Below are positions 1 to 64,000 of a stretch of 64,000 nt of DNA, one piece after another. How positions within the stretch are numbered: the stretch's first letter is position 1; each line of letters begins with the position of its first letter. The notes beneath the pieces are model-generated. The model worked only from the letters and a program-made list of their open reading frames with translations, was not told the origin of the DNA and searched no databases. Both the position numbers and the translations under genes were made by a program. The stretch comes from Affinundibacterium macrobrachii (GTDB taxonomy: Bacteria; Pseudomonadota; Gammaproteobacteria; Burkholderiales; Burkholderiaceae_D): assembly GCF_014652415.1 (NCBI RefSeq), contig NZ_BMYT01000002.1:186001-250000 (forward strand). Direction: 5' to 3'.

Positions 1-2213
1 ACATCGACAGGAAAACTCTTGAGATAAGTTAAACTCGAATACCCTGTCCCGAAATCATCAATCGCAACAGTGGCGCCGACTTCTCTAATCGCCTCTAGGA
101 TAGTCTGTGCTTTAGTTGCATCACCGGCGAGGATACTTTCAGTAATTTCTATTTCAATAAATCTAGGATCAATTTGTGTCTCATCGACGATCTCTCGGAG
201 TGTTGCGATGAAAGCCCCTTCCATCATCTGCACTACAGACACATTCACTGCGATACGCAAAGAATAGCCCATTTGATGCCATTTTTTTCCGTCTAGGCAA
301 GCTTGTTTAAGAACAAATTTCCCCAGCGGGATGATCAGTCCTGTTTGTTCAGCGGCAGGAATGAAATATGCAGGCGAGACTAATTGACCATCTTGATTGC
401 GCCAACGCACCAATGCTTCAACCCCAACCACAATTTTTTTTCTTACATCTAACTTCGGTTGATAGTGAACCTCAAATTCGTGATCCTCAAGTCCAGCTCG
501 AATTTGACGCGTCATCGTTAAATGGGCCTTTAGTACGTCCTCAATCTCAGCAGAAAAAAACCGCACACGATTTCGCCCTTCTTGCTTCGCCCTGAACATC
601 GCCCCATCCGCATGGCGATATAGCGACTCCATGTCGTCGCTATCATCAGGGAAGATACTAATGCCGATACTCGCTGACAAATCGAAACGATTGCCATCAA
701 CGAAGAATGGCTCTGCAACTGCTTTCAATAAGCGATCGGCTAAGGTCGAGATAATCTCGAGTTCATCAATACGCGGTGACAAAATAACAAACTCATCCCC
801 TCCTTGCCGACTGATGGTATCGATTTCACGTAAATTTGATTTTAAACGAATTGCAATTTGTTGAAGTAAGTGATCCCCAACAGTATGGCCTATTGAATCA
901 TTGATTGTCTTAAAGTGATCTAAATCGAGAACTGCTAATGCGACACGACCACTCTCTCGTTTGGCGGTCGCTAACGCTTGTTCTGTACGATCACGTAGCA
1001 ACATTCGATTTGGTAAGTTGGTCAGCGCATCATGATTGGCCAAATGCGTCATCTTCACGGCCATCGCGCGAGCTTCACTGACATCATGAAAAACGATGAT
1101 GGTACCGGTGATTTTTCCATTGTGGTCGCGAATTGGCGCGGCAGAATCCTCTACCTCAAATGGCATCCCATCTCGCCGAATTAAAGTACAGTTTAAAGCC
1201 ATACCGACAATACGGCGCTCCTTGAGTGCTATCCTTATCGGGTTTTGCAATACATGACCATCAATCCCCTCACGTAATGGCATCACCAACTCAATCGACA
1301 AACCGATTGCTTCACTACCCAGCCAACCAGTCATTTCTTCGGCAATAGGATTAAGAAACGTAACAATACCCTGATCATCAGTAGCAATCACAGCATCCCC
1401 TATCGAATTAAGGGTAATGCGGATACGCTCTTTTTCGTCATGCAAAGCAAGTTCTGCTTGTTTGCGTGCGGTAACATCAGTCATCAACATCAAGAAACCA
1501 CAAAATTGTCCATCTTGTTCACGACGCACAAAAGAAACTTGGCCATGTAAGAATTGTCCATTTGCTCGAATAAAGGCAATGTCGAATGAAGGATTAAAAC
1601 CCTCTAACAAAGCCTTAAGATACGGCGCAACTGTCGCAAAATTGATGTCACCAATGACGTCAGCGAGCGCGAGTCCGGGCATTTTCTCTGCACTAATGTC
1701 AAACCATCGTCCTTCCAAATCGTTCGAAAAGACATTACGACATTGTTCATCCCACTGCGAAATAAAGGCAGGTAAATTGTGAACAATATCTCGAAGATCT
1801 CGTTGTACTTCGTCTAACAGTCGAGACTTCCTTCGTAACGATAAATGAGTTTCAATACGGGCTCGCGCCACAGGAAGATTGAGAGGTTTGGTTAAAAAAT
1901 CGACGCCGCCAAGGTTCAAAGCTGCAATTTGATTACTGTCATCGTGATGCGAGGTAATAAAGATGACCGCAACATCTGCTAACAATGGATCAGCCTTAAT
2001 CGCTTCACACACGGCCAATCCATCCATACCAGGCATCTCAATATCCATCAGAATGAGGTCAGGCACAACTCGCTGGACCATTTGTAGCGCTTGAGGTCCG
2101 CTATTTGCGAACAACACTTCGCCTAAATCTCGCACAATTTCATGCACTAGCAGGACATTACTTGGCTGATCATCAACAATCAAAATCGTCGCCACACTTT
2201 GCTTGGTTACCAT
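1..2213 (-). CDS. Response regulator with PAS, GGDEF and EAL domains (3' end outside window)
   Basis: This frame is open from an ATG at 2213 to the window edge, so about 737 codons are visible and the C-terminus is missing. Residues ~8-125 form a receiver domain (ILIVDDQ, LMDIEMPGMDG). Two PAS-type segments follow (~165-410), ending in ITGTIIVFHDVSEARA. A GGDEF domain has the intact GGDEF signature at 471-475, preceded by a RxxD inhibitory site (REID), and an EAL domain has EALVRW at ~599 and DDFGTGYSS near the edge. It should therefore make and/or degrade cyclic-di-GMP under phosphorelay control. Both catalytic signatures look intact. A GAGGGAG Shine-Dalgarno lies 6 bases before the ATG. No partner kinase is visible; it may lie beyond the edge. 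Confidence 0.93.
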   Translation of the reverse strand, partial: MVTKQSVATILIVDDQPSNVLLVHEIVRDLGEVLFANSGPQALQMVQRVVPDLILMDIEMPGMDGLAVCEAIKADPLLADVAVIFITSHHDDSNQIAALNLGGVDFLTKPLNLPVARARIETHLSLRRKSRLLDEVQRDLRDIVHNLPAFISQWDEQCRNVFSNDLEGRWFDISAEKMPGLALADVIGDINFATVAPYLKALLEGFNPSFDIAFIRANGQFLHGQVSFVRREQDGQFCGFLMLMTDVTARKQAELALHDEKERIRITLNSIGDAVIATDDQGIVTFLNPIAEEMTGWLGSEAIGLSIELVMPLREGIDGHVLQNPIRIALKERRIVGMALNCTLIRRDGMPFEVEDSAAPIRDHNGKITGTIIVFHDVSEARAMAVKMTHLANHDALTNLPNRMLLRDRTEQALATAKRESGRVALAVLDLDHFKTINDSIGHTVGDHLLQQIAIRLKSNLREIDTISRQGGDEFVILSPRIDELEIISTLADRLLKAVAEPFFVDGNRFDLSASIGISIFPDDSDDMESLYRHADGAMFRAKQEGRNRVRFFSAEIEDVLKAHLTMTRQIRAGLEDHEFEVHYQPKLDVRKKIVVGVEALVRWRNQDGQLVSPAYFIPAAEQTGLIIPLGKFVLKQACLDGKKWHQMGYSLRIAVNVSVVQMMEGAFIATLREIVDETQIDPRFIEIEITESILAGDATKAQTILEAIREVGATVAIDDFGTGYSSLTYLKSFPVD

Positions 2214-2675
2214 CTGTAACTCCCTCATTAATGTGCGCCATAAATTTCAAATGCGTCGCTCAAACAACTCGTTGCATGTGCTTTAACACTGGCTCTTAAT
2301 ACAAAATACTAACTCAATTCGATATCTAAGAGTAATTAATAATACGAACCGGCAATATCGCGCAACAACTACTTTCTGACGTTTTATACACGTCACAGAA
2401 TACAGAAAAGCACCTTTGCGCAAGGAATCACATCGGCAATATTTGAAAGAATGAGGCCTGCTACGAACTAACTTCGTGACAATAACAAATTGAGGAAATG
2501 GGCTGTATGTCTGTCACTGTGCTAACGTATGAGGCGTGATTGGTGAGAATTATTATTACTTTAGTTTTTCATGTACATCGGAAGGTATCAATCTCATCAA
2601 ACCTGTGGGCCTGGAAGTTAAGTTTGTTTATCAAGCCAGAGTAAATTGATCTGGCTTGACTTTCAACATATGTGA
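2214..2675. other. Intergenic region, 462 bases
   Basis: No convincing coding frame was seen. The part next to 2213 should carry the promoter of the cyclic-di-GMP gene, but I could not pick a clear -35/-10 pair. The part next to 2676 contains the hairpin listed separately. Confidence 0.5.
2631..2659 (-). terminator. Hairpin downstream of the DUF5694 gene
   Basis: A perfect 10-bp inverted repeat, TCAAGCCAGA / TCTGGCTTGA, with a 9-base loop lies 16 bases beyond the stop of the gene at 2676. The following bases on the minus strand are only moderately T-rich, so it may be a weak terminator or a transcript-stabilising hairpin. Confidence 0.55.
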
Positions 2676-3761
2676 CTATTTAAGTAGCTTTGCGGAGTCA
2701 ACCAACTGTACTTCATGCATCATATTTAAATACGCATCGAAATAAGGTTTATGCGAAGAGCCCACCACACTTAACACACGCGCGCCAGGTTGATTAGCGA
2801 ATGCGCTGCGAATATTGGCGACCATCCGTAAATTGCGCGTCTCCCACCATGCAACATACTGACGACCATACAGTTCCGGTGTTGCATGTCGAATGCCGCC
2901 ACCAAAGTCTGCTTTGATAAATGCCCGCACTTTGGCCGGATCGTTATAGAAGCGATACAGGTTCAACACACCTTGTGCGGTATCCAATTTCGCTTCCAAA
3001 GCTTGCGACTCTTTTTTCTCAGGGATACGAATCTTGCTCCACATATCTTGCAACGCCTCGCCATATTTTGGCCCAGCTCGATCTGTAATATCGTCAGCGG
3101 TATGATCATCGGTTGCATAAACACGTTCTAAGCCTAATCTCGCAGCTAACACCGCAGCGACTTCAAAATTTTCATTCGAGATAGGAGATTCGCGGTTTAA
3201 AAATTTCAGCATGCTTTCGGCAATGCCATCGGATGCTTTACGCTCGCTCGCATCTAGTCGTAACCATTGCACTAAGGCGGATGCTCTATCATTTGCTGCT
3301 AAGAAAACCGCGATCAAACGACGACGTTCCGCGGGGCTTGGTTTCGTACTGGGCTGCTGCGACCAGGTTTTTAAGGTCGACTGAATTTCAATCAAAGCTT
3401 CTTGCAAACCCAAACCGATCGCCTTCTGTGCAGGCGCGGGATCCCAGCAATAATCTTTAAAAACATCTGGATGCGTCAACGCATTGGTTCGCACGAACTC
3501 GCACTGCTCGCCAGATAAAGCTTCTATCGTAATAATTTGCGGCTTAAATTGCGCCAATCGATCAAGCAAGCTCGATAAGTTCGCGCGATTCAACTTATCG
3601 CCATACGCACTCAAATGCGGCGATCCCAACACCAATACTTGTGTCGGTTTTCCATACACATCTTTTTTCCATGCACGCGGATCAAAGTCAGCGGTTTGCG
3701 CCTGTGCCACGGTGTGAAATAAACTGGCGCAACATGCCAAAGCCAACAAAGTTTTTTTCAT
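2676..3761 (-). CDS. Secreted DUF5694-type protein
   Basis: 361 residues from the ATG at 3761. I preferred this to an upstream start because a GAGGAG-like site sits just ahead of it and the protein then begins MKKTLLALACCASLFHTVAQAQ, a classical Sec signal peptide. The mature part contains VLVLGSPHLSAYGD near its N-terminus, IITIEALSGEQCEFVR, and SVVGSSHKPYFDAYL near the end. These conserved segments resemble DUF5694, a family of unknown biochemical role and some similarity to TraB/ChaN-like haem-binding folds. The histidines in SPHLS and GSSHKPY are candidate functional residues. The gene looks monocistronic and ends at a hairpin. Confidence 0.75.
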   Translation of the reverse strand: MKKTLLALACCASLFHTVAQAQTADFDPRAWKKDVYGKPTQVLVLGSPHLSAYGDKLNRANLSSLLDRLAQFKPQIITIEALSGEQCEFVRTNALTHPDVFKDYCWDPAPAQKAIGLGLQEALIEIQSTLKTWSQQPSTKPSPAERRRLIAVFLAANDRASALVQWLRLDASERKASDGIAESMLKFLNRESPISNENFEVAAVLAARLGLERVYATDDHTADDITDRAGPKYGEALQDMWSKIRIPEKKESQALEAKLDTAQGVLNLYRFYNDPAKVRAFIKADFGGGIRHATPELYGRQYVAWWETRNLRMVANIRSAFANQPGARVLSVVGSSHKPYFDAYLNMMHEVQLVDSAKLLK

Positions 3762-4069
3762 AGCTAGTCTCCTCAATAATGAAAGTCGGGCTAGCTTATC
3801 AAGCCAAGAAACTGATAGAAATCGGAGAGTGATGGAGTGTCAAATGGAAGGGATGCACTGCACATAGTTACGATTGAAATGCAGCGACTCTTTTTAAGAG
3901 TGTGCCTTGTAAAAAGAAGTTTCCTCGACCTTGAAGAGACTAAACACAAAACAATCAAGCCTTGCGACAAAACGTTTTATAACAAACGTCTGTCGCAAGG
4001 CTTGACCGTATCGCGTGCTTGATCCGCCGTACCTTTTAAGTGTCAGCGTTTCAATCTAAATTACATCAA
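3762..4069. other. Intergenic region, 308 bases
   Basis: It holds the presumed promoter of the secreted DUF5694 gene and the long hairpin terminator of the TonB receptor gene. A 61-codon frame at 3837-4022 lacks a ribosome-binding site and reads through the hairpin, so it was not accepted. Confidence 0.5.
3955..4005 (-). terminator. Long hairpin terminator of the TonB receptor gene
   Basis: Arms TCAAGCCTTGCGACA (3955-3969) and TGTCGCAAGGCTTGA (3991-4005) pair perfectly over 15 bp, and an inner ACGTTT/AAACGT pairing extends the stem. On the minus strand the hairpin is followed by TTGTTTTGTG. It lies 65 bases after the receptor stop codon, as expected for an intrinsic terminator. Confidence 0.75.
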
Positions 4070-6238
4070 TTAAAACTTATACTCATACGTCATACTAAAG
4101 TTGCGTGCTGTCGGTACGGCACGTGCTGATTGGCTACGTGTATTACCCACACTAGCGTAGGTGAGGGAATCATAAGCCGAACCACCCAACAAATTATTCA
4201 AAGCAAAACGAATTTGACTTTGTTTGTCGAACTTCCACAAGGCATACACATCCACATTCTTCGGTGTCTTGACATATTGACGCTCGGTCAAGCTAATTTG
4301 CTGCCAATGTGAATCTTGAATTTTTGCGCTGATACCAGCAGTTAAAGGAATATCTTTTGCACGATAGTTCGCACCAAACGTGAACACATATTCATACGGT
4401 GTGAGTGAATTATAGGGTGTCGCCAAATCCTTCACGTTTGACCAGAAGTGAGAGTAGCTGGCAGAAAAATCCATATCAGGTGCATTATCCATCCAACGCT
4501 TCAATGGAAATTGCGTGGAAAGTTCTAAGCTTTGACTTTGTGCCTTACCTGCGTTCACAAACTGCTTCCAATACGATTTGTCCGCTTCAAATACGACTTC
4601 GCGATGAATATCTTTAATCGCTTGCGCTTTTGCACGAATGGCGTAATTAAGACCATCTTTACCATTATGTTCAAACGCTGCATCAAAGCTCCATGAGAGT
4701 TCTGGACGCAAATTTGGATTACCGACAATGTTCGGGCTTTCGATCGAATTGTTGATCACATAGATCTTCGGCATCAACAGTTGTGTGCCTTCAGGTGCCT
4801 TGAAAGTGCGCGATACGCCAAGACGAATCCGCTCTGTATTTTGCGGATCAAGCTGCCACATGGTTTGAATCACAGGGCTCAACACACTAGCGCGATTGGT
4901 GACTTTTTCACCGTCATTGTTTTCAGTACGAATGCCTTGTGATTCCCAGCGCAAACCGAGTGACACAGAAGAATTTTTCTTAAACTTCCAATCATCTTGT
5001 ACGAAGAAAGCGGCATTATCCATAACCGAATTAGCGCTATGTGGGCGATAAATTGGCTTTTGGTTCAATGGGAACTGATCGATTTGATTGTTATCCACAT
5101 CAACATCCGCACGCCAACCAGACCAACCCACGACCAAATCATGCTGAGCATTAGTTGGGATATTTAATTTACCGTTGGTCATACCGACGACGACATGCAC
5201 ATCGGTGTTCAAATCACGATTAAATTTGAGTGTGCCATCAGGCTGATAATTTTGTGATTGCGAACGGGCGATAAAATTTTGCGCTTGAAAACCTGCCGTC
5301 ACATCAACGCCAATCTGATTATCCAAGCTGGTCACTGCTTTGAGCGTGCTACCAAAATTCGTACCTTGGTTACGATCTTTCGATGTTGTTTTGCCGATTT
5401 CAAAAACACGACCTGACAAGTTATTGAATTGGCTGGTGCTCTCAGAATTAAAACGGTTATGCGCAACAATCGAAGTCGAGGTCAGATTGATGTTGGAATC
5501 AGTCTTGTATTGAATACGTGGAGAAATACGCAGAGATTCATCGCTACGCTTGGCGTTCGAAGTATTTTGGAATTGACTCTTACTACCGGATAACAGATTT
5601 TCATTCACATAGTTAATCGTGGTGTCTTCTGGCTGACCAGCACTCATACGGTCTTTTGATAAGCTGACGCTGACGGTATGCGACAAGTTACCGTTTTTAT
5701 CTGAATGGAACCAATCTACGCCACCGTTGTTCTTGAACATGTGACCAATGCTAGCTTTAATACTGTGCTGCTTATTAGAAGCCGCTTTCTTCAAAATGAT
5801 ATTGATCGTACCAGCCATCGCTTGTGTACTAAATTGCGCATTCGCACCGCGATAAATCTCCACACGCTCAATCATATTCAATGGAATATCTTCAATCGTA
5901 ATGCCACGTGGCGCTTCGCCATCAATCAAAATTTGGGTGTAACCTGCCGCCATTCCTAACAAATGCAGTTTATTATTGGTCACTTGCACGCCCGGCACAC
6001 GCTTCATCGCATCAACGATATTATTATCGCCAAAACGCGTCAGTTCTGCATTGCTCACGATAGAGCGTGAAGCGGTTTCTGTACGTGCGAATTGTTCTTG
6101 CGATTTACCTTGCACTTCAACACGTTGTGTTTGTTGCGACGCTTGTGTTTTAACTTCGCTAGGCTGCTGTGCGTGCGCAGAAGCAGCAATCACGTTGCAG
6201 AGAATAAGAGTAATAAGTGAGCTTTTGGATGTTTGCAT
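4070..6238 (-). CDS. TonB-dependent outer-membrane receptor
   Basis: 722 residues. It starts with the signal peptide MQTSKSSLITLILCNVIAASAHAQ. A plug domain follows at ~55-165, with IVDAMKRVPGVQV, TQILIDGEAPRG and IPLNMIERVEIYRG, then GTINIILKK. The long C-terminal part has alternating strand pattern and YRPHSAN/LRPELSWSFDAAFEH segments typical of the 22-strand barrel. It ends in MTYEYKF, an outer-membrane C-terminal phenylalanine. It should import a TonB-energised ligand such as a ferric siderophore, haem or another scarce compound; the substrate cannot be told from sequence. No neighbouring uptake genes and no clear Fur box were seen. Confidence 0.93.
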   Translation of the reverse strand: MQTSKSSLITLILCNVIAASAHAQQPSEVKTQASQQTQRVEVQGKSQEQFARTETASRSIVSNAELTRFGDNNIVDAMKRVPGVQVTNNKLHLLGMAAGYTQILIDGEAPRGITIEDIPLNMIERVEIYRGANAQFSTQAMAGTINIILKKAASNKQHSIKASIGHMFKNNGGVDWFHSDKNGNLSHTVSVSLSKDRMSAGQPEDTTINYVNENLLSGSKSQFQNTSNAKRSDESLRISPRIQYKTDSNINLTSTSIVAHNRFNSESTSQFNNLSGRVFEIGKTTSKDRNQGTNFGSTLKAVTSLDNQIGVDVTAGFQAQNFIARSQSQNYQPDGTLKFNRDLNTDVHVVVGMTNGKLNIPTNAQHDLVVGWSGWRADVDVDNNQIDQFPLNQKPIYRPHSANSVMDNAAFFVQDDWKFKKNSSVSLGLRWESQGIRTENNDGEKVTNRASVLSPVIQTMWQLDPQNTERIRLGVSRTFKAPEGTQLLMPKIYVINNSIESPNIVGNPNLRPELSWSFDAAFEHNGKDGLNYAIRAKAQAIKDIHREVVFEADKSYWKQFVNAGKAQSQSLELSTQFPLKRWMDNAPDMDFSASYSHFWSNVKDLATPYNSLTPYEYVFTFGANYRAKDIPLTAGISAKIQDSHWQQISLTERQYVKTPKNVDVYALWKFDKQSQIRFALNNLLGGSAYDSLTYASVGNTRSQSARAVPTARNFSMTYEYKF

Positions 6239-6658
6239 GATCGTCTCGAATTAAAAAAGAACAGCAGAAATAATTGGCTAGCTGTTGATGGCTCGCACTG
6301 TATCTAATTTCTATTTTTGATTTAAGCGATATGCGACGAAACGACAAAAAGTGGGCCTGAAAAAACGATTTTCCATGCCGAACATATTTCATTAGAGTGA
6401 TGAAACCATCGTTTTCAATGTCAGGAAAGTTCGCTTAGACCGTTAGCAATAGTTTGGTACGGTCACGCAAATGTGCGTGGCGAGGGAAGTTTGATGGTGG
6501 TGAATAAAAACCTTAGTTCACAGTAACGGTGTGTGAATTAAGGTTCGTAAATATTGCAAATAGGTAGATAAAGTGAGCTACTTCAATCTCATCCCCCCAT
6601 TCAAAAAAATTAGAACGTACGACGAGAAATGTCATGTTGACCTACACGGAAATCAAAA
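6239..6658. other. Intergenic region, 420 bases
   Basis: No supported gene. It contains the presumed promoter region of the TonB receptor and the 3' flank of the first DUF4157 gene. I looked for a Fur-like GATAATGATAATCATTATC and did not see one. Confidence 0.5.
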
Positions 6659-8128
6659 TCAGCGTTCTCGCTTGTATACGTTGTACCAAGTATTACTTGG
6701 TTGATTTTCGAAAACGTGGGTCTTAATTTTATCCACCGTTGCGTCCGGCACGTCGTCCGGCTGAAAGTGGCCGGAGCTATTGGTGACAATGATGTCATAC
6801 TTGGTCACTGTTCTTCCCCATTTTTGACGCTCACCTAAATTGTTAACGTGGATCGTTCCAGCGGTTGTCACATCAGGATCGCCGCCAACTAGAGCAGGAT
6901 GCGGTAACTTCTCACCGTTACGATTCGCTCGTTTAATCTCATCATTGTGGTGTACATACATAAGTTCCGAGCCACTTCCAGCGAGATTTGGAATCTCGGT
7001 GCCATTCTCCATCCGGTAATGCGCCATTCGTCTATAAGTAATTTCTCGATTATTTGTAACGGCTGTGGTCAAGCGCGCTAATTTTGAATTATAGCTACCG
7101 CCGCCAGTTGCAATCGCGTTGTACGATGGTCGCCATGCGCTAAAAATATTGTTATATTCGGCATGCAACAAGTCCGCAGCGACTGATTCAGGTCGTGTTT
7201 GTTTGCGTTGAATTAAGACAGCGGTATCAGATTTCGCTTGTAAAGGTGTAGCGCTTACCTTATCACTTTGACCTAGTTGCATTGCTTTCGCACCCATCAC
7301 ATCTGCCTCGTTTTCCAGCCCTACATCGTCGTTCACCGGCACCCCGGGCTTTAATTGCATAGTTGGCTTGACGCGTGACTGCGCCTGTTGCACGACATGC
7401 CAAGCTTCATGCGGTAGATGCTGCTCTTGACCCGATGCGACATGAATCTCATTACCCTGCGCGAACGCATGCGCGTTGAGTTGAGCAGGTCGATCTGAGT
7501 TGTAATGCACTTGGACATGATCCATATTCATGCCAGAAAGTGCTTCGATACCTGCTTTTAGTTGAGTAGGCAAACCGGAATTGTTTGTTAAAGATGCTGA
7601 GGATTTCTTTTGTAATGCTGTATTTATTAGTGATCTTTCCTGAACTAGTTCCTCATCTTCCGCTCTTTGAACGGTAACCAATTTCCCTTGAACGGGCTCC
7701 TCTTCTTCAACTTTTTGTACCGTCGCAAACTTTCCTTGTACTAATTCTTCATCTTCGGCTCTTTGTGCAATTTCAAATTTAGCTTGCACAGGTTCTTCAT
7801 CTTCGACCTTTTGCAAAGTCGCAAACTTTCCTTGTACTAGCTCTTCATCTTCGGCTCTTTGGATAGCTTCAAATTTGCCTTGTACCGGCTCTTCGTCTTC
7901 GACTCGCTGAAGTGTTATATTGCTTGCCCCATTTAAGGCGTCTTTGCGTTCTTGAAGTTGCGCTGTCTGGACGCTAGCATTCATCATATCTTGTCGATTC
8001 GCTTGGCGCGAGACAACTTGGCGCTGGTCTAGCATGGAACTAGTAGCCAATGCTGATCTGCGCGCTTGAACTGTTTGGCTCACGCTATCTGCGTGATGAT
8101 TTGATGTGGCTGCAATTCTTGTTTTCAT
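6659..8128 (-). CDS. DUF4157 (eCIS core domain) protein with repeat region and unknown C-terminal domain
   Basis: 489 residues; the ATG at 8128 follows an AAGGA site. Residues 1-70 are Gln/Ser-rich. Residues 73-168 are six 16-residue acidic repeats. Residues ~186-286 are the DUF4157 domain, with [14 protein letters not shown] and the zincin-like HEAWH at 240-244. After QRK at ~308 a ~180-residue C-terminal domain begins; it includes [13 protein letters not shown] and the motif [17 protein letters not shown]4157 proteins are associated with extracellular contractile injection systems, and many are cargo effectors. That suggests a toxin-like C-terminus, but I do not recognise its fold. A paralogue lies at 10487. 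No eCIS structural genes are in the window. Confidence 0.85.
7625..7912 (-). repeat. Six tandem 48-bp repeats coding 16-residue acidic units
   Basis: The units read [L/I/A/V]-Q-[R/K]-[V/A]-E-[D/E]-E-E-[P/L]-V-Q-[G/A]-K-[F/L]-x-x, with the last unit diverging at its end. They alternate: units 1, 3 and 5 have VE..EEPVQ and units 2, 4 and 6 have AEDEELVQ. This indicates growth by duplication of a 96-bp double unit. Confidence 0.85.
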
Positions 8129-8474
8129 GATGCATCCTTCTTTTCAAAAAAGAACATTACCCAAAGTAAACCACCCAGTAATTTGGTCGCACTCAAAAAA
8201 TGATCTTGCAACCTTCCGATTTCGCACTGGCGAAACGCCCATTAGACAAGAGATCATTTCACCACCCTATAAGAGGCCAGCAATTTGTGTGCCCAAAAGC
8301 GCAGCACATTTATACCAGATATATGACAAAATTTATCTAAAAAGAATGATTAAGGGTTAATTTAACGCATGTAAATTGACTTGAATCGTTTTGCAAACAT
8401 GTAAAAACCACGATTTGAGCGCAACTCAAGCTGTGTTGACACGAAAAGTGCAAATTAGAAAAACGAGGCCGATT
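8129..8474. other. Intergenic region, 346 bases
   Basis: This is the upstream region of the first DUF4157 gene and the 3' flank of the LysR gene. The 84-codon frame crossing it starts inside the neighbouring gene and has no family features. I see no other gene. Confidence 0.5.
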
Positions 8475-9380
8475 CTAAGCTGGTAGCAAATGTGGTTTTA
8501 GCTTGTCACTCAACCATTCGATAAATTTCTGAGTGCGCTTCGCCAAATGACGACGGTCAGGGTAGAGGATAGAGACTGGCATTGAGGGCGCTTGGTAGTC
8601 GGGCAGAATCGAGACCAAATTTTGTAGACTCGCCGCGTGTAATTGTCCAAACTGCGGCACCTGAATAATGCCAAAGCCAGCCTGACACGCGGCGTGATAA
8701 GCGTCGCTGTTGTTCACGGTCATCCCACCTTTCATCGCCAGATAATGCGTCTTGCCAGCTTGTTGATATTCAAAACCGAGCGACTTATTTCCAAAATTGC
8801 TCACATAATGAATCAAAAAGTGTGCTTGTAAGTCATCAAGTTCACGTGGCGTTCCCCACTGTTCTAAATAGGTTTTGCTGGCTAAATTGACTTGCCCCAA
8901 ATAACCCAAAGGGCGGGCAATCAAGCTACTGTCATGCAAAGTACCGACCCGCATCACACAATCAAAACCTTCTCGAATTAAATCCACCCGACGATCGGTA
9001 CAGCTAAGTTCTATCTCTATCCCTGGATGCAGTGCTAAGAATTCTGGAAGAGCAGGAATCACAATGTTTCTCGCTGCGGCGACAGGTAAATCAACTCGCA
9101 AGCGTCCGTGCAAAGGTGTTTGCTGTGAATCAAACAAACTCGTCAACTCTGCAAAATCATATAGTAAATCTTTGCTGCGTTCGTAATACAACATGCCATC
9201 TTGCGTCATTTGCACGCTGCGCGTCGTTCTTTGTAGTAACCGCGTACCCAGCTGCGTTTCGAGCTGCTTAATTGCTTCTGACACCGTCGCTTTCGGCAAA
9301 TTCAAACTGTCTGCAGCTTGCGTAAAACTACGCAAGTCAGCTACCCGCAGATAAATACGCATTGCTTCTAATTGATTCAT
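8475..9380 (-). CDS. LysR-family transcriptional regulator
   Basis: 301 residues from the ATG at 9380; the longer frame only adds a cysteine-rich stretch unlike the family. The N-terminus MNQLEAMRIYLRVADLRSFTQAADSLNLPKATVS is the LysR winged helix-turn-helix, followed by the linker ETQLGTRLLQRTTRSVQMTQDG. Residues ~90-300 form the periplasmic-binding-like effector domain. It faces the SDR gene at 9568 across a 187-base divergent spacer. By the usual LysR arrangement it probably controls that gene and itself. The effector is unknown. The GTRLLQRTTRSVxLTxDG segment is typical of the AaeR/DsdC-like subgroup common in Burkholderiales. Confidence 0.92.
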   Translation of the reverse strand: MNQLEAMRIYLRVADLRSFTQAADSLNLPKATVSEAIKQLETQLGTRLLQRTTRSVQMTQDGMLYYERSKDLLYDFAELTSLFDSQQTPLHGRLRVDLPVAAARNIVIPALPEFLALHPGIEIELSCTDRRVDLIREGFDCVMRVGTLHDSSLIARPLGYLGQVNLASKTYLEQWGTPRELDDLQAHFLIHYVSNFGNKSLGFEYQQAGKTHYLAMKGGMTVNNSDAYHAACQAGFGIIQVPQFGQLHAASLQNLVSILPDYQAPSMPVSILYPDRRHLAKRTQKFIEWLSDKLKPHLLPA

Positions 9381-9424
9381 CAGACTAACCCGATCACAAC
9401 AGCACAAACGAAGAGAATTAATGT

Positions 9425-9443
9425 TGTTCGATTTTTCTGAACA
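9425..9443. promoter_or_regulatory. Candidate LysR binding site
   Basis: The dyad TGTTC-N9-GAACA fits the LysR T-N11-A type of site. It lies between the divergent LysR (9380) and SDR (9568) genes. Confidence 0.4.
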
Positions 9444-9567
9444 GTGTAAACAAATTTAGCCCATTTATCGACATGAATGATCAATTTAAACTGCGCAATA
9501 TCCAATGCTCCTCTTGAGTGTGGAACTGATTTTGACGACAGAACAAGAACTGAAAGGAAATAATAGA

Positions 9568-10344
9568 ATGACGAAAATAGACGAATCCTCACCAAGCATC
9601 GCTTTGATTACAGGTGGTAGCCGCGGTTTGGGAAGAAGTGCCGCACTGCATCTGGCAAGACATGGTGTCGATATTGTACTCACCTACCAACAACAAAAAG
9701 ATGCGGCTCAAGCGCTGGTGCAAGAGATCCAGCAACTAGGACGTAAAGCAGTTGCTATACAACTGGACGTTGGCAATATCGCCAGCTTTCCTAGTTTTAT
9801 ACAAAGTCTAAGTGAGGCATTAACTACGCATTGGCATACCAATCGATTTACGATGTTACTCAATAATGCGGGTATAGGTGCGCACCAACCGTTTGCTGAA
9901 TTCAGCGAGGAGCAATTTAATCTACTGATGAATGTACATTTGAAAGGCGTGTTCTTTCTCACCCAACAATTGCTACCTCTCATCGAAGATGGTGGTCGCA
10001 TCTTAAATGTGTCGTCAGGTTTAACCCGCTTCTCTTTACCCGGCTACAGCGCATATGCCGCCATGAAAGGCGCAGTTGAAGTACTAACACGCTATTGGGC
10101 AAAAGAACTTGGTGATCGAGGCATCAGCGTCAATGTGCTGGCACCTGGTGCTATCGAAACCGACTTTGGTCACGGCGCAGTACGAGATAACGCTCAACTC
10201 AATCAGTTCGTTGCCAATCAAACAGCCTTAGGACGCGCTGGCTTACCAGACGATATTGGCGCTGTCGCTGCGGCTTTGTTGGTACGAGATACTCAATGGA
10301 TTAACGGTCAACGTATTGAAGCTTCTGGCGGGATGTTTTTGTAA
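9568..10344 (+). CDS. Short-chain dehydrogenase/reductase (SDR)
   Basis: 258 residues; the ATG at 9568 is preceded by AAAGGAAA. It has the classical SDR features: cofactor motif TGGSRGLG at 15-22, NNAG at 99-102, NVSSG around the catalytic Ser150, and catalytic Tyr163 and Lys167 in YAAMK. GAIETDF occurs near the C-terminus and the chain ends NGQRIEASGGMFL, as in FabG-like oxidoreductases. An Arg near the end of strand 2 (QQQK region) would favour NADP but is not decisive. The substrate is unknown. Expression is probably controlled by the divergent LysR gene. Confidence 0.92.
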   Translation: MTKIDESSPSIALITGGSRGLGRSAALHLARHGVDIVLTYQQQKDAAQALVQEIQQLGRKAVAIQLDVGNIASFPSFIQSLSEALTTHWHTNRFTMLLNNAGIGAHQPFAEFSEEQFNLLMNVHLKGVFFLTQQLLPLIEDGGRILNVSSGLTRFSLPGYSAYAAMKGAVEVLTRYWAKELGDRGISVNVLAPGAIETDFGHGAVRDNAQLNQFVANQTALGRAGLPDDIGAVAAALLVRDTQWINGQRIEASGGMFL

Positions 10345-10486
10345 ATAGGCGTAACTCCTCAAATTCGCAGAAACCTAAAATCATCAGCCTTACTGCAACC
10401 AAGTTAATTGTCCTAACACAGCAAGACCTTTTACTATTGCTTAAATGACTCAGGCGGTGAAGTTTAAGGGTTTGGGATTGGGCACC

Positions 10487-12649
10487 TCACAGTTTCAGGT
10501 TGGGGTCCAATTCCAAACTGAGCATTTTATTCTTTTCTTTGACTGGTAAGTTTGTCGCTCTTACCACGTCAGCAAAATCGGCTTTAGTTTTACTGCCCGA
10601 ACTAGTCATATGATTTTGAACCGCTGCGACAAACGATGCGCCTTTCGCTGGATTTGATAAGAATGCTCTGGTTGCAAGCGGCCCCCCACCGTTACCCCGA
10701 AGTATCAAATAGTCTTTTGATTCCTCTTTAGCGGCTTTATCGACAGGACCGTCAGATTTATTTCTGCTTCTAACAGGTCCGCCACTACCTTTTTTTCGCT
10801 CCACATTCATAAGGTCGTCGAACATCCGCCCGATACGAATCGACACCGGTAATAAGTTCACTTTGGTATTGGTTGTCGGTAACACAGACGGTGTCATTCC
10901 TTTTGGTGTCGTGGTGGCGGTGGGCTGATCACGGAGATCTTGCGGTTCTGGTTGGAACATAAAGCCACTAAATGATGGCTGCTGTCCCATATGAATCATG
11001 GTTCCACCGAATGTCGTCGCAGTTTCAAAATACCCTGCAAGAAATCCTGAATTTGTGCGTTTAATTCCTGGCCGTGTATGTTGAGCACTACTATTTGGTT
11101 CAATTACAAGGTCTTGAGCGGTTTGCTTCGATGACTGCAAATTATGAAAATGTGCGCCCTTATTAAAGGCGAGCAATGGAATATTCTTTGTACCACCTTT
11201 ATCAACCGTTCCAGTCCAAAATGTTGGCACCCAACGTCTAAAGGTAACACTAGTGTTCTTTAGATCAGTAGCCGTTTGATTTCCTTTCGTGGGGAGCATA
11301 TTCAAGATCGCACGATTGATGACACCCGCATCAACAAGTTGCTCACCTGTGCGGACATAATCATCACCCTGATATTCAACCTTGACGGAATAATCGAACT
11401 TATGACCATGTGACATCAAATGCTCTGGCACACTTTCCCAACCGCGCATCAAGCCCTGATTGAAATTTTTGTTCTCTTGCGGAGCGAGATTGCCATGTAC
11501 ATCGGCTGTTTGCCCTTCCATCAAAGTATGCTCGACAAGATGGCCCCCATCATAGGTATTACCTAGATTCTGTCGATTGAAAATGGCGCGCTCCATCACT
11601 CCAAAATGACCGTATGGACCGATCACTGAATTGTCTCGATTTTTTGAGTCCGCCTTAGAACTCGATTTTGGGTCGATTGAGGCGACCACCTCTCCCGCTC
11701 GAGAAAACGAGCCAGAATAAGTGGAGTCATTTGGCAAAATTTTCTGCAAGCTATGAAAGGTGTAGCTCTCGCTCAAGCCTGCACTTTTGAAAAATCCCTG
11801 AAATGCGGCGTGGAGAGAGGCTAGCGGTGTTGCCGCGTTTAGCTCGCGAGGTGAGTTAGACTTAAACTTCGATTTACGCTGCATCACCGACTCAGTTACT
11901 ACCGTATTCTTCCAAGAATCTAAAGCCGACGAGCTTTTTGCTTGCGTCAGAACCCCAGCGCTCTTTTTCCTTTGCACTGAGCCAAGCCCTAAGGCTTTTG
12001 CCCCCATCACATCCGCCTCGGTTTCCAAACCCGCATCATCATTCACTGGTGCACCAGCCTTCATCTGCATCGTAGGCTTAACGCGTCCCTGCGCCTGCTG
12101 TACCACATGCCAAGCCTCGTGCGGCAAATGCTGCTCTTGTCCAGGTGCGACATGAATCTCACTACCTTGTGCATAAGCATGCGCATTCAATTGGGCTGGT
12201 TGTGCAGAGTTATAGTGCACCTTCACATGATCCATGCTCATGCCTGATAAAGATTCAATACCCGATTTCAAATTATCAGGAAGACCTGTGTTATTGGGCT
12301 GTGGGGATGTGGTTTCTACCTCGCGGCGCTGCGCCATCAAATCCTGCGTCTGCGCTTGAATTGCCTCTTCATCTTCCATCTTTTGCAGTACGGGCACATC
12401 GGTCATAGCGCTCATAGTTCTCAATTGCGTGCTACGTATACTATTTTGCGCCAGTTGATCAGACAGTTTAAGCTGTCGGGTTTGCGAACTATTGTTAACG
12501 ATATCTTGTAGCCTACGCTGGCTAATCGCTTGTGATCGCTGATCAACAAACACAGGTGGCGCATCGTAAGCCGATGCTTGTTCAACTCGGGCGTGTGCAG
12601 GTTGTGTTGCCTCGGAATGTGCATGCTGCATAGGTACGGCTGAACTCAT
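10487..12649 (-). CDS. DUF4157 (eCIS core domain) protein with nuclease-like C-terminal domain
   Basis: 720 residues. The N-terminal 120 residues are Gln-rich and include one copy of the acidic unit (VLQKMEDEEAIQ) that is repeated six times in the paralogue. The DUF4157 domain spans ~122-222 with HEAWH at 177-181 and is nearly identical to that of the 6659 gene. The C-terminal ~450 residues are unrelated to the paralogue. Residues 366-405 read YDGGHLVEH, then GNLAPQENKNFNQG, then GWE. This order (GGH, N-x-x-P-Q-x4-N, W-E) matches the DRGH/NxxPQ/N/WE pattern of beta-beta-alpha-metal DNA/RNA non-specific endonucleases. I infer an eCIS-associated nuclease effector. Its function is unproven and no immunity gene is identified. 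Confidence 0.82.
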   Translation of the reverse strand: MSSAVPMQHAHSEATQPAHARVEQASAYDAPPVFVDQRSQAISQRRLQDIVNNSSQTRQLKLSDQLAQNSIRSTQLRTMSAMTDVPVLQKMEDEEAIQAQTQDLMAQRREVETTSPQPNNTGLPDNLKSGIESLSGMSMDHVKVHYNSAQPAQLNAHAYAQGSEIHVAPGQEQHLPHEAWHVVQQAQGRVKPTMQMKAGAPVNDDAGLETEADVMGAKALGLGSVQRKKSAGVLTQAKSSSALDSWKNTVVTESVMQRKSKFKSNSPRELNAATPLASLHAAFQGFFKSAGLSESYTFHSLQKILPNDSTYSGSFSRAGEVVASIDPKSSSKADSKNRDNSVIGPYGHFGVMERAIFNRQNLGNTYDGGHLVEHTLMEGQTADVHGNLAPQENKNFNQGLMRGWESVPEHLMSHGHKFDYSVKVEYQGDDYVRTGEQLVDAGVINRAILNMLPTKGNQTATDLKNTSVTFRRWVPTFWTGTVDKGGTKNIPLLAFNKGAHFHNLQSSKQTAQDLVIEPNSSAQHTRPGIKRTNSGFLAGYFETATTFGGTMIHMGQQPSFSGFMFQPEPQDLRDQPTATTTPKGMTPSVLPTTNTKVNLLPVSIRIGRMFDDLMNVERKKGSGGPVRSRNKSDGPVDKAAKEESKDYLILRGNGGGPLATRAFLSNPAKGASFVAAVQNHMTSSGSKTKADFADVVRATNLPVKEKNKMLSLELDPNLKL

Positions 12650-12865
12650 ACTTGAACTCGCTCTCTATCTGCGCGCGACAGTTATAAAGTCGTGCAAAAT
12701 GAAAAATAAGCAATTACTATTCTATTGTTTTTACTAATTTAATATCAAGTATGATAAATGATTTTTACCATAACTTTCTCTTTCACTGCAATCCGAGTTA
12801 GATGCTTACTATATGTTCCACACATAAACCAAGTTCGTAAAGAACAACACTCACATAAAAAGCGC

Positions 12866-13282
12866 ATGACCCATGTGAAAATACCTTCATATTCTTTGTA
12901 CCGCATGAACTTTATTTATACCGCAATCGTAATCGTACTTTGTGTTTGGGCAATCTCTATTTCACTTAACAGGATCGCTGATTCAATTTCTCAAGATACC
13001 TATCGAGCACAGGCGTTAAAGCAGTTTATGGAATATCGTACACATTCTTCGACACTTGAATTCATTCTTATTGGCTCAGAAGCAGAGATCATCAAATCGA
13101 GCGAAGATATTGTTAACAATGAAGGCTGGATTATGTCGTACTCTCTCACATGCTATGCCCGAAACGCTCATGGCGAATATTTTATGTTTGTCTCAAATTA
13201 TGAAGATAAACCATTCTGCAAACACATAAGTCACGCAAATGCTAAGTTAATTTTAGAGCACAAATATCGAGAGCCAATTTGA
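12866..13282 (+). CDS. Hypothetical single-pass membrane protein
   Basis: About 138 residues from an ATG at 12866; another ATG at 12905 is equally possible because neither has a strong Shine-Dalgarno. One transmembrane segment (FIYTAIVIVLCVWAISISL) near the N-terminus is followed by ~100 soluble residues. No family was recognised. It sits upstream of, and divergent from, the second DUF4157 gene, so a link (for example immunity) is possible, but nothing in the sequence proves it. Base composition is A/T-rich compared with neighbours. Confidence 0.45.
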   Translation: MTHVKIPSYSLYRMNFIYTAIVIVLCVWAISISLNRIADSISQDTYRAQALKQFMEYRTHSSTLEFILIGSEAEIIKSSEDIVNNEGWIMSYSLTCYARNAHGEYFMFVSNYEDKPFCKHISHANAKLILEHKYREPI

Positions 13283-13357
13283 GTTGTTTTCAAATTAGAA
13301 GATCAATATAAGCCGCAATATATGATCGACTGAGCCGCAAATTATCTCGCGCTAAAA

Positions 13358-13999
13358 TCATTCTTTGCTACGCAAACAATACACAGCTTCGGTCGCGGAT
13401 GTTTTTCCTTTCATACCGCCTTCTACCTCAGCGGTATGCAAGACCTCAATCGCATAAGCGCCTGCGTAGTGTTGTTCTACTTCCGATCGGGAAATCGAAA
13501 ATGGTGGTCCGTCAACGACGTTTTGATCGTACTCATAGGTGATTAGTAATTGCGGCGCGTTGTCACTAAGGTCTAACAAATGCTTGGTGTAAGCTTGGCG
13601 CATCGTCAGTGGCAAGGCGACTAAGGCTGCGCGATCATAGATTGCATCAATGCGACCTAGGTGTTCTGCCGTAAGCTCAAAAAAATCGCCCACAAAAATA
13701 CGTAACTGGGTCGTTTGATAGCAGCGCATACCTAGTACATCGCTGATCTCAGGCTGCACGCCAAGGTCTGCAAATAATTCTTGAACCGCGACTTCGCTCA
13801 ATTCCACACCAACAAGCTGCAATCCAAGCTGCAAGAAGTAACTGACATCTCTAGTCTTACCACACAAGGGCAAGAACACAGTTTGCCCAGCTTGCAAGCC
13901 GAGGGTCGGAAAATACGCGGGCAAATACGGATTGATCTGCTCGCGATGAAACCCAATCTCGCGGCGTTGCCATTTGTCGTGCCAAAATTGTGCATCCAT
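13358..13999 (-). CDS. tpm: Thiopurine S-methyltransferase
   Basis: 213 residues, the usual length of bacterial TPMT. The start MDAQFWHDKWQRREIGFH is the family signature, with W6/W10 and the conserved FH. The SAM-binding part includes VFLPLCGKTRDVSYF and VGVELSEVAV, and DRAALVALP follows later. TPMT methylates thiopurines and, in bacteria, selenium and tellurium oxyanions, which links it to metalloid detoxification. It is transcribed divergently from a MerR gene, and its promoter has the 19-bp spacer typical of MerR-activated promoters (14078-14108). Confidence 0.93.
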   Translation of the reverse strand: MDAQFWHDKWQRREIGFHREQINPYLPAYFPTLGLQAGQTVFLPLCGKTRDVSYFLQLGLQLVGVELSEVAVQELFADLGVQPEISDVLGMRCYQTTQLRIFVGDFFELTAEHLGRIDAIYDRAALVALPLTMRQAYTKHLLDLSDNAPQLLITYEYDQNVVDGPPFSISRSEVEQHYAGAYAIEVLHTAEVEGGMKGKTSATEAVYCLRSKE

Positions 14000-14077
14000 A
14001 TCATCCTCGCTAAGTTTGATTAAGAGAACCCTGTACGCACAGCAAGTTGCGCACGAGTCTCATCGATTGAAGACATT

Positions 14078-14108
14078 AGCATACAAGTTCAAGTACACTT
14101 GAAGTCAA
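14078..14108 (-). promoter_or_regulatory. MerR-type promoter and operator for tpm
   Basis: On the minus strand, -35 TTGACT (14103-14108) and -10 TATGCT (14078-14083) are separated by 19 bases. The perfect dyad TTCAAGTACACTTGAA (14088-14103) fills the spacer. An overlong 19-bp spacer with an internal palindrome is the hallmark of promoters activated by DNA distortion by MerR-family proteins. Confidence 0.82.
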
Positions 14109-14129
14109 GGATTTTTTTGGAGTAAGACG

Positions 14130-14534
14130 ATGGACATAGCCGAAGTGGTCAAACAAACTAGCATCCCCGCCTCACGTTTGCGTTATTACGAAGAACTCGG
14201 TCTAATCACCAGTCACAGTCGCAAAGGTCTGCGACGTCAATACGCGCCCGAGGTTCTTGAGACCATCGGATTTATCATATTGGCTCAGTCTGCCGGCTTT
14301 TCGCTGGCGGATATCAAAAATCTATTAGGGCCGGCAACACAAGGAAAACAACAGCTAAAACGCGATATGCTCGCCAACAAAGCAGCAGAAATCGACCGCC
14401 AAGTTCGCCAGCTACAAGCTATCGCTAAGAGCCTGCGCCATGCCGCCGTATGCCCAGCAAGCAGTCATTTTGAATGTCCGAGCTTTTTAAAACTTATGCG
14501 TAATGCGATGAAGCTTGGTAAAGGAGCACGCTAG
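14130..14534 (+). CDS. MerR-family transcriptional regulator
   Basis: 134 residues. The N-terminus MDIAEVVKQTSIPASRLRYYEELGLI is the MerR winged helix-turn-helix, followed by QSAGFSLADIKNLLG and a coiled-coil dimerisation helix (~75-110). A short C-terminal tail holds two cysteines (AAVCPASSHFECPSF), which could bind a metal or sense redox state; the spacing differs from the CxxC of SoxR and from classical MerR. It is divergent from tpm, and the dyad between them suits both activation of tpm and autoregulation. The inducer is unknown; metalloid or electrophile stress would fit the TPMT partner. Confidence 0.9.
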   Translation: MDIAEVVKQTSIPASRLRYYEELGLITSHSRKGLRRQYAPEVLETIGFIILAQSAGFSLADIKNLLGPATQGKQQLKRDMLANKAAEIDRQVRQLQAIAKSLRHAAVCPASSHFECPSFLKLMRNAMKLGKGAR

Positions 14535-14920
14535 GGTCGATTCATAGGAACAATGACAGCACCCAATTGGCTGACTGGCAATGCTATCGGCATCATGGTT
14601 TTTACTATTGAATTATTAGTGAATGCTAAAAGGCGAGGCCATATCGTATTAGCATATTTTCAGTCGACAGTTTCGAAGAAATGATGTGCGAAGCTTGTAC
14701 AGCGATCAAAAAAGTTTTAGTACGCCTGAAATCACATTCTACGAGGTGGTATCTAATCGAAACTTTCCTTCTCCTTTTCTTTGTTGGGTAGCAAGCGACT
14801 GGCGGCGGAGTGCACTGGCTGGTCGCAAGAGCTAGTACTTTTATGCTAAAAATTGTGGTGCTGATGCAGGCTTCTTACACTAGCTGTCTTTACAGGCCGA
14901 TACTTTTGACCGAGATACTT
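14535..14920. other. Intergenic region, 386 bases
   Basis: No supported gene. The frame that runs into the lipoprotein from 14810 lacks family features and a signal peptide, so the region is treated as non-coding. Confidence 0.45.
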
Positions 14921-15862
14921 ATGTTCTTATTCACTATCAAACCACCACGTGCATTCACTCTATTCGCCCTCGCATTGACAGGATTGAGCTTGAGCGCTTG
15001 CCAAACCGTACAAGATCAACGCATACCGCTGCCAGCAGACTTTGAACAACGAGCGGAAATGATCATCATACGCAAGCCCATCGCACAATATAAAGACCAG
15101 CACTTCGAACAAAACACGCCGCAATTTTTGGTGCGAGCAATGCATATTTCACGCGAAAAATCTGAACGCAGTGAACAACTTTTTTCAAGTAGCGGAATCA
15201 GTGGCTTACAACTAACCGGGGCAGATCGCTTTACCCGCTTTTTGTGGAATGAAGTCTTAGGGATGCGTTCAACGATACGGCAACAGTACAAACTCGCCAG
15301 CGAACGTGCATATCGCTTTCAAGTGCTTACCGCGGTAAGCTCTACGCTAATTCCAGAACCAGTCGATGTGCAATGCCAACTCTATCAACTAGATGATGTC
15401 GCCCATGTAGAACAACAGAAGCGTGACCGCCAAGGCAGGGATAGAAATACTACTACGACAGAACGCGATCGGCTCTACAGCTTCTTACGCTGCGAGCTGA
15501 TCTTGCAGGATCAAGTCTGGCAACTCGGTCTTGACGCCGAAGGCAGTCAAGTACCAAGTATAGAATTAGGGCGCCCTATTTCCGAGAGTGCAAACGACTT
15601 CTACCTGATCGAACATGAAAAAGGACGCCAATTCTTAGTCGATGGCGAATGGCGCAACTTGCCATTCGCCGTTGCCGCCACATCCGGTCTGCATTTTTAC
15701 AAAGACAATGCGCATGTAGCAGCGATGTCGTTTGAAGGACAAACACCAAAAATCTGGATAGAAAAAAGCAATGATACAAACGCGAAAAAGATACTCTTCG
15801 CAGCCTCTTACGCACTCATGATGTATGACTGGCTCGACCAAGAATGGCGCAGCCCGCTTTGA
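14921..15862 (+). CDS. Putative lipoprotein of unknown function
   Basis: 313 residues from the ATG at 14921. I chose this start because it gives a typical lipoprotein signal: a hydrophobic run FTLFALALTGLSLSAC ending in the lipobox LSAC. The mature protein should be lipidated on that cysteine. The rest is soluble, mixed and moderately charged, with no motif I recognise. An odd feature is a basic/acidic stretch RDRQGRDRNTTTTERDRL in the middle. Neighbours give no clue. Confidence 0.72.
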   Translation: MFLFTIKPPRAFTLFALALTGLSLSACQTVQDQRIPLPADFEQRAEMIIIRKPIAQYKDQHFEQNTPQFLVRAMHISREKSERSEQLFSSSGISGLQLTGADRFTRFLWNEVLGMRSTIRQQYKLASERAYRFQVLTAVSSTLIPEPVDVQCQLYQLDDVAHVEQQKRDRQGRDRNTTTTERDRLYSFLRCELILQDQVWQLGLDAEGSQVPSIELGRPISESANDFYLIEHEKGRQFLVDGEWRNLPFAVAATSGLHFYKDNAHVAAMSFEGQTPKIWIEKSNDTNAKKILFAASYALMMYDWLDQEWRSPL

Positions 15863-15969
15863 GTAGATTGTGACATTGTGACTAAGCTCAACTCTCGAAC
15901 TTCAGGCGGATGCAACGCATCTCCGCATAGTACGTGTCACAGCAAGGCTTTATCATCGCATTGTTCGTA

Positions 15970-16284
15970 TCAATCGCAATACGCCTTTGTAAAATCACAC
16001 CCACATTTCATGCATTGTCGGTTCACAGAACCAGCATAGTAAGTTCCATTTGCAGTTCTTTTCCCTTGATAGGAAACAGAGGTACCACAATTTGGACATC
16101 GAACGCGGAACGCTAAAACATTGCCGATTAAGATCCACCCAAAAAATACGTATGGCATATGATCGCTTGCAGCGAACAAACTACCAATCAACAACCCGAC
16201 AACGATGACGAAAAGGATTACCGACCAAAACTTTAAACGAACTGACATTTTCATACGCGGTTTGCTTTCTCCAAAGTTGGACAT
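15970..16284 (-). CDS. Small membrane protein with C-terminal zinc ribbon
   Basis: 104 residues from the ATG at 16284, with a GAGG site 9 bases upstream. Two hydrophobic segments (SVILFVIVVGLLIGSLF and MPYVFFGWILIGNVLAF) are followed by CPNCG and CMKCG, a four-cysteine zinc-ribbon-like pair separated by ~25 residues. The ribbon should lie on one side of the membrane after the second helix. Function is unknown. Confidence 0.65.
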   Translation of the reverse strand: MSNFGESKPRMKMSVRLKFWSVILFVIVVGLLIGSLFAASDHMPYVFFGWILIGNVLAFRVRCPNCGTSVSYQGKRTANGTYYAGSVNRQCMKCGCDFTKAYCD

Positions 16285-16743
16285 CGACAGCAGCCTCAAA
16301 GGTCAATTTTACTTTAAGCTCTACGTGAAGAGCTAGAGCTTGGTAAGCAACATCAAACGCCTAGGAGACCCATGACTCGAATTTCAAGTGCGATGGGAGG
16401 TGGGAAAACAGGATGTATCGATCATCTTTCGTATCCATGTCAATCTATTCACATCGGGTAATCCATGTACTTCACGTGCCGTCAAAGGCTATTACATCGC
16501 ACCGCCAGGCATCAAAAGGTCGTGCTAACAACGCCCCAATCAAAAATAGAAAAGAAGATTAACGCTGATGAGCAATACCGCTTACCGATGTGGCATAGCG
16601 GCATCACCTACGATGCTCTAATTCATTATGAAATAGAGCAGCGGTGCGAATGACTAAGACATTCACACCTGCTATTTAACTGCTGTGAAATTAAATACGC
16701 CTTACTTACACAAGCGATTAAGGCAACTATCGATTTCAAAACA
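16285..16743. other. Intergenic region, 459 bases
   Basis: No supported gene. An imperfect inverted repeat (AGCAGcGGTGcGAATG / CATTCaCACCtGCT, about 16638-16672) may terminate transcription of prfH. A 62-codon frame at 16465 lacks a ribosome-binding site and family features. Confidence 0.4.
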
Positions 16744-17367
16744 TCACCGACGCTTAAACTCAAGACCCACAAACACCAAACCCGCACCGCCACGTTCTAA
16801 TTCGAAATGACTCAATCGCCGATCACGATTTTGTTGGAGCGCTCGCTGCTCGTCACGCTCTGCTAATTTTTGCGCAATCAAAAGCTGTGCCAATTTTTTA
16901 TTCGCATATTGGCTACGCTCGGTTTGTACCTTCACACTGATTCCACTTGCCAAATGCGTGGCACGAATTGCGCTATCGGTCTTGTTGACGTGTTGCCCGC
17001 CCGGGCCGCTGGCGCGACATGCTTGGAATTTGATGGTGTCATCAGCGGTGCACTCGTCATTTTGAAACAAGCGCAAACCGATGAACCAATTTTTGCGCGG
17101 ATATCGTAAGCGATAAGGGCTTTCGCAAATCCACTGTAGGCTGCCCTGCCACTCTTGTATCCATGCGGTTGATGAATTTTCATTTTCACCCTCGAGACTC
17201 AACAACAAAGATTTATAATTGGATGCGCGCGCAGCACTAACGCTCTCAATTAACTCTAGACGACAAGCATGGCGCTTCGCCTCAGCTTGCAAGGTTTGCC
17301 AAACCTTCGCCACGCCTAGACAACATTCTTCTGGCCCTTGTCCAGCGCTGATTTGTACTAAGATCAT
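16744..17367 (-). CDS. prfH: Peptide chain release factor H
   Basis: 207 residues from the ATG at 17367 (AGGAAGG site 8 bases ahead). The catalytic GGQ is at 123-125 in RASGPGGQHVNKTDSA, which triggers peptidyl-tRNA hydrolysis. The N-terminal codon-recognition domain is shorter and unlike RF1/RF2, as in PrfH. A basic tail (QQNRDRRLSHFELERG) follows. PrfH releases peptides from ribosomes damaged in the 16S rRNA decoding centre, after which RtcB reseals the rRNA. The ATG overlaps the rtcB stop codon (ATGA), so the two are translationally coupled. Confidence 0.94.
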   Translation of the reverse strand: MILVQISAGQGPEECCLGVAKVWQTLQAEAKRHACRLELIESVSAARASNYKSLLLSLEGENENSSTAWIQEWQGSLQWICESPYRLRYPRKNWFIGLRLFQNDECTADDTIKFQACRASGPGGQHVNKTDSAIRATHLASGISVKVQTERSQYANKKLAQLLIAQKLAERDEQRALQQNRDRRLSHFELERGGAGLVFVGLEFKRR

Positions 17368-18524
17368 ACGCAGCACCTTCCTGAAGTTTTATAACTGATC
17401 AAAGGCTTGAGCTTGGCAACCACCTTGATTAAACCTGCTTCTTGTAGCGATGTAATCACACTGTCGATAGGTTTATAGGCCTCGGGGGCTTCTTCAAAGA
17501 TCAAGCCTTTGTCGTGGCATACCACCCGACTATCGAGCGCGGTTCTGCTTAATTGCGCAGCCGTGTAACGTTGCTTGAGACGCGCTTCACATTCGCTACG
17601 CATCCACTTTCGCCCAGCGCCATGCGCTAAGGAAAATAGACTCTGGCTTGCCATTTCGCCGCGTACAGCTTGTACTACAAAAGAGTAATCACCACGTGAA
17701 CCTGGGATCACAATCAAACCCTCGTCCGCAGGCGCGGCGCCTTTTCTGTGCAAGAAGCCACGCACGCCATCGATGCTAACTTCACTCAAGAAATTATGAT
17801 GAATGTCTAGTACGGTTTCAGCATCCGTCGCCAAATTCGCGCAAATACGCTCAGCGATTAAACGTCGATTACACAACGCAAAATCTAAAGCCTGCTGATG
17901 TTGCTGCCAATAGACGATTGCGGCGGTGTTGTCTTCAGCGAGCCCGAGATGCCCAAACTGATCAATATGTTTGCGCAAAATGTGCCCACCCAAACCGCGT
18001 GAGCCGCTATGCACCAACAACATCACTTGTTTGCGATCTAATCCATGCGCAGAAAAAATGTCTTGATCAAACACTTCGATGATTTGCTGTAACTCGGCAA
18101 AATGATTGCCACCGCCTATCGTACCCAAGCTTTGTTCAAAACCACTATCTTGCAGTTGAAAAAAGCGCACGCGCTCGCGCCAAACATCATTTTGCTCTAT
18201 CAAAGGAGCATCGATGTTGCCCAAACGTTTCACTAATTTATCTAGCGAGATCTTAGCAATCGAGAGATCGGTTTTTAGCAAGCGCATACCGCAACCGATG
18301 TCGCCACCAATCAATGCGGGATAGAAGCGGCCAGTCGAAAAGAAAGCCGCGCCCACAGGATAGCCGCGCCCCGGATGTAAATCCGGCATACCAACCACCC
18401 TGTGCATGCCAGGCAGTTTTGCTGTTGTTTGTAATTGTTGGATTGCGCCTCCTTCAATCCATGTTTTTGGTGAGGCGATCACAGAAACATTTTCTGCGAT
18501 GATTTGTAATGAGGAATTGCCCAT
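17364..18524 (-). CDS. rtcB: RtcB-family RNA 3'-phosphate/5'-OH ligase
   Basis: 386 residues. Metal-binding motifs are GGDIGCG at 73-79 and GGGNHF; HSGSRGLG and HHNF follow, and LAHGAGRKW contains the histidine (His301) expected to form the GMP intermediate. RtcB joins 3'-phosphate and 5'-hydroxyl RNA ends using GTP. Its fusion-tight pairing with prfH marks the RtcB2 subgroup dedicated to repairing 16S rRNA cleaved by ribotoxins. A structured leader with its own promoter and a short ORF precedes it. The Shine-Dalgarno AGGT lies inside a hairpin (18534-18551). Confidence 0.94.
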   Translation of the reverse strand: MGNSSLQIIAENVSVIASPKTWIEGGAIQQLQTTAKLPGMHRVVGMPDLHPGRGYPVGAAFFSTGRFYPALIGGDIGCGMRLLKTDLSIAKISLDKLVKRLGNIDAPLIEQNDVWRERVRFFQLQDSGFEQSLGTIGGGNHFAELQQIIEVFDQDIFSAHGLDRKQVMLLVHSGSRGLGGHILRKHIDQFGHLGLAEDNTAAIVYWQQHQQALDFALCNRRLIAERICANLATDAETVLDIHHNFLSEVSIDGVRGFLHRKGAAPADEGLIVIPGSRGDYSFVVQAVRGEMASQSLFSLAHGAGRKWMRSECEARLKQRYTAAQLSRTALDSRVVCHDKGLIFEEAPEAYKPIDSVITSLQEAGLIKVVAKLKPLISYKTSGRCCV

Positions 18525-18533
18525 TCGGTTTCA

Positions 18534-18551
18534 ACCTGTAAAAGTGCAGGT
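18534..18551 (-). promoter_or_regulatory. Hairpin covering the rtcB ribosome-binding site
   Basis: ACCTG and CAGGT pair around an 8-base loop. On the mRNA, the AGGT that would be the rtcB Shine-Dalgarno (9 bases before the ATG) is the 3' arm. This could lower translation until the hairpin is opened. The stem is short, so the effect is speculative. Confidence 0.35.
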
Positions 18552-18639
18552 CGTCGCCAGGACGTGTTGATCGTAAATCTATTTAGCTAAAAATCTGCTG
18601 AATCTGACTATTCAGATTGAAGAGGTAAAAGAAATACGC

Positions 18640-18702
18640 TTAAGCCTGACGCAACCCGCTAATAAAAAAAGCGTGTAGTGGGAACAGGTTGATTGCATTC
18701 AT
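18640..18702 (-). CDS. Possible 20-residue leader peptide upstream of rtcB
   Basis: An ATG at 18702 follows an excellent AAAGGAG site (spacing 6) and starts a 20-codon frame, MNAINLFPLHAFF..., that ends TAA at 18640. It lies between the rtcB promoter and the rtcB gene. A small hairpin, AATCTGA-CTAT-TCAGATT (18601-18618), follows its stop. The strong ribosome-binding site and position suggest a translated leader that could regulate rtcB-prfH. Alternatively it is a chance frame. Confidence 0.4.
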   Translation of the reverse strand: MNAINLFPLHAFFISGLRQA

Positions 18703-18768
18703 GATGAGCTCCTTTTTATCGTTATTATGAGAGAGAGGGAATTGAAGTCGCTGTGGACTTCGGTTTGG

Positions 18769-18797
18769 ATTATAGCAAGCTTTCTTTTTTGAACCAA
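18769..18797 (-). promoter_or_regulatory. Promoter of the rtcB-prfH operon
   Basis: Minus strand: -35 TTGGTT (18792-18797), 17-base spacer, -10 TATAAT (18769-18774). The predicted 5' end is followed at once by a small hairpin, GAAGTC-N6-GACTTC (about 18742-18759). This is a sigma-70 type promoter; the sigma-54/RtcR arrangement known from enterobacterial rtcBA was not seen. Confidence 0.72.
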
Positions 18798-18909
18798 CAG
18801 GCGGTTTCATGACTCGACGCTAGCTTATATGCAACCAACACAGTAGTAATAGCAAACCCCAGCTCCGAATACCATGACTTTACGAGTGACGTTTGTTCGT
18901 GCTGGGGAT

Positions 18910-20085
18910 TTATGCTGTCTTAGAGCTTAAATTATTGCCGTTTAAAAATTTTCCCAGCAAATGACTACGTACGAACAGGTGATAAGTGAGAAATGCGATG
19001 CCCAAGGTCGCGCAGAGTGAAAGGCTGAGCTTCACACCCCAATGCAAGTTCACATCCATTAAGGGAATTTGGATGACAAAGATCAATGGCAAGTGAACGA
19101 GGTAGACCCAATACGAGGCATCAGCGATATAACGCAGAGCGCCTCGTGGTTTGTCGAGCCAGCGTTGGCCGAAGATGATGCACACCAGTGTCATCCAATA
19201 TCCGATGTAAGCTTGTAGTAGCACCAGAACTGCTTGCAGGAGTAGATCTGGTTTTGCCATGCCATTGGTTTGCAGAAGGTAGAGAAACAGCGCGTAGGCT
19301 AATAGCGATATCAACAGTAATCGTGGCGCGAACGGGCTGAGCTGTTCTAGCCACTGTCCTTGATGAAACAGACGAAAACCGATCAGGAAATACGTGCCGT
19401 AAAAAAGAATCGCCCACCATTGCGGGAAGAAGCTTTCCGGTGCGGGGAAAGGTGCTGGCACATCGAACAGTGCGGGCATCAAAAGCAGCGGTACAAGGCC
19501 GACCGTCTTCATTGGTGTCCACGCGCTTAGCGCACGGTCTAATCGAGCGAAATGTTTGTGCAACTCCAGTGTGGATGCCACCCAAACGAGGATGCAAAAA
19601 CACATCATGTAGGCTAAGAACCAAAGGTGTACCAGTGTCGGTGGTGCGGATGGCGCTTGAGGATTTGCCAGCCAAGGCTTAATCATTTGCAGTAAGGGCG
19701 ATAAATGCTCTACTTCTGTTATCGCGGTTCGAATCAGCCAGCTCATCGAGAAGTAGACGAGTGGCCAGAACGCTATCAAGGGCAAGACGATGCGCATGAA
19801 ACGGTTCTTTAGCATGCCACCTATGCCGCGTTTTTGCACTAACAGAGCTGCGAAGAAACCCGCCACCACAAAGAACAAAGGCATGCGAAATAGATGAACA
19901 AACCAAGCAAAGGCATCGACGATGAGCGATTGCCCTTTGTCCGCAGTTGGCCAGAATGGATGTGCCAAGACGCTATAGGCGAGAGCCGCATGAAACACCA
20001 CACCCGTCAACATCGCTAAGGCGCGCAGATTGTCCATGTAGTGTAAACGTGTATGCACTTCTGGCCTCTGCGCCGCAGTGTTCAT
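18910..20085 (-). CDS. Acyltransferase-3 family membrane protein
   Basis: 391 residues with about ten hydrophobic segments. The start LHYMDNLRALAMLTGVVFHAALAY carries the family N-terminal R and the conserved His of acyltransferase 3 (OafA/OpgC-like) proteins. The sequence RMPLFFVVAGFF follows. These enzymes move acyl groups across the inner membrane to surface sugars or small molecules. It ends the GntR-ABC operon and overlaps the permease by 4 bases (ATGA), so it is co-translated. A paralogue lies at 26161. Confidence 0.88.
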   Translation of the reverse strand: MNTAAQRPEVHTRLHYMDNLRALAMLTGVVFHAALAYSVLAHPFWPTADKGQSLIVDAFAWFVHLFRMPLFFVVAGFFAALLVQKRGIGGMLKNRFMRIVLPLIAFWPLVYFSMSWLIRTAITEVEHLSPLLQMIKPWLANPQAPSAPPTLVHLWFLAYMMCFCILVWVASTLELHKHFARLDRALSAWTPMKTVGLVPLLLMPALFDVPAPFPAPESFFPQWWAILFYGTYFLIGFRLFHQGQWLEQLSPFAPRLLLISLLAYALFLYLLQTNGMAKPDLLLQAVLVLLQAYIGYWMTLVCIIFGQRWLDKPRGALRYIADASYWVYLVHLPLIFVIQIPLMDVNLHWGVKLSLSLCATLGIAFLTYHLFVRSHLLGKFLNGNNLSSKTA

Positions 20086-20792
20086 AGAAAGGAATCCTTG
20101 CGACGATACACGGCACGGGCGAAAGCAAGCGCCAACAGCATCACGGTCAATTCCAAAGCAAAAAGACCTAAAGCTTCTGGGCTCAACACGACCTCATTCG
20201 ATTGAATCTTCTTGCCGATGGCGTCAATGGTGCCGATAAAGACCATAAATGGGCCAACGAAAGTCGAGACCGCAATTTGTACGAAGATGTTCCACCCCTC
20301 TGATTCCAACACCAAGGCCGCGCTCAGTGAAATGAAAAAGTTCGTCGCCAAGAAACAGTAAATCAAAAATGACCAAATCAAAATACCGTCGGGCAAAGGC
20401 GTGAACAACACTAAGAATGCCGTCCCTGCCAACACAATCGTAAATGGTACGAGATACAGCACCAAGTTGGCGAAGACTTTGCTCCAAAAGAATGTCATCG
20501 GCGTCAAAGGCAAGCTCATCATGAAAGACAAAGTATGCTCCCTGCGCTCATTGAGTAGTGAGCTCTGAATCGCAAAGCCACCGACACAAATCAAGAGCAC
20601 CAGCAAGATCATGCCGCCTGCATAAAATGCCCAGGTCTTTGCCATGCCGATCAGCGTCAAACCAATCAGTAGCCCAATCACATAAGCGGCAAACTGCTTC
20701 TGATACATGTGAAACTCTTTGAGTATCAGCCTTTTAATCATATGCCTTGTTTGCTGCGTTTCGCTGGTATTGTTTTGCGTTAGTGTGCTCAT
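20082..20792 (-). CDS. ABC-2 type transporter permease
   Basis: 236 residues with six predicted membrane segments, including YVIGLLIGLTLIGMA, GGMILLVLLICVGGFAI and LFALELTVMLLALAFA. ERREHTLSFMMSLPLTPMTFFWSKV is the typical cytoplasmic loop of ABC-2 permeases that contacts the ATPase. It overlaps the ATPase gene upstream and the acyltransferase downstream by 4 bases each. The exported substrate is unknown. Confidence 0.88.
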   Translation of the reverse strand: MSTLTQNNTSETQQTRHMIKRLILKEFHMYQKQFAAYVIGLLIGLTLIGMAKTWAFYAGGMILLVLLICVGGFAIQSSLLNERREHTLSFMMSLPLTPMTFFWSKVFANLVLYLVPFTIVLAGTAFLVLFTPLPDGILIWSFLIYCFLATNFFISLSAALVLESEGWNIFVQIAVSTFVGPFMVFIGTIDAIGKKIQSNEVVLSPEALGLFALELTVMLLALAFARAVYRRKDSFL

Positions 20793-21685
20793 GATTTATC
20801 TCCCGCGCGAACGCTGGTCACGAATATGTCTTCTAAGTTCATGGGTTCGACTGCCTTCACCGTCAGATTCATTTGTGCCAAACGCGTTTCGAATACATCA
20901 CCCGCATTGCGCACCTTGAGTTCAATGATGGACCCGTTATTGCGCGCACTGATTACTTCGGGGATGTCTTTCAAGCCATCTTGCCAAGGTCCATGACAAA
21001 TAATGCGGCGCCAACTCGATAAGAAGCTTTCTTTATCTTCGGATGCCACCAGTTTGCCTTTGTGAATGAAGCTAATGGAATCGGAAAGCTGTTCGACATC
21101 GACCGTGTTATGCGATGAGAACAACACACTGCGTGACTCGTCCCGCAATACATCGGCCAAGGCTTCCAGCACTTCTGCCCGCGCGACAGGGTCTAAACCC
21201 GTGGTGGGCTCATCGAGTAGCAAGAGCTTAGGGCGGCGTGCCAGGATCAAGAGCAAAGCGGCTTTCACTCGTTGTCCGTGAGAGAAACCACCTAACTTCT
21301 GTTGCGACTTCAGATCAAAACGTTTGAGCAATTGCGCAGCGTAGGTTTCATCCCACTCCGGAAAAATCCCTTGGATAAAGTCCATATGCCAACGCAGCGT
21401 CTGCGTTTTGTATAAGCGCATGTCCTCAGAGGCATAACCCACATCGCGTTTCGCTGCCACCTGCGCTTCAGGCAAGCGATGGCCACAAACGTCGACTTCA
21501 CCCGCATCGGCGCGAATCAGGCCCATGAGGATACGCATAATGGTCGATTTACCCGCACCATTGGCGCCCACCAAGCCCATGATTTGCCCCGTGGGCAATT
21601 CCAAATCGAGCGGGTGCAGCACAAAGTCAGCGTAGGTTTTTTCCACCGCGCGCAATGAAATAGCGAGATCGGTTGGCAAATTCAT
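20789..21685 (-). CDS. ABC transporter ATP-binding protein
   Basis: 298 residues. Walker A is GANGAGKST, the signature is a variant GFSHGQRVK, and Walker B is LLLLDEPTTGLD, with the H-loop in LFSSHNT. The C-terminal ~80 residues form the extra domain found in ABC-2 exporters. The signature reads FSHGQ rather than LSGGQ, a common variant in the YtrB-like group. The gene starts within the GntR stop codon. In the YtrA-type arrangement the GntR protein represses this export operon. Confidence 0.92.
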   Translation of the reverse strand: MNLPTDLAISLRAVEKTYADFVLHPLDLELPTGQIMGLVGANGAGKSTIMRILMGLIRADAGEVDVCGHRLPEAQVAAKRDVGYASEDMRLYKTQTLRWHMDFIQGIFPEWDETYAAQLLKRFDLKSQQKLGGFSHGQRVKAALLLILARRPKLLLLDEPTTGLDPVARAEVLEALADVLRDESRSVLFSSHNTVDVEQLSDSISFIHKGKLVASEDKESFLSSWRRIICHGPWQDGLKDIPEVISARNNGSIIELKVRNAGDVFETRLAQMNLTVKAVEPMNLEDIFVTSVRAGDKS

Positions 21686-22134
21686 TTGATGGTCCTTGTC
21701 AAAGAAGTGGTGGTGGTGTTTGCATTCGCTGCTTTGCTAGATGATGAAGCTGCGGCAATTGCGGTCATGGCAGCACTCACATGCTCAGCCACTTCTTTGC
21801 CATCCATACCCAATTTGTGTGCAGCACCGACCATGCCCATGAGGTGCGTATCAAACTCTTCCCGCACCAGCTGTTTAGCGAGATCTTGAGTTTCGGCGAC
21901 GAAGGAACCTTTACCTTGCCGAGTGACGATCACGCCCGCCCGTTCTAGTTCGAGATAGGCACGTTTCACCGTGATCACACTCACGCTACTCGCGCTAGCC
22001 AGCTCACGTATCGAGGGCAGAGATTGACCTGGCCGCCAATCACCGGCCATCACCTTGGTCGTGATCTGTTCCATGATCTGTTCGTACATCGGCGTACTGT
22101 CGTGATTGGAGAGAAAAAGTTTATCTGTTGTCAT
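21682..22134 (-). CDS. GntR-family (YtrA-type) transcriptional regulator
   Basis: 150 residues from the ATG at 22134; the longer frame runs through an 18-bp tandem repeat and the promoter, so it is rejected. Residues ~14-82 are the GntR winged helix (PMYEQIMEQITTKVMAGDWRPGQSLPSIRELA, SVITVKRAYLELERAGVI). The effector region is only ~70 residues and ends in a low-complexity Ala/Ser/Thr tail, as in the short YtrA subfamily. It is the first gene of the ABC-transporter operon and probably autoregulates it. Confidence 0.9.
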   Translation of the reverse strand: MTTDKLFLSNHDSTPMYEQIMEQITTKVMAGDWRPGQSLPSIRELASASSVSVITVKRAYLELERAGVIVTRQGKGSFVAETQDLAKQLVREEFDTHLMGMVGAAHKLGMDGKEVAEHVSAAMTAIAAASSSSKAANANTTTTSLTRTIK

Positions 22135-22142
22135 TATCTGCA

Positions 22143-22178
22143 GCCTTGTTGGGGTTCCGTGCCTTGTTGGGGTTCCGT
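22143..22178 (-). repeat. 18-bp tandem direct repeat in the GntR leader
   Basis: GCCTTGTTGGGGTTCCGT occurs twice head-to-tail between the promoter and the GntR start codon. The second copy may be a simple slippage duplication, or a regulator or translation-control site. Confidence 0.7.
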
Positions 22179-22196
22179 GTCTAACTGAGCATATCA

Positions 22197-22224
22197 AGTA
22201 TATACAGATAAATACAGGAGTCAA
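22197..22224 (-). promoter_or_regulatory. Promoter and likely operator of the GntR-ABC operon
   Basis: Minus strand: -35 TTGACT (22219-22224), 16-base spacer, -10 TATACT (22197-22202). A direct repeat CTGTAT-TTAT-CTGTAT fills the spacer, a position where a bound GntR repressor would block RNA polymerase. Confidence 0.68.
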
Positions 22225-22560
22225 GTTTTCATTGCAGTTGCTTATTTCCTAGTGCGGAGTTCTGAGTAAGAAACGGGAAATTGAAGTTCGAAGCCAAGAG
22301 GGGTGCGGACTTTGTTTTTTGATGTTGGCATCCACATACTCAACACTTAATTTTGTCGCTAGAAATTTCTACACCAACATAACAATATGTCTGCTATGTG
22401 TCTATTTTTTGCGATATTTCTCTCTCTTAGAGAGTTATAGGATTAAGATAGAAAGCAATCATTGAGCGAATCCTCATTCAATAATTCAATTAAATCGTGA
22501 TTAGATTGTTTTTTTTAATTCATCATCAACAATGGACAAGAATAATCAGTCTGGACATGT
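22225..22560. other. Intergenic region, 336 bases
   Basis: No gene seen. It separates the divergent GntR operon and the diguanylate cyclase gene and should hold the promoter of the latter; the sequence is A/T-rich without an obvious best -35/-10 pair. Confidence 0.45.
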
Positions 22561-24015
22561 ATGAACCAACAAATGCTCTCGCTGGCGAATTTCACAGAAG
22601 ATAATCTGCGCGCCATTCTTCAAGCACTTCCCGCACTGATTTGGCTGAAAGATGCCGATGGGGTTTATCTTGTCTGTAACGAGCGTTTTGAACAATTTTT
22701 TGGTGCCTTGGAAAAAGACATCATTGGTCATACCGACTATGATTTTGTCAGCAAAGAAATGGCTGATTCATTCCGCGCTAATGATCTGTTAGCCATGCAA
22801 AAGGGCGGCCTAAACATTAACGAAGAATGGATTAGCTTTGCCCATGACGGACACCGCGAACTAGTCGAAACTAGCAAAACACCTTTGCACAATTCCGATG
22901 GCAAACTCATTGGTATTTTAGGTATTTCGCACGACATCACCAAACGCAAACAGCTAGAAAAATACGAAAAGTTTCGCAGTTCCACCTTGGAATTACTGGC
23001 GAAAAATATCCCTTTGCCCAGCGTGTTAGAAGCCATCGTACGCGGGGTTGAGCAGCTACATACCGACATCATGTGTAGCATTTTGTTGCTCGATAAAGAA
23101 GGTAAACATCTGGTCGATGGCGTCGCCCCTAGTTTGCCTAGCTTCTACAACCAAGCCATCAATGGCGTCGCCATCGGTGTGGGCGTAGGCTCATGTGGAA
23201 CTGCGGCATTTTTAGGTCAGCGGGTGGTGGTGGACGATATCGCCAGCCATCCTTATTGGGCGCCGTATGCCGAGCTCGCAGCGCAAGCGGGTTTGGGCTC
23301 ATGTTGGTCGCAACCAATACTCTCGTCCGAATTGCAAATATTGGGAAGTTTTGCCATCTACCACCGAAAAAAAAATGCACTCGCTGATTTGGATGTCTAC
23401 ATCATTGAACAATCAGCACAACTTGCCAGCATTGCCATCGAGCGCAAACGAATAGAATTGAAAATGCAGCATATGGCCTTCCATGATGCGCTCACTGGTC
23501 TGCCGAATCGCAGCTTGCTCGACGATAGGTTAGAACAAACCAAGGCCGCTTGCAGACGTCACCATTGCTTTGCCGCTGTGTTGTTCATCGACCTCGATAA
23601 TTTCAAACCACTCAATGATGAACATGGTCATAACGCGGGCGATTTACTGCTGCAAGAAGTCGCACAACGCATCAGTCTTTGCGTACGCGAAGTCGATACC
23701 GTCGCCCGCTTTGGTGGTGATGAATTTGTGGTGATCTTCAGCGAATTAGAAACTGAGCAGACGCAGGCCGAACAGCTAGCTTGCAACATCGCAGAAAAAA
23801 TTCGGGCGTCCTTATCCATGCCCTATCAAATCGACATTCCAAACGCACACAAACAAACCAGCGTTCAACACCACTGCACTGCCAGCATCGGCGTCGTCCT
23901 GCTACGCCACCTGCACAACAATGACATCGACATCGTCAAATTGGCCGATCAAGCGATGTACCAAGCCAAAGCCAAAGGTCGCGATACGATCTGCTTCCTA
24001 GACAGCAATCCCTAA
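22561..24015 (+). CDS. PAS-GAF-GGDEF diguanylate cyclase
   Basis: 484 residues, no signal or membrane segments. A PAS domain lies at ~15-130 (ALPALIWLKDADGVYLVCNERFEQFF, ending LGISHDITKRKQLE). A GAF domain follows at ~145-295 (VGVGSCGTAAFLGQRVVVDDI). The GGDEF domain spans ~305-480 with an intact RFGGDEF signature and an RxxD inhibitory site (REVD) five residues before it. It should make cyclic-di-GMP in response to small ligands bound by PAS or GAF. It appears to be a single gene. Confidence 0.93.
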   Translation: MNQQMLSLANFTEDNLRAILQALPALIWLKDADGVYLVCNERFEQFFGALEKDIIGHTDYDFVSKEMADSFRANDLLAMQKGGLNINEEWISFAHDGHRELVETSKTPLHNSDGKLIGILGISHDITKRKQLEKYEKFRSSTLELLAKNIPLPSVLEAIVRGVEQLHTDIMCSILLLDKEGKHLVDGVAPSLPSFYNQAINGVAIGVGVGSCGTAAFLGQRVVVDDIASHPYWAPYAELAAQAGLGSCWSQPILSSELQILGSFAIYHRKKNALADLDVYIIEQSAQLASIAIERKRIELKMQHMAFHDALTGLPNRSLLDDRLEQTKAACRRHHCFAAVLFIDLDNFKPLNDEHGHNAGDLLLQEVAQRISLCVREVDTVARFGGDEFVVIFSELETEQTQAEQLACNIAEKIRASLSMPYQIDIPNAHKQTSVQHHCTASIGVVLLRHLHNNDIDIVKLADQAMYQAKAKGRDTICFLDSNP

Positions 24016-24193
24016 ATTCTTGGTTAGCAGAATATCAGCTAACGCCATGCGAAGAACTTCGACATCGCATTCTCCGTCTAATTTATTTACAGATAAATGT
24101 TGGGCGCTCGTGGATGAATGTGAAATGTGAAGCCATAGTCTAAGTGCGCCTCTGTGCTTCTACCGCGAAGACTTTGCCTCCACTTCACTTTAG

Positions 24194-25303
24194 TTGCTGA
24201 CAAGGCTGCACAAATACGTAAAAATAGGATTTTTCTTCTCCACCTTCATCGTGACTATCACCCGCACCACACGTATTGTAATCGCCGCTTGGCTGTTGTT
24301 CTGGGCATTGCTGGTCGTCACGGCGGTGCAAGATTTTGTTCGAGATGGTGGGACAGCGATTTGGCAGCCAGTGCTATGGGAATTGTCGTCGGCGGTATCG
24401 GCGACCTTTTTGATGCTGGTGCAATTGCACTTAATGCGCCGGCATGATCATCTACTGGCAAGCCCATGGCTTTGGTTTCGACTGCAATTGATTTGGATAC
24501 CATTCAACTCACTGTTGTTTGTTCCGATGGCATTTGGTATCCGCCATGGCGTGTATGCGCTGATGGGCGAAACCTATACGCACCAAGCTTGGCCGCAGCT
24601 ATTCTTATATGAGTCGATCAAAGTAGCGCTGTTCTTTGCCATCTTCATCGTCACACGCTTTGGCGTATTGTCGTTTCAAAAAATGTTGGACGAGAGAGCA
24701 CGTGCTGAACAGGCCAAGCAGCTATTGAAACAGGCACAGCTGTTCCGACTCACGCAGCAGATGCAGCCACATTTTCTATTCAATGCGCTCAACACCATAT
24801 CGTCGCTCATGCAAACGGATGTGACACGCGCCGATGCCGTTTTGCAGCAGTTAGCGGATATGTTGCGCGCCAGTCTTGATTTGAGTGAGCAGTATGAAAT
24901 AACACTCGCTAGCGAACTGCGACTGGCGCGGGCTTATGCGGCCTTAATGACCGAGCGCTTTGTTGATCGGGTAGAAATCGAATGGGACATCGATGAAGCA
25001 AGCTTGGCGTGTAAAGTGCCGGTGATGAGCTTGCAACCATTGATTGAAAATGTATTTAAGCACACGGTGGAGTCGCGTCGTCACATGACGCGCATCAAGG
25101 TGAGTGCCGCGTTATTACAAGGCCAATTAGTGCTCAGGGTGGAAGACGATAGCGGTAGTTTAGGGCCAAGTGGAAACGGCATTGGCATCGTCAATTTGCG
25201 GGCGCGGCTTGAAGCTCTGCATCTTGATCACGCTAGCTTTAGCCTAATGCAATTGTCACCAGCTGGGGTACAAGCAGAAGTGAGTTTGCCATGCGTGTAT
25301 TGA
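24194..25303 (+). CDS. LytS-type sensor histidine kinase
   Basis: Up to 369 residues. The frame opens with TTG at 24194; a GTG at 24251 is an alternative and neither has a good Shine-Dalgarno, so the start is uncertain. Four membrane segments span ~25-160. The dimerisation/phosphoacceptor motif QQMQPHFLFNALN puts the phosphorylated histidine at His193, and PLIENVFKHTVE is the N-box of the atypical HisKA/HATPase (His_kinase family PF06580). The last 13 bases overlap the LytTR regulator, its cognate partner. The ligand is unknown. Confidence 0.9.
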   Translation: MLTRLHKYVKIGFFFSTFIVTITRTTRIVIAAWLLFWALLVVTAVQDFVRDGGTAIWQPVLWELSSAVSATFLMLVQLHLMRRHDHLLASPWLWFRLQLIWIPFNSLLFVPMAFGIRHGVYALMGETYTHQAWPQLFLYESIKVALFFAIFIVTRFGVLSFQKMLDERARAEQAKQLLKQAQLFRLTQQMQPHFLFNALNTISSLMQTDVTRADAVLQQLADMLRASLDLSEQYEITLASELRLARAYAALMTERFVDRVEIEWDIDEASLACKVPVMSLQPLIENVFKHTVESRRHMTRIKVSAALLQGQLVLRVEDDSGSLGPSGNGIGIVNLRARLEALHLDHASFSLMQLSPAGVQAEVSLPCVY

Positions 25304-26031
25304 TCGTAGATGACGAGAGGCCTGCACGCGACAAGCTGCGCCGCTTATTGGCACAGGAGTCGGATATTCTCAATATAAGCGAAGCGCGCGATGGCATCGA
25401 GGCACTTGATCTGATCGCCGCAGAAACACCCGATGTCGTGTTTCTTGATATTCAAATGCCAGAGGTAAGCGGGATCGAGCTAGCGGCTTCTTTACCCACA
25501 CCTGCACCACTGATCGTATTCGTCACCGCTTACGACCAATATGCCATTCGTGCTTTTGATACGAATGCGATTGACTATCTGCTTAAGCCCTACGACCAAA
25601 GGCGTCTGCTTCGTGCGCTGGAGCGAGTGCGTGAACGCATGTTGGCACAGAAAGTAACCACAGAAAACTCAGCAACCAAAGCAACAAGTTCAAGCCCAGC
25701 ATCAGGTCTACCAGTCCGCCAGCTTTTAGTGAGTGAACGCGGCAAGACGAGAGTGGTTAAGGTCGAACAGATTCAATGGATAGAAACCGCCGATAATTAT
25801 GTGATCTTGCACACGCTGGATGCCCACCTACTTCTGCGCCAAACCTTGACCGGATTACTTGAACAGTTAGGCGAGGCTTTCGTGCGCTGCCATCGGCGTG
25901 CGGCGGTACAAACCGATTACATCGAAACCGTCGTCGCACTCGAAAAAGGCGATTGCGAACTCGTCTTGCGTGGCGGCGCTCGGGTTCCGTGTAGCCGCCA
26001 GTTTCGCGCTTCGGTGATGGAAAAGCTATAA
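25291..26031 (+). CDS. LytTR-family response regulator
   Basis: 246 residues. The receiver domain (~1-120) starts MRVLIVDDERPARDKLRRLL, with phosphorylatable Asp53 in VVFLDIQMP and the conserved Lys in YLLKPYD. After a Ser/Thr-rich linker, residues ~147-245 are a LytTR DNA-binding domain (VRQLLVSERGKTRVVKVEQIQWIETADNYVILHT, FVRCHRRAAVQ). LytTR proteins bind pairs of direct repeats two helical turns apart. Such a pair, at exactly 21-bp spacing, lies just downstream before the acyltransferase gene. Confidence 0.94.
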   Translation: MRVLIVDDERPARDKLRRLLAQESDILNISEARDGIEALDLIAAETPDVVFLDIQMPEVSGIELAASLPTPAPLIVFVTAYDQYAIRAFDTNAIDYLLKPYDQRRLLRALERVRERMLAQKVTTENSATKATSSSPASGLPVRQLLVSERGKTRVVKVEQIQWIETADNYVILHTLDAHLLLRQTLTGLLEQLGEAFVRCHRRAAVQTDYIETVVALEKGDCELVLRGGARVPCSRQFRASVMEKL

Positions 26032-26055
26032 ACTCTGTACCGAGTAAATACGCTG

Positions 26056-26094
26056 ATAATCCAACTCGCCCCAGCCATAATCCAATTCGCCCCA
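26056..26094 (+). promoter_or_regulatory. Phased direct repeat, candidate LytTR operator
   Basis: ATAATCCAACTCGCCCCA (26056-26073) and ATAATCCAATTCGCCCCA (26077-26094) differ at one base, and their starts are exactly 21 bp apart, i.e. two turns of B-DNA. They lie 67 bases before the acyltransferase ATG and just after the LytTR gene. Confidence 0.6.
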
Positions 26095-26160
26095 TCTCGC
26101 TAGCGTCTCCATTTATTCGCGATTAGTCTGCATCCTGTTATCACTATCAGGTCGCATACC

Positions 26161-27357
26161 ATGCACACAAATCACCATGACAGCAGCCGCCAGTTCTTTC
26201 TGGACTGGGTACGCATTTTCGCTTTTTTTGTTCTTATTTTTTATCACGTGGGGATGTATTACGTCACCTGGGATTGGCACGTGAAGAGTGTCTACGCTAG
26301 CAATGCGATTGAGCCCTTGATGAAGCTTTCTGCACCGTGGCGGCTCGGCTTATTGTTCTTGGTGTCGGGTGTCGCATCGAGCTGGATGCTCAATAAACTC
26401 AGCGTTGGTGGTTTTATCCGTCAACGCAGTGCGCGACTCTTAATCCCACTCGTCTTCGGCATGTTGGTCGTAACGCCGCCTCAAGCCTTTGTTGAAGCAG
26501 TTGAGCAAGTCGGCTATCAGGGAAACTACTTCGATTTTATGAAACTGTATCCACAGGCTTATCACGGTTTTTGCGATAAGGATGGCTGCCTCGATCTTCC
26601 GACTTGGAACCATCTGTGGTTTGTACCTTACCTTTGGATTTACTCCTTATTATTGGCTGGAATCGCCCTCAGCCTTGGCAAGCATTTTGAGTCAGTCGGC
26701 AATTTCTTAGCTAAACATCTAAACGGTTGGAAGTTGATCGTGTTACCGACACTGCTACTTGCGTTGATCCGTATTTTATTAGCGAATCGGTTTCCGACGA
26801 CGCACGACTTAGTCAACGATTGGTTTAATCATGCCAATTCATTTAGCTTGTTTTTGCTCGGTGCTTTGTTAGCGCGCCAAACTGAATTCTGGCAACGCTT
26901 GGATGCCGCGCGGTGGACTTTGCTTGGCACAGCACTCGCTTGCTGGGCTTTGGTGCTGGTCTTCGACGCTTGGCCTGACGATAGATGGCCAGCCACACCG
27001 TTTCCGTTTTGGAGCAAGCTGTTTCACTTGATTTACTCACTATGCCAGTGGAGTGCGATTGGCGCAGCATGTGGCTTCGCGCATAAGCACCTTCAGTTTG
27101 ATAGCCCGAAACGACGCTATCTAACGCAAGCGGTTTTCCCGCTATATATTTTGCATCAGACTTTCATCGTGGTATTCGCCTATGTACTTAAACCAGCTTC
27201 GTTAGCGCCGGGTATTGAAGCGATAGTGTTAATCGTACTAACGATTACGAGCAGCTTTGCGGTATTTGAAATGGTGCGCCGCGTGCCAGTACTACAACCC
27301 ATGTTTGGCTTGCGTGCGGACAAAGTCTTGGCACTGAAATCGACTACACCTCAGTAA
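26161..27357 (+). CDS. Acyltransferase-3 family membrane protein
   Basis: 398 residues with about ten membrane segments. The N-terminus RQFFLDWVRIFAFFVLIFYHVGMYY has the family's conserved Arg and His, followed by WRLGLLFLVSGVASSWM. PTWNHLWFVPYLWIYSLLL resembles OpgC-like proteins. A role in acylating or succinylating a surface glycan is likely but unproven. It follows the LytS/LytTR pair and the phased repeat, so it is a candidate target of that system. It is a paralogue of the enzyme at 18910, which is tied to a GntR-ABC operon. Confidence 0.88.
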   Translation: MHTNHHDSSRQFFLDWVRIFAFFVLIFYHVGMYYVTWDWHVKSVYASNAIEPLMKLSAPWRLGLLFLVSGVASSWMLNKLSVGGFIRQRSARLLIPLVFGMLVVTPPQAFVEAVEQVGYQGNYFDFMKLYPQAYHGFCDKDGCLDLPTWNHLWFVPYLWIYSLLLAGIALSLGKHFESVGNFLAKHLNGWKLIVLPTLLLALIRILLANRFPTTHDLVNDWFNHANSFSLFLLGALLARQTEFWQRLDAARWTLLGTALACWALVLVFDAWPDDRWPATPFPFWSKLFHLIYSLCQWSAIGAACGFAHKHLQFDSPKRRYLTQAVFPLYILHQTFIVVFAYVLKPASLAPGIEAIVLIVLTITSSFAVFEMVRRVPVLQPMFGLRADKVLALKSTTPQ

Positions 27358-27824
27358 TAAAGAACAAACACCACCATGTCGGATAAACAGGCTTCAACAT
27401 CCACACATTGGGTATTGGAGCCATTTCGACATCTCATTCGATTAGACACAGTTGCTGGGTTTGTTTCAATCAACAGGCGATTGGCTTGAATATTTCAACT
27501 ATGTGCGCTAATATATTAACAGTATACTTAGTTTATGTGCTCATTGCTTTGCATGAATTTCCTATGTTTTTAGGCGAAAGCAAATATGATGAGTGGATGT
27601 CTGTTATTCCGGCTGTGCTGATTTAAAAGTTAAAAGTACGATCGCGATAGCAAAGACAATATGCACTCTAAGATCAACCGATGTTTAGCAAGTTTTGACA
27701 TGTGATGGGCTTAGAGCCTTAACTTTAGCACTGTGATAGCGCAACCAATAAGCCTCCAGTTTTACAGAACGTGTTTAACTGTTATGACCTATTTGGTGGA
27801 ATTTATATGTAATGTTTTTAAATG
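27358..27824. other. Non-coding region, 467 bases
   Basis: A 72-codon frame at 27408-27626 has a hydrophobic middle but no ribosome-binding site or family features, so it is not called. No RNA gene was recognised. A MITE-like element begins at 27825. Confidence 0.4.
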
Positions 27825-27929
27825 TAGGGCTTACGCAAAATTGCGCTAGCTAGGCGTGTCGCCGAAGACAGTACATTTGTTCGGCGAGGCGACAACAACA
27901 ACGCTAGCGTCTGTTTTGCGTGAGTCCTA
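27825..27929. mobile_element. 105-bp MITE-like element with terminal inverted repeats
   Basis: The ends read TAGGGCTTACGCAAAA and, on the other strand, TAGGACTCACGCAAAA; both continue to GCTAGC. An inner pair TGTCGCCGAA / TTCGGCG-AGGCGACA folds the middle into a second stem. The element has no coding capacity. The outer TA at each end may be a TA target duplication. It sits 17 bases before the DapA-family start codon and therefore in or beyond its promoter. Confidence 0.65.
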
Positions 27930-27946
27930 AAATAATAGGGAATATG

Positions 27947-28915
27947 ATGGAAACGAATAGTAAAGATTGGCGATATACGGTGATGCCAGCGGTGTTCACA
28001 TGGCTAAAAGAGTCAGAATCCGGCACTCTTGAAATTGACTTTGATGAGACAAAAAGACAAGCCGCATTGGTGTTAAAAGCGCACGGTAAGGGCGGCAGCA
28101 GATTTGGCGGGTTAGTCGCCTCTGGTACGCTCGGTGAAAACAGCTATCTAACTCCCGAACAACGTCTCGCGTTACTCAAATCCCTATCTGACGTTGCTAA
28201 AGAATACGATGTCCCGTTGATCAGTGGCGCCGCAGCAGAAACCAAAGAGCAGCTCGCGACTATCATTGAAGGACTCGCAGCGGTTGGTGTGAATACCGTC
28301 ATGGTCATGCCGCCAAAAACGAAGGAAGCTCCCTCTGAAGAAGAAATGTATGCCTACTATGCACTTGCAGCAGCCACTGCAAAAAAAGTTGGCGTCACCA
28401 TCATGCCGTATAACAATCCTGATGCTGCCGGTTATCATGCACTGTCAATCGAACTGCTTAGAAAACTGTCTGCGCTACCTGAAGTCGTCGCTCTTAAAAT
28501 ATCGACGCTCGATGTGTCAATTATCGAAACGCTGATTGTAGAGAACAAAGATTTAAAAGTCTTGGCAGGCGTTGATTCCGTCACGGTGCATGCGGGACTG
28601 GCTGGCGCATGCGGCGGCATTACCGGTGTAGGGACAATCTTCCCCAAAGCAAGTATTACGATGCAAGAGCACGTCTTAAAAGGCGAATGGGCTGAGGCAA
28701 ACAAAATTTCTCAAGCGCTCAATTCCATCTCCTATCTTGATGCGCAGCCTTTGCTGTTGGAATATCTGAAGCTTGCGATGGGCATTCATCATAATGATGT
28801 CGAAGGTGGACTGCGTACTTATGGTAAGAAATTGACGCAACAGCAAATTGATGATGTGCGCGCAAGATATCTTCTTGCAAAACAAAGACTGGAACTTCTT
28901 GATTTGGTGGACTGA
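27947..28915 (+). CDS. DapA/DHDPS-family aldolase
   Basis: 322 residues from the ATG at 27947 (AGGG site 6 bases ahead; the adjacent ATG at 27944 is too close to that site). It is a TIM-barrel class I aldolase of the dihydrodipicolinate synthase/N-acetylneuraminate lyase family. GLVASGTLGENSYLTPEQR resembles the G-T-T/S-G-E motif, IMPYNNP has the conserved Tyr, and VVALKIST has the Schiff-base Lys. It looks more like the broad DapA-like family than the lysine-pathway enzyme, so the substrate is open. It stands alone, with a MITE-like element immediately upstream. Confidence 0.85.
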   Translation: METNSKDWRYTVMPAVFTWLKESESGTLEIDFDETKRQAALVLKAHGKGGSRFGGLVASGTLGENSYLTPEQRLALLKSLSDVAKEYDVPLISGAAAETKEQLATIIEGLAAVGVNTVMVMPPKTKEAPSEEEMYAYYALAAATAKKVGVTIMPYNNPDAAGYHALSIELLRKLSALPEVVALKISTLDVSIIETLIVENKDLKVLAGVDSVTVHAGLAGACGGITGVGTIFPKASITMQEHVLKGEWAEANKISQALNSISYLDAQPLLLEYLKLAMGIHHNDVEGGLRTYGKKLTQQQIDDVRARYLLAKQRLELLDLVD

Positions 28916-28962
28916 TTCTCTCAAATTGAAGATCTACGCAAAATCGCACTACCTAGAGCCGG

Positions 28963-28983
28963 CCCCGAATGCTTAAATCGGGG
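28963..28983 (+). terminator. Hairpin after the DapA-family gene
   Basis: CCCCGA and TCGGGG pair around a 9-base loop about 50 bases after the stop codon; the following bases are T-rich (GTGTCTTTATCT). It could act in either direction between the two convergent genes. Confidence 0.5.
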
Positions 28984-29017
28984 GCGTGTCTTTATCTAAT
29001 TCTGTCTGATTTTATTT

Positions 29018-29563
29018 TTATTCAATCGATCGTCGTACTGGCGAATGTTTTTTTATCCAAGCTTTGGCATGAATAACAATCATGTCGTTTCGGTCTTCCC
29101 ATCGTTTGTTTGACGCATCATGAACTGGGTCAAGATCATCGCATGCATAGTAGATTCCATACAGAAGCGCTAATCCATGTGAATCGCATGCGTAAGATTG
29201 ATCGTTAGGGAAACCATAATTCCAAATTACGCTCTCCATAAGTTGATGTAATCCACTTGCTGGATCAACTTCACCATTGGCAATCGGTATCAAGCAATAT
29301 TCCGCCAGCACCCTGACAGCATCACTTTCACTAAAAACAGGAATATCGCAGTAGGCTAGCATTTCTAAAAACGTCGGATAGACATCATCATGACTGGGAT
29401 CTGCATTGCTTAAAATATCCAAGCAATTATCAGAGAAAAATCCCTGATCCATCATGGAGGAAATACTCACTTGCATCGTTTCTGGTAGCAAGCTTCCTAA
29501 ACTCAATTCAGCTGATTGGCGGCATAAAATTTCTTTGGTGAGCGTCATCGTTGTTTTAGTCAT
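29018..29563 (-). CDS. Hypothetical acidic protein
   Basis: 181 residues, acidic, without signal peptide or membrane segments. It contains DNCLDILSNADPSHDDVYPTFLEMLAYCDIPVF and NYGFPNDQSYACDSHGLALLYGIYYACDDLDP. I do not recognise a family. Its size, acidity and place at the edge of an accessory island would fit an immunity or accessory protein, but this is only context. It is convergent with the DapA-family gene. Confidence 0.6.
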   Translation of the reverse strand: MTKTTMTLTKEILCRQSAELSLGSLLPETMQVSISSMMDQGFFSDNCLDILSNADPSHDDVYPTFLEMLAYCDIPVFSESDAVRVLAEYCLIPIANGEVDPASGLHQLMESVIWNYGFPNDQSYACDSHGLALLYGIYYACDDLDPVHDASNKRWEDRNDMIVIHAKAWIKKHSPVRRSIE

Positions 29564-29814
29564 TTTTTAGCACCAACAAATGGGGGCCCATTTGCACCCG
29601 TAGTCAAGAAATCGACCAACTATTCGTAATCACGAATCTAAGGCATCGGGCTTCTTCAGAACCTTCTTATCTGCCGCACTCAAACGACGTTCAACTTTTT
29701 TCACGTCTTCGCATGCTGGCACGTTGCTTTTCGAATCGGATACCTTTTGACTAACTTAAGTTCGGGGCTCAAATATGATACATTTTTCTTTTTAAAATTC
29801 CATTTATTTTATCA

Positions 29815-30867
29815 ATGAAAATCTACACTTCACACATCTACGAGCTAACAGACTGGAACCCTCCAAAAAATGCGGAATTCGTTCCATATCGTGAGGTCTT
29901 TCGAAAATCGATTCAAGACGATATGGATATTTGTAAGCTACCCACCTCGAGCGACCACGAAGTGCATATCATTCGATTTTTCAAAAGCATCAAGCAAGCA
30001 ATGCGAACTATGGCAATCGTGTCTTTTATTGCAGAAGAAGCTTCAACAAAAGAACAAGCTGAAGAGATTATACGGAAACATGCGGGTAGCAAAGCGGGCT
30101 CACGTAAATCTGGGCAGATTTGGGTGAACGGTGAATTGGAAGAGATGCGGCTCAAAGCCTCTCAGTTCTTACGGAACAGCAATGCACTCACCGCCAGTTC
30201 TTTCGAGAGTCAGAACAACTTGCGGTTCGTTGCTGATGGCTTAGGGTTCGCCATTATCGACACAACGAAAATTTATAACTTTAACGAAGAAGAGTATTTT
30301 CAAAGACCCGCGCGGGTATCGAGAGTCTCCTGTCTTGCCCATGCCTACCTTAGTGTCTTAGATGACGTTATCGAAAGGCTGGGTGATGCCGTCAAACAGA
30401 ACGGAACAAACGCGGAAAAAGAACTCAAACGATGGTCGGAGTTTATGACCGCCTGTTATTTTGCTGAGCCGATTAAACAATCAACGAATGAAGTTGGCCC
30501 ATTTTTTCGAGCGATTCGCGATCGACAAATGGTCACTCAATTTGCTGTAGAAGTCACAGAACAGCTTCGGTTATTAGCTGAGTTGATTCGAATTGAGCGA
30601 AACGAACAACAAGCAACACGAGATAAAAAAATTCAATTTCGCTTAACTTTTGTGAATATTCTTATCGCCGCACTCGCGTTAGTGCAATGCACCCAAGTCA
30701 CACCAAAGGTTTGGTCAGACTTTTCTCAACAATGGGGCGACAAATTCGCGGGCTCTAATAATGCCAATAAAGTGGAGCAGAAAGACACGAATTCAACAAA
30801 AAGGGAAGACTCGAAAAAGCAAACAATAAAACACAAGGAAAAATCCAAAGTGACTGATACGCATTAA
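29815..30867 (+). CDS. Unknown protein with C-terminal membrane anchor
   Basis: 350 residues. The first ~270 are soluble and largely helical and include EEASTKEQAEEIIRKHAGSKAGSRKSGQIW and FVADGLGFAIIDTTKIYNF. A single membrane segment (FVNILIAALALVQCTQV) follows at ~278-295, then a highly charged Lys-rich tail. No family was recognised. The membrane-anchor-plus-tail layout in a defence-rich region makes it a candidate effector or sensor. It is A/T-rich and bordered by a decayed RAYT copy. Confidence 0.6.
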   Translation: MKIYTSHIYELTDWNPPKNAEFVPYREVFRKSIQDDMDICKLPTSSDHEVHIIRFFKSIKQAMRTMAIVSFIAEEASTKEQAEEIIRKHAGSKAGSRKSGQIWVNGELEEMRLKASQFLRNSNALTASSFESQNNLRFVADGLGFAIIDTTKIYNFNEEEYFQRPARVSRVSCLAHAYLSVLDDVIERLGDAVKQNGTNAEKELKRWSEFMTACYFAEPIKQSTNEVGPFFRAIRDRQMVTQFAVEVTEQLRLLAELIRIERNEQQATRDKKIQFRLTFVNILIAALALVQCTQVTPKVWSDFSQQWGDKFAGSNNANKVEQKDTNSTKREDSKKQTIKHKEKSKVTDTH

Positions 30868-30915
30868 TAAATCAATGAAAGGGCATCACAAAAAGCCTGG
30901 TTAATTGAGGTCAAG

Positions 30916-31209
30916 CCTTACATTTGACATTCAGCGATCAATCCACACCACGCTCTTTCTGTCTTACAGCTCGACTAACCGTCGCGTAACTTACCCCAAA
31001 TTGGCTACCTACTTGCTCAAGCGTGTAGTGTCCACTTAAGTATGTCAGTGCCATATTTTCGTTTCGCGTATTTCCCAGATTGGCAAAGTAATCCAATGGC
31101 TTCACGGGGGGCTTGTTTTTGTTTTTTGGGGATGTCTGCCAGCATACTCTTGCACAACGGTCTCGCCGATTCAATCTCCCGTCAATTTAGTTACGGTAAC
31201 AGTCTAAAA
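30916..31209 (-). mobile_element. Decayed RAYT element, copy 1
   Basis: The left end CCTTACATTTGACATTC (30916-30932) equals the terminal repeat of the full copy at 35401. The C-terminal helix-turn-helix coding part is present (30938 to ~31130; LSGHYTLEQVGSQFGVSYATVSRAVRQKERGVD), then the sequence jumps to the element's far end (ATTCAATCTCCCGTCAATTT). The catalytic domain is therefore deleted and the right terminal repeat is lost. Confidence 0.75.
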
Positions 31210-31224
31210 CTGCTTATCGAACTG

Positions 31225-32079
31225 TTATTTGGTAAACACCGCCAACGCCTGTCCAAAACTACCGATCGGTGTGGTGGATGGATCATTCGCATCAATAAAC
31301 GTCAAGTGTTTGAAATTGAGCATTTGAGTAAATAGCGTGATGATTGTGCCCTGATCCAAAAAGGCATCGAGGTGTACTCGTGGCTGTCCATATTCGAGTT
31401 CTGTGACATGATTCAAGAAAATCTGGCGATGACTGGGTTCTTGCAGTGTTAGAAAGCTAAATATAAAGACGCCACCGGGTTTGAGTGCGCGATAGCAATC
31501 CTTGGCGTACAGAAAGGTTTCTTCAATCTGTAAATGAGTAAACAAGCTCCAAGAATAAATCATATCTTGGCTATCGTTATCGGCGTGGATCGAATAATCG
31601 GGGTGAACAAAAAAGCGGAACCCGGGATTACACGAAGTGGCATAGTTGACCAAATCAGGGATGATGTCCGCTCCTCGATATTCGCCATGCCAGCTATGCC
31701 GCAGCAGGGCGGAGGCGGTACGGCCAGAACCGCAGGCAAGATCGTAAATAGCTTGCCCGTTTTGCAAACCAAAGCGACACAGGACATGGTATTGTCGGTC
31801 ACCAAAGTCACGAAAACTCTCCAACGTGGAGGAACCGACCGCCTTGGCCATCGCCAAATCAAGGTTGTCTGGGTGGCCATCAATCAGCGTGCGTACCAGC
31901 CGGGTATAGTCCTGAATCGAATGGCTGTTCGGATCAAAGCGCACCAACTTGCGTCCTTCTCTTTTACCATATAATTCGTAATGCTCTAGACCGGAGCGGA
32001 AGTAGCCGCGCTCCACGCCAAGTCGCACATCTTCGTTCATAGACAGGTAAATAGTTTCGTTAAAGTTGCTTTCCGTCAT
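31225..32079 (-). CDS. Class I SAM-dependent methyltransferase
   Basis: 284 residues. Residues ~8-45 match a short N-terminal motif seen in surface-polysaccharide glycosyl/methyltransferases (YLSMNEDV, SGLEHYELYGKREGR). The methyltransferase fold follows with motif I YDLACGSGRTASAL, and LKPGGVFIFSF later. The first residues after the ATG look complete. The target is unknown; glycan or small-molecule modification is suggested by the N-terminal motif. It stands alone between two decayed RAYT copies and was probably acquired with them. Confidence 0.85.
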   Translation of the reverse strand: MTESNFNETIYLSMNEDVRLGVERGYFRSGLEHYELYGKREGRKLVRFDPNSHSIQDYTRLVRTLIDGHPDNLDLAMAKAVGSSTLESFRDFGDRQYHVLCRFGLQNGQAIYDLACGSGRTASALLRHSWHGEYRGADIIPDLVNYATSCNPGFRFFVHPDYSIHADNDSQDMIYSWSLFTHLQIEETFLYAKDCYRALKPGGVFIFSFLTLQEPSHRQIFLNHVTELEYGQPRVHLDAFLDQGTIITLFTQMLNFKHLTFIDANDPSTTPIGSFGQALAVFTK

Positions 32080-32340
32080 CGCAATCGCCTCAGTTATTTG
32101 GAAGATAATACATTTAGATTGTCAAAATAGCGTTTATTTCTGAAGTATCCAGCATTAACCAACAATAATAAAACAAGTGGTCGGGACGACCCATATTTTG
32201 ATTTCTGATGCACTAAAAAAGCCTAATCTCTTGAAGCTGTCACTGGCACCTCCCACCGTTAATGCGAACCAATGCACCGCTGCAATAACCTACAGTATTT
32301 TTGGAATAATCTGGGCAAAGAAGAACGAATGAACGGGGTC

Positions 32341-32975
32341 GGGTCTTCCACTTAACATTCAGCAGTCAATCAACACCACGTTCTTTCTGTCTCACTGCCC
32401 GACTAACCGTCGCATAACTTTCCCCAAAATGACTACCTATTTGCTCAAACGTGTAGTGCCCGCTTAAGTAGGCCAGTGCCATATTTTCGTTTCGCGTATT
32501 TCCCAAATTGACGAAGTAATCCAATGGTTTGATCGGGGCTTGTTTTTGTTTTTTGGGGATATCTTTGAGTGATTGTTCGGGATCGAGCTTGCATTGCATA
32601 TCGAGTACAAAATCATCGTCACCGAGATAAATTGGTTCTTCAGGCTCTGCCAAAGAGAAGGCTGTCCTTTGCCCTGCTGTACAAATTCACGATAGCGCTG
32701 CTGTGCGATATGCGTGGTCTTGGCAAATCCACACTGAACGCAATCAGTCGTCAGACAAACTTGCGCGGTTTGTTTCAATCAACAGGTGGTAGTGATTGTC
32801 CATCAGACAGTAAGCGTGGCAATACCAATCATAGCGATCCACCGCGATTTTCAACAGCGATAAAAACCGCTGGCTATCATCGTCATTCGCATAAATATTC
32901 GCGCGTGCATTGCCGCGGGCGGTGACGTGGTACAAGGCACCTGCATACTCTATGCGCAATAGTCTCGCCATCTGC
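32341..32975 (-). pseudogene. Decayed RAYT transposase, copy 2
   Basis: The N-terminal part (32971 down to ~32744; MARLLRIEYAGALYHVTARGNARANIY, DNHYHLLIE) is followed by an internal deletion that joins NRASLSD to CLTTD, and then by a frameshift near 32640. The C-terminal helix-turn-helix segment ends at 32366. The left terminal repeat is degenerate (CCACTTAACATTC). It cannot encode a full enzyme. Confidence 0.82.
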
Positions 32976-33150
32976 TTAGGTTAGCGCAGTCATATAAGAC
33001 AAACTTTTGTTTCAAATTTACACGTTTATGTAGTTTTTTTATTTTCTATAATTTAATTAATGGCCATTACCTATAAAATTCGAAAAGCTAAAAAATAAGC
33101 AGTCCTATTTCGATTTACAATCATCACTTCAACACACACACAAGAAGTTT

Positions 33151-34287
33151 ATGTCTACGGCAAATATCAATACACAAATGCTCAGCTGGGCGCGTACGCG
33201 TTCTGGCATCGCTTTGTCTGATTTTGCTCAAAAGTGTCATGTGGACGAAGATCGTTTATTGGCTTGGGAATCGGGCGAGACTGCGCTAACTTTTAGTCAG
33301 GCTATGCACTACGCCGAAAAGGCTTACATCCCTTTTGGCTATTTATTCCTATCTACCCCGCCAGAAGATGAGCTACCTATTCCTGATTTACGCACAATCG
33401 ATGGTCAAGGCGTACAGCGCCCAAGTGCCGAGCTATTAGATTTGGTCAAATTAATGTTGCAACGTCAGGAATGGTACAAAGACTATTTGAAACAACATTT
33501 GTCTGAGGCTAATACTATCGTCGGTCGCTTTAGTGTAAGTGACGGCGTTACAACCATCGTTCAAGATATGCGGAAACACTTAAACATCGGTGAGCATCCT
33601 CAACGTGGTAATTGGGAAGATTATTACCGTGACCTTGTGAAACGCATAGAATCCCTAGGGATTTTAGTCATGCGTCAAGCGCATCTAGGTCATTTTACTC
33701 GACCACTTAAAGTCGAAGAATTCCGTGGCTTCGCCATCGTAGATGAATTGGCACCGATGATTTTTGTCAATCACGCCGATGCGATGGGCGCACGTTTATT
33801 TACTTTGATCCATGAGCTCTGTCACATCTGGATAGGGCAATCTGGATTGTCTGATGGCAGTACGCAAACTCAAAGGCAAGAAGAAATTTTATGTAATGCA
33901 GTTGCCGCAGAGTTGCTAGTACCAGAGCAAGAGTTTCGTAGCCTATGGATTGATCAACTAGAAAATTGGCAAGCCAATCTCCCAGCACTCGAAGCGCGTT
34001 TCCATGTAAGCACTTGGGTACTCGCGCGACGTGCGTTGACTTTGGGCTTCATCTCTCAAGAAGAATACGGATTTTTTATCAGCGCAAAAGTCAAAGCGCA
34101 TAAAAATAAAGAAGCTAACGGCCCTTCGTATTACACAATGAAGAAAGCACAAATCAGCACAGCATTCTCCAAGGCAGTGGTGACCGAGGCACTCAGCGGA
34201 CAGCTTTTATTACGCGAGGCAAGTGCCTTGTTAGGTGGTATCAAACCACACAAAATCGCTCATTTCGCTAAGGAGCTAGGCCTTTGA
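33151..34287 (+). CDS. XRE-ImmA/IrrE family protein, antitoxin of a DUF4411 pair
   Basis: 378 residues. Residues ~5-60 form an XRE helix-turn-helix (MLSWARTRSGIALSDFAQKCHVDEDRLLAWESGE). The centre holds the ImmA/IrrE zinc peptidase motif HELCH at 221-225, with EEILCNAVAAELLVP supplying further ligands. The C-terminus continues ~130 residues. This long two-domain architecture is typical of antitoxin-like genes next to DUF4411 toxins. The stop overlaps the next gene's start (TTGA). The protein probably represses its own promoter; A/T-rich DNA with TATAAT at 33047 lies upstream. Confidence 0.88.
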   Translation: MSTANINTQMLSWARTRSGIALSDFAQKCHVDEDRLLAWESGETALTFSQAMHYAEKAYIPFGYLFLSTPPEDELPIPDLRTIDGQGVQRPSAELLDLVKLMLQRQEWYKDYLKQHLSEANTIVGRFSVSDGVTTIVQDMRKHLNIGEHPQRGNWEDYYRDLVKRIESLGILVMRQAHLGHFTRPLKVEEFRGFAIVDELAPMIFVNHADAMGARLFTLIHELCHIWIGQSGLSDGSTQTQRQEEILCNAVAAELLVPEQEFRSLWIDQLENWQANLPALEARFHVSTWVLARRALTLGFISQEEYGFFISAKVKAHKNKEANGPSYYTMKKAQISTAFSKAVVTEALSGQLLLREASALLGGIKPHKIAHFAKELGL

Positions 34288-34775
34288 GATACTTGTTAGA
34301 CGCCAACACTTATATACAGGCGAAGAACCAATACTACGGTATGGATATTTGTCCCGCATACTGGGATTGGTTAGATCAACAATTTCAATTTGGTGTGGTC
34401 GCTAGTATCCACATGATCGCCAAAGAACTCAAAGATGGTAACGACGAATTAGCTAGTTGGGTGAAAGAACGCCCTGCACATTTCTTAGCGAATGACGATG
34501 TGGCTACACAATCTGTGTTTGCACATATCGCACAAACCGTAGTAGCAGGCGATTACAACCCTGGGAATCGAGATAACTTTCTAGCGAAAGCTGATCCGTG
34601 GATTATTGCAAAAGCAAAAACGATAGGCGCAACTATCGTGACGCACGAAGCTTTTGCAGCCGCTAATACGAAGAAAGTCAAAGTACCAAATATCTGCCAA
34701 CAATTCGACGTGCCTTGCGTGAATACGTTTCAGTTTCTGCGGGAATTAAAGGCGCGGTTTGTGTTGTCTGTTTAG
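34284..34775 (+). CDS. DUF4411 family PIN-like toxin
   Basis: 163 residues, beginning with TTG that overlaps the antitoxin stop by 4 bases. The start RYLLDANTYIQAKNQYYGMDICPAYWDWL is the family signature; the Asp in LLDAN, ADPWIIAKAK and TIVTHE fit the acidic PIN active site, so RNA cleavage is the likely activity. It pairs with the XRE-ImmA/IrrE protein upstream. Such pairs act as toxin-antitoxin modules and sit in defence islands. Confidence 0.87.
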   Translation: MRYLLDANTYIQAKNQYYGMDICPAYWDWLDQQFQFGVVASIHMIAKELKDGNDELASWVKERPAHFLANDDVATQSVFAHIAQTVVAGDYNPGNRDNFLAKADPWIIAKAKTIGATIVTHEAFAAANTKKVKVPNICQQFDVPCVNTFQFLRELKARFVLSV

Positions 34776-34837
34776 TTTTTGATTGATGCTGCCCCCTTTG
34801 ATTGAGAGTCGATTTCTTCACAACATCCTTAGCATTC

Positions 34838-35371
34838 ATGTTTAAAAAATTGCTCAAAATATTGCGCTTACCAATTTCCATTGAAGAACTACGGAACTGC
34901 GAAGAATGGATTAACTTCACGGATTACTCCAGTAGTGACCCGTTTTCGATTACACATCGAAACATTCTAAGTATTCCCTCAAACAAAGAAGGTTTCGAGG
35001 GATTTCTCTCATTTCAGTGGGCATACGACGACGAGGGTACATTTCGGCTGCCCACAAAAGACGAACAAAAATTGATCAGTGCTGTAAGCAATACTCTCGA
35101 CGAGAGATTCAAAAAAGATCCCGACTCTTTTCTTCTCCTTCATTTAGCGTCGAATGGTCTTTCACAATGGCTTGTTATGACGAAGAACCCCAGTGCTGTA
35201 TGGATACAGACAGGAGAAGCGATCAGTGTATCGAAGAAAGTAAACGCATTGCATGATCAATTCTCGCCAGTGTTTCGAACAGAAAAAATGCACGATCCAG
35301 AATGGAAAATAGTAAAAGATATGCAGAGAACTCTTAGATCATTCTCGTATAAGAAGATATCTAGCCTTTAG
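34838..35371 (+). CDS. Hypothetical protein downstream of toxin-antitoxin pair
   Basis: 177 residues from the ATG at 34838; a TTG at 34802 would add 12 residues but also lacks a clear Shine-Dalgarno. It is soluble and mixed, with no signal peptide. It contains WINFTDYSSSDPFSITHRNI, FEGFLSFQWAYDDEG and LLHLASNGLSQWLVMTKNPSAVWIQTGE. No family was recognised. It is on the same strand 60 bases after the DUF4411 gene and is closed off by the intact RAYT copy, so it travels with the toxin-antitoxin module. Confidence 0.55.
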   Translation: MFKKLLKILRLPISIEELRNCEEWINFTDYSSSDPFSITHRNILSIPSNKEGFEGFLSFQWAYDDEGTFRLPTKDEQKLISAVSNTLDERFKKDPDSFLLLHLASNGLSQWLVMTKNPSAVWIQTGEAISVSKKVNALHDQFSPVFRTEKMHDPEWKIVKDMQRTLRSFSYKKISSL

Positions 35372-35400
35372 AACCTTCGAGTTATGAATTGGGGTTCAAG

Positions 35401-36338
35401 CCTTACATTTGACATTCAACAATCAATCAACACCACGCTCTTTCTGTCTCACAGCCCGACTAACCGTCGCGTAACTTACCCCGAAATGAGTACCTACTTG
35501 CTCAAGCGTGTAGTGCCCGCTTAAGTAGGCCAGTGCCATATTTTCATTTCGCGTGTTTTCCAAATTCACAAAGTAATCCAATGGTTTGATCGGGGCTTGT
35601 TTTTGTTTTTTGGGGATGTCTTTGAGTGATTGTTCGGGATCGAGCTTGCATTGCACATCGAGTACAAAATCGTCGTCACCGAGGTAAATTTGATTCTTCA
35701 AGCTCTGCCAAGGAGACGGTTGTCCTTTGCCCTGCTGTACAAATTCACGATAGCGCTGCTGAGCGATATGTTTGGTCTTGGCAAATCCACCCAGAACCCA
35801 ATCGGTCGTTAAGCACGCAGCACCTTCTGCCATGCCTGCGGTAGCGCGATAACTGCTCCACGGCCAATCTTTAGCGCTTCGAACCATGCCAGCACGTACC
35901 GGATTTAAAGCAATATAGCGCGCCAACTCAAGCAGGTAGGATTCTTTCTGCACCAAAATAGCTTTAAATCGCCCCTGAAAAACATGGCCGACGCGTTGAT
36001 ACTGCCGATTGACATACTGGGTATAAGAACCATTAAGCAATTTCATACCGTCAGACAAACTTGCGCGGTTGGTTTCAATCAACAGGTGGTAGTGATTGTC
36101 CATCAGACAGTAAGCGTGGCAATACCAATCATAGCGATCCACCGCGATTTTCAACAGCGATAAAAACCGCTGTCGATCATCGTCATTGGCATAAATATTC
36201 GCTCGTGCATTCCCGCGGGCGGTGACGTGGTACAAAGCACCTGCATACTCTATGCGTAAGGGTCTCGCCATTTCAATTTCCCGTCGGTTTAATTACGGTA
36301 GAGTCTCGGATGGTGAAAGAGGAATGTCAAATGTAAGG
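35401..36338. mobile_element. Full RAYT element with 17-bp terminal inverted repeats, copy 3
   Basis: CCTTACATTTGACATTC at 35401-35417 and its exact reverse complement at 36322-36338 enclose one intact transposase gene. The left end is shared by copy 1 (30916) and degenerately by copy 2. Classical RAYTs are flanked by REP hairpins rather than perfect terminal inverted repeats. Confidence 0.75.
35423..36271 (-). CDS. REP-associated tyrosine transposase (RAYT, Y1/HUH type)
   Basis: 282 residues. The HUH-type motif is DNHYHLLIE with His60 and His62, followed by a helix with candidate catalytic tyrosines (SYTQYVNRQYQR) and the conserved VFQGRFKAILVQ and ARYIALNPVRAGMV segments. A C-terminal extension ends in a helix-turn-helix, LEQVGTHFGVSYATVSRAVRQKE. 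Such proteins nick and mobilise REP/BIME sequences. This copy looks intact, unlike those at 30938 and 32366, and may still act on their ends. Confidence 0.92.
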   Translation of the reverse strand: MARPLRIEYAGALYHVTARGNARANIYANDDDRQRFLSLLKIAVDRYDWYCHAYCLMDNHYHLLIETNRASLSDGMKLLNGSYTQYVNRQYQRVGHVFQGRFKAILVQKESYLLELARYIALNPVRAGMVRSAKDWPWSSYRATAGMAEGAACLTTDWVLGGFAKTKHIAQQRYREFVQQGKGQPSPWQSLKNQIYLGDDDFVLDVQCKLDPEQSLKDIPKKQKQAPIKPLDYFVNLENTRNENMALAYLSGHYTLEQVGTHFGVSYATVSRAVRQKERGVD

Positions 36339-36428
36339 CCTGATAATCATCTAGCCGCCTCCCTCCAATAGCGTATGCCGTTGGAGTAAAGTTGAGTTGC
36401 GAAACGAAACTTTAACAGGGAGGACGGT

Positions 36429-37442
36429 ATGTTATTTTGCGGCATAGACCTACATTCGAACAATAGCGTTGTCGTTATTTTGGATGAATCAGACAAAGTG
36501 ATTTACAGCAGAAGGCATCCGAATAATTTCGACGAGATATGCAGTGCGTTGATGCCGTATCAATCGCAACTCGCGGGTGTCGTGGTGGAATCAACTTTTA
36601 ATTGGTATTGGTTGGTGGATGGCTTGCAAACACAAGGTTTTCAAGTCCACTTGGCCAATACGACCGCCATCAAACAATATGACGGTTTGAAGCATCGGGG
36701 AGACGAATCGGACGCACGTCATTTGGCGCACGTGTTTCGTTTAGGGCTATTGCCCACTGGGCATATTATGCCGAAGGAACAGCGTGCAGTTCGTGATTTG
36801 GCACGCAAGCGTATGCAATTGGTACAGCAACGTTCAATACATATTTGATCGATTGAAACGCAAATGGATCAACAACGCGGCGCACATTTATCGAGCAATC
36901 TCATTAAGAAATTATCGTGCAGCGATATTGATGCGATGGGTCTCGATGCAATGGCGTCAATACCGATGAAAGCGAATTTGAGTCTGATGCAATCGACAGA
37001 TCAACAAATCGACCTGATTGAGAAAGCACTGGCAAGCCATTGCCAACAGCATCCTGGCTTTCCTTTGCTTAAAAGTGTGGCTGGCATTGGTGATGTACTG
37101 GCAACCGTGATTCTGTTGGAAACGGGTTCGATAGAACGATTTAAAGATGTCGGTAACTACGTGTCGTATTGCCGTTGTGTTAGTAGCATGCACACCTCCA
37201 ACGGCAAGAAGAAAGGCGAAGGTAATACCAAGAATGGCAATCGTTTCTTAGCTTGGGCGTACGTTGAGGCCGCTAATTTTGCGATACGTTACAGCGAAGT
37301 GGCGAAGAAATTTTATCAACGTAAAAAAGCCAAACGCAACGGGATTGTGGCGATCAAAGCGGTCGCGCATAAATTAGCAAGAGCCTGTTTTCATATGCTT
37401 AAAACAGGTGAGGTATTTTCGGTGGAACGATGTTTCACTTAA
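36429..37442 (+). pseudogene. IS110-family transposase, frameshifted
   Basis: The N-terminal half (36429-36848) has the DEDD-type start MLFCGIDLHSNNSVVVILDE, VVVEST and RGDESDARHLAHVFRLG. The reading then breaks after QQRSIHI and continues in another frame to 37442, with the IS110 C-terminal domain (LKSVAGIGDVLATVILLETG, GNTKNGNRFLAWAYVEAA). One indel near 36840 explains it. The upstream site GGGAGGACGGT-ATG is intact. Length without the indel (~335 residues) is normal for the family. The enzyme is inactive unless frameshifting or sequencing error applies. Confidence 0.88.
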
Positions 37443-37959
37443 GGTTTGGCAAGGCTGCGTGAGCCAGTAATCGGGGTTGGATGACAAACCACTAGGCTTG
37501 ATTGGACGCGTAGTTTTCGCCATTCATTTGGACTGTCGACGCAAGTCAAATCGAACAGATGGATGTCAAACCATTAGGACTGATTGGACACGTTGCATTT
37601 GCCATCACAATAGTTTGTTTAAAATGAGTCGTCTCGCAGTTGCAACTTCGGTGAGCCACAAGGGGTTGGAACCGCAAGGTAGCCACAGATCTGCCCATCA
37701 ATTGGACACAAAGCGGTACTGAGATGCTTCTGGAGTAGCAATGCGACTTGGGCGAAAAACAGCAACAATATTTTCGCTAGAACCACATGGGTGACTGGTG
37801 CGATTCACGCAACCACACATTGAAGCAAAAGGCACGACGGCATTTTGAAACGAATGTGTGATGGCGTGATAAGAAAATTTTTATCGCGGTAATTTGCGAG
37901 TATTTGGTTCGACTACTTGACTACCGGGGGCTAATGGGTGACCCCGTGCTCCTCCGAAA
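37443..37959. other. Intergenic region, 517 bases
   Basis: This is the 3' flank of the IS110 copy. It holds a pair of imperfect 44-bp direct repeats (listed separately) and no supported gene. Confidence 0.45.
37481..37606 (+). repeat. Two imperfect 44-bp direct repeats
   Basis: ATGACAAACCACTAGGCTTG (from 37481) and ATGTCAAACCATTAGGACTG (from 37563) start 82 bases apart and stay similar to GCCAT at 37524 and 37606. They lie just after the IS110 gene and may belong to its end or to an older target. Confidence 0.6.
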
Positions 37960-39630
37960 TTAGAGCTTTTCAATCAAGTGTAGTTCCGTCTTGTACCCCA
38001 TCATGGTCAGCTGTTCGACAACGCCACGGAGCGCCACTTTGCTAAAGAACGGAATGTTGAGCTTCTTCGTGCGCGCGTTCATTTTCTTCAAGACGCCATA
38101 CACAATGGTGAAGTCCGATGGGTTGATGTTCGCCACTTTGGGCAACAAATTGACAAAGCCGGAACGAGCATGCTTCGTTTCGCGCTTCCCAGCTTCCCTA
38201 CGGGCGTCTTTCCGGAATTTACTGTCAAGCCGAAACGATTGCGCCGAAACCAGTCCCTGGTTCCACAGATGACTGAGCGGCGCGGACGCCTCAGAATCTT
38301 TAAGGTGGATAAACTGCTGTTGCTTAGAAAAGAAGTCGCAGGGTTCCAAATTCGAGCCATTCGCTCCTGTGGGGGAGACTTTGGTCTGATCCATGCACAG
38401 CAGATCGGTATACCTTGGATCGCACAATTCAGAGATCAAAGCGCGTTCATTTTTGGCAGTGGACGACGACAGAAAGGCAGGTTTAAGCACCTCTAAATAG
38501 GACTGTTCCACTTCTTGATAGTAGTCGTCGCTGACCCCGAACCACTGCCCATCGAACAATATATAAGTGGTATTATTGTGGATGGTTTCGTAAACAAAAC
38601 AGTCATACACCTTCATGCTACCAAATGATTTTCTAGGGTCTGTGCTCATCGCACGGACTTCATGAGTACGAATATCCTCGATGTCCTTATTTTTTGCGAA
38701 GTTGCCCGTCAGTTCGTGAATATAATCTTCGATTGCCAACGTGGAGAAGCGTTCTTTCTTTTGCGGAAGGTTCGAACCGTAATAGCAGAGTTCCGGCACT
38801 TGGTCTGGTCCAAGGAAATCCGGCACTGCCAAATGCAGATCAGAGAGCTTGCCAGCAACTAGGTCGCGCAGTTCAGAAAATAGCGCGGCGTTGAGGTCAT
38901 CAAGAAGTGCGCCTCTATGCACCGGTTTGATTTGATCAATGAACTTAAAATCTTTCTTGTATTCCGTGGCGTTATAAATATTGAGTAGTTCTGCGCAAAA
39001 ATGCGGCAAACTAGAGATCGCCATCTTCTTTCGCACTTGCAGCGCATCTTTGCCGGACATTGCCTTTGCGAGCGCAACATCGCTCGGTTTGCCAGACGCA
39101 AGACGCAGCAAATCACGATTAGTATCAAGCCCAAATTCTAGCAGATCGCTTTCGCGGCTGGCTTGGGTTCGGCGCTGGATCACCGTGGAGTCAAGGCTGG
39201 CGCTATCAAGTCCGCGCAATTTGTCACGTGCGACGCTGTTCAGAACAACGCGAAGACCGAATTGTCGCTCCATACGATCGGTCTCAATGGCGTGATGACC
39301 TTGCCCGAAGCATATGGTGAACAGGCGCGTGGCCCCTGTTGATCCCACCTCGATTAGCAATACGGCGGACGAGTGCTGGCCGCTCAGCTTAGCTTTAAGG
39401 CCGGGAGCACCAGATTCGAGGAAGTTAGCCCAATCGGGTGGCTCTGCATTTGGTGTCTCGTAGAATAACAAACCGTAATTGCAATCATGTTCTACCAACC
39501 GATGTTCGGCTTTCAGGGCGTCAGCTGACTTGACGCCAGGATTCATGAGACGAATCGACAGGTCTACGGTAGTTTCAAGATTGGCGTTGGACGAGGTTGC
39601 CTTTTTTCTGGTGGATACTGAGGTCGGCAT
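37960..39630 (-). CDS. DUF6119 / TIGR04141 family protein
   Basis: 556 residues; the ATG at 39630 follows AAGGAAGCG. The order and content fit the sporadically distributed TIGR04141 family: an N-terminal strand-rich part (VDLSIRLMNPGVKSADAL, YGLLFYETPNAEPPDWANFL), a middle QFGLRVVLNSVARDKLRGLDS, then IRTHEVRAMSTDP, YILFDGQWFGVSDDYYQEV and FTIVYGVLKK near the end. The biochemical role is unknown; family members recur in defence and mobile islands. Codon use and G+C look close to the core genome. It is transcribed toward the IS110 remnant and is separate from the Hachiman operon by 194 bases. Confidence 0.82.
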   Translation of the reverse strand: MPTSVSTRKKATSSNANLETTVDLSIRLMNPGVKSADALKAEHRLVEHDCNYGLLFYETPNAEPPDWANFLESGAPGLKAKLSGQHSSAVLLIEVGSTGATRLFTICFGQGHHAIETDRMERQFGLRVVLNSVARDKLRGLDSASLDSTVIQRRTQASRESDLLEFGLDTNRDLLRLASGKPSDVALAKAMSGKDALQVRKKMAISSLPHFCAELLNIYNATEYKKDFKFIDQIKPVHRGALLDDLNAALFSELRDLVAGKLSDLHLAVPDFLGPDQVPELCYYGSNLPQKKERFSTLAIEDYIHELTGNFAKNKDIEDIRTHEVRAMSTDPRKSFGSMKVYDCFVYETIHNNTTYILFDGQWFGVSDDYYQEVEQSYLEVLKPAFLSSSTAKNERALISELCDPRYTDLLCMDQTKVSPTGANGSNLEPCDFFSKQQQFIHLKDSEASAPLSHLWNQGLVSAQSFRLDSKFRKDARREAGKRETKHARSGFVNLLPKVANINPSDFTIVYGVLKKMNARTKKLNIPFFSKVALRGVVEQLTMMGYKTELHLIEKL

Positions 39631-39824
39631 CGCTTCCTTCTTATGAAATTTTAATGGTAGGATGAATTGGTCACTTCGTCTTAGCGCGCAACGTCAATTC
39701 CGATAGCTACAAGTCACAGATGGCTATGAATTGCCAAACTTCAATGGAACAAAAAATAGACTCGAAACTGGCCACATATTAGTTCGTTTACATTTCATTG
39801 ATCACGCATACCATTCTCGGAACT

Positions 39825-41909
39825 TTATGAGATGCCGTCGAAAAAATACTCCAGTACATAAATATCAAACGCACCTAGTCCGTCTACATTTGTGGTTATT
39901 TTGGATCTAATTTCACGCAATTGATTGATTGCTGAATGCAGAGAAAGGGTTTCATCTTCAAAATCAATAAGTCGGGCTAAATGAATTTTTTTTGTCAACA
40001 TTCGCGGCATCCCATATTCTTCTAATTCCATAACGCACGAGGGCAGAAATGCCTTAGATAATCGTGCAATGAATGGGGAAATGTCTATTTTGTGCTCTGG
40101 AATAATCTCTCTCTGAATGACATTTATATCGTTCAATAGTGCTGTCAGCTTAAATGTTGCCTTACGCTCCATTTTGAAGAACTCTTCGATAGCTACATTG
40201 TGTTCATCAAGTTGATCCAAAAGCTCGGGTATCGAATTATTCCAATTGGAAGATAGAACTCTTACAAATTCCACAAATTTTGTATGAGTTGAATCCCATT
40301 CAGCAGGAATTAATTTTAAAACTCTATAAAGAATCCAGCTCCAATTTTCGTTGGTCGCGGCATTTAAATTTGCGAGCCCTCTCCATGTTTTTTTATCTTC
40401 GTTGATTGCTAGAGCGATTGCCATAATTAGCTCAGTATCGCCAGAAACTAATGCGCCTTCGTCCCTCAACCGATCAAATACTTCTTGGCCAAAAACTTCG
40501 GTCATCGACTCTTTATAGTGTATTATTTTTGCTAGCTGCTCCTTTGAAAGTGCCTGTTTGTACTCTCCTTCGCTAACATCAGCCAGTAATTGATCAGGAA
40601 AAGTTAACTCTAGCTGTGTGTCCTTATGAATCGGAGGCTCTTCAAGTATGTATATGTTCCCGACGAAATGCTTAAACATTCGTCCACCACGTCCAATAAT
40701 GTTGCGATAAGTAAAATCGTTAAGTTTCAATTTTCCGTTCTTGTTGCTCCAAACAATGACGTTTTCAGCAGATGTATTCACTCCTTCAATAATTGAAGAG
40801 GTTGATACAAGCGTTTGTAATCCACCCACTTTTTCTTCGAAAAGGCGAACCTGGATTTGGCTTAATGATCGATGCAGTTGACCTGTGTGAACGCCAATAC
40901 CCCTTTTCACTAATGCTGTTAACTTCCAATTCGGATGGTAGTTTGTCGCAAGCCATTTAGAGAAATTTATTAATAACTCGCTACTCTCCTTTTCCGTACT
41001 CTCAATCAGTAGAGTCGCTACACTATCAACGTTTGCATATGAGCCAACATAGATAAGTGATTTAGATTGCTGCTTAAGTATTCCTAACAATGCATCATTC
41101 TTCTTCTGAGCATCCTTATTTATATCTTTATACAGGTCATGCTTTTCAAGGAACACTGTATTGAAATCAAGAGGTAAGAACAGCATATCCTTAGTGAATG
41201 CACTATCGGCAAGATGTGAAATATTCGGTGCCAAATAATATTTTTGCGAGGCTTTTTCCCCAAGTTTCATCATCGCTTTTAAAAGTGCAGGCGAGCGTTC
41301 CTTATCAAATTCTCGACTTGCCTTGTAAAATTCATCGACAACAAACAGATCCAAATGCTCTAGTTTATCAAAATACTGAATAGCCCTTTCCTGAGGAAAT
41401 ATCAAAATATTCTTTTCGCCGAGTTCAACATCTGAAGTAGTTACAATTTTATATTCGGAAGAAAATTTCTTACTCAGACGTCGCCTAGTTTCATCCGTCA
41501 ATGCAATCGTAGGCACAAGAATCATGACATTTTTTGGTCGTTTTATCGCAATATATGCATCAATGATTAAACTTTTTCCAAAGCTAGTTGGCGCACTAAC
41601 GGCAAGGTTCGTTCCATCTAATAGATGCTTCAGCACCAGTGACTGTTCGCTATGAAGCGTTACTGGTGCTGACTGTCCTATATCTACTTTAAACGACTCA
41701 AAAACGAACCGATCTTGCCAACTTGATGTATTGGGATCCAAATAGGGGAAAAGGCCAGATTCCCTTATAAGATGATTCACCAGTTGATCGTACGGTTGAT
41801 TAATTTTATTAAGCTTATCAAGTAAGCGAATGAGACAATTCCTCGCCTCAGCTTTTTGATTAGCCTGCAGCAAATCGTTGATAGCCACGCATTCTTCAAA
41901 GATTTCCAT
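39825..41909 (-). CDS. hamB: Hachiman defence helicase HamB
   Basis: 694 residues. SF2 helicase motifs are visible: HSEQ (Gln89), Walker A SAPTSFGKS at 105-113, VPTIALTDE, Walker B VVDEFYKA (DEFY at 192-195), STSSIIEGVNT and motif VI GRGGR at 406-410. A long C-terminal helical region follows. HamB is the ATP-driven partner of the HamA nuclease. It scans DNA and releases HamA when it meets aberrant DNA ends, degrading DNA in infected cells. It follows hamA by only 6 bases. All motifs look intact, so the system should be functional. Confidence 0.92.
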   Translation of the reverse strand: MEIFEECVAINDLLQANQKAEARNCLIRLLDKLNKINQPYDQLVNHLIRESGLFPYLDPNTSSWQDRFVFESFKVDIGQSAPVTLHSEQSLVLKHLLDGTNLAVSAPTSFGKSLIIDAYIAIKRPKNVMILVPTIALTDETRRRLSKKFSSEYKIVTTSDVELGEKNILIFPQERAIQYFDKLEHLDLFVVDEFYKASREFDKERSPALLKAMMKLGEKASQKYYLAPNISHLADSAFTKDMLFLPLDFNTVFLEKHDLYKDINKDAQKKNDALLGILKQQSKSLIYVGSYANVDSVATLLIESTEKESSELLINFSKWLATNYHPNWKLTALVKRGIGVHTGQLHRSLSQIQVRLFEEKVGGLQTLVSTSSIIEGVNTSAENVIVWSNKNGKLKLNDFTYRNIIGRGGRMFKHFVGNIYILEEPPIHKDTQLELTFPDQLLADVSEGEYKQALSKEQLAKIIHYKESMTEVFGQEVFDRLRDEGALVSGDTELIMAIALAINEDKKTWRGLANLNAATNENWSWILYRVLKLIPAEWDSTHTKFVEFVRVLSSNWNNSIPELLDQLDEHNVAIEEFFKMERKATFKLTALLNDINVIQREIIPEHKIDISPFIARLSKAFLPSCVMELEEYGMPRMLTKKIHLARLIDFEDETLSLHSAINQLREIRSKITTNVDGLGAFDIYVLEYFFDGIS

Positions 41910-41915
41910 TAAGCT

Positions 41916-42836
41916 TTATCCCTTATGAAACGCAACGGCGTTAGTGAAATTTTTTATTAATTTCGGCCTATCCGGAACAGGAAAAAGAATGATATGAAAC
42001 TTAACTTCTGAATATTTACCTACCGTGTGAGCCAGTTTGTCGATTTGTTTCTTAAAGTAGGCAGTAGCTCTTTCTAAATGGTAGGTACGAATTTTTTGCC
42101 GATAGTCATCGTTCATCTCCTTTGCGGCGTTGGTGATCGCGCACTCATGCAGAAGTAAAATAGGGATGTGAATCTTCGATTTAATGTTATCCATCGAAAT
42201 ATCTGGAGAAAGCGCGAGCTTAATTTTGGTCGCTAACTCCTTATTTGTAACTAAGTGATCTATGTCAGACATATTCGTAATGATGCTGTTTTCTTTTTTT
42301 AATTTTGCGGTATTGAGAGAGTTTCCTACCGACTCAACGATCTTTGGCAGTCGTGCATCCTCGATGCTGTTGAAAAACTTTGCTTCTCCAAACCAAAGTG
42401 AAAAATCGTCGTCGCCCTCAATAACGATATGAACGCTATCAGCACCCTTTGCGTTATCCTGAACGTTCTGTTTGTGAAAAATCTTTGGCACAACTGATAA
42501 CGCCTTGTAATGGTGATGCATAATCCCATATAGGACAATTTCTGCAAGTTCGCTACCCTGTCCAATATCCCCCTCCGTTTCGGATAGTCGAAGATTCTTA
42601 GCAGAATTCCTTAGAGTAGTTGAATTTTTTCCTGATAGCTTTTCGCGTTCTTGAGCAGACAATGCTGTCAAGGCAATATTGTCCCAAACGAAGTTTTCAA
42701 ATCGTTCATATCGCCAAGTTTGATCTTCAAAATCATTTACTAAACTCAAAATGCTCTTGTTATTAGCAGGAGAAATTACTACATCCTTGAAGATGTCAAG
42801 ATAATGGTCGTCAATAAGTATTTCGAAATCTATCAT
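41916..42836 (-). CDS. hamA: Hachiman nuclease HamA (DUF1837)
   Basis: 306 residues. The DUF1837 region holds a PD-(D/E)xK-like active site: GSELAEI (Glu96/99), KGADSV (Asp133) and WFGEAKFF (Glu151-x-Lys153). IHIPILLLHECAITNAAKEM and KFHIILFPVPD are typical of the second half. HamA is held inactive by HamB and degrades DNA when freed. It is 18 bases downstream of a DUF3223 gene on the same strand and immediately before hamB, making one operon. Confidence 0.92.
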   Translation of the reverse strand: MIDFEILIDDHYLDIFKDVVISPANNKSILSLVNDFEDQTWRYERFENFVWDNIALTALSAQEREKLSGKNSTTLRNSAKNLRLSETEGDIGQGSELAEIVLYGIMHHHYKALSVVPKIFHKQNVQDNAKGADSVHIVIEGDDDFSLWFGEAKFFNSIEDARLPKIVESVGNSLNTAKLKKENSIITNMSDIDHLVTNKELATKIKLALSPDISMDNIKSKIHIPILLLHECAITNAAKEMNDDYRQKIRTYHLERATAYFKKQIDKLAHTVGKYSEVKFHIILFPVPDRPKLIKNFTNAVAFHKG

Positions 42837-42854
42837 GGTCGCGCGCTCAAAGAT

Positions 42855-43160
42855 TTAATCATTTTTTTGTGTAATACACCTTTTGTACGAGAAACCCTCT
42901 TTGCTGCCATCTTTCAGAACGGCACAAAAGCATTGGGATCCATAATCCGCAGCCATCACCTCAAAATGACTAACTCCAGCACCATTCTTTTCTAAATAGT
43001 TTGGGTGTCTCTTAAACAATCCAAATAGATGAACGGTATCCTCAGGGGTGACAATTTCGCCAGGAACATACCGATTAAGTATTTCTTTGAAAAAGGCGTG
43101 AGCCAAGCTCTGGTTTGCGAAATGCACTGAATCGAGAGTTACAAATTTTCCTCGTACCAT
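42855..43160 (-). CDS. DUF3223 domain protein, first gene of the Hachiman operon
   Basis: 101 residues; AGGAAAATGAGAA-ATG gives a plausible start. The whole chain is one DUF3223-like domain: FFKEILNRYVPGEIVTPEDTVHLFGLFKRHPNYLEKNGAG, then FEVMAADYGSQCFCAVLKDGS, FSYKRCI. This domain is also found at the C-terminus of plant RNA polymerase IV/V subunits and in stand-alone bacterial proteins of unknown role. The 18-base gap to hamA implies co-transcription. It could be an accessory, regulatory or sensor part of this Hachiman locus. Confidence 0.82.
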   Translation of the reverse strand: MVRGKFVTLDSVHFANQSLAHAFFKEILNRYVPGEIVTPEDTVHLFGLFKRHPNYLEKNGAGVSHFEVMAADYGSQCFCAVLKDGSKEGFSYKRCITQKND

Positions 43161-43251
43161 TTCTCATTTTCCTAAACGTTGAGACAAAAAAATTTATCGT
43201 TTTGCATTACTTCAGTTGTGTTTATATGTAATTGGCAGTCCGCTTACATGT

Positions 43252-43287
43252 AAAAAAAATGGCGATCAGTTGATCGCCATTTTTTTA
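43252..43287. terminator. Strong bidirectional intrinsic terminator
   Basis: ATGGCGATCA-GT-TGATCGCCAT is a perfect 10-bp stem with a 2-base loop, flanked by A8 on one side and T8 on the other, so it can terminate on both strands. It lies between the glutamate dehydrogenase gene and the start of the DUF3223-Hachiman operon. Confidence 0.85.
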
Positions 43288-43428
43288 CTTACTTAATTTT
43301 TTATGTGTTGATGCATTGGTGCTGCGCTTCCGGAAAAATTTTTATTGATGCTGAATCATATCCGATAATTCTCATTTCACATTCATCATTTCAAATAATT
43401 TTTCACATTATTTTCAACTCAAAAATGC

Positions 43429-43451
43429 GTGGGCACAAAAATCGTGCCCAC
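43429..43451 (-). terminator. Intrinsic terminator of the glutamate dehydrogenase gene
   Basis: GTGGGCAC and GTGCCCAC pair around a 7-base loop; on the minus strand the stem is followed by GCATTTTTGAG. It lies 24 bases after the stop codon. Confidence 0.82.
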
Positions 43452-43475
43452 CCTAAAGTTCAACAACATTCAACC

Positions 43476-46400
43476 TCAAGCCAACCCACGCAACTCCCGC
43501 AAAGCCACAGACACAGGCGCTAAATCCGCACCCTGCGTCGTAATCGTCGCCAACAATTGATTCAACTTCGCAATCGCTGCTGTGTGTTGTTCGCGCCATG
43601 TTGCGATGTCTTCTTGGCGTGATAGCAGTGATTTGGTGACTTGGCTGGCGATGGAATACACGTCGTCGCGGGCGCTGCCTCGGGCTTGTGTTTGCCATAG
43701 CGTGTCGGTAGGTAGGCGATTGATTTGATCGCGCCAGCCGGTTAAGCCGAGTTCGGCATCGACACCAAAATAAGTGCGCGCTGCTTTTTCTAAATCACTG
43801 CCTGTGCTTTGTGCGAGGTCGACTAAATCCAACGCTGGGAAGATGAATTCCAAGGCGGCGAGATTTTCGGCGAGGCCTGCTTCCACACCAGCTTGTACCA
43901 AAGCTGCGCTGGCTTCTTGCAAGCTGGCGTAGGCCGCTGCTGGCAACCATGTGGAGACATTGGCGCGGAGTTCGCGTGCGCCTGGTTGATAGCGTTGGAT
44001 CAGCGTTGGTAAATCGGCGTTTTGAGTGCGAGCGCGTAGCATCCAACGTGAGGCGCGTTGTGCGATCGCTGTTAATTTGCTGAGCAAGTCTAATTGCAGT
44101 TTGGAATCGACTTTGTAATCCAAGGCGTCGATTTGATCCCACAGCGCTTCTAAGTCAAAAATCTCGCGCGCTAAGGTGAAGGCGCGAATCACATCGGCGG
44201 CGGAAGCGGCGGCTTCTGAGGCGATGAAATTGACAAAGGTGGCGCCAGTGCGATTGACCACCGTGTTGGTGATGAAGGTGGCGATGATCTCGCGCTTCAA
44301 TTGGTGATTGGCAATCGCTTCTGGGAACTTCTCTGATAAAACTTGAGGGAAGTAGGCTTTCAAAGCGCGGCTGAAGAAGGGATCGTCTGGCAAATTAGAC
44401 GCGACCAATTCATCAAACACCGCCATCTTGGCGTAGGCTAAGACGACTGCGTTTTCTGGTGCAGTTAAGCCTTGTTTGTGGGCGCGACGACGGGCGATTT
44501 CTTCATCCGATGGGAGGAATTCAATCGCACGGTTTAAGCGACCTTGGCGCTCTAAGGTTTGCATCAAGCGTTGTTGACCATCGAGTACATACAAAGGACG
44601 GTGGCAAGCGATGTCGAGTGCTTGGCCTTGGTAGTAGTTGTCGGTTAACACTAAGTGGCCGACTTCATCGGTCATCGAGGCTAACAAGTCATTCCGTTGT
44701 TTGAGCGTGAGATCGCCTGCTTCGGTGATCGCGCCGACCAAGATTTTGATATTAACTTCGTGATCAGAGCAATCGACACCAGCGGAGTTATCAATCGCGT
44801 CGGTGTAGATGCGGCCACCTTTTTGCGCGAATTCGATACGACCGTTTTGGGTGCAACCGAGGTTACCGCCTTCTGCCAAGACTTTGCAGCGCAGCTCGTT
44901 ACCATTGACGCGGAAAGCGTCGCTGGATTTGTCGCCGACTTGGGCATGGGTTTCAAACGTGGCTTTGACGTAGGTTCCGATACCGCCGTTGTAGAGCAAA
45001 TCGACAGGCGCTTGCAAGATCGCTTTGAGCAATTCGACAGGCGTGAGTTCTGCGGTCTCTATGCCTAATACAGCGCGGGCTTCGGGACTCAAGCTAATTG
45101 ATTTAGCACCACGTGGATAGACGCCACCGCCTTTCGAGATCAAGTCTTTGTTGTAATCATCCCAGCTGGAGCGTGGTAGATTGAACATGCGTTGGCGTTC
45201 AGCAAATGATTTAGCAACATCGGGATTTGGGTCGATGAAAATATGGCGGTGATCGAATGCCAGAACCAATTTAATTTGTTCGGATAAGAGCATGCCGTTA
45301 CCAAACACGTCGCCCGACATATCGCCGATACCCGCGACCGTGAATGGCGTGGTCTGCGTGTTGTGACCGAAAGAGCGGAAATGACGCTTGACCGATTCCC
45401 ATGCACCGCGTGCGGTGATGCCCATTTTTTTGTGGTCGTAACCAACTGAGCCACCAGAGGCAAATGCATCGCCTAACCAGAAGCCGTAATCGGCTGAAAC
45501 GCCATTCGCAATATCAGAGAAAGTTGCCGTGCCTTTGTCAGCAGCAACCACCAAATATGGATCATCTGGATCATGGCGCACCACTTTGGTCGGTGGCACG
45601 ACATTGCCTTTGACGATGTTGTCGGTCACATCTAACAGACCAGACAAGAAGATCTTGTAGCATGCCACGCCTTCGGCTTGGTAGGCCTCGCGATCCGACA
45701 TCGCGGGTGGATTTTTGAGGACGAAACCACCTTTAGAGCCGACAGGCACGATGACGGTGTTTTTAACTTGCTGCGCTTTCACCAAACCAAGAATCTCGGT
45801 ACGGAAATCTTCACGACGATCTGACCAACGCAAACCACCGCGCGCGACTTTACCGCCGCGTAAATGCACACCTTCGACACGTGGGGAATAGACCCAGATT
45901 TCGAACAAGGGTTTTGGTTCTGGTACGCCTGGCACTTCGCGTGGATTGAGTTTGAAACTCATGTAAGGCTTGAACGCGCCGGTCTCTGTGGTTTGCCACA
46001 AGTTGGTACGCAGCGTTGCCAAGATAGTGGCGATGAATTGGCGCAAGATGCGATCTTCGTCGAGGCTGGCGACTTGGCTCATCGCGGCTTCGATTTGTTC
46101 GCGGATATGCTTTTGTGCTGCATCACGATCACCAACAAAATCCGGTTTGAAACGTGCGCCGAATAATTCTGCGATCAATTGCGTGATGCCACAGTTTTTG
46201 TTCAAAGCCGCTTCGATATAGTTTTGGCTGTAGGCGAAACCGAGTTGTTTGAAGTAGCGTGAGCATGCGCGCAAGACTGCGATAGAGCGGGCGTCGAGTG
46301 CGGTGTTCAATACCAAACGATTCAGATCATCGCTCTCAACTTCGCCGCGCCATGCTTGGCAGAACAATTCTTCAAAACGGGCTTTGACCGCAGCCAGATC

Positions 46401-48242
46401 AGTTTCAACTGGTAATTGCAAACCCAAATCATGAATCCACAATTCGCTCGCGCCATCTGCCACGTGGTAAGGATGTTCGTCGAGTACGCGTGCACCCATG
46501 CGTTCTAGCACAGGTAGAGAATCGGACAGGGCGACTTTGGAGGTGTTGTAAATCTTAAAGCGCAATAAGCCCGCGACGGCATCTAAAGGACGATACAGTT
46601 TGACTGCCAATGGCGCGGCATTTGATAAGCCTGCCAAGATATCGGCATCTTCGGCACCTGCTTGTGGCGAGAAGTCTTCGCGATATCCACTTGGGAAAGC
46701 ATTCGCAAAACGATTTGCCAAATCTAAACCACGGCCTTCGCCATGCGTGCGCAAGAGTTCGTTGCTGCAATCGTCTTCCCAACGTTGCGCGAGTTTGGCG
46801 ATGCGCGCTTCGAGCGCGGCGACGTTCACATTCGCACTCATCGGTGCATCAGCTTTAGCGCGTACCAAGTAATGGATGCGTGCTAATGGGCTATCGGTCA
46901 GCATCGGTGTGAATTCGATCGAATGTCCGTCTAAGGCGGCCATTAATTCGCTACTGATCTTGACGCGCAATTCGGTGTTGTAACGATCACGTGGCACAAA
47001 TACTTGCGCGGAAGTGAAACGACCAAACGGATCACGACGCAAGAACAAACGCACACGCTGACGCTCTTGCAAACGCAAAATGCCAATCGCGTGATCGGTC
47101 AAAGTTGCGGTATCGACTTGGAATAATTCATCGCGTGGATAGTCATCGAGAATCGATTGCAAGGCTTTTGCTGCATGGCTTTCTGGTACCACGCCTGCTG
47201 CGCTCATCACGGCAGCGGTACGTTGGCGCACTTGTGGAATTTCGCTGACGGGTGCGGAATACGCGGTGGAAGTATAGAGACCGAGGAAGCGCGATTCACC
47301 GATCACTTGTCCCGCATCATTAAAGCGTTTGACCGCGATGTAATCGAGCCATGCTGGGCGATGCACGGTGGCGCGTGTCATGGCTTTGGTGACTAAGACC
47401 GTTTCGTCGGAATCAATCAATGCCACAACTTCTGGCGGCAATAAGGTTTCGTTAGTATTGACCTTGCCGCGCAAAATGCCGAGGCCAGAATCTGGCAATG
47501 CTACCAAACTAACTTGATTGCCATTGCGTTTAAGTTCGTAATCGCGCGCACCCAAGAAAGTGAAATGGCGGTCTTCTAACCAACGCAAAAAGGCGATGCC
47601 TTCGCCATGACTTTGATGCGTGCTAGTGAATTTTTCTGAGGCGGTGATGAGTTCTTTAACACGACCTAACATTGGCTGCCAATCGACGACAGCACTGCGC
47701 ACATCGGCAAGCACGTGCATCAAATCATCGACCAGCGCTTGTTGATCGGCTGCGCTGACGATGCGATCGCATTCGACCAAAATCAAGGATTCCACCGGAT
47801 CATTACGGCCAGCAGCAGTTGCTGCGGCAACGGTACTGACTTCGGCAATACTGCCATCGGCATTGCGCGCTACGCTCATCAAAGGATGCACGATCCAGTG
47901 TGCGGTACGACCTGTGCGGTTAATCGCCATCGTGACGGAATCGACCAAGAACGGCATATTATCGTTCACGATTTGCACCACGGTGTGCTCGCTGACAAAG
48001 CCATCTTCTGCCAAACTAGGGTTAAACACGCGGATCTTCGGCGTATTCGCCGCACGCGGAGTGTCTAACAAGCGCCAATGCGCGTTCGCCAAGGCAAATA
48101 AATTCGCCGCGCCACGGGCGGTGATTTCATCGGGATCGGTGTTTTCAAAATAAGCAGCGATAAAGCCGCCTTGACGTTTGCTGGCTGAGCCAGAATGTTC
48201 TTGGGCATATGCCATGAGTTCGGCAAAATGGGATGAGGTCAT
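43476..48242 (-). CDS. gdhB: NAD-specific glutamate dehydrogenase, large type
   Basis: 1,588 residues, the usual length of the ~180-kDa bacterial NAD-GDH (L-GDH). The start [10 protein letters not shown] follows AAGGA. N-terminal ACT-like and helical regions ([31 protein letters not shown]) precede the catalytic part, in which [56 protein letters not shown] and [14 protein letters not shown] are conserved. The C-terminal ~350 residues are the helical domain. It oxidises glutamate to 2-oxoglutarate and ammonia and is mainly catabolic. It is monocistronic, and its leader holds a two-part hairpin at 48299-48341. Confidence 0.96.
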   Translation of the reverse strand: [1588 protein letters not shown]

Positions 48243-48823
48243 GCTTGTTCCTTACTTGTTTAAAGTTCAAGAAGTGCCAATTTGTTTTAGTTTTAATGTT
48301 TGATTGCACGCACTTTCTGGGTAAGAAAGCTGACAATCAAACCTAGTGGAAAGTCTCTAGAAATTCCCATATTGCAAGTATCCTCCATTCGAGAGGGAAT
48401 GACAAATGCAGCGAGGAAATTCCAACAGCGAGCAGACCACTAGCCAAAGTGGCGCTAGTGTAGCTTTAATTGAAATTGGCGGGCGGTAAGACCAGTGCGT
48501 GGAATAAGATTGTTTGGTTTAAATCAAATGCCAGTCGCGCGACAAACTGCCTGCCTTGTTGGAATGTTTAGCTGTCTGTGCTGCTTTGGGTGTTTTGTTG
48601 TTTGTGTTCGGGATCGTGAGAACCGATCAGCTATGCAAGCTAGCTCAGGTATTTTTATTTGAGCTAGCAAGAAGGCTTGATAGAATGATCAGCATTAAAT
48701 CAGTATTAACGCAGCACGCTATTGCCGATTCTTATGTCATCAATAGAATGGATACAAGCCACAAGCTAGATCTAAAGCACCGCGCGGGTTGCACCCGCCC
48801 TACGAAACTAACTGGACAGCACA
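48243..48823. other. Intergenic region, 581 bases
   Basis: It contains the glutamate dehydrogenase leader hairpin, a second hairpin CACTAGC-N9-GCTAGTG (48438-48460) and the upstream region of the DUF2251-like gene, including GCGGGTTGCACCCGC (48783-48799). A 97-codon frame at 48556 has no support. Confidence 0.5.
48299..48341 (-). promoter_or_regulatory. Two-part hairpin in the gdhB leader
   Basis: TTTGATTG pairs with CAATCAAA (8 bp), and inside it CTTTCT pairs with AGAAAG around a 5-base loop; an internal bulge separates the stems. It lies 57-99 bases before the gdhB start codon, a position suited to operator or RNA-level control. No known riboswitch class was recognised. Confidence 0.5.
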
Positions 48824-49255
48824 ATGAACGAACCACTGTTTTTGACTGAATACCATTCTACTTCTAACAGAAATGTCGTCGTGGTCGATGAGGGCTCTTC
48901 CGTTTGGTGCTATCTGACCGAACCCAACGGCGATAACCCGATAGCGGATTGCTGGCTTTTGAATACTATAGACGCACCAGAGAACTTAGATGATTTCGGC
49001 TCATCAGAATCCGCTCCACCAGCGACGCGACGTTATGTCACTGATGCTGCTAAACGGGCAGTGCCAAGCGAAGCGTCGATTAAGCTTCTTTGGTCTAAGG
49101 ATGGCGAATCGGTTGCGGTCTATGTTGGACAAGAGTTACTCGGCTTCATCGCGCATAACAATCCAAGAGGTTTTAGTACAAACTTGCGAGAAGAGGGTCC
49201 GTTTGGCTCGCCGCTTGATCGTGAGCTGTTTTCAATGCTATTCATGTCGGCATGA
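48824..49255 (+). CDS. DUF2251-like protein
   Basis: 143 residues. The pattern NVVVVDEGSSVWCYLTEPNGDNPIADCWLLNT, then EASIKLLWSKDGESVAVYVGQELLGFI and a final F, resembles DUF2251, a small cytosolic family of unknown role. The assignment is by eye and moderate. The 3' two-thirds are repeated almost exactly at 56011-56338, so this gene marks one end of a directly duplicated block. The ATG has only a weak ribosome-binding site (GGACAGCACA). Confidence 0.6.
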   Translation: MNEPLFLTEYHSTSNRNVVVVDEGSSVWCYLTEPNGDNPIADCWLLNTIDAPENLDDFGSSESAPPATRRYVTDAAKRAVPSEASIKLLWSKDGESVAVYVGQELLGFIAHNNPRGFSTNLREEGPFGSPLDRELFSMLFMSA

Positions 49256-49303
49256 CGATCCGTCCAAGACTCTAGCGAACATGCATGCTTGTAATATGTA
49301 GGG
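48976..49303 (+). repeat. 328-bp direct repeat, left copy
   Basis: It aligns without gaps to 56011-56338 (constant offset 7,035), with about 18 mismatches by eye, fewest in the middle. It covers codons ~52-143 of the DUF2251-like gene plus 48 bases downstream. Confidence 0.9.
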
Positions 49304-50107
49304 TGGGTGTATTTGTTTCCGAGTTGGTTGACCCTGCGTGGTTTGTTGAGGTTGAGGCTAATGCAGCCAAACGAGATAAAATTAATTCCTAACTTACGAA
49401 GCAGTCTTAAGTGTAATAAGTGTCTCCTCCGAAAAATCAAGCGCTTCAAGATATTCACGAGCAGGCAAACTCAATGAGGAGGCGGCATCACACGCCAACT
49501 TTACACTCAGCACACCACTTCGGTGATTGGCATCGCTCTTGAAAATGTTGGTGTCAATCACAAAGCTTTAGCCGCCGCCCCATTCTTCCAAAAATCAGCG
49601 CGCAAGCACTTTCTGGAACACAAAATACAACCTATCGTTGTCGGCAGAATCGGGCTTTCCGCTTCATCGACAGCGTTGATCAATCCAAAATGGAGACTTT
49701 CAAACTCAATCGAAAGAACCCAGTGGCAGACTTAGTCCAAATGCAGCCCTTCGCACAAGCGACGTTCGAAAGGGATGTCAAAACAGTAACCGATAGTCAG
49801 CATTGGAATCATCAATTCCAAGTCAATCGATGGCCTGTCTATGTAACTATAACGCCGAACAAGATGAGTTTGATTCATAAACTGAGTTATTCCACCGAGC
49901 AGATGATTGGCGGGAGAATCATCTTCAATATGGAGGACTTACAACAAAGGCGCACGACCGACATCTTGACGTCCCGTCATGGCGAAAAGTCCAATCAATA
50001 GATGCGAGATAAGCTGACCAGCTCAACAACTTTATTGAATATTTTTTCAAACAATGAGCCAAAAAGTAGGCTCGCTGAAGAACACTGACCATGGGATTGT
50101 CAAACAT
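49304..50107. other. Region without a supported gene, 804 bases
   Basis: Short frames at 49523-49735 and 49690-50001 overlap in different phases and could be the remains of one broken gene (KALAAAPFFQKSARKHFLEHKIQPIVVGRIGL, then TFERDVKTVTDSQHWNHQFQVNRWPVYVTI). I recognise no family. No RNA gene was seen. Confidence 0.4.
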
Positions 50108-50153
50108 TTGACATGAAAATAATGAACGTCGTATAATTTTGTACGAAGTTCAT
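50108..50153 (+). promoter_or_regulatory. Promoter and palindromic operator of the TetR-P450 operon
   Basis: -35 TTGACA (50108-50113), 18-base spacer, -10 TATAAT (50132-50137). The -10 lies inside an inverted repeat: ATGAACGTCGTA (50122-50133) and TACGAAGTTCAT (50142-50153), one mismatch in 12. A TetR dimer bound there would block RNA polymerase, so the operon is probably autorepressed until a ligand binds. Confidence 0.8.
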
Positions 50154-50167
50154 TTTTTGGAGTGTTG

Positions 50168-50842
50168 ATGGTAGACCCCGTTGCCGCCAAAGGCAAACGC
50201 CGAGAGCGCAAACGAGAGCAAACCGCGAGTCACCTCGCGGCTACTGCTTTCCGTCTGTTTGAGACGCATGGTTACAATATGGTCTCGATGGAATTGATCG
50301 CTGATGAGGCCGATGTAGCCAAAGCCACGCTTTACAACTACTTCCCGGTCAAAGAAGCCCTCCTCGCGCATTGTTTTCGGGAGGATATCGCTGCCGGCAT
50401 GGTGGAAAGAGCGGCCACACTTGCTGCATTCAAGACCTTTGAATCCCGCATGAACTATCTGCTGTGCGAGTCAGCTGTTTGGCATACAGCGCGAAAGGCT
50501 TACTTGCCTCACTACCTCCGGTATCTGACCAGTCAGGCTCGTTATGGTGAAGAGACGCCCTGCGAAGGAAATGCCAACAGCGGTAGCCGCCAAATTCTCA
50601 CCCTGATGTTCGAGGCCGCACAGCATTCTGGCGAGGTAGACAATCGGCAGACGGCTGCACAAATCGCCTGGAACTTTGAGTACCTACTCTTCGGTGCGAT
50701 TACCGCTTGGCTCAATGACCCAAGCGTGGACCTGACACAAAGATTTCTTGCCGCTTTTGATCTCGCCATGCACGGCATAGCAAACACGCCTCGAACGAAA
50801 CCACCGACATCAAGTGTCACAGGAGCCAAAAATGACGATTGA
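50168..50842 (+). CDS. TetR-family transcriptional repressor
   Basis: 224 residues from the ATG at 50168 (GGAG six bases ahead). The N-terminal helix-turn-helix is clear: TASHLAATAFRLFETHGYNMVSMELIADEADVAKATLYNYFPVKEALLAH. The C-terminal ligand domain is typical in length. It overlaps the P450 gene by 11 bases, so the two are co-translated and the P450 substrate or a related compound is the likely inducer. Its own operator is the palindrome at 50122-50153. Confidence 0.92.
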   Translation: MVDPVAAKGKRRERKREQTASHLAATAFRLFETHGYNMVSMELIADEADVAKATLYNYFPVKEALLAHCFREDIAAGMVERAATLAAFKTFESRMNYLLCESAVWHTARKAYLPHYLRYLTSQARYGEETPCEGNANSGSRQILTLMFEAAQHSGEVDNRQTAAQIAWNFEYLLFGAITAWLNDPSVDLTQRFLAAFDLAMHGIANTPRTKPPTSSVTGAKNDD

Positions 50843-52241
50843 CAGCAGCAACAACATAGCGCCCATCAGAACAGCCCCACTGGGTCTGCCGCTAATCTCT
50901 TACATACAGAAGGACCCGTTGGGCGCGGCCAGTCACTTCCAGCGCCACTTTGGCGATGTCGCGCGACTGAACATCTTGTTTCGCCGCATCTATTACTTTT
51001 TCAGTCCTGATGCAGTACGCCAGATTCTGGTCGATCATCAGTCCGACTTCACGCGCGAAGCTCGCTTGCTCAAGATCTTTGAATCCTTTCAAGGAAAAAA
51101 CGTACTCACCACCGAAGGCGCGGACTGGGAGCGTCAACGACGCATATTGACGCCGGGTTTTTCACCCAAGCGCGTCGTCGGTTACTTGAATCTGATGCGT
51201 GATGCTATCGATGCCAGCGTTGGCGAAGAACTCCCGGTCGTGCCCGGGCGCAGTGCATTGGTCGATGTTGACTTCCTGACTACGCGAATCACGATGGACG
51301 TCATTCTGCGCACGCTTTTTTCTCATGCGACGACACAAGCCGAAGCCAACAGAATTTCAATGGCCATCCGCGCATTAACCCGACAAAGCATGCGTGAGGT
51401 TTACTGGACCTTTATTCCACCAAACTGGCTACCTTACCCCGGTCGTGCTGCCAAGCTTAAGCACATCAAAACCATCAGCGACCTAATTACTACGCATATC
51501 AAAGCACGAATCAGCAAACCCAAAGACATCGGCACACACAATGACGTGCTTGACATGCTGCTGGCAGCACGTGACGACGCTCCGACGACCGGCAGCGCAT
51601 CGCTGACATCGCAGGAAATCCACGACAACTGCATCCTGCTCTTCAGCGCAGGTTTCGATACCGCGTCTTCAGCACTGACATGGTGGATTGGTTTGATGGC
51701 GACACATCCGGATATCGTGGAAAAGTTGCGCAGCGAAATAGAGGGCGCAAATCTTGGAAATCCGCCGATGGAAGACATCGCGCGTCTACCTTATCTAAAC
51801 GCTACGATCAAAGAGGCGATGCGTCTTTACTCGCCGTCCACGGCTTTGTTTACCCGCGTCGCGCTTCGCGACGTCATGATCGGTGAGACAGCGGTTTCAA
51901 AAGGCACACTGGTAGCTGTGCCGATCTGGAGCTTGCATCATGATGAGCGATCATTTGCAGAACCGGACAGCTTTCGCCCCGACCGCTTCATGCCCGACGC
52001 TTCGCCTATCCCACGCAGCGCCTACATGCCGTTTGGGGCGGGGCCACATTTCTGCCTCGGGCAGCATTTCGCCAGTATGGAAATGGCGTTGATTGCCGCT
52101 CATCTCGTGCAGAATTTTGACTTCGCCCTAGAAGACGGCGCGGTTCTGCCCGAACCCTTTGTGGACCTTGCGCTTAAGCCCAAGTCGACCATGCGTGTAC
52201 GGTTTACGCGGCGCGATGCACGCAAGAAGCCGACGTCATGA
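50832..52241 (+). CDS. Cytochrome P450 monooxygenase
   Basis: 469 residues from the ATG at 50832, with AGGAG just upstream. The I-helix AGFDTASSALTW provides the acid-threonine pair, EAMRLY is the ExxR, and PFGAGPHFCLGQHF carries the haem-ligand Cys408. There is no N-terminal membrane anchor. It is similar in layout to the CYP102/CYP4-like bacterial P450s with long N-termini (QKDPLGAASHFQRHFGDVARL). No ferredoxin or reductase is adjacent. The substrate is unknown; the TetR gene suggests response to a hydrophobic or toxic compound. Confidence 0.94.
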   Translation: MTIDSSNNIAPIRTAPLGLPLISYIQKDPLGAASHFQRHFGDVARLNILFRRIYYFFSPDAVRQILVDHQSDFTREARLLKIFESFQGKNVLTTEGADWERQRRILTPGFSPKRVVGYLNLMRDAIDASVGEELPVVPGRSALVDVDFLTTRITMDVILRTLFSHATTQAEANRISMAIRALTRQSMREVYWTFIPPNWLPYPGRAAKLKHIKTISDLITTHIKARISKPKDIGTHNDVLDMLLAARDDAPTTGSASLTSQEIHDNCILLFSAGFDTASSALTWWIGLMATHPDIVEKLRSEIEGANLGNPPMEDIARLPYLNATIKEAMRLYSPSTALFTRVALRDVMIGETAVSKGTLVAVPIWSLHHDERSFAEPDSFRPDRFMPDASPIPRSAYMPFGAGPHFCLGQHFASMEMALIAAHLVQNFDFALEDGAVLPEPFVDLALKPKSTMRVRFTRRDARKKPTS

Positions 52242-52533
52242 GGTGACTGTTGTTATCGAATCTATTATGTTCAACGAATGACATGAGATGCTTGCTCGCA
52301 CAATCCGTTTTAGCCGTTTCGACACTCGTACACAAAGAAGACGAACGCCAATACAGTTTTGTGACAACGGATGGCAACAAGCTGGCCTATTCCTGAATTG
52401 GCAAAGCTAATAAATCAGTGTTGTTGATCGAGAGGCCTCATTAGAAATACTAGATTCATCCGAACGCTCATCCGGCACGTCAATGCCTTTTCTTGGTTGT
52501 TAGTCAGCACAAAGCACATCATGGAAAATTAAT
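52242..52533. other. Intergenic region, 292 bases
   Basis: A 37-codon frame at 52283 has no ribosome-binding site. No terminator or other element was clear. Confidence 0.4.
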
Positions 52534-52926
52534 ATGCAGATTCTGTTCTTCATTGCAGGCACTCTCGGAATCATTACAGGTATTGTTCACTCCGTGCTTG
52601 GAGAAATACTGATTTTTCGGCATCTCCGCAACGGTGGGCTTGTTCCCACACTTGGTGCACCTCCGCTTCGTGGACGAAATATCCGCATCATTTGGGCAAC
52701 ATGGCACTTGGCCTCGGTCTTAGGCTGGGCTTTTGCCGGCGTTCTAATGCGGCTTGCATTTGCCCCGCATGACACTTCGCTTCTCCCTTTCGTTTTAAAT
52801 GCGATTATTTTTGCAAATCTTGGCGGATCTCTGTTGGTACTTGTAGGAACCAAGGGGCGGCATCCAGGCTGGATCGCGCTGTTAGCTACCGCTGTGTTCA
52901 CATGGTTTGCCGCGAGTGCCTCATAA
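52534..52926 (+). CDS. Small four-helix membrane protein
   Basis: 130 residues with four hydrophobic segments: ILFFIAGTLGIITGIVHSVLG, IWATWHLASVLGWAFAGVLM, LLPFVLNAIIFANLGGSLLVLVG and GWIALLATAVFTWFA. HSVLGE and the conserved WHLAS are reminiscent of small uncharacterised membrane proteins. No enzymatic motif was seen. It is on the same strand as the P450 and peptidase genes but with separate spacing. Confidence 0.7.
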   Translation: MQILFFIAGTLGIITGIVHSVLGEILIFRHLRNGGLVPTLGAPPLRGRNIRIIWATWHLASVLGWAFAGVLMRLAFAPHDTSLLPFVLNAIIFANLGGSLLVLVGTKGRHPGWIALLATAVFTWFAASAS

Positions 52927-53054
52927 CAACGCAACCAAATGAGCCTCTTTAAGAACATTTACTCAAGTCATTATCGGGCGCGAGCATTCCAAAACTTAAA
53001 GTCACCTCTTACTAATCATTTTACTCATTCTTCATTATTAATTAGGGAGCGCAA

Positions 53055-54428
53055 ATGCGACATTTCATTTTCCCGACCGTACTTTGTGCACTCTTGTCTT
53101 TCTCGTCGCAAGCGACTCAGCTCGACAGATGGCAGGTGCCGGTAGCGATGAAAAAACTCGACAACGGACTAACGGTCGTGGTGTCGGAAGACCGTAGCTC
53201 ACCTACGGTCGGTGTAAGTGTTGTATACCGCGTAGGCATGCGCCTAGAACCGCGCAACCGCAGCGGCTTCGCGCATCTGTTCGAGCACCTGATGTTCGAA
53301 GGCTCGCCCAACGCGAAGGAAGGTGTGTTCGACAAGGTGATCACTGGTGGCGGTGGCCGCTACAATGGCTCCACTGGCCCGGATTTCACCAATTACATCG
53401 CGCTTGCACCGGTCACTGCGCTTGAGCCGATCCTGTGGCTCGAGGCGGATCGCATGAAAACGCTTGACTTCAATCCCGCTACGCTCAAGAACCAAAAAGA
53501 TGTGGTGAAAGAAGAAATCCGCATCAATGTGAAGAACCAACCCTACGGCGGCTTCATGTGGATCGACATCGGCCAGCACGCTTTCCAAAAATGGGAAAAC
53601 AATCACGACGGTTACGGTAGCTTCGAGGATCTCGAAGACGCGAGCCTGCAAGACGTCATGGCGTTCCATCACGATTACTATGGACCCAACAACGCGGTGA
53701 TTGGTATCGCCGGAGATATCGCTGCTGCTGAGGCGTTCGAGCTTGCGGAGAAGTACTTCGGTGGCATCAATGCTCGCCCTACGCCAAAGGCTCCCGACTA
53801 CAGCGAAGGCTTGAACACGCAGGAAAAACGTCTTCAGCAGACCGATGAATTAGCGCAAGTGCCAGCGATCGCCGCAGCGTGGAAGATGCCTGCACGGGGC
53901 AGCAAGGATCAAGCACCAATGGCCGTGTTGAGCGAACTTCTGGGGGCCGGCAACGCCTCACGGTTCTATCAAGGCCTTGTCAAGGGTCGAGAGATAGCAC
54001 TCAATGTCGATACGCACGGACTTGTTGGACCATGGGAATACGATGGCCCAACGCTGTTCACCGTCTTTGCGCTCTATAAGCCCACTACGAATGCTGACGC
54101 CGTGCTTTCCGCACTCGACGAGGAAATCGCCAAGCTAGGCAGCGAAGGCGTGGGTGAAGCAGAACTCGCACGCGTCAAGACGCGAATGCTGGCCGATTGG
54201 TACAAGCATCTAGAACCCTTCATTGGTCGCGCAGATATGCTAGCCAAACTGCATACGCTGTGGGGGGACGCAAATGTCGTGAATACCATTCCTACATGGA
54301 TAGAATCGGTCTCCGCAGCTGATCTGCAGCGCGTTGCAAAGACCTATTTAACCTTGAGCAATCGTACTGTCATCGACCGTGTACCCGTCGCAAGAATCAA
54401 CGCGGCGCCAACGACTGTATCCAAGTAG
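53055..54428 (+). CDS. M16 family zinc peptidase, catalytic subunit
   Basis: 457 residues; AGGGAGCGCAA-ATG gives the start and MRHFIFPTVLCALLSFSSQATQ is a signal peptide, so it is periplasmic. The inverted zinc motif HLFEH is at 74-78, with the third ligand in KEEIR (Glu153/154). NAVIGIAGDI opens the second half. It is followed within 10 bases by a second M16-like gene lacking the zinc motif. The pair should form the active/inactive heterodimer seen in processing-peptidase-like and pitrilysin systems. Confidence 0.93.
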   Translation: MRHFIFPTVLCALLSFSSQATQLDRWQVPVAMKKLDNGLTVVVSEDRSSPTVGVSVVYRVGMRLEPRNRSGFAHLFEHLMFEGSPNAKEGVFDKVITGGGGRYNGSTGPDFTNYIALAPVTALEPILWLEADRMKTLDFNPATLKNQKDVVKEEIRINVKNQPYGGFMWIDIGQHAFQKWENNHDGYGSFEDLEDASLQDVMAFHHDYYGPNNAVIGIAGDIAAAEAFELAEKYFGGINARPTPKAPDYSEGLNTQEKRLQQTDELAQVPAIAAAWKMPARGSKDQAPMAVLSELLGAGNASRFYQGLVKGREIALNVDTHGLVGPWEYDGPTLFTVFALYKPTTNADAVLSALDEEIAKLGSEGVGEAELARVKTRMLADWYKHLEPFIGRADMLAKLHTLWGDANVVNTIPTWIESVSAADLQRVAKTYLTLSNRTVIDRVPVARINAAPTTVSK

Positions 54429-54438
54429 GAAGACGACC

Positions 54439-55854
54439 ATGAACATGACTACAATCCTCGCATTCACCGCAGCCACTCTGTTGTCTAGCTCCGCCCTCGC
54501 TGGATCTAAGGCCGAGCTACCGAAACACCTGCCGTCGTTTGGGGCTGAAAAGCCACTGCCGGTCCCCAAGATTGAAAAGAGAATACTCGCGAACGAAATG
54601 GAAGTGTGGGTAATACCGAGAACGGGTCTCCCGCGCGTCGATGCGGTGCTCGCGGTGCGCGGAGCGGGTTTGGCCGCCGACACGGCAAACACATCTGGCT
54701 TCGCTGGTCTGCTCGCCGATCTGCTCATCGAAGGTACCGCCAAACGCAGTTCGCGCGAGATCGCCGAAACAACACAGGGTTTTGGCGGCGCAATCGACGC
54801 AATCGCTAGTGCTGACGGCATCAGCGTACGCGGTAACGCGCTCGCATCGCAAACGCCACAAATGCTCGGCCTGCTGGCAGAGATCGTTCGTACGCCGAGT
54901 TTTCCCGAAGGGGAAGTCCGTCTTGCTCAAGCTAACGCGCTGCAGGGCTTGAAAGCACAGGAGGCTCAACCTAGCTTCAAAGCTGAACGCGCCCTAACGC
55001 AGGTCATTTATGGCGATCATCCCTACGCCCGCATCACGCTGTCTGAGGAAGCGATCAGTGTCCTCACGTCACAAGCGCTGCGGCAGGCACACGCCGCTCG
55101 CTTCCGACCGGATCGCACGCTCCTGATCATAACGGGTTCTATTGCGCCGTCTCAAGCCATGCGCATTGCTGAAGAGGCCTTTGGCAGCTGGCGTGCGAGC
55201 GTTAGAGTTCCGGTCGAGGACACCACGGCAGCGCGCACCATGCCACCGACGTACGTTCTGATCAATCGTCCTGGAAGCGTCCAATCGACGATCCGGCTTG
55301 GCCGCCCAGCGATCGCCGCTACCCACGCCGACTACATCCCACTACAACTTGCCAGCACGGTACTCGGCGGCAGTTTCAGCTCGCGCCTGATGCAGAATCT
55401 TCGCGAGGATAAGGGCTACACCTACAGTGCACGTGGTGGCTTGAATGTACTGCGTACTGGCGGCCGCGTAACAGCATCTGCCGATGTGCGCAACGAAGTC
55501 ACTGGCGCAGCGCTCAAAGAGTTCGTTAGTGAGCTGCGACGCATGGGCGATGAACTCGTGCCGACACAGGAGCTGGAAGACACCAAACGCTATGTCGCCG
55601 GCGGTTACCTTATCTCGACTCAAATGCAGGGCGCTGTCGCCACAACCCTCGCCAATAACTGGTTGGTCGGCCTGCCAGCGGAGTTCCTTGGTGAGTACGT
55701 ACAAAAAATGCGTGCAGTTAGCTCCGCGCAGGTACAGGCAATGGGCCGCAGGTATCTCGATCCAAATGCAATGTCAGTCGTGGTGGTAGGCGACTCAAAA
55801 GCAGTAGCAGAACAGTTAAAGAATTACGGTAAGTTCCAGAATCGCGAACACTGA
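54439..55854 (+). CDS. M16 family peptidase-like protein, non-catalytic subunit
   Basis: 471 residues from the ATG at 54439 (AGGAAG six bases ahead); the longer frame overlaps the upstream gene. A signal peptide (MNMTTILAFTAATLLSSSALAG) targets the periplasm. The position of the HxxEH motif is occupied by GFAGLLADLLIEG, so zinc binding is lost, while the fold markers FSSRLMQNLREDKGYTYSARGG and SVVVVGD remain. It complements the catalytic subunit just upstream. Base composition is visibly G/C-richer than the surrounding core. Confidence 0.93.
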   Translation: MNMTTILAFTAATLLSSSALAGSKAELPKHLPSFGAEKPLPVPKIEKRILANEMEVWVIPRTGLPRVDAVLAVRGAGLAADTANTSGFAGLLADLLIEGTAKRSSREIAETTQGFGGAIDAIASADGISVRGNALASQTPQMLGLLAEIVRTPSFPEGEVRLAQANALQGLKAQEAQPSFKAERALTQVIYGDHPYARITLSEEAISVLTSQALRQAHAARFRPDRTLLIITGSIAPSQAMRIAEEAFGSWRASVRVPVEDTTAARTMPPTYVLINRPGSVQSTIRLGRPAIAATHADYIPLQLASTVLGGSFSSRLMQNLREDKGYTYSARGGLNVLRTGGRVTASADVRNEVTGAALKEFVSELRRMGDELVPTQELEDTKRYVAGGYLISTQMQGAVATTLANNWLVGLPAEFLGEYVQKMRAVSSAQVQAMGRRYLDPNAMSVVVVGDSKAVAEQLKNYGKFQNREH

Positions 55855-55975
55855 TCGCAAAAGTGTTCAAACATCGACTAGAAGACTTTTTATGAAGCGT
55901 AGTGGTATCACTCCTTTGTTTTAACGACGCAAGATAAGCTACGTACAGCTCTCATTTTTTTGCAACACACGCCCA

Positions 55976-56290
55976 GTGCAATTTACCAAGACTAGACTAA
56001 AGAGACTGAGACCAGAAAACTTAAATGAGCTTGGCCCATCAGAATCCGCTCCACCAGCGACGCGAGGTTATGTCACTGATGCTGCTAAACGGGCAGTGCC
56101 AAGCGAAGCGTCGATTAAGCTTCTTTGGTCTAAGGATGGCGAATCGGTTGCGGTCTATGTTGGACAAGAGTTACTCGGCTTCATCGCCCATAACAATCCA
56201 AGAGGTTTTAGTACAAACTTGCGAGAAGAGGGACCGTTTGGCTCGCCGCTTGATCGTGAGCTGTTTTCAATGTTCTTCATGTCGGCATGA
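55976..56290 (+). pseudogene. 5'-truncated copy of the DUF2251-like gene
   Basis: Codons matching residues ~52-143 of the gene at 48824 are present and open (ATRGYVTDAAKRAVPSEAS... to FMSA), but the first ~50 residues are replaced by unrelated sequence starting at GTG with no ribosome-binding site. It looks like the fragment left by duplication of the 3' part. Confidence 0.75.
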
Positions 56291-56338
56291 CGATCCGTCT
56301 AAGATTCCAGCGAGCATGCATGTTTGCAATATGCAGGG
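56011..56338 (+). repeat. 328-bp direct repeat, right copy
   Basis: Aligns without gaps to 48976-49303 and closes the 7-kb segment that holds the TetR, P450, membrane protein and M16 genes. Flanks on both sides are unrelated. Confidence 0.9.
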
Positions 56339-56396
56339 CGATTGCAACCCGCGCTAGTTAAACCCGATCGACAAACAAGAAGCGATTCGAACTTGT

Positions 56397-57899
56397 TTAA
56401 GCCAGTTTAACGACCTTGACACCATCTATTTGTACATCAACTTGCTCTAGCATCTGCGCGCGAACCCGATTGCGACCCGCATTCTTCGCGGCGTATAGCG
56501 CAGCATCGGCGCGTGCTACTAGGTCTTTGCCTGTATCACCTTCTTGATAAGTCGATACGCCAACACTGATCGTTATGTGTTGGTCTTGTACGAACTGCTG
56601 TTGCTCGACTGTGACGCGTAGGTTTTCTGCTAGCGATAGCGCACCTTCGAGGTTGGTGTAAGGGCAAATCACAATAAATTCTTCACCACCCCAACGTCCA
56701 ACCAAATCAATCTCGCGTGTTCGTTGACGTAATAATTCCGCCAATCCGACCAATAATTGATCGCCAGCTTGATGTCCATAGAGATCGTTGATCCGTTTGA
56801 AAAAATCGATATCGAGCATAATCACGCTCATGGATTGCGCTGCGCGTTGTGCGCGATGGATTTCGATATTGAGAGTCTGGTCGATTTTAAGGCGGTTGTA
56901 TAAACCAGTTAATTGATCGGTTTCGGCCAGATGGATCAATTTGCGATTGAGATGACTGAGCTTGCGGTTCCAATAAAAAAAGATGAGCAATAACACCACC
57001 GCGCCACCCAATAATTTCCAGAACAATCGATAGTCGATTCCTTGCTGCACTTTCACCGAGACATGGCGATTCGAAATCATTTCTCGCTCTTGCGGTGTGA
57101 TGGTGCGTGCGCCTTTGTCTAGAATACTCAAGAGCAGCGTCTCATCTTTAAGAACGCCGATACGTAGTTGGTTGACGAACTGCGGTACTTGACCGGCAAT
57201 CTTTAAATTAAACAAACCTTCTTTCTTGATCGCGTAGGCCGCCACGATTAGAGAGCGTACGGTCAAATCTGCCTGCCGTGTAGAAACGAGCTCTATCGCT
57301 TCCTCCTCGGTATTAGTCAACACCACACGTAAGTTGGGAAACTCTTGTCGAATCCGCTCTTCTACCATGGTGCCACGCGGCAGCGCTAACACCTCATTCA
57401 CTAAGCCACGCAAATCACCGACATAAGCATGCTCTTCTCGCGCGACCAGAATATTGGGATCAGAAAAAATCGGCGAAGTGAACTGTAACCAAGCAGCGCG
57501 ATTAGCGCTTTCATTCAAAAAACTGGTGATCTGACAGCGACCTGCTTTCGATGCAGCTAAACTTTCTTCCCAAGTTTTAGTTTGCACCAATTGCGTCTGC
57601 AAGCCAACCCGCTGCACTACTAACTGAACCAAGTCGGCACCAATTCCTTCATGCTTGCCTTCTGGGGTAATGTGCTCAAACGGCACCCAATCTGGATCGA
57701 CGCACATCGTGATTGGCTTCGCCTTTTGAATATAGGCGCGTTCTTCTGGCGTGAAATTGATAGCTGTCGCCGATATGGGGGCATCATTAGCAACACTCGC
57801 GAGGGTGTTCGCAGAAACAGCATTCACAGTCATTGCTGAAAGCAATAGTAGAACGGGCTTCAATAAGGGATAAAAGGTGGAAACCAGAGCTTTACGCAT
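56397..57899 (-). CDS. Periplasmic-sensor diguanylate cyclase (SBP_bac_3-GGDEF)
   Basis: 500 residues from the ATG at 57899 (the frame's TTG start adds 5 residues). After a signal peptide (FYPLLKPVLLLLSAMTVNAVSA), residues ~50-270 are a solute-binding domain (PITMCVDPDWVPFEHI, GIGADLVQLVV, RQADLTVRSLIVAAYAI). One membrane segment (LFWKLLGGAVVLLLIFFYW) leads to a GGDEF domain with the active GGEEF signature and a RxxD inhibitory site (REID). It should bind an amino-acid-like ligand outside and make cyclic-di-GMP inside. It stands alone. Confidence 0.93.
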   Translation of the reverse strand: MRKALVSTFYPLLKPVLLLLSAMTVNAVSANTLASVANDAPISATAINFTPEERAYIQKAKPITMCVDPDWVPFEHITPEGKHEGIGADLVQLVVQRVGLQTQLVQTKTWEESLAASKAGRCQITSFLNESANRAAWLQFTSPIFSDPNILVAREEHAYVGDLRGLVNEVLALPRGTMVEERIRQEFPNLRVVLTNTEEEAIELVSTRQADLTVRSLIVAAYAIKKEGLFNLKIAGQVPQFVNQLRIGVLKDETLLLSILDKGARTITPQEREMISNRHVSVKVQQGIDYRLFWKLLGGAVVLLLIFFYWNRKLSHLNRKLIHLAETDQLTGLYNRLKIDQTLNIEIHRAQRAAQSMSVIMLDIDFFKRINDLYGHQAGDQLLVGLAELLRQRTREIDLVGRWGGEEFIVICPYTNLEGALSLAENLRVTVEQQQFVQDQHITISVGVSTYQEGDTGKDLVARADAALYAAKNAGRNRVRAQMLEQVDVQIDGVKVVKLA

Positions 57900-58447
57900 G
57901 ACGATTATTTGCAAATAGAGTAAGGCTTTAGATAGGACAGATAATTAAAAGTTCACGCACGGCGCTATTCCGGCAATAATGCGCTAGCTTGGTTTCATTC
58001 GACAATCACATTCAAGTAAATCCGCTGTATTGCGTAGGGGTCACCATTGTTTATGATGGCAATGTAGCATTTCAGCAAAAGCACACTTTTAGATAAATCA
58101 AAGAAGCGACAGATAAATCTAGCGGGCTGAGGCAATTGGAAAGTAATCAAAGCGCAGCAGACTCCAGATCATGTTCTGAGCCACGCACATGCCGAAAAGA
58201 CTACAATCTAGACATAATTTAGCATTAATTTTGCCCGCACTGATTTTGGATTCTTACCAATTGACAACTCGATTCATTCACTCCAACAAACACCACTACA
58301 AATGCGACTTCAAATGTTACTTCGCGCCCTTAATTCACCATTGCAATTACGGAACAGCAGCCCTGGGTGGAGCTTTTCCATGGCAGTTTGCTGTTTCTTG
58401 GGGTCATTGGACTGCGGCATAAATCACTTTAAAAACAGAAATACTAG
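57900..58447. other. Intergenic region, 548 bases
   Basis: Divergent promoter region between the cyclase and the TPR gene. A 77-codon frame at 58189 lacks a ribosome-binding site. No RNA or repeat was seen. Confidence 0.4.
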
Positions 58448-59932
58448 ATGAGTACGCAAACTACCTTAGCCCATGCGCTATTCCAACAAGCCTACGCGCT
58501 TCATCAACAAGGCAAAATACAACAAGCGAAGCCACTATATGAACAAGCGATCACGCAGTCACCCGACTTGACCGATGCCTACTTATTGCTCGGTGTAATC
58601 GCACAGCAGATGCGTGACTCTCCATTAGCAATACGTTACTTTGAACATGCGATACAACAGCGGCCCAAGTTTGCTGTAACCTATTGTCACCTTGGCGTCG
58701 CTCAAAAGAGTTTAGGTCAATTTGATCAAGCGCTTAAGAACTACGATCGAGCAATTGCACTTGACCGCAACTTGGCTGACGCATTTTACAATCGAGGTAT
58801 TTTAAAATCTGAATTAAGATCGTTTGCATCAGCATTGCAAGACTACGATGCGGCCATTACCTTACGTCCTAACTATCCAGAAGCTTTCTGCAATCGCGGC
58901 ATCGCCCTCCGTCAACTGAACCAAGTGTCAGAGGCACTCTCTAGTTATGACCAAGCGGTCTCCTTAAGACCAAATTTTGCGGATGCGGAATACAACCGTG
59001 GCCTGTGTCTGCTGCAATTGGGTAAATTTGAGCATGCGTGGTCGGCGTATGAATGGCGTTGGCAATGTGAGGGAATTAGCGCTTCGAAAAAGCGTCGCCA
59101 ATTCAGCCAACCAATGTGGTTAGGGGAGACTGACTTAGTTGGGAAAACCATTTATGTGTACAGTGAGCAGGGTTTAGGGGACACTTTACAATTTTGCCGT
59201 TATATCCCTTTGATAAAAGCGCTGGGCGCATATGTAATATTTGAAGTACAAGCCCCCCTACTTCAGTTATTGCAAACACTTAAGGGCGTCGATGCATGTA
59301 TCGTCCGCCCTGAACATTATCCGCAGTTTGATTTTCAGATTCCTTTAATGAGCCTACCATTGGCGTGTAAAACCTTGGATCTAGCGAGTATTCCAAACGA
59401 TATCCCTTATCTGAAAGCAGATGAAAACAAGTTACGAGATTGGCGTCAAACATTGTCTGCGTACAAAGGTCGAAAAGTTGGATTGGTATGGAATGGAAGC
59501 AGTAATCATAAGAATGACCAACAGCGCAGTATCGATTTAGCGACTTTACTTGCCTATCTGCCGACCCATGAGGAACACATTCAATACGTCAGCTTACAAA
59601 AAGAATATAGGCCGCAAGATCATCAAGTGCTGCAAGCACACCCAAAAATCCTCGATTTTTCAGACAAACTACATGACTTTTCTGACACCGCCGCACTTTG
59701 TCAATCGCTTGATCTCATTGTAAGCGTCGATACTAGTGTTGCACACCTCGCTGGCGGTTTAGGCAAGCCCGTGCTGTTATTACTTCCATTTAATGCAGAT
59801 TGGCGTTGGCTACTTGAACGTGAAGATAGTCCATGGTATCCAAGCCTACACTTAATCAGGCAAACCAAGATAGACGACTGGCACACATCACTATCAAAGC
59901 TTGGGACAAAAATTGAATGCGCTTTGGGTTAG
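58448..59932 (+). CDS. TPR-repeat protein with glycosyltransferase-9-like domain
   Basis: 494 residues. About six TPR units fill ~5-210 (QAKPLYEQAITQSPDLTDAYLLLG; QFDQALKNYDRAIALDRNLADAFYNRG and so on). The C-terminal half resembles ADP-heptose/GT9 glycosyltransferases: IYVYSEQGLGDTLQFCRYIPLI, GRKVGLVWNGSSNHKNDQQRSIDL and DLIVSVDTSVAHLAGGLGKPVLLLLP. Such TPR-GT proteins are common in beta-proteobacteria and may glycosylate proteins or surface molecules. It has no signal peptide. Confidence 0.9.
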   Translation: MSTQTTLAHALFQQAYALHQQGKIQQAKPLYEQAITQSPDLTDAYLLLGVIAQQMRDSPLAIRYFEHAIQQRPKFAVTYCHLGVAQKSLGQFDQALKNYDRAIALDRNLADAFYNRGILKSELRSFASALQDYDAAITLRPNYPEAFCNRGIALRQLNQVSEALSSYDQAVSLRPNFADAEYNRGLCLLQLGKFEHAWSAYEWRWQCEGISASKKRRQFSQPMWLGETDLVGKTIYVYSEQGLGDTLQFCRYIPLIKALGAYVIFEVQAPLLQLLQTLKGVDACIVRPEHYPQFDFQIPLMSLPLACKTLDLASIPNDIPYLKADENKLRDWRQTLSAYKGRKVGLVWNGSSNHKNDQQRSIDLATLLAYLPTHEEHIQYVSLQKEYRPQDHQVLQAHPKILDFSDKLHDFSDTAALCQSLDLIVSVDTSVAHLAGGLGKPVLLLLPFNADWRWLLEREDSPWYPSLHLIRQTKIDDWHTSLSKLGTKIECALG

Positions 59933-60043
59933 CAATGTATGAGCCTAGTTTTCAATATGCTTCCCAAAGCCTAACGCAGTGTTCGATCGAGACATAACTG
60001 GTTTTCTAAGAAGAGAAATAAGTAGTTTGAAGCAAACGCAATC

Positions 60044-60319
60044 CTATTTGGTTTGCTCAAGTTCCTCTAATCGCAGCAAAATCTCTAAACGCCGCTCTCG
60101 TTTAATCTCTTGCCAATGCCGATTTTCTTGCGCACCAATCATCGCGTAAAGAAGGTTCAAACTGGTCGCTTGATTTGTTGATTGATGTTCCGATTGTATT
60201 CGCGCATAAAGTACAAACACGTCAGCTGCCATAAACTGTTCTACCGATGTCACGCCTATGCTGTGCAACATCGCTTTTGACTTTGGTCCTAGCCCGCGGA
60301 GGTCTGTTATATCGTTCAT
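60044..60319 (-). CDS. TfoX C-terminal domain protein
   Basis: 91 residues. LRGLGPKSKAMLHSIGVTSVEQFMAADVFVLYARI is the helix-hairpin-helix-like start of the TfoX/Sxy C-terminal domain, and SLNLLYAMIGAQENRHWQEI matches its end. Stand-alone copies lack the N-terminal domain of the competence activator TfoX, and their role is unknown. Confidence 0.85.
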   Translation of the reverse strand: MNDITDLRGLGPKSKAMLHSIGVTSVEQFMAADVFVLYARIQSEHQSTNQATSLNLLYAMIGAQENRHWQEIKRERRLEILLRLEELEQTK

Positions 60320-60422
60320 GGCAAACTAAAATGAGCAAAGATTTTGGCTGGGTAAGTCGCTTTATAGAGAGCGATCAGCTTAGCAGAAAGCCGTCTATGT
60401 TCACATTTTATTTGCTGCACTG

Positions 60423-60614
60423 CTAGCGACAACTACCTTCGTCACTTTGCGAGGGCTTCGAACTTTTAAACATCTCATTCAATAGTGGAGAAGATTGCAG
60501 CAACTTGGCCTTGGTGCGCTGCGTTTCTAGCTTGGATTCGGTACGCAAATTATTGCTAGTTAAAGCCTGAAACGACACTCTTTGCAAACCCAGATTACGT
60601 CTTTTTTTGTACAT
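60423..60614 (-). CDS. Small basic protein of unknown function
   Basis: 63 residues from the ATG at 60614, chosen because TTGGAG lies 6 bases upstream. The sequence MYKKRRNLGLQRVSFQALTSNNL is basic and the rest is polar. No family was recognised. The good ribosome-binding site is the main evidence that it is real. Confidence 0.5.
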   Translation of the reverse strand: MYKKRRNLGLQRVSFQALTSNNLRTESKLETQRTKAKLLQSSPLLNEMFKSSKPSQSDEGSCR

Positions 60615-60952
60615 AGTTAGCTCCAAGCAATTTCATATTAACGATGAAAAACGAGTGTTCTAGTATGTACAATTACCAAACAAAGTTAGATCAACCGCGT
60701 CCATCGGAAGTCACTTTGACATAGCTAAATTTGTCACACTAGTGCGATGTGATAGAGCAAATCTACTTTGGGATGAGTTGCAAGATGCTGGGATTAATGG
60801 TTAGAAGATTGGGGTAAAGATTTGTGCGAACCGGGGTTCAGTTTGTGCTACTGACTACGCAAAAATCTCAACTTCCCTCTTTCAGTTGAAGATAGAATCG
60901 AGCAGAAAATTTGTCTAACTTAATTTGATCAGTGTGTCCATTACGACCCAAT
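60615..60952. other. Intergenic region, 338 bases
   Basis: Upstream region shared by the small basic gene and the membrane-anchored protein at 60953, on opposite strands. I see no gene or clear hairpin. Confidence 0.4.
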
Positions 60953-61960
60953 ATGAAACTATTGAAGCTCTTCATCGCTTTCGCCTTATTGACTAGCCTG
61001 TTAATCTATTGGCGTTGGCAAGTTGCGGATGAAACAGTGAGAGAGATCGTGGCTACGACTACGCATGTCAAAAGTCCTGCGCAACTAGCGTCTAAAGACT
61101 TAACGCCAACGAGGTCACCGAAAACGCAATCCGATAAACCTATCGTGACCACTACTGAACTACCTGCCTACAACACTCCGCTCAAAGAGATTTACGAGCC
61201 ACTCAAAAAACGTGTTCAACAAAACGATGCCAAAGCTGCGTGTCGGCTCGCCGAAGAGCTATTTCGGTGTGGCTATTTACTTCCAGAGCGCAAGAAACTC
61301 ATTTCCCAACTTCAACAAGAAGCAGAAAGCACAAAGCTAAACAATTCAACACCGTTGAAATGGCAAGAGCGACTGAACGCATACAGAGCAGAAGATGAAA
61401 TTGATCAAGCTGTTTGTAAAGGATACGAAGAATATGACGAAATTGAGGCTTGGCGATTTAAATTTGTCGCGGCATTGAATGGTCACATCAATTCTATGGA
61501 AGATTTCGCCACCAAACCGTATTGGAATCCGAATGATCTCAATGCAAACATTGACGCTTGGAAGGCTTTTCAAGTTTACCGCGAAACGTTTTTACAACAA
61601 GCAGCAAGCGCGGGATCAGCGTCTGCTGCACTCACACTTATTGAAGAATATAGTGGTGATTCTTCGATCATGCGCGGACCACTTGCGCCACTTTCAAAAA
61701 TCCGAGTTGATTTCAGACAAGCAGCAAAATATGCGTATGTGTATAACTTAATTTCTAGAAGTGATGCTGGCAACAATCATTATGTTAACCGCGCATTACA
61801 ACAAGCTGCACGTCAAATCACTCCTCAAGATTTGACAATCGCCAAACAAGAAGCCGATCAATTATTTAAATCATGGGGTTCTGATTACTTGCAAAAGAGA
61901 GGCGCTTCCTTCCAGCAGCAGAAAAAACAAGTCGGCGCAAACTGTAATAATCAGCTGTAA
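60953..61960 (+). CDS. Membrane-anchored periplasmic protein of unknown function
   Basis: 335 residues from the ATG at 60953; the longer frame begins with an unsupported GTG. An N-terminal hydrophobic segment (LLKLFIAFALLTSLLIYWRW) anchors the protein, followed by a Thr/Pro-rich linker and a helical, charged domain. NDAKAACRLAEELFRCGYL and AGSASAALTLIEEYSGDSS resemble Sel1-like helical repeats. It belongs to a group of poorly characterised gamma/beta-proteobacterial secreted proteins. The transcript ends at a hairpin shared with the convergent peptidase gene. Confidence 0.7.
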   Translation: MKLLKLFIAFALLTSLLIYWRWQVADETVREIVATTTHVKSPAQLASKDLTPTRSPKTQSDKPIVTTTELPAYNTPLKEIYEPLKKRVQQNDAKAACRLAEELFRCGYLLPERKKLISQLQQEAESTKLNNSTPLKWQERLNAYRAEDEIDQAVCKGYEEYDEIEAWRFKFVAALNGHINSMEDFATKPYWNPNDLNANIDAWKAFQVYRETFLQQAASAGSASAALTLIEEYSGDSSIMRGPLAPLSKIRVDFRQAAKYAYVYNLISRSDAGNNHYVNRALQQAARQITPQDLTIAKQEADQLFKSWGSDYLQKRGASFQQQKKQVGANCNNQL

Positions 61961-61972
61961 TCACGCAAAACA

Positions 61973-62002
61973 TGCTGCGCAAACGAGATCGCTTGCGCAG
62001 CA
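61973..62002. terminator. Hairpin between convergent genes
   Basis: TGCTGCGCAA and TTGCGCAGCA pair perfectly over 10 bp around a 10-base loop, 13 bases after one stop codon and 6 before the other. It is likely a shared terminator. Confidence 0.65.
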
Positions 62003-62007
62003 ACGCA

Positions 62008-63921
62008 TTATGGTTTCATCGAAAGTGTTTTCTTCAAACCCAATTCACCACCAACCACAGGCAGACTCAACGAAGTCTTAGCGAGGTCAACACTGAGCTC
62101 GGTGCCTGCTTTTGGCCATAATGTGAAGTCTTGATCACTGGACATGATCATCAAAGCTAAACGTTTGCCTGCAGGGACGATTCTGTCAATCGGCTGCAAG
62201 TCAAAAGTTAAGTCAACAAATTGGCCTGGTACGAGTGGCGTGCCTGATAGTTTGGAATCGTAATTGCCCGTTTTAGTTAATGCGCGATGATTTTGTGGAT
62301 CGGCCCAACCGCGTGAAATCACACCTGCTTGTCCGGCTGAACCAACGACTTTGCCATCGAAAGGCAACATCACTAGCCATACCGACAAATTGGCTGCGGC
62401 TTTATTAGCAGCAACGCGTAGCTTGATGCTCGGTGTGCCGGATAAGTGCATCGCGTCGCTTAATTCTGGTGTCGCATAGATTAGGCGATGGGGCGATTGT
62501 TCGGCTTGTGCTAAAACACCGCCTTTTATCTGCACGTCGTCGATCAATTTTTCTATGCTCGCTTTACTTGGCGTGGATAAATTCAAATTACCGGCTTTGT
62601 TGCCGCCAGCACCTAAATATAAATTCACTGTACTGGATTCTGGATTTGGAAAATCTAAGTAGGGCGTTGGTGGCGTGCCGCGTTCTGCGTTTTCGCGCAC
62701 GATCATGGCACGCGCATCGCGCTCTACGCCATTATCGACGCCATACAAATAATGCGAGAACCAGCGATTGCGCATTTCTAATGGTGGTGTGCCGCCACCA
62801 TGTCCACCTTGATGCAGATACAACTGTGTTGGTACGCCTTGCTTTTTCAAAGCGTCATAAATGCGTATCGAATGCTCGGGCATCACGTTCCAATCTTGCT
62901 GACCATGCGCCAACAAGGTGGCTGCTTTGACGCCTTTGATCTTGGTCAGCAAATCGCGCTCTGCCCAAAAATCATTGTAGTCGCCATGCTTGCGGTCAAA
63001 TTTGGCGGGGTACAAACCATCACGAATTGTCTTGTTGCAGTACTCGCGTTTTTCTGGGGCGCCGCTGTAGATGAAGTCATATAGTTGATCAATGTCTTCA
63101 CCCAAATAGCCGCCTGGGTGACGGACCAAACCATTGCTGCGATAGTAGTGGTAGTAAGACGTATTTGGTGCAATTGGGATAATAGCTTCTAAACCTGCCA
63201 CACCTGTGGTCGCTGCAGCTAGAGGAATGGTGCCATTGTAGGAAGTACCGGTCATGCCGACTTTGCCTGTGGCCCAGCTTGCTTTAACTTCTTGATTGCC
63301 ATCGATGGTGGTGTAGCCTTTAGCACGGCCATTGAGCCAATCGATTACGGCTTTTGGAGCGAGTTCTTCTGGCGCGCCACCAACCGTCGGACAACCTTGT
63401 GACAAACCGGTACCGGGCGCTTCAGAATGTACCACTGCGAAACCACGTGGCAACCACGTATCAATTTCTGTACGTGAAATTTCTGGACGTACTGGGATAA
63501 ATTTCGCTTGCTCATTGACTGGACGCGGTGGTGGCTCACTGCCTAACTCGTGCTTCACATCCCACATCTTTTGGTTTTTCATGGTGCCGGCAAAATAGGG
63601 CGATGATTCATAAACCACCGCCACTTTTAAACCTTCCGTCTCGGTTTGCTTAGGACGCGTGACAGCAACGTGTACGCGATCTGGCTTGCCATCAGCATCG
63701 CTATCAAACTCGGTCTCTACCCATAATTCTTGTTTAATCCATTGCGATTTATCTTGAAAACCCGGCACGATTTGGGCTTGTCCGTTATAGAAAACCGGAA
63801 CGGTCTTCGTATTGGCTGTAGCATCTTGCGCCGTACTATTCGTCGAAAAAGCAGCGATAAGCGCGAGGCTTAACAGGGATCGTTGGCACAGTGTTTTGGA
63901 ATATGCGTGGCTAGTTTTCAT
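62008..63921 (-). CDS. Xaa-Pro dipeptidyl-peptidase (S15 family)
   Basis: 637 residues with a signal peptide (SLLSLALIAAFSTNSTAQ), so secreted or periplasmic. The catalytic triad is visible: Ser227 in GMTGTSYNG, Asp343 in HGQQDWNV and His374 in HQGGHGGGTPP. The C-terminal ~200 residues are the jelly-roll X-Pro domain (VDLTFDLQPIDRIVPAGKRLALMIMSSD). It removes X-Pro dipeptides or hydrolyses related acyl substrates. The Shine-Dalgarno is weak. It stands alone. Confidence 0.93.
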   Translation of the reverse strand: MKTSHAYSKTLCQRSLLSLALIAAFSTNSTAQDATANTKTVPVFYNGQAQIVPGFQDKSQWIKQELWVETEFDSDADGKPDRVHVAVTRPKQTETEGLKVAVVYESSPYFAGTMKNQKMWDVKHELGSEPPPRPVNEQAKFIPVRPEISRTEIDTWLPRGFAVVHSEAPGTGLSQGCPTVGGAPEELAPKAVIDWLNGRAKGYTTIDGNQEVKASWATGKVGMTGTSYNGTIPLAAATTGVAGLEAIIPIAPNTSYYHYYRSNGLVRHPGGYLGEDIDQLYDFIYSGAPEKREYCNKTIRDGLYPAKFDRKHGDYNDFWAERDLLTKIKGVKAATLLAHGQQDWNVMPEHSIRIYDALKKQGVPTQLYLHQGGHGGGTPPLEMRNRWFSHYLYGVDNGVERDARAMIVRENAERGTPPTPYLDFPNPESSTVNLYLGAGGNKAGNLNLSTPSKASIEKLIDDVQIKGGVLAQAEQSPHRLIYATPELSDAMHLSGTPSIKLRVAANKAAANLSVWLVMLPFDGKVVGSAGQAGVISRGWADPQNHRALTKTGNYDSKLSGTPLVPGQFVDLTFDLQPIDRIVPAGKRLALMIMSSDQDFTLWPKAGTELSVDLAKTSLSLPVVGGELGLKKTLSMKP

Positions 63922-64000
63922 ATTGAGTTGGCTGTGAAAGTAATCAATTAAGGAGTTGAAACTGGGTAAGTAGACCGCAATTATGCGCAGAAGTTTCGGT

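Follow-up and report, generated by a model that had tools for sequence, protein, structure and literature searches.

The 720-residue protein encoded on the reverse strand at positions 10487-12649 of the window, the 64,000-nucleotide stretch of Affinundibacterium macrobrachii DNA analysed here, is very probably a cargo toxin of the cell's own contractile injection system (eCIS), its C-terminal domain falling in the His-Me finger (EndA/NucA) superfamily of endonucleases and being, by prediction, metal-dependent and non-specific. The computed evidence comprises the domain order, the family, the predicted fold, the conserved residues, purifying selection and the presence of an eCIS in the genome. 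The open reading frame is intact and starts with ATG, and the DUF4157 domain that a first-pass annotation had placed in it scores above the Pfam cut-off. The protein and its parts, together with a second DUF4157 protein of the window, are as follows.

10487..12649, reverse strand: 720-residue eCIS-type effector (leader, DUF4157 and NS-endonuclease domain)
12305..12649, reverse strand: N-terminal leader, residues 1-115 (boundary of our choosing)
12086..12283, reverse strand: DUF4157/eCIS_core, residues 123-188 (PF13699, 35.7 bits against a cut-off of 22, E 9.7e-9)
12107..12121, reverse strand: HEAWH (HExxH) motif in DUF4157, residues 177-181
11888..11989, reverse strand: linker, residues 221-254, a probable module junction
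10868..11887, reverse strand: NS-endonuclease core with large insertions, residues 255-594 (the structure model spans 255-591)
11540..11551, reverse strand: DGGH, residues 367-370, His370 being the predicted general base
11477..11494, reverse strand: GNLAPQ, residues 386-391
11435..11464, reverse strand: FNQGLMRGWE, residues 396-405, with N397 as predicted metal ligand and E405 as predicted catalytic Glu
10490..10867, reverse strand: C-terminal basic linker and helical module, residues 595-720, without Pfam match
6659..8128, reverse strand: second DUF4157 protein, of the same leader and DUF4157 type but with an unrelated C-terminal domain

The nuclease domain and its family

Profile, fold and conservation together give the nuclease reading good support; it is right as far as computation goes, and the activity is a predicted one. 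PF13930 (Endonuclea_NS_2) matches residues 358-432 at 35.0 bits (cut-off 27, E 1.9e-8), and the C-terminal domain alone at 35.5 bits, a score indicating that the nuclease motifs go beyond chance. NCBIfam and PHROGs searches of the 720-residue protein gave no match. Two other candidates were set aside, PDC-S01 (the sole PADLOC row, E 0.033) as weak and DUF6352 (Pfam, E 0.032) as falling below the cut-off.

Conservation of the motifs was read from alignment A2, whose 46 rows are the window fragment and 45 homologs; P0005 was omitted, as was P0001, which is the window's own protein. D367, G368, G369 and H370 are each identical in all 45 rows that have a letter there, N387 is invariant (46/46), N397 is kept in 45 of 46 and E405 is identical in 44 of 44 rows with a letter; the gaps and the sole exception belong to P0045, P0046 and P0047, which appear to be truncated or shifted sequences. 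Two further alignments comprise 46 of the 47 homologs (A1, without P0005) and the window fragment with 42 homologs (A6, without P0001, P0002, P0005, P0046 and P0047). The motifs named by the first-pass annotation are thus present, two of them in corrected form. What it had read as GGH in place of DRGH is D367-G368-G369-H370, in which the Asp is kept and only the Arg has become Gly. Its GN-x-x-PQ-x4-N is there too, but the conserved Asn is N397 (PQ-x5-N), position 395 being Asn in just 15 of 46 rows. Its GWE lies within FNQGLMRGWE. The exact DRGH tetrapeptide is absent, DGGH standing in its place in 45/45 rows with a letter, and the PF13930 profile is passed; we therefore file the domain under the wider PF13930 rather than the DRGH group. 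H370, N397 and E405 were equated with residues of EndA through motif order and secondary structure.

The beta-beta-alpha-metal nuclease that had been proposed for the C-terminus is well supported by the profile, the conservation and the predicted fold. When the structure was predicted and compared with the NS/NucA fold, as the first-pass annotation had suggested, the core came out as a predicted His-Me finger (beta-beta-alpha) of EndA/NucA type and not as an unrelated fold, with His370 where the first strand of this predicted unit ends. A Foldseek search with the core model had nuclease rows among the matches listed, with a best E of 7e-4, TM scores of 0.25/0.33 and an rmsd of 9-16 Å; the superpositions are poor because only about 150 of the 337 core residues are common. 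Sequence searches of solved structures with the protein, a whole-family profile and a 110-column core profile returned no nuclease, the top rows being unrelated and at chance level. The domain thus resembles PF13930 and the EndA, NucA, Sda1 and EsaD structures in its predicted fold and in the order of its His, Asn, Asn and Glu motifs, but differs from these structures in that about 190 of the 337 core residues are unaligned to the best solved structure, in having an extra C-terminal helical module and in the replacement of the Arg of DRGH. What this evidence carries is a distinct, larger subfamily or variant with a DGGH signature. The new effector nuclease family envisaged earlier is too strong a term, since an existing Pfam family takes in the core, a public database already lists the Undibacterium baiyunense ortholog as "DNA/RNA non-specific endonuclease" and a comparable effector, Tme (below), has been published.

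The nuclease core is under extreme constraint and purifying selection. Simple Nei-Gojobori counts against the U. baiyunense ortholog (L006) give 1 non-synonymous and 31 synonymous differences over residues 255-594 (dN/dS about 0.009), with 0.065 for the helical module, 0.081 for residues 116-220 including DUF4157 and 0.308 for the leader, a fast-evolving segment (68.7% identity to U. baiyunense) that is partly common to other DUF4157 proteins of the genus. Identity between the two proteins is 17.6% in the linker (residues 221-254), which is saturated, and 96.2 and 99.7% in its flanks. A diverged linker between conserved flanks suggests the junction of two modules, and this segment is likely, on the sequence comparison, to be a recombination junction. 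A DUF4157 protein from another Undibacterium genome shares, over its residues 1-229, 64% identity with residues 1-220 of the window protein, and the C-termini of the two are unrelated. The gene for that protein (L052:1859-3484) lies in genome G160, where Pvc16_N has no match.

Searched against 5.8 billion proteins, the 451-residue C-terminal query recovered 47, the window's own included; the other 46 reach down to E 4e-37, and 41 of the 47 span at least 84% of the query. Named homologs come from Undibacterium, Streptomyces, Minicystis, Sorangium, Acidobacteria, Trebonia (a MAG) and the cyanobacterium Nodosilinea. Precomputed Pfam assignments give PF13699 in 25/47 and PF13930 in 22/47, and a scan of the 46 relatives at E 0.001 found PF13930 in 31 (no match in the other 15), PF13699 in 28 and PF01223 in 14. 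An HExxH stands ahead of the nuclease motif in 27 of the 47 and is absent from 20 (three of the 47 being truncated or shifted). Eight members scanned singly, the window's domain among them, all matched PF13930 at E up to 1 and three matched PF01223. When six genomes were searched with PF13930, the Streptomyces gelaticus copy reached 22.1 bits, below the cut-off, and both Minicystis copies and the L012 copy had no match at E 0.001, from which we conclude that the Pfam model covers the family incompletely.

The domain is rare. A scan of 84,980 species' genomes yielded 66 pattern matches and seven confirmed loci, a lower bound since the scan needs exact conserved words. A whole-genome search of the window's bacterial family, which scored four candidates per genome and so could miss copies, found the nuclease domain in 2 of 294 genomes; in the other 49 matching genomes the match does not extend beyond position 217 of the 624 in the model and stays in the region of DUF4157. 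Among 199 Streptomyces genomes, with up to 8 candidates scored in each, the only carrier was the one already known, S. gelaticus. In the genome of Minicystis rosea (L008, L010) the nuclease domain is present twice, Pvc16_N occurs in six places and NuiA-type inhibitor genes number four.

The injection system and its known cargoes

The genome that carries the effector also encodes an eCIS, and both this and the DUF4157 domain support the association proposed earlier. The system lies at about 508-530 kb of contig C2 (genome G000) and the window gene at 196-199 kb, about 0.31 Mb apart. One part of it (L014) contains Pvc16_N, tube (Phage_T4_gp19), CIS_tube, spike (Phage_base_V), PAAR, gp25, baseplate J and a sheath gene, the last with Phage_sheath_1C over its cut-off and PF04984 at 28.4 bits just under; another (L017) contains a CIS tape measure and an AAA ATPase. 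A second tail-sheath-like gene (L013:9517-11178; G000:C1, about 651 kb) stands alone, visual inspection of the 20 kb around it having shown no other tail genes.

Three eCIS_core matches are found in the genome, two of them within the window, and none adjoins the eCIS. The second protein of the window (6659-8128, reverse strand) has 489 residues and the same type of leader, with repeated EDEE-VQ units; its unrelated C-terminal domain of about 200 residues has no Pfam or NCBIfam match of note, and in U. baiyunense a 90% identical ortholog adjoins the nuclease effector. The third (L015:9171-10910; G000:C3, about 435 kb) has weak C-terminal matches to WHH (21.7 bits, cut-off 25.1) and Colicin-DNase (20.4 bits, cut-off 25), suggestive of a second, HNH-type nuclease effector that the strain may hold.

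Across genomes, the link was followed with Pvc16_N (PF14065), which from its family name and general background we take to be an eCIS-specific marker. It is present in all seven searched genomes that bear the nuclease domain (the window's own included, and two of them Undibacterium species that are not independent), against a background, again with the window's genome included, of 50/294 in the bacterial family and 9/26 in the genus; the 14 named control genomes have none. Co-occurrence in Streptomyces carries no weight because the background there is 128/199. Direct linkage was seen once, in Minicystis rosea (L010), where 2.7 kb separate the effector from Pvc16_N and 4.0 kb separate it from a sheath gene; in the other six of the seven fetched loci no Pvc16_N was found within 10 kb on either side. 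Danov 2024 (PMC11297309) places 88% of known cases within about ten genes of the eCIS operon, a typical but non-defining trait that the window gene does not share. On this evidence the eCIS reading of the effector is probable.

The pairing of DUF4157 with a nuclease is not categorically new, being known from Tme (BN159_7576), a contractile injection system effector of Streptomyces davawensis. As described in PMC11126660, Tme combines DUF4157 with an EndA-like nuclease that has a DRGH motif and needs His2051; Mg2+-dependent degradation of double- and single-stranded DNA and RNA was seen with its C-terminal part (Tme-C), and the protein co-elutes with spike and tube-initiator proteins. The window protein is alike in its DUF4157, its C-terminal EndA-like endonuclease with catalytic His and Glu and its link to a contractile injection system. 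In the same description Tme reaches residue 2247 or beyond, includes membrane and tape-measure-like regions and has a tested nuclease piece of 218 residues (2030-2247) with DRGH, whereas the window protein has 720 residues and a conserved C-terminal domain of 465 residues with DGGH; the long middle region of the Tme type is absent, about 34 residues (221-254) separating the modules. Among the titles and abstract beginnings listed in literature searches, a set from which subscription journals are largely missing, such a domain was found together with contractile injection only in Tme. Pne1, from the MACs of Pseudoalteromonas luteoviolacea, is likewise an eCIS-delivered nuclease, the likeness being drawn from descriptions in papers that cite it.

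The general layout, with DUF4157 at the N-terminus and a toxin domain at the C-terminus, is that of the eCIS toxins described in the accessible parts of Geller 2021 (PMC8213781) and Danov 2024 (PMC11297309), although the window gene, unlike theirs, lies far from the eCIS operon. The nucleases that these parts name are of restriction-endonuclease type, a DNase-DUF4157 fusion and of Holliday-junction type; the domain described here is not among them. The latter study reports 1130 predicted DUF4157 toxins, of which 983 have no further annotated domain; nuclease or RNase annotations are given to 69 predicted toxins.

Immunity and alternative readings

No candidate immunity gene emerged from the neighbourhoods. 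ORFs of at least 50 residues within 10 kb on each side of the effector were compared by blastp at E 1e-5, overlapping ORFs being kept and the syntenic pairs window/L006 and L011/L012 left out of the listing; among the window and the seven loci, the conserved neighbours were only common families, besides effectors, other DUF4157 genes and antisense frames. The recurring families are SDR and LysR (window copies) and, as read from the sequences, a pair of ABC-type and GntR-like genes. NuiA occurs in one of the seven domain-bearing genomes (Minicystis) and YezG-like proteins in none of them, neither having a match in the window's own genome. A small divergent gene upstream of the effector (12758-13282, forward strand), whose product by reading has a putative N-terminal membrane helix, was also considered. 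A 141-residue piece of the product has matches in 8 of 43 Undibacterium genomes, and in four of the eight (the window, U. baiyunense L006, L051 and L053, the first two being orthologous loci) a DUF4157 gene is found no more than about 1.4 kb away from it. The DUF4157 proteins in L051 and L053 have unrelated C-terminal domains, the distance in L052 is about 8 kb, and in L054, L055 and L056 a crude test found no ORF with the HExxHVxQQ text pattern in the 10-14 kb fetched. We rejected the gene as an immunity gene on account of the other C-termini and the missing DUF4157 pattern; its distribution indicates that it is not a dedicated partner of the nuclease. Geller 2021 (PMC8213781) observes that a putative immunity gene is likewise missing for many of the eCIS toxins tested there.

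In one alternative reading the nuclease acts inside the producer or its kin, in lysis, release of extracellular DNA or development, rather than as a weapon against others. We regard this as possible though unlikely. The lack of an immunity gene in the neighbourhoods of the window and seven loci, and of NuiA or YezG-like matches in the window's genome, is in its favour, as is the presence of relatives in Streptomyces, but a domain found in 2/294 family genomes and 1/199 Streptomyces does not look like a core developmental enzyme, and Undibacterium is not known for such development. Tme is reported to act in the development of its producer, S. davawensis (PMC11126660), which speaks for a role of this kind.

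It is improbable that the effector travels by a route other than the eCIS, with DUF4157 merely a frequent companion of secreted toxins. The distance of about 0.31 Mb between gene and eCIS would fit such a route, as would the 18 of 46 relatives in which eCIS_core has no match at E 0.001, the 20 of 47 without HExxH ahead of the motif (three truncated or shifted), the DUF4157 protein of Undibacterium G160 in a genome without Pvc16_N and the occurrence of DUF4157 in some T6SS effectors (PMC11297309); against it stand the presence of Pvc16_N in 7/7 domain-bearing genomes, compared with 50/294 in the family and 9/26 in the genus, and the one relative, in Minicystis L010, that adjoins eCIS genes.

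The nuclease-like domain of autotaxin is catalytically silent and has a binding role, and the missing Arg of DRGH counts against a working nuclease here, but a silent, binding-only NS fold is very hard to reconcile with the near invariance of the other catalytic positions and the extreme constraint on the core. Equally far-fetched is a reading in which the DUF4157 metallopeptidase is the active part and the C-terminus its carrier or substrate, for although HEAWH is present, the nuclease residues are nearly invariant while 20 of 47 members are without HExxH, and growth inhibition by the DUF4157 effector Cgo1 is reported to be independent of its metalloprotease motifs (PMC11297309).

Proposed mechanism and significance

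For the cargo toxin that we favour, activity, substrate, delivery and target are what we infer. The leader and DUF4157 would address the protein to the eCIS, to its spike or tube; once the system has contracted, refolding of the C-terminal domain in the target would follow. The roles expected in catalysis are activation of water for His370, binding of one Mg2+ or similar ion for N397 at the start of a long helix, and a supporting part for E405 further along that helix; N387 would help to position the active site. Judging from its family, the injected domain would cut the DNA and/or RNA of the target with no sequence preference, the candidate targets being prey, a eukaryote or the producer itself.

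What is new here is the distinct, larger DGGH subfamily and the absence of any immunity gene found. We advance as a tentative and rather doubtful proposal that this is an eCIS nuclease subfamily present in several phyla without a separate immunity protein, whose own added parts, be they the core insertions, the C-terminal helical module or the DUF4157 domain and leader, keep the nuclease silent until it has been shot through the injection tube. Self-silencing of this kind would allow unlinked, immunity-less toxin genes to spread among genomes with a compatible eCIS. The effector thus offers a clean case for how producers survive carrying a nuclease when the search for an immunity gene found none, and the related leader and DUF4157 on an unrelated C-terminus in another Undibacterium show that such toxins are assembled from modules. 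The nuclease is a well-supported addition to the eCIS cargoes, among which most toxin domains are unassigned.
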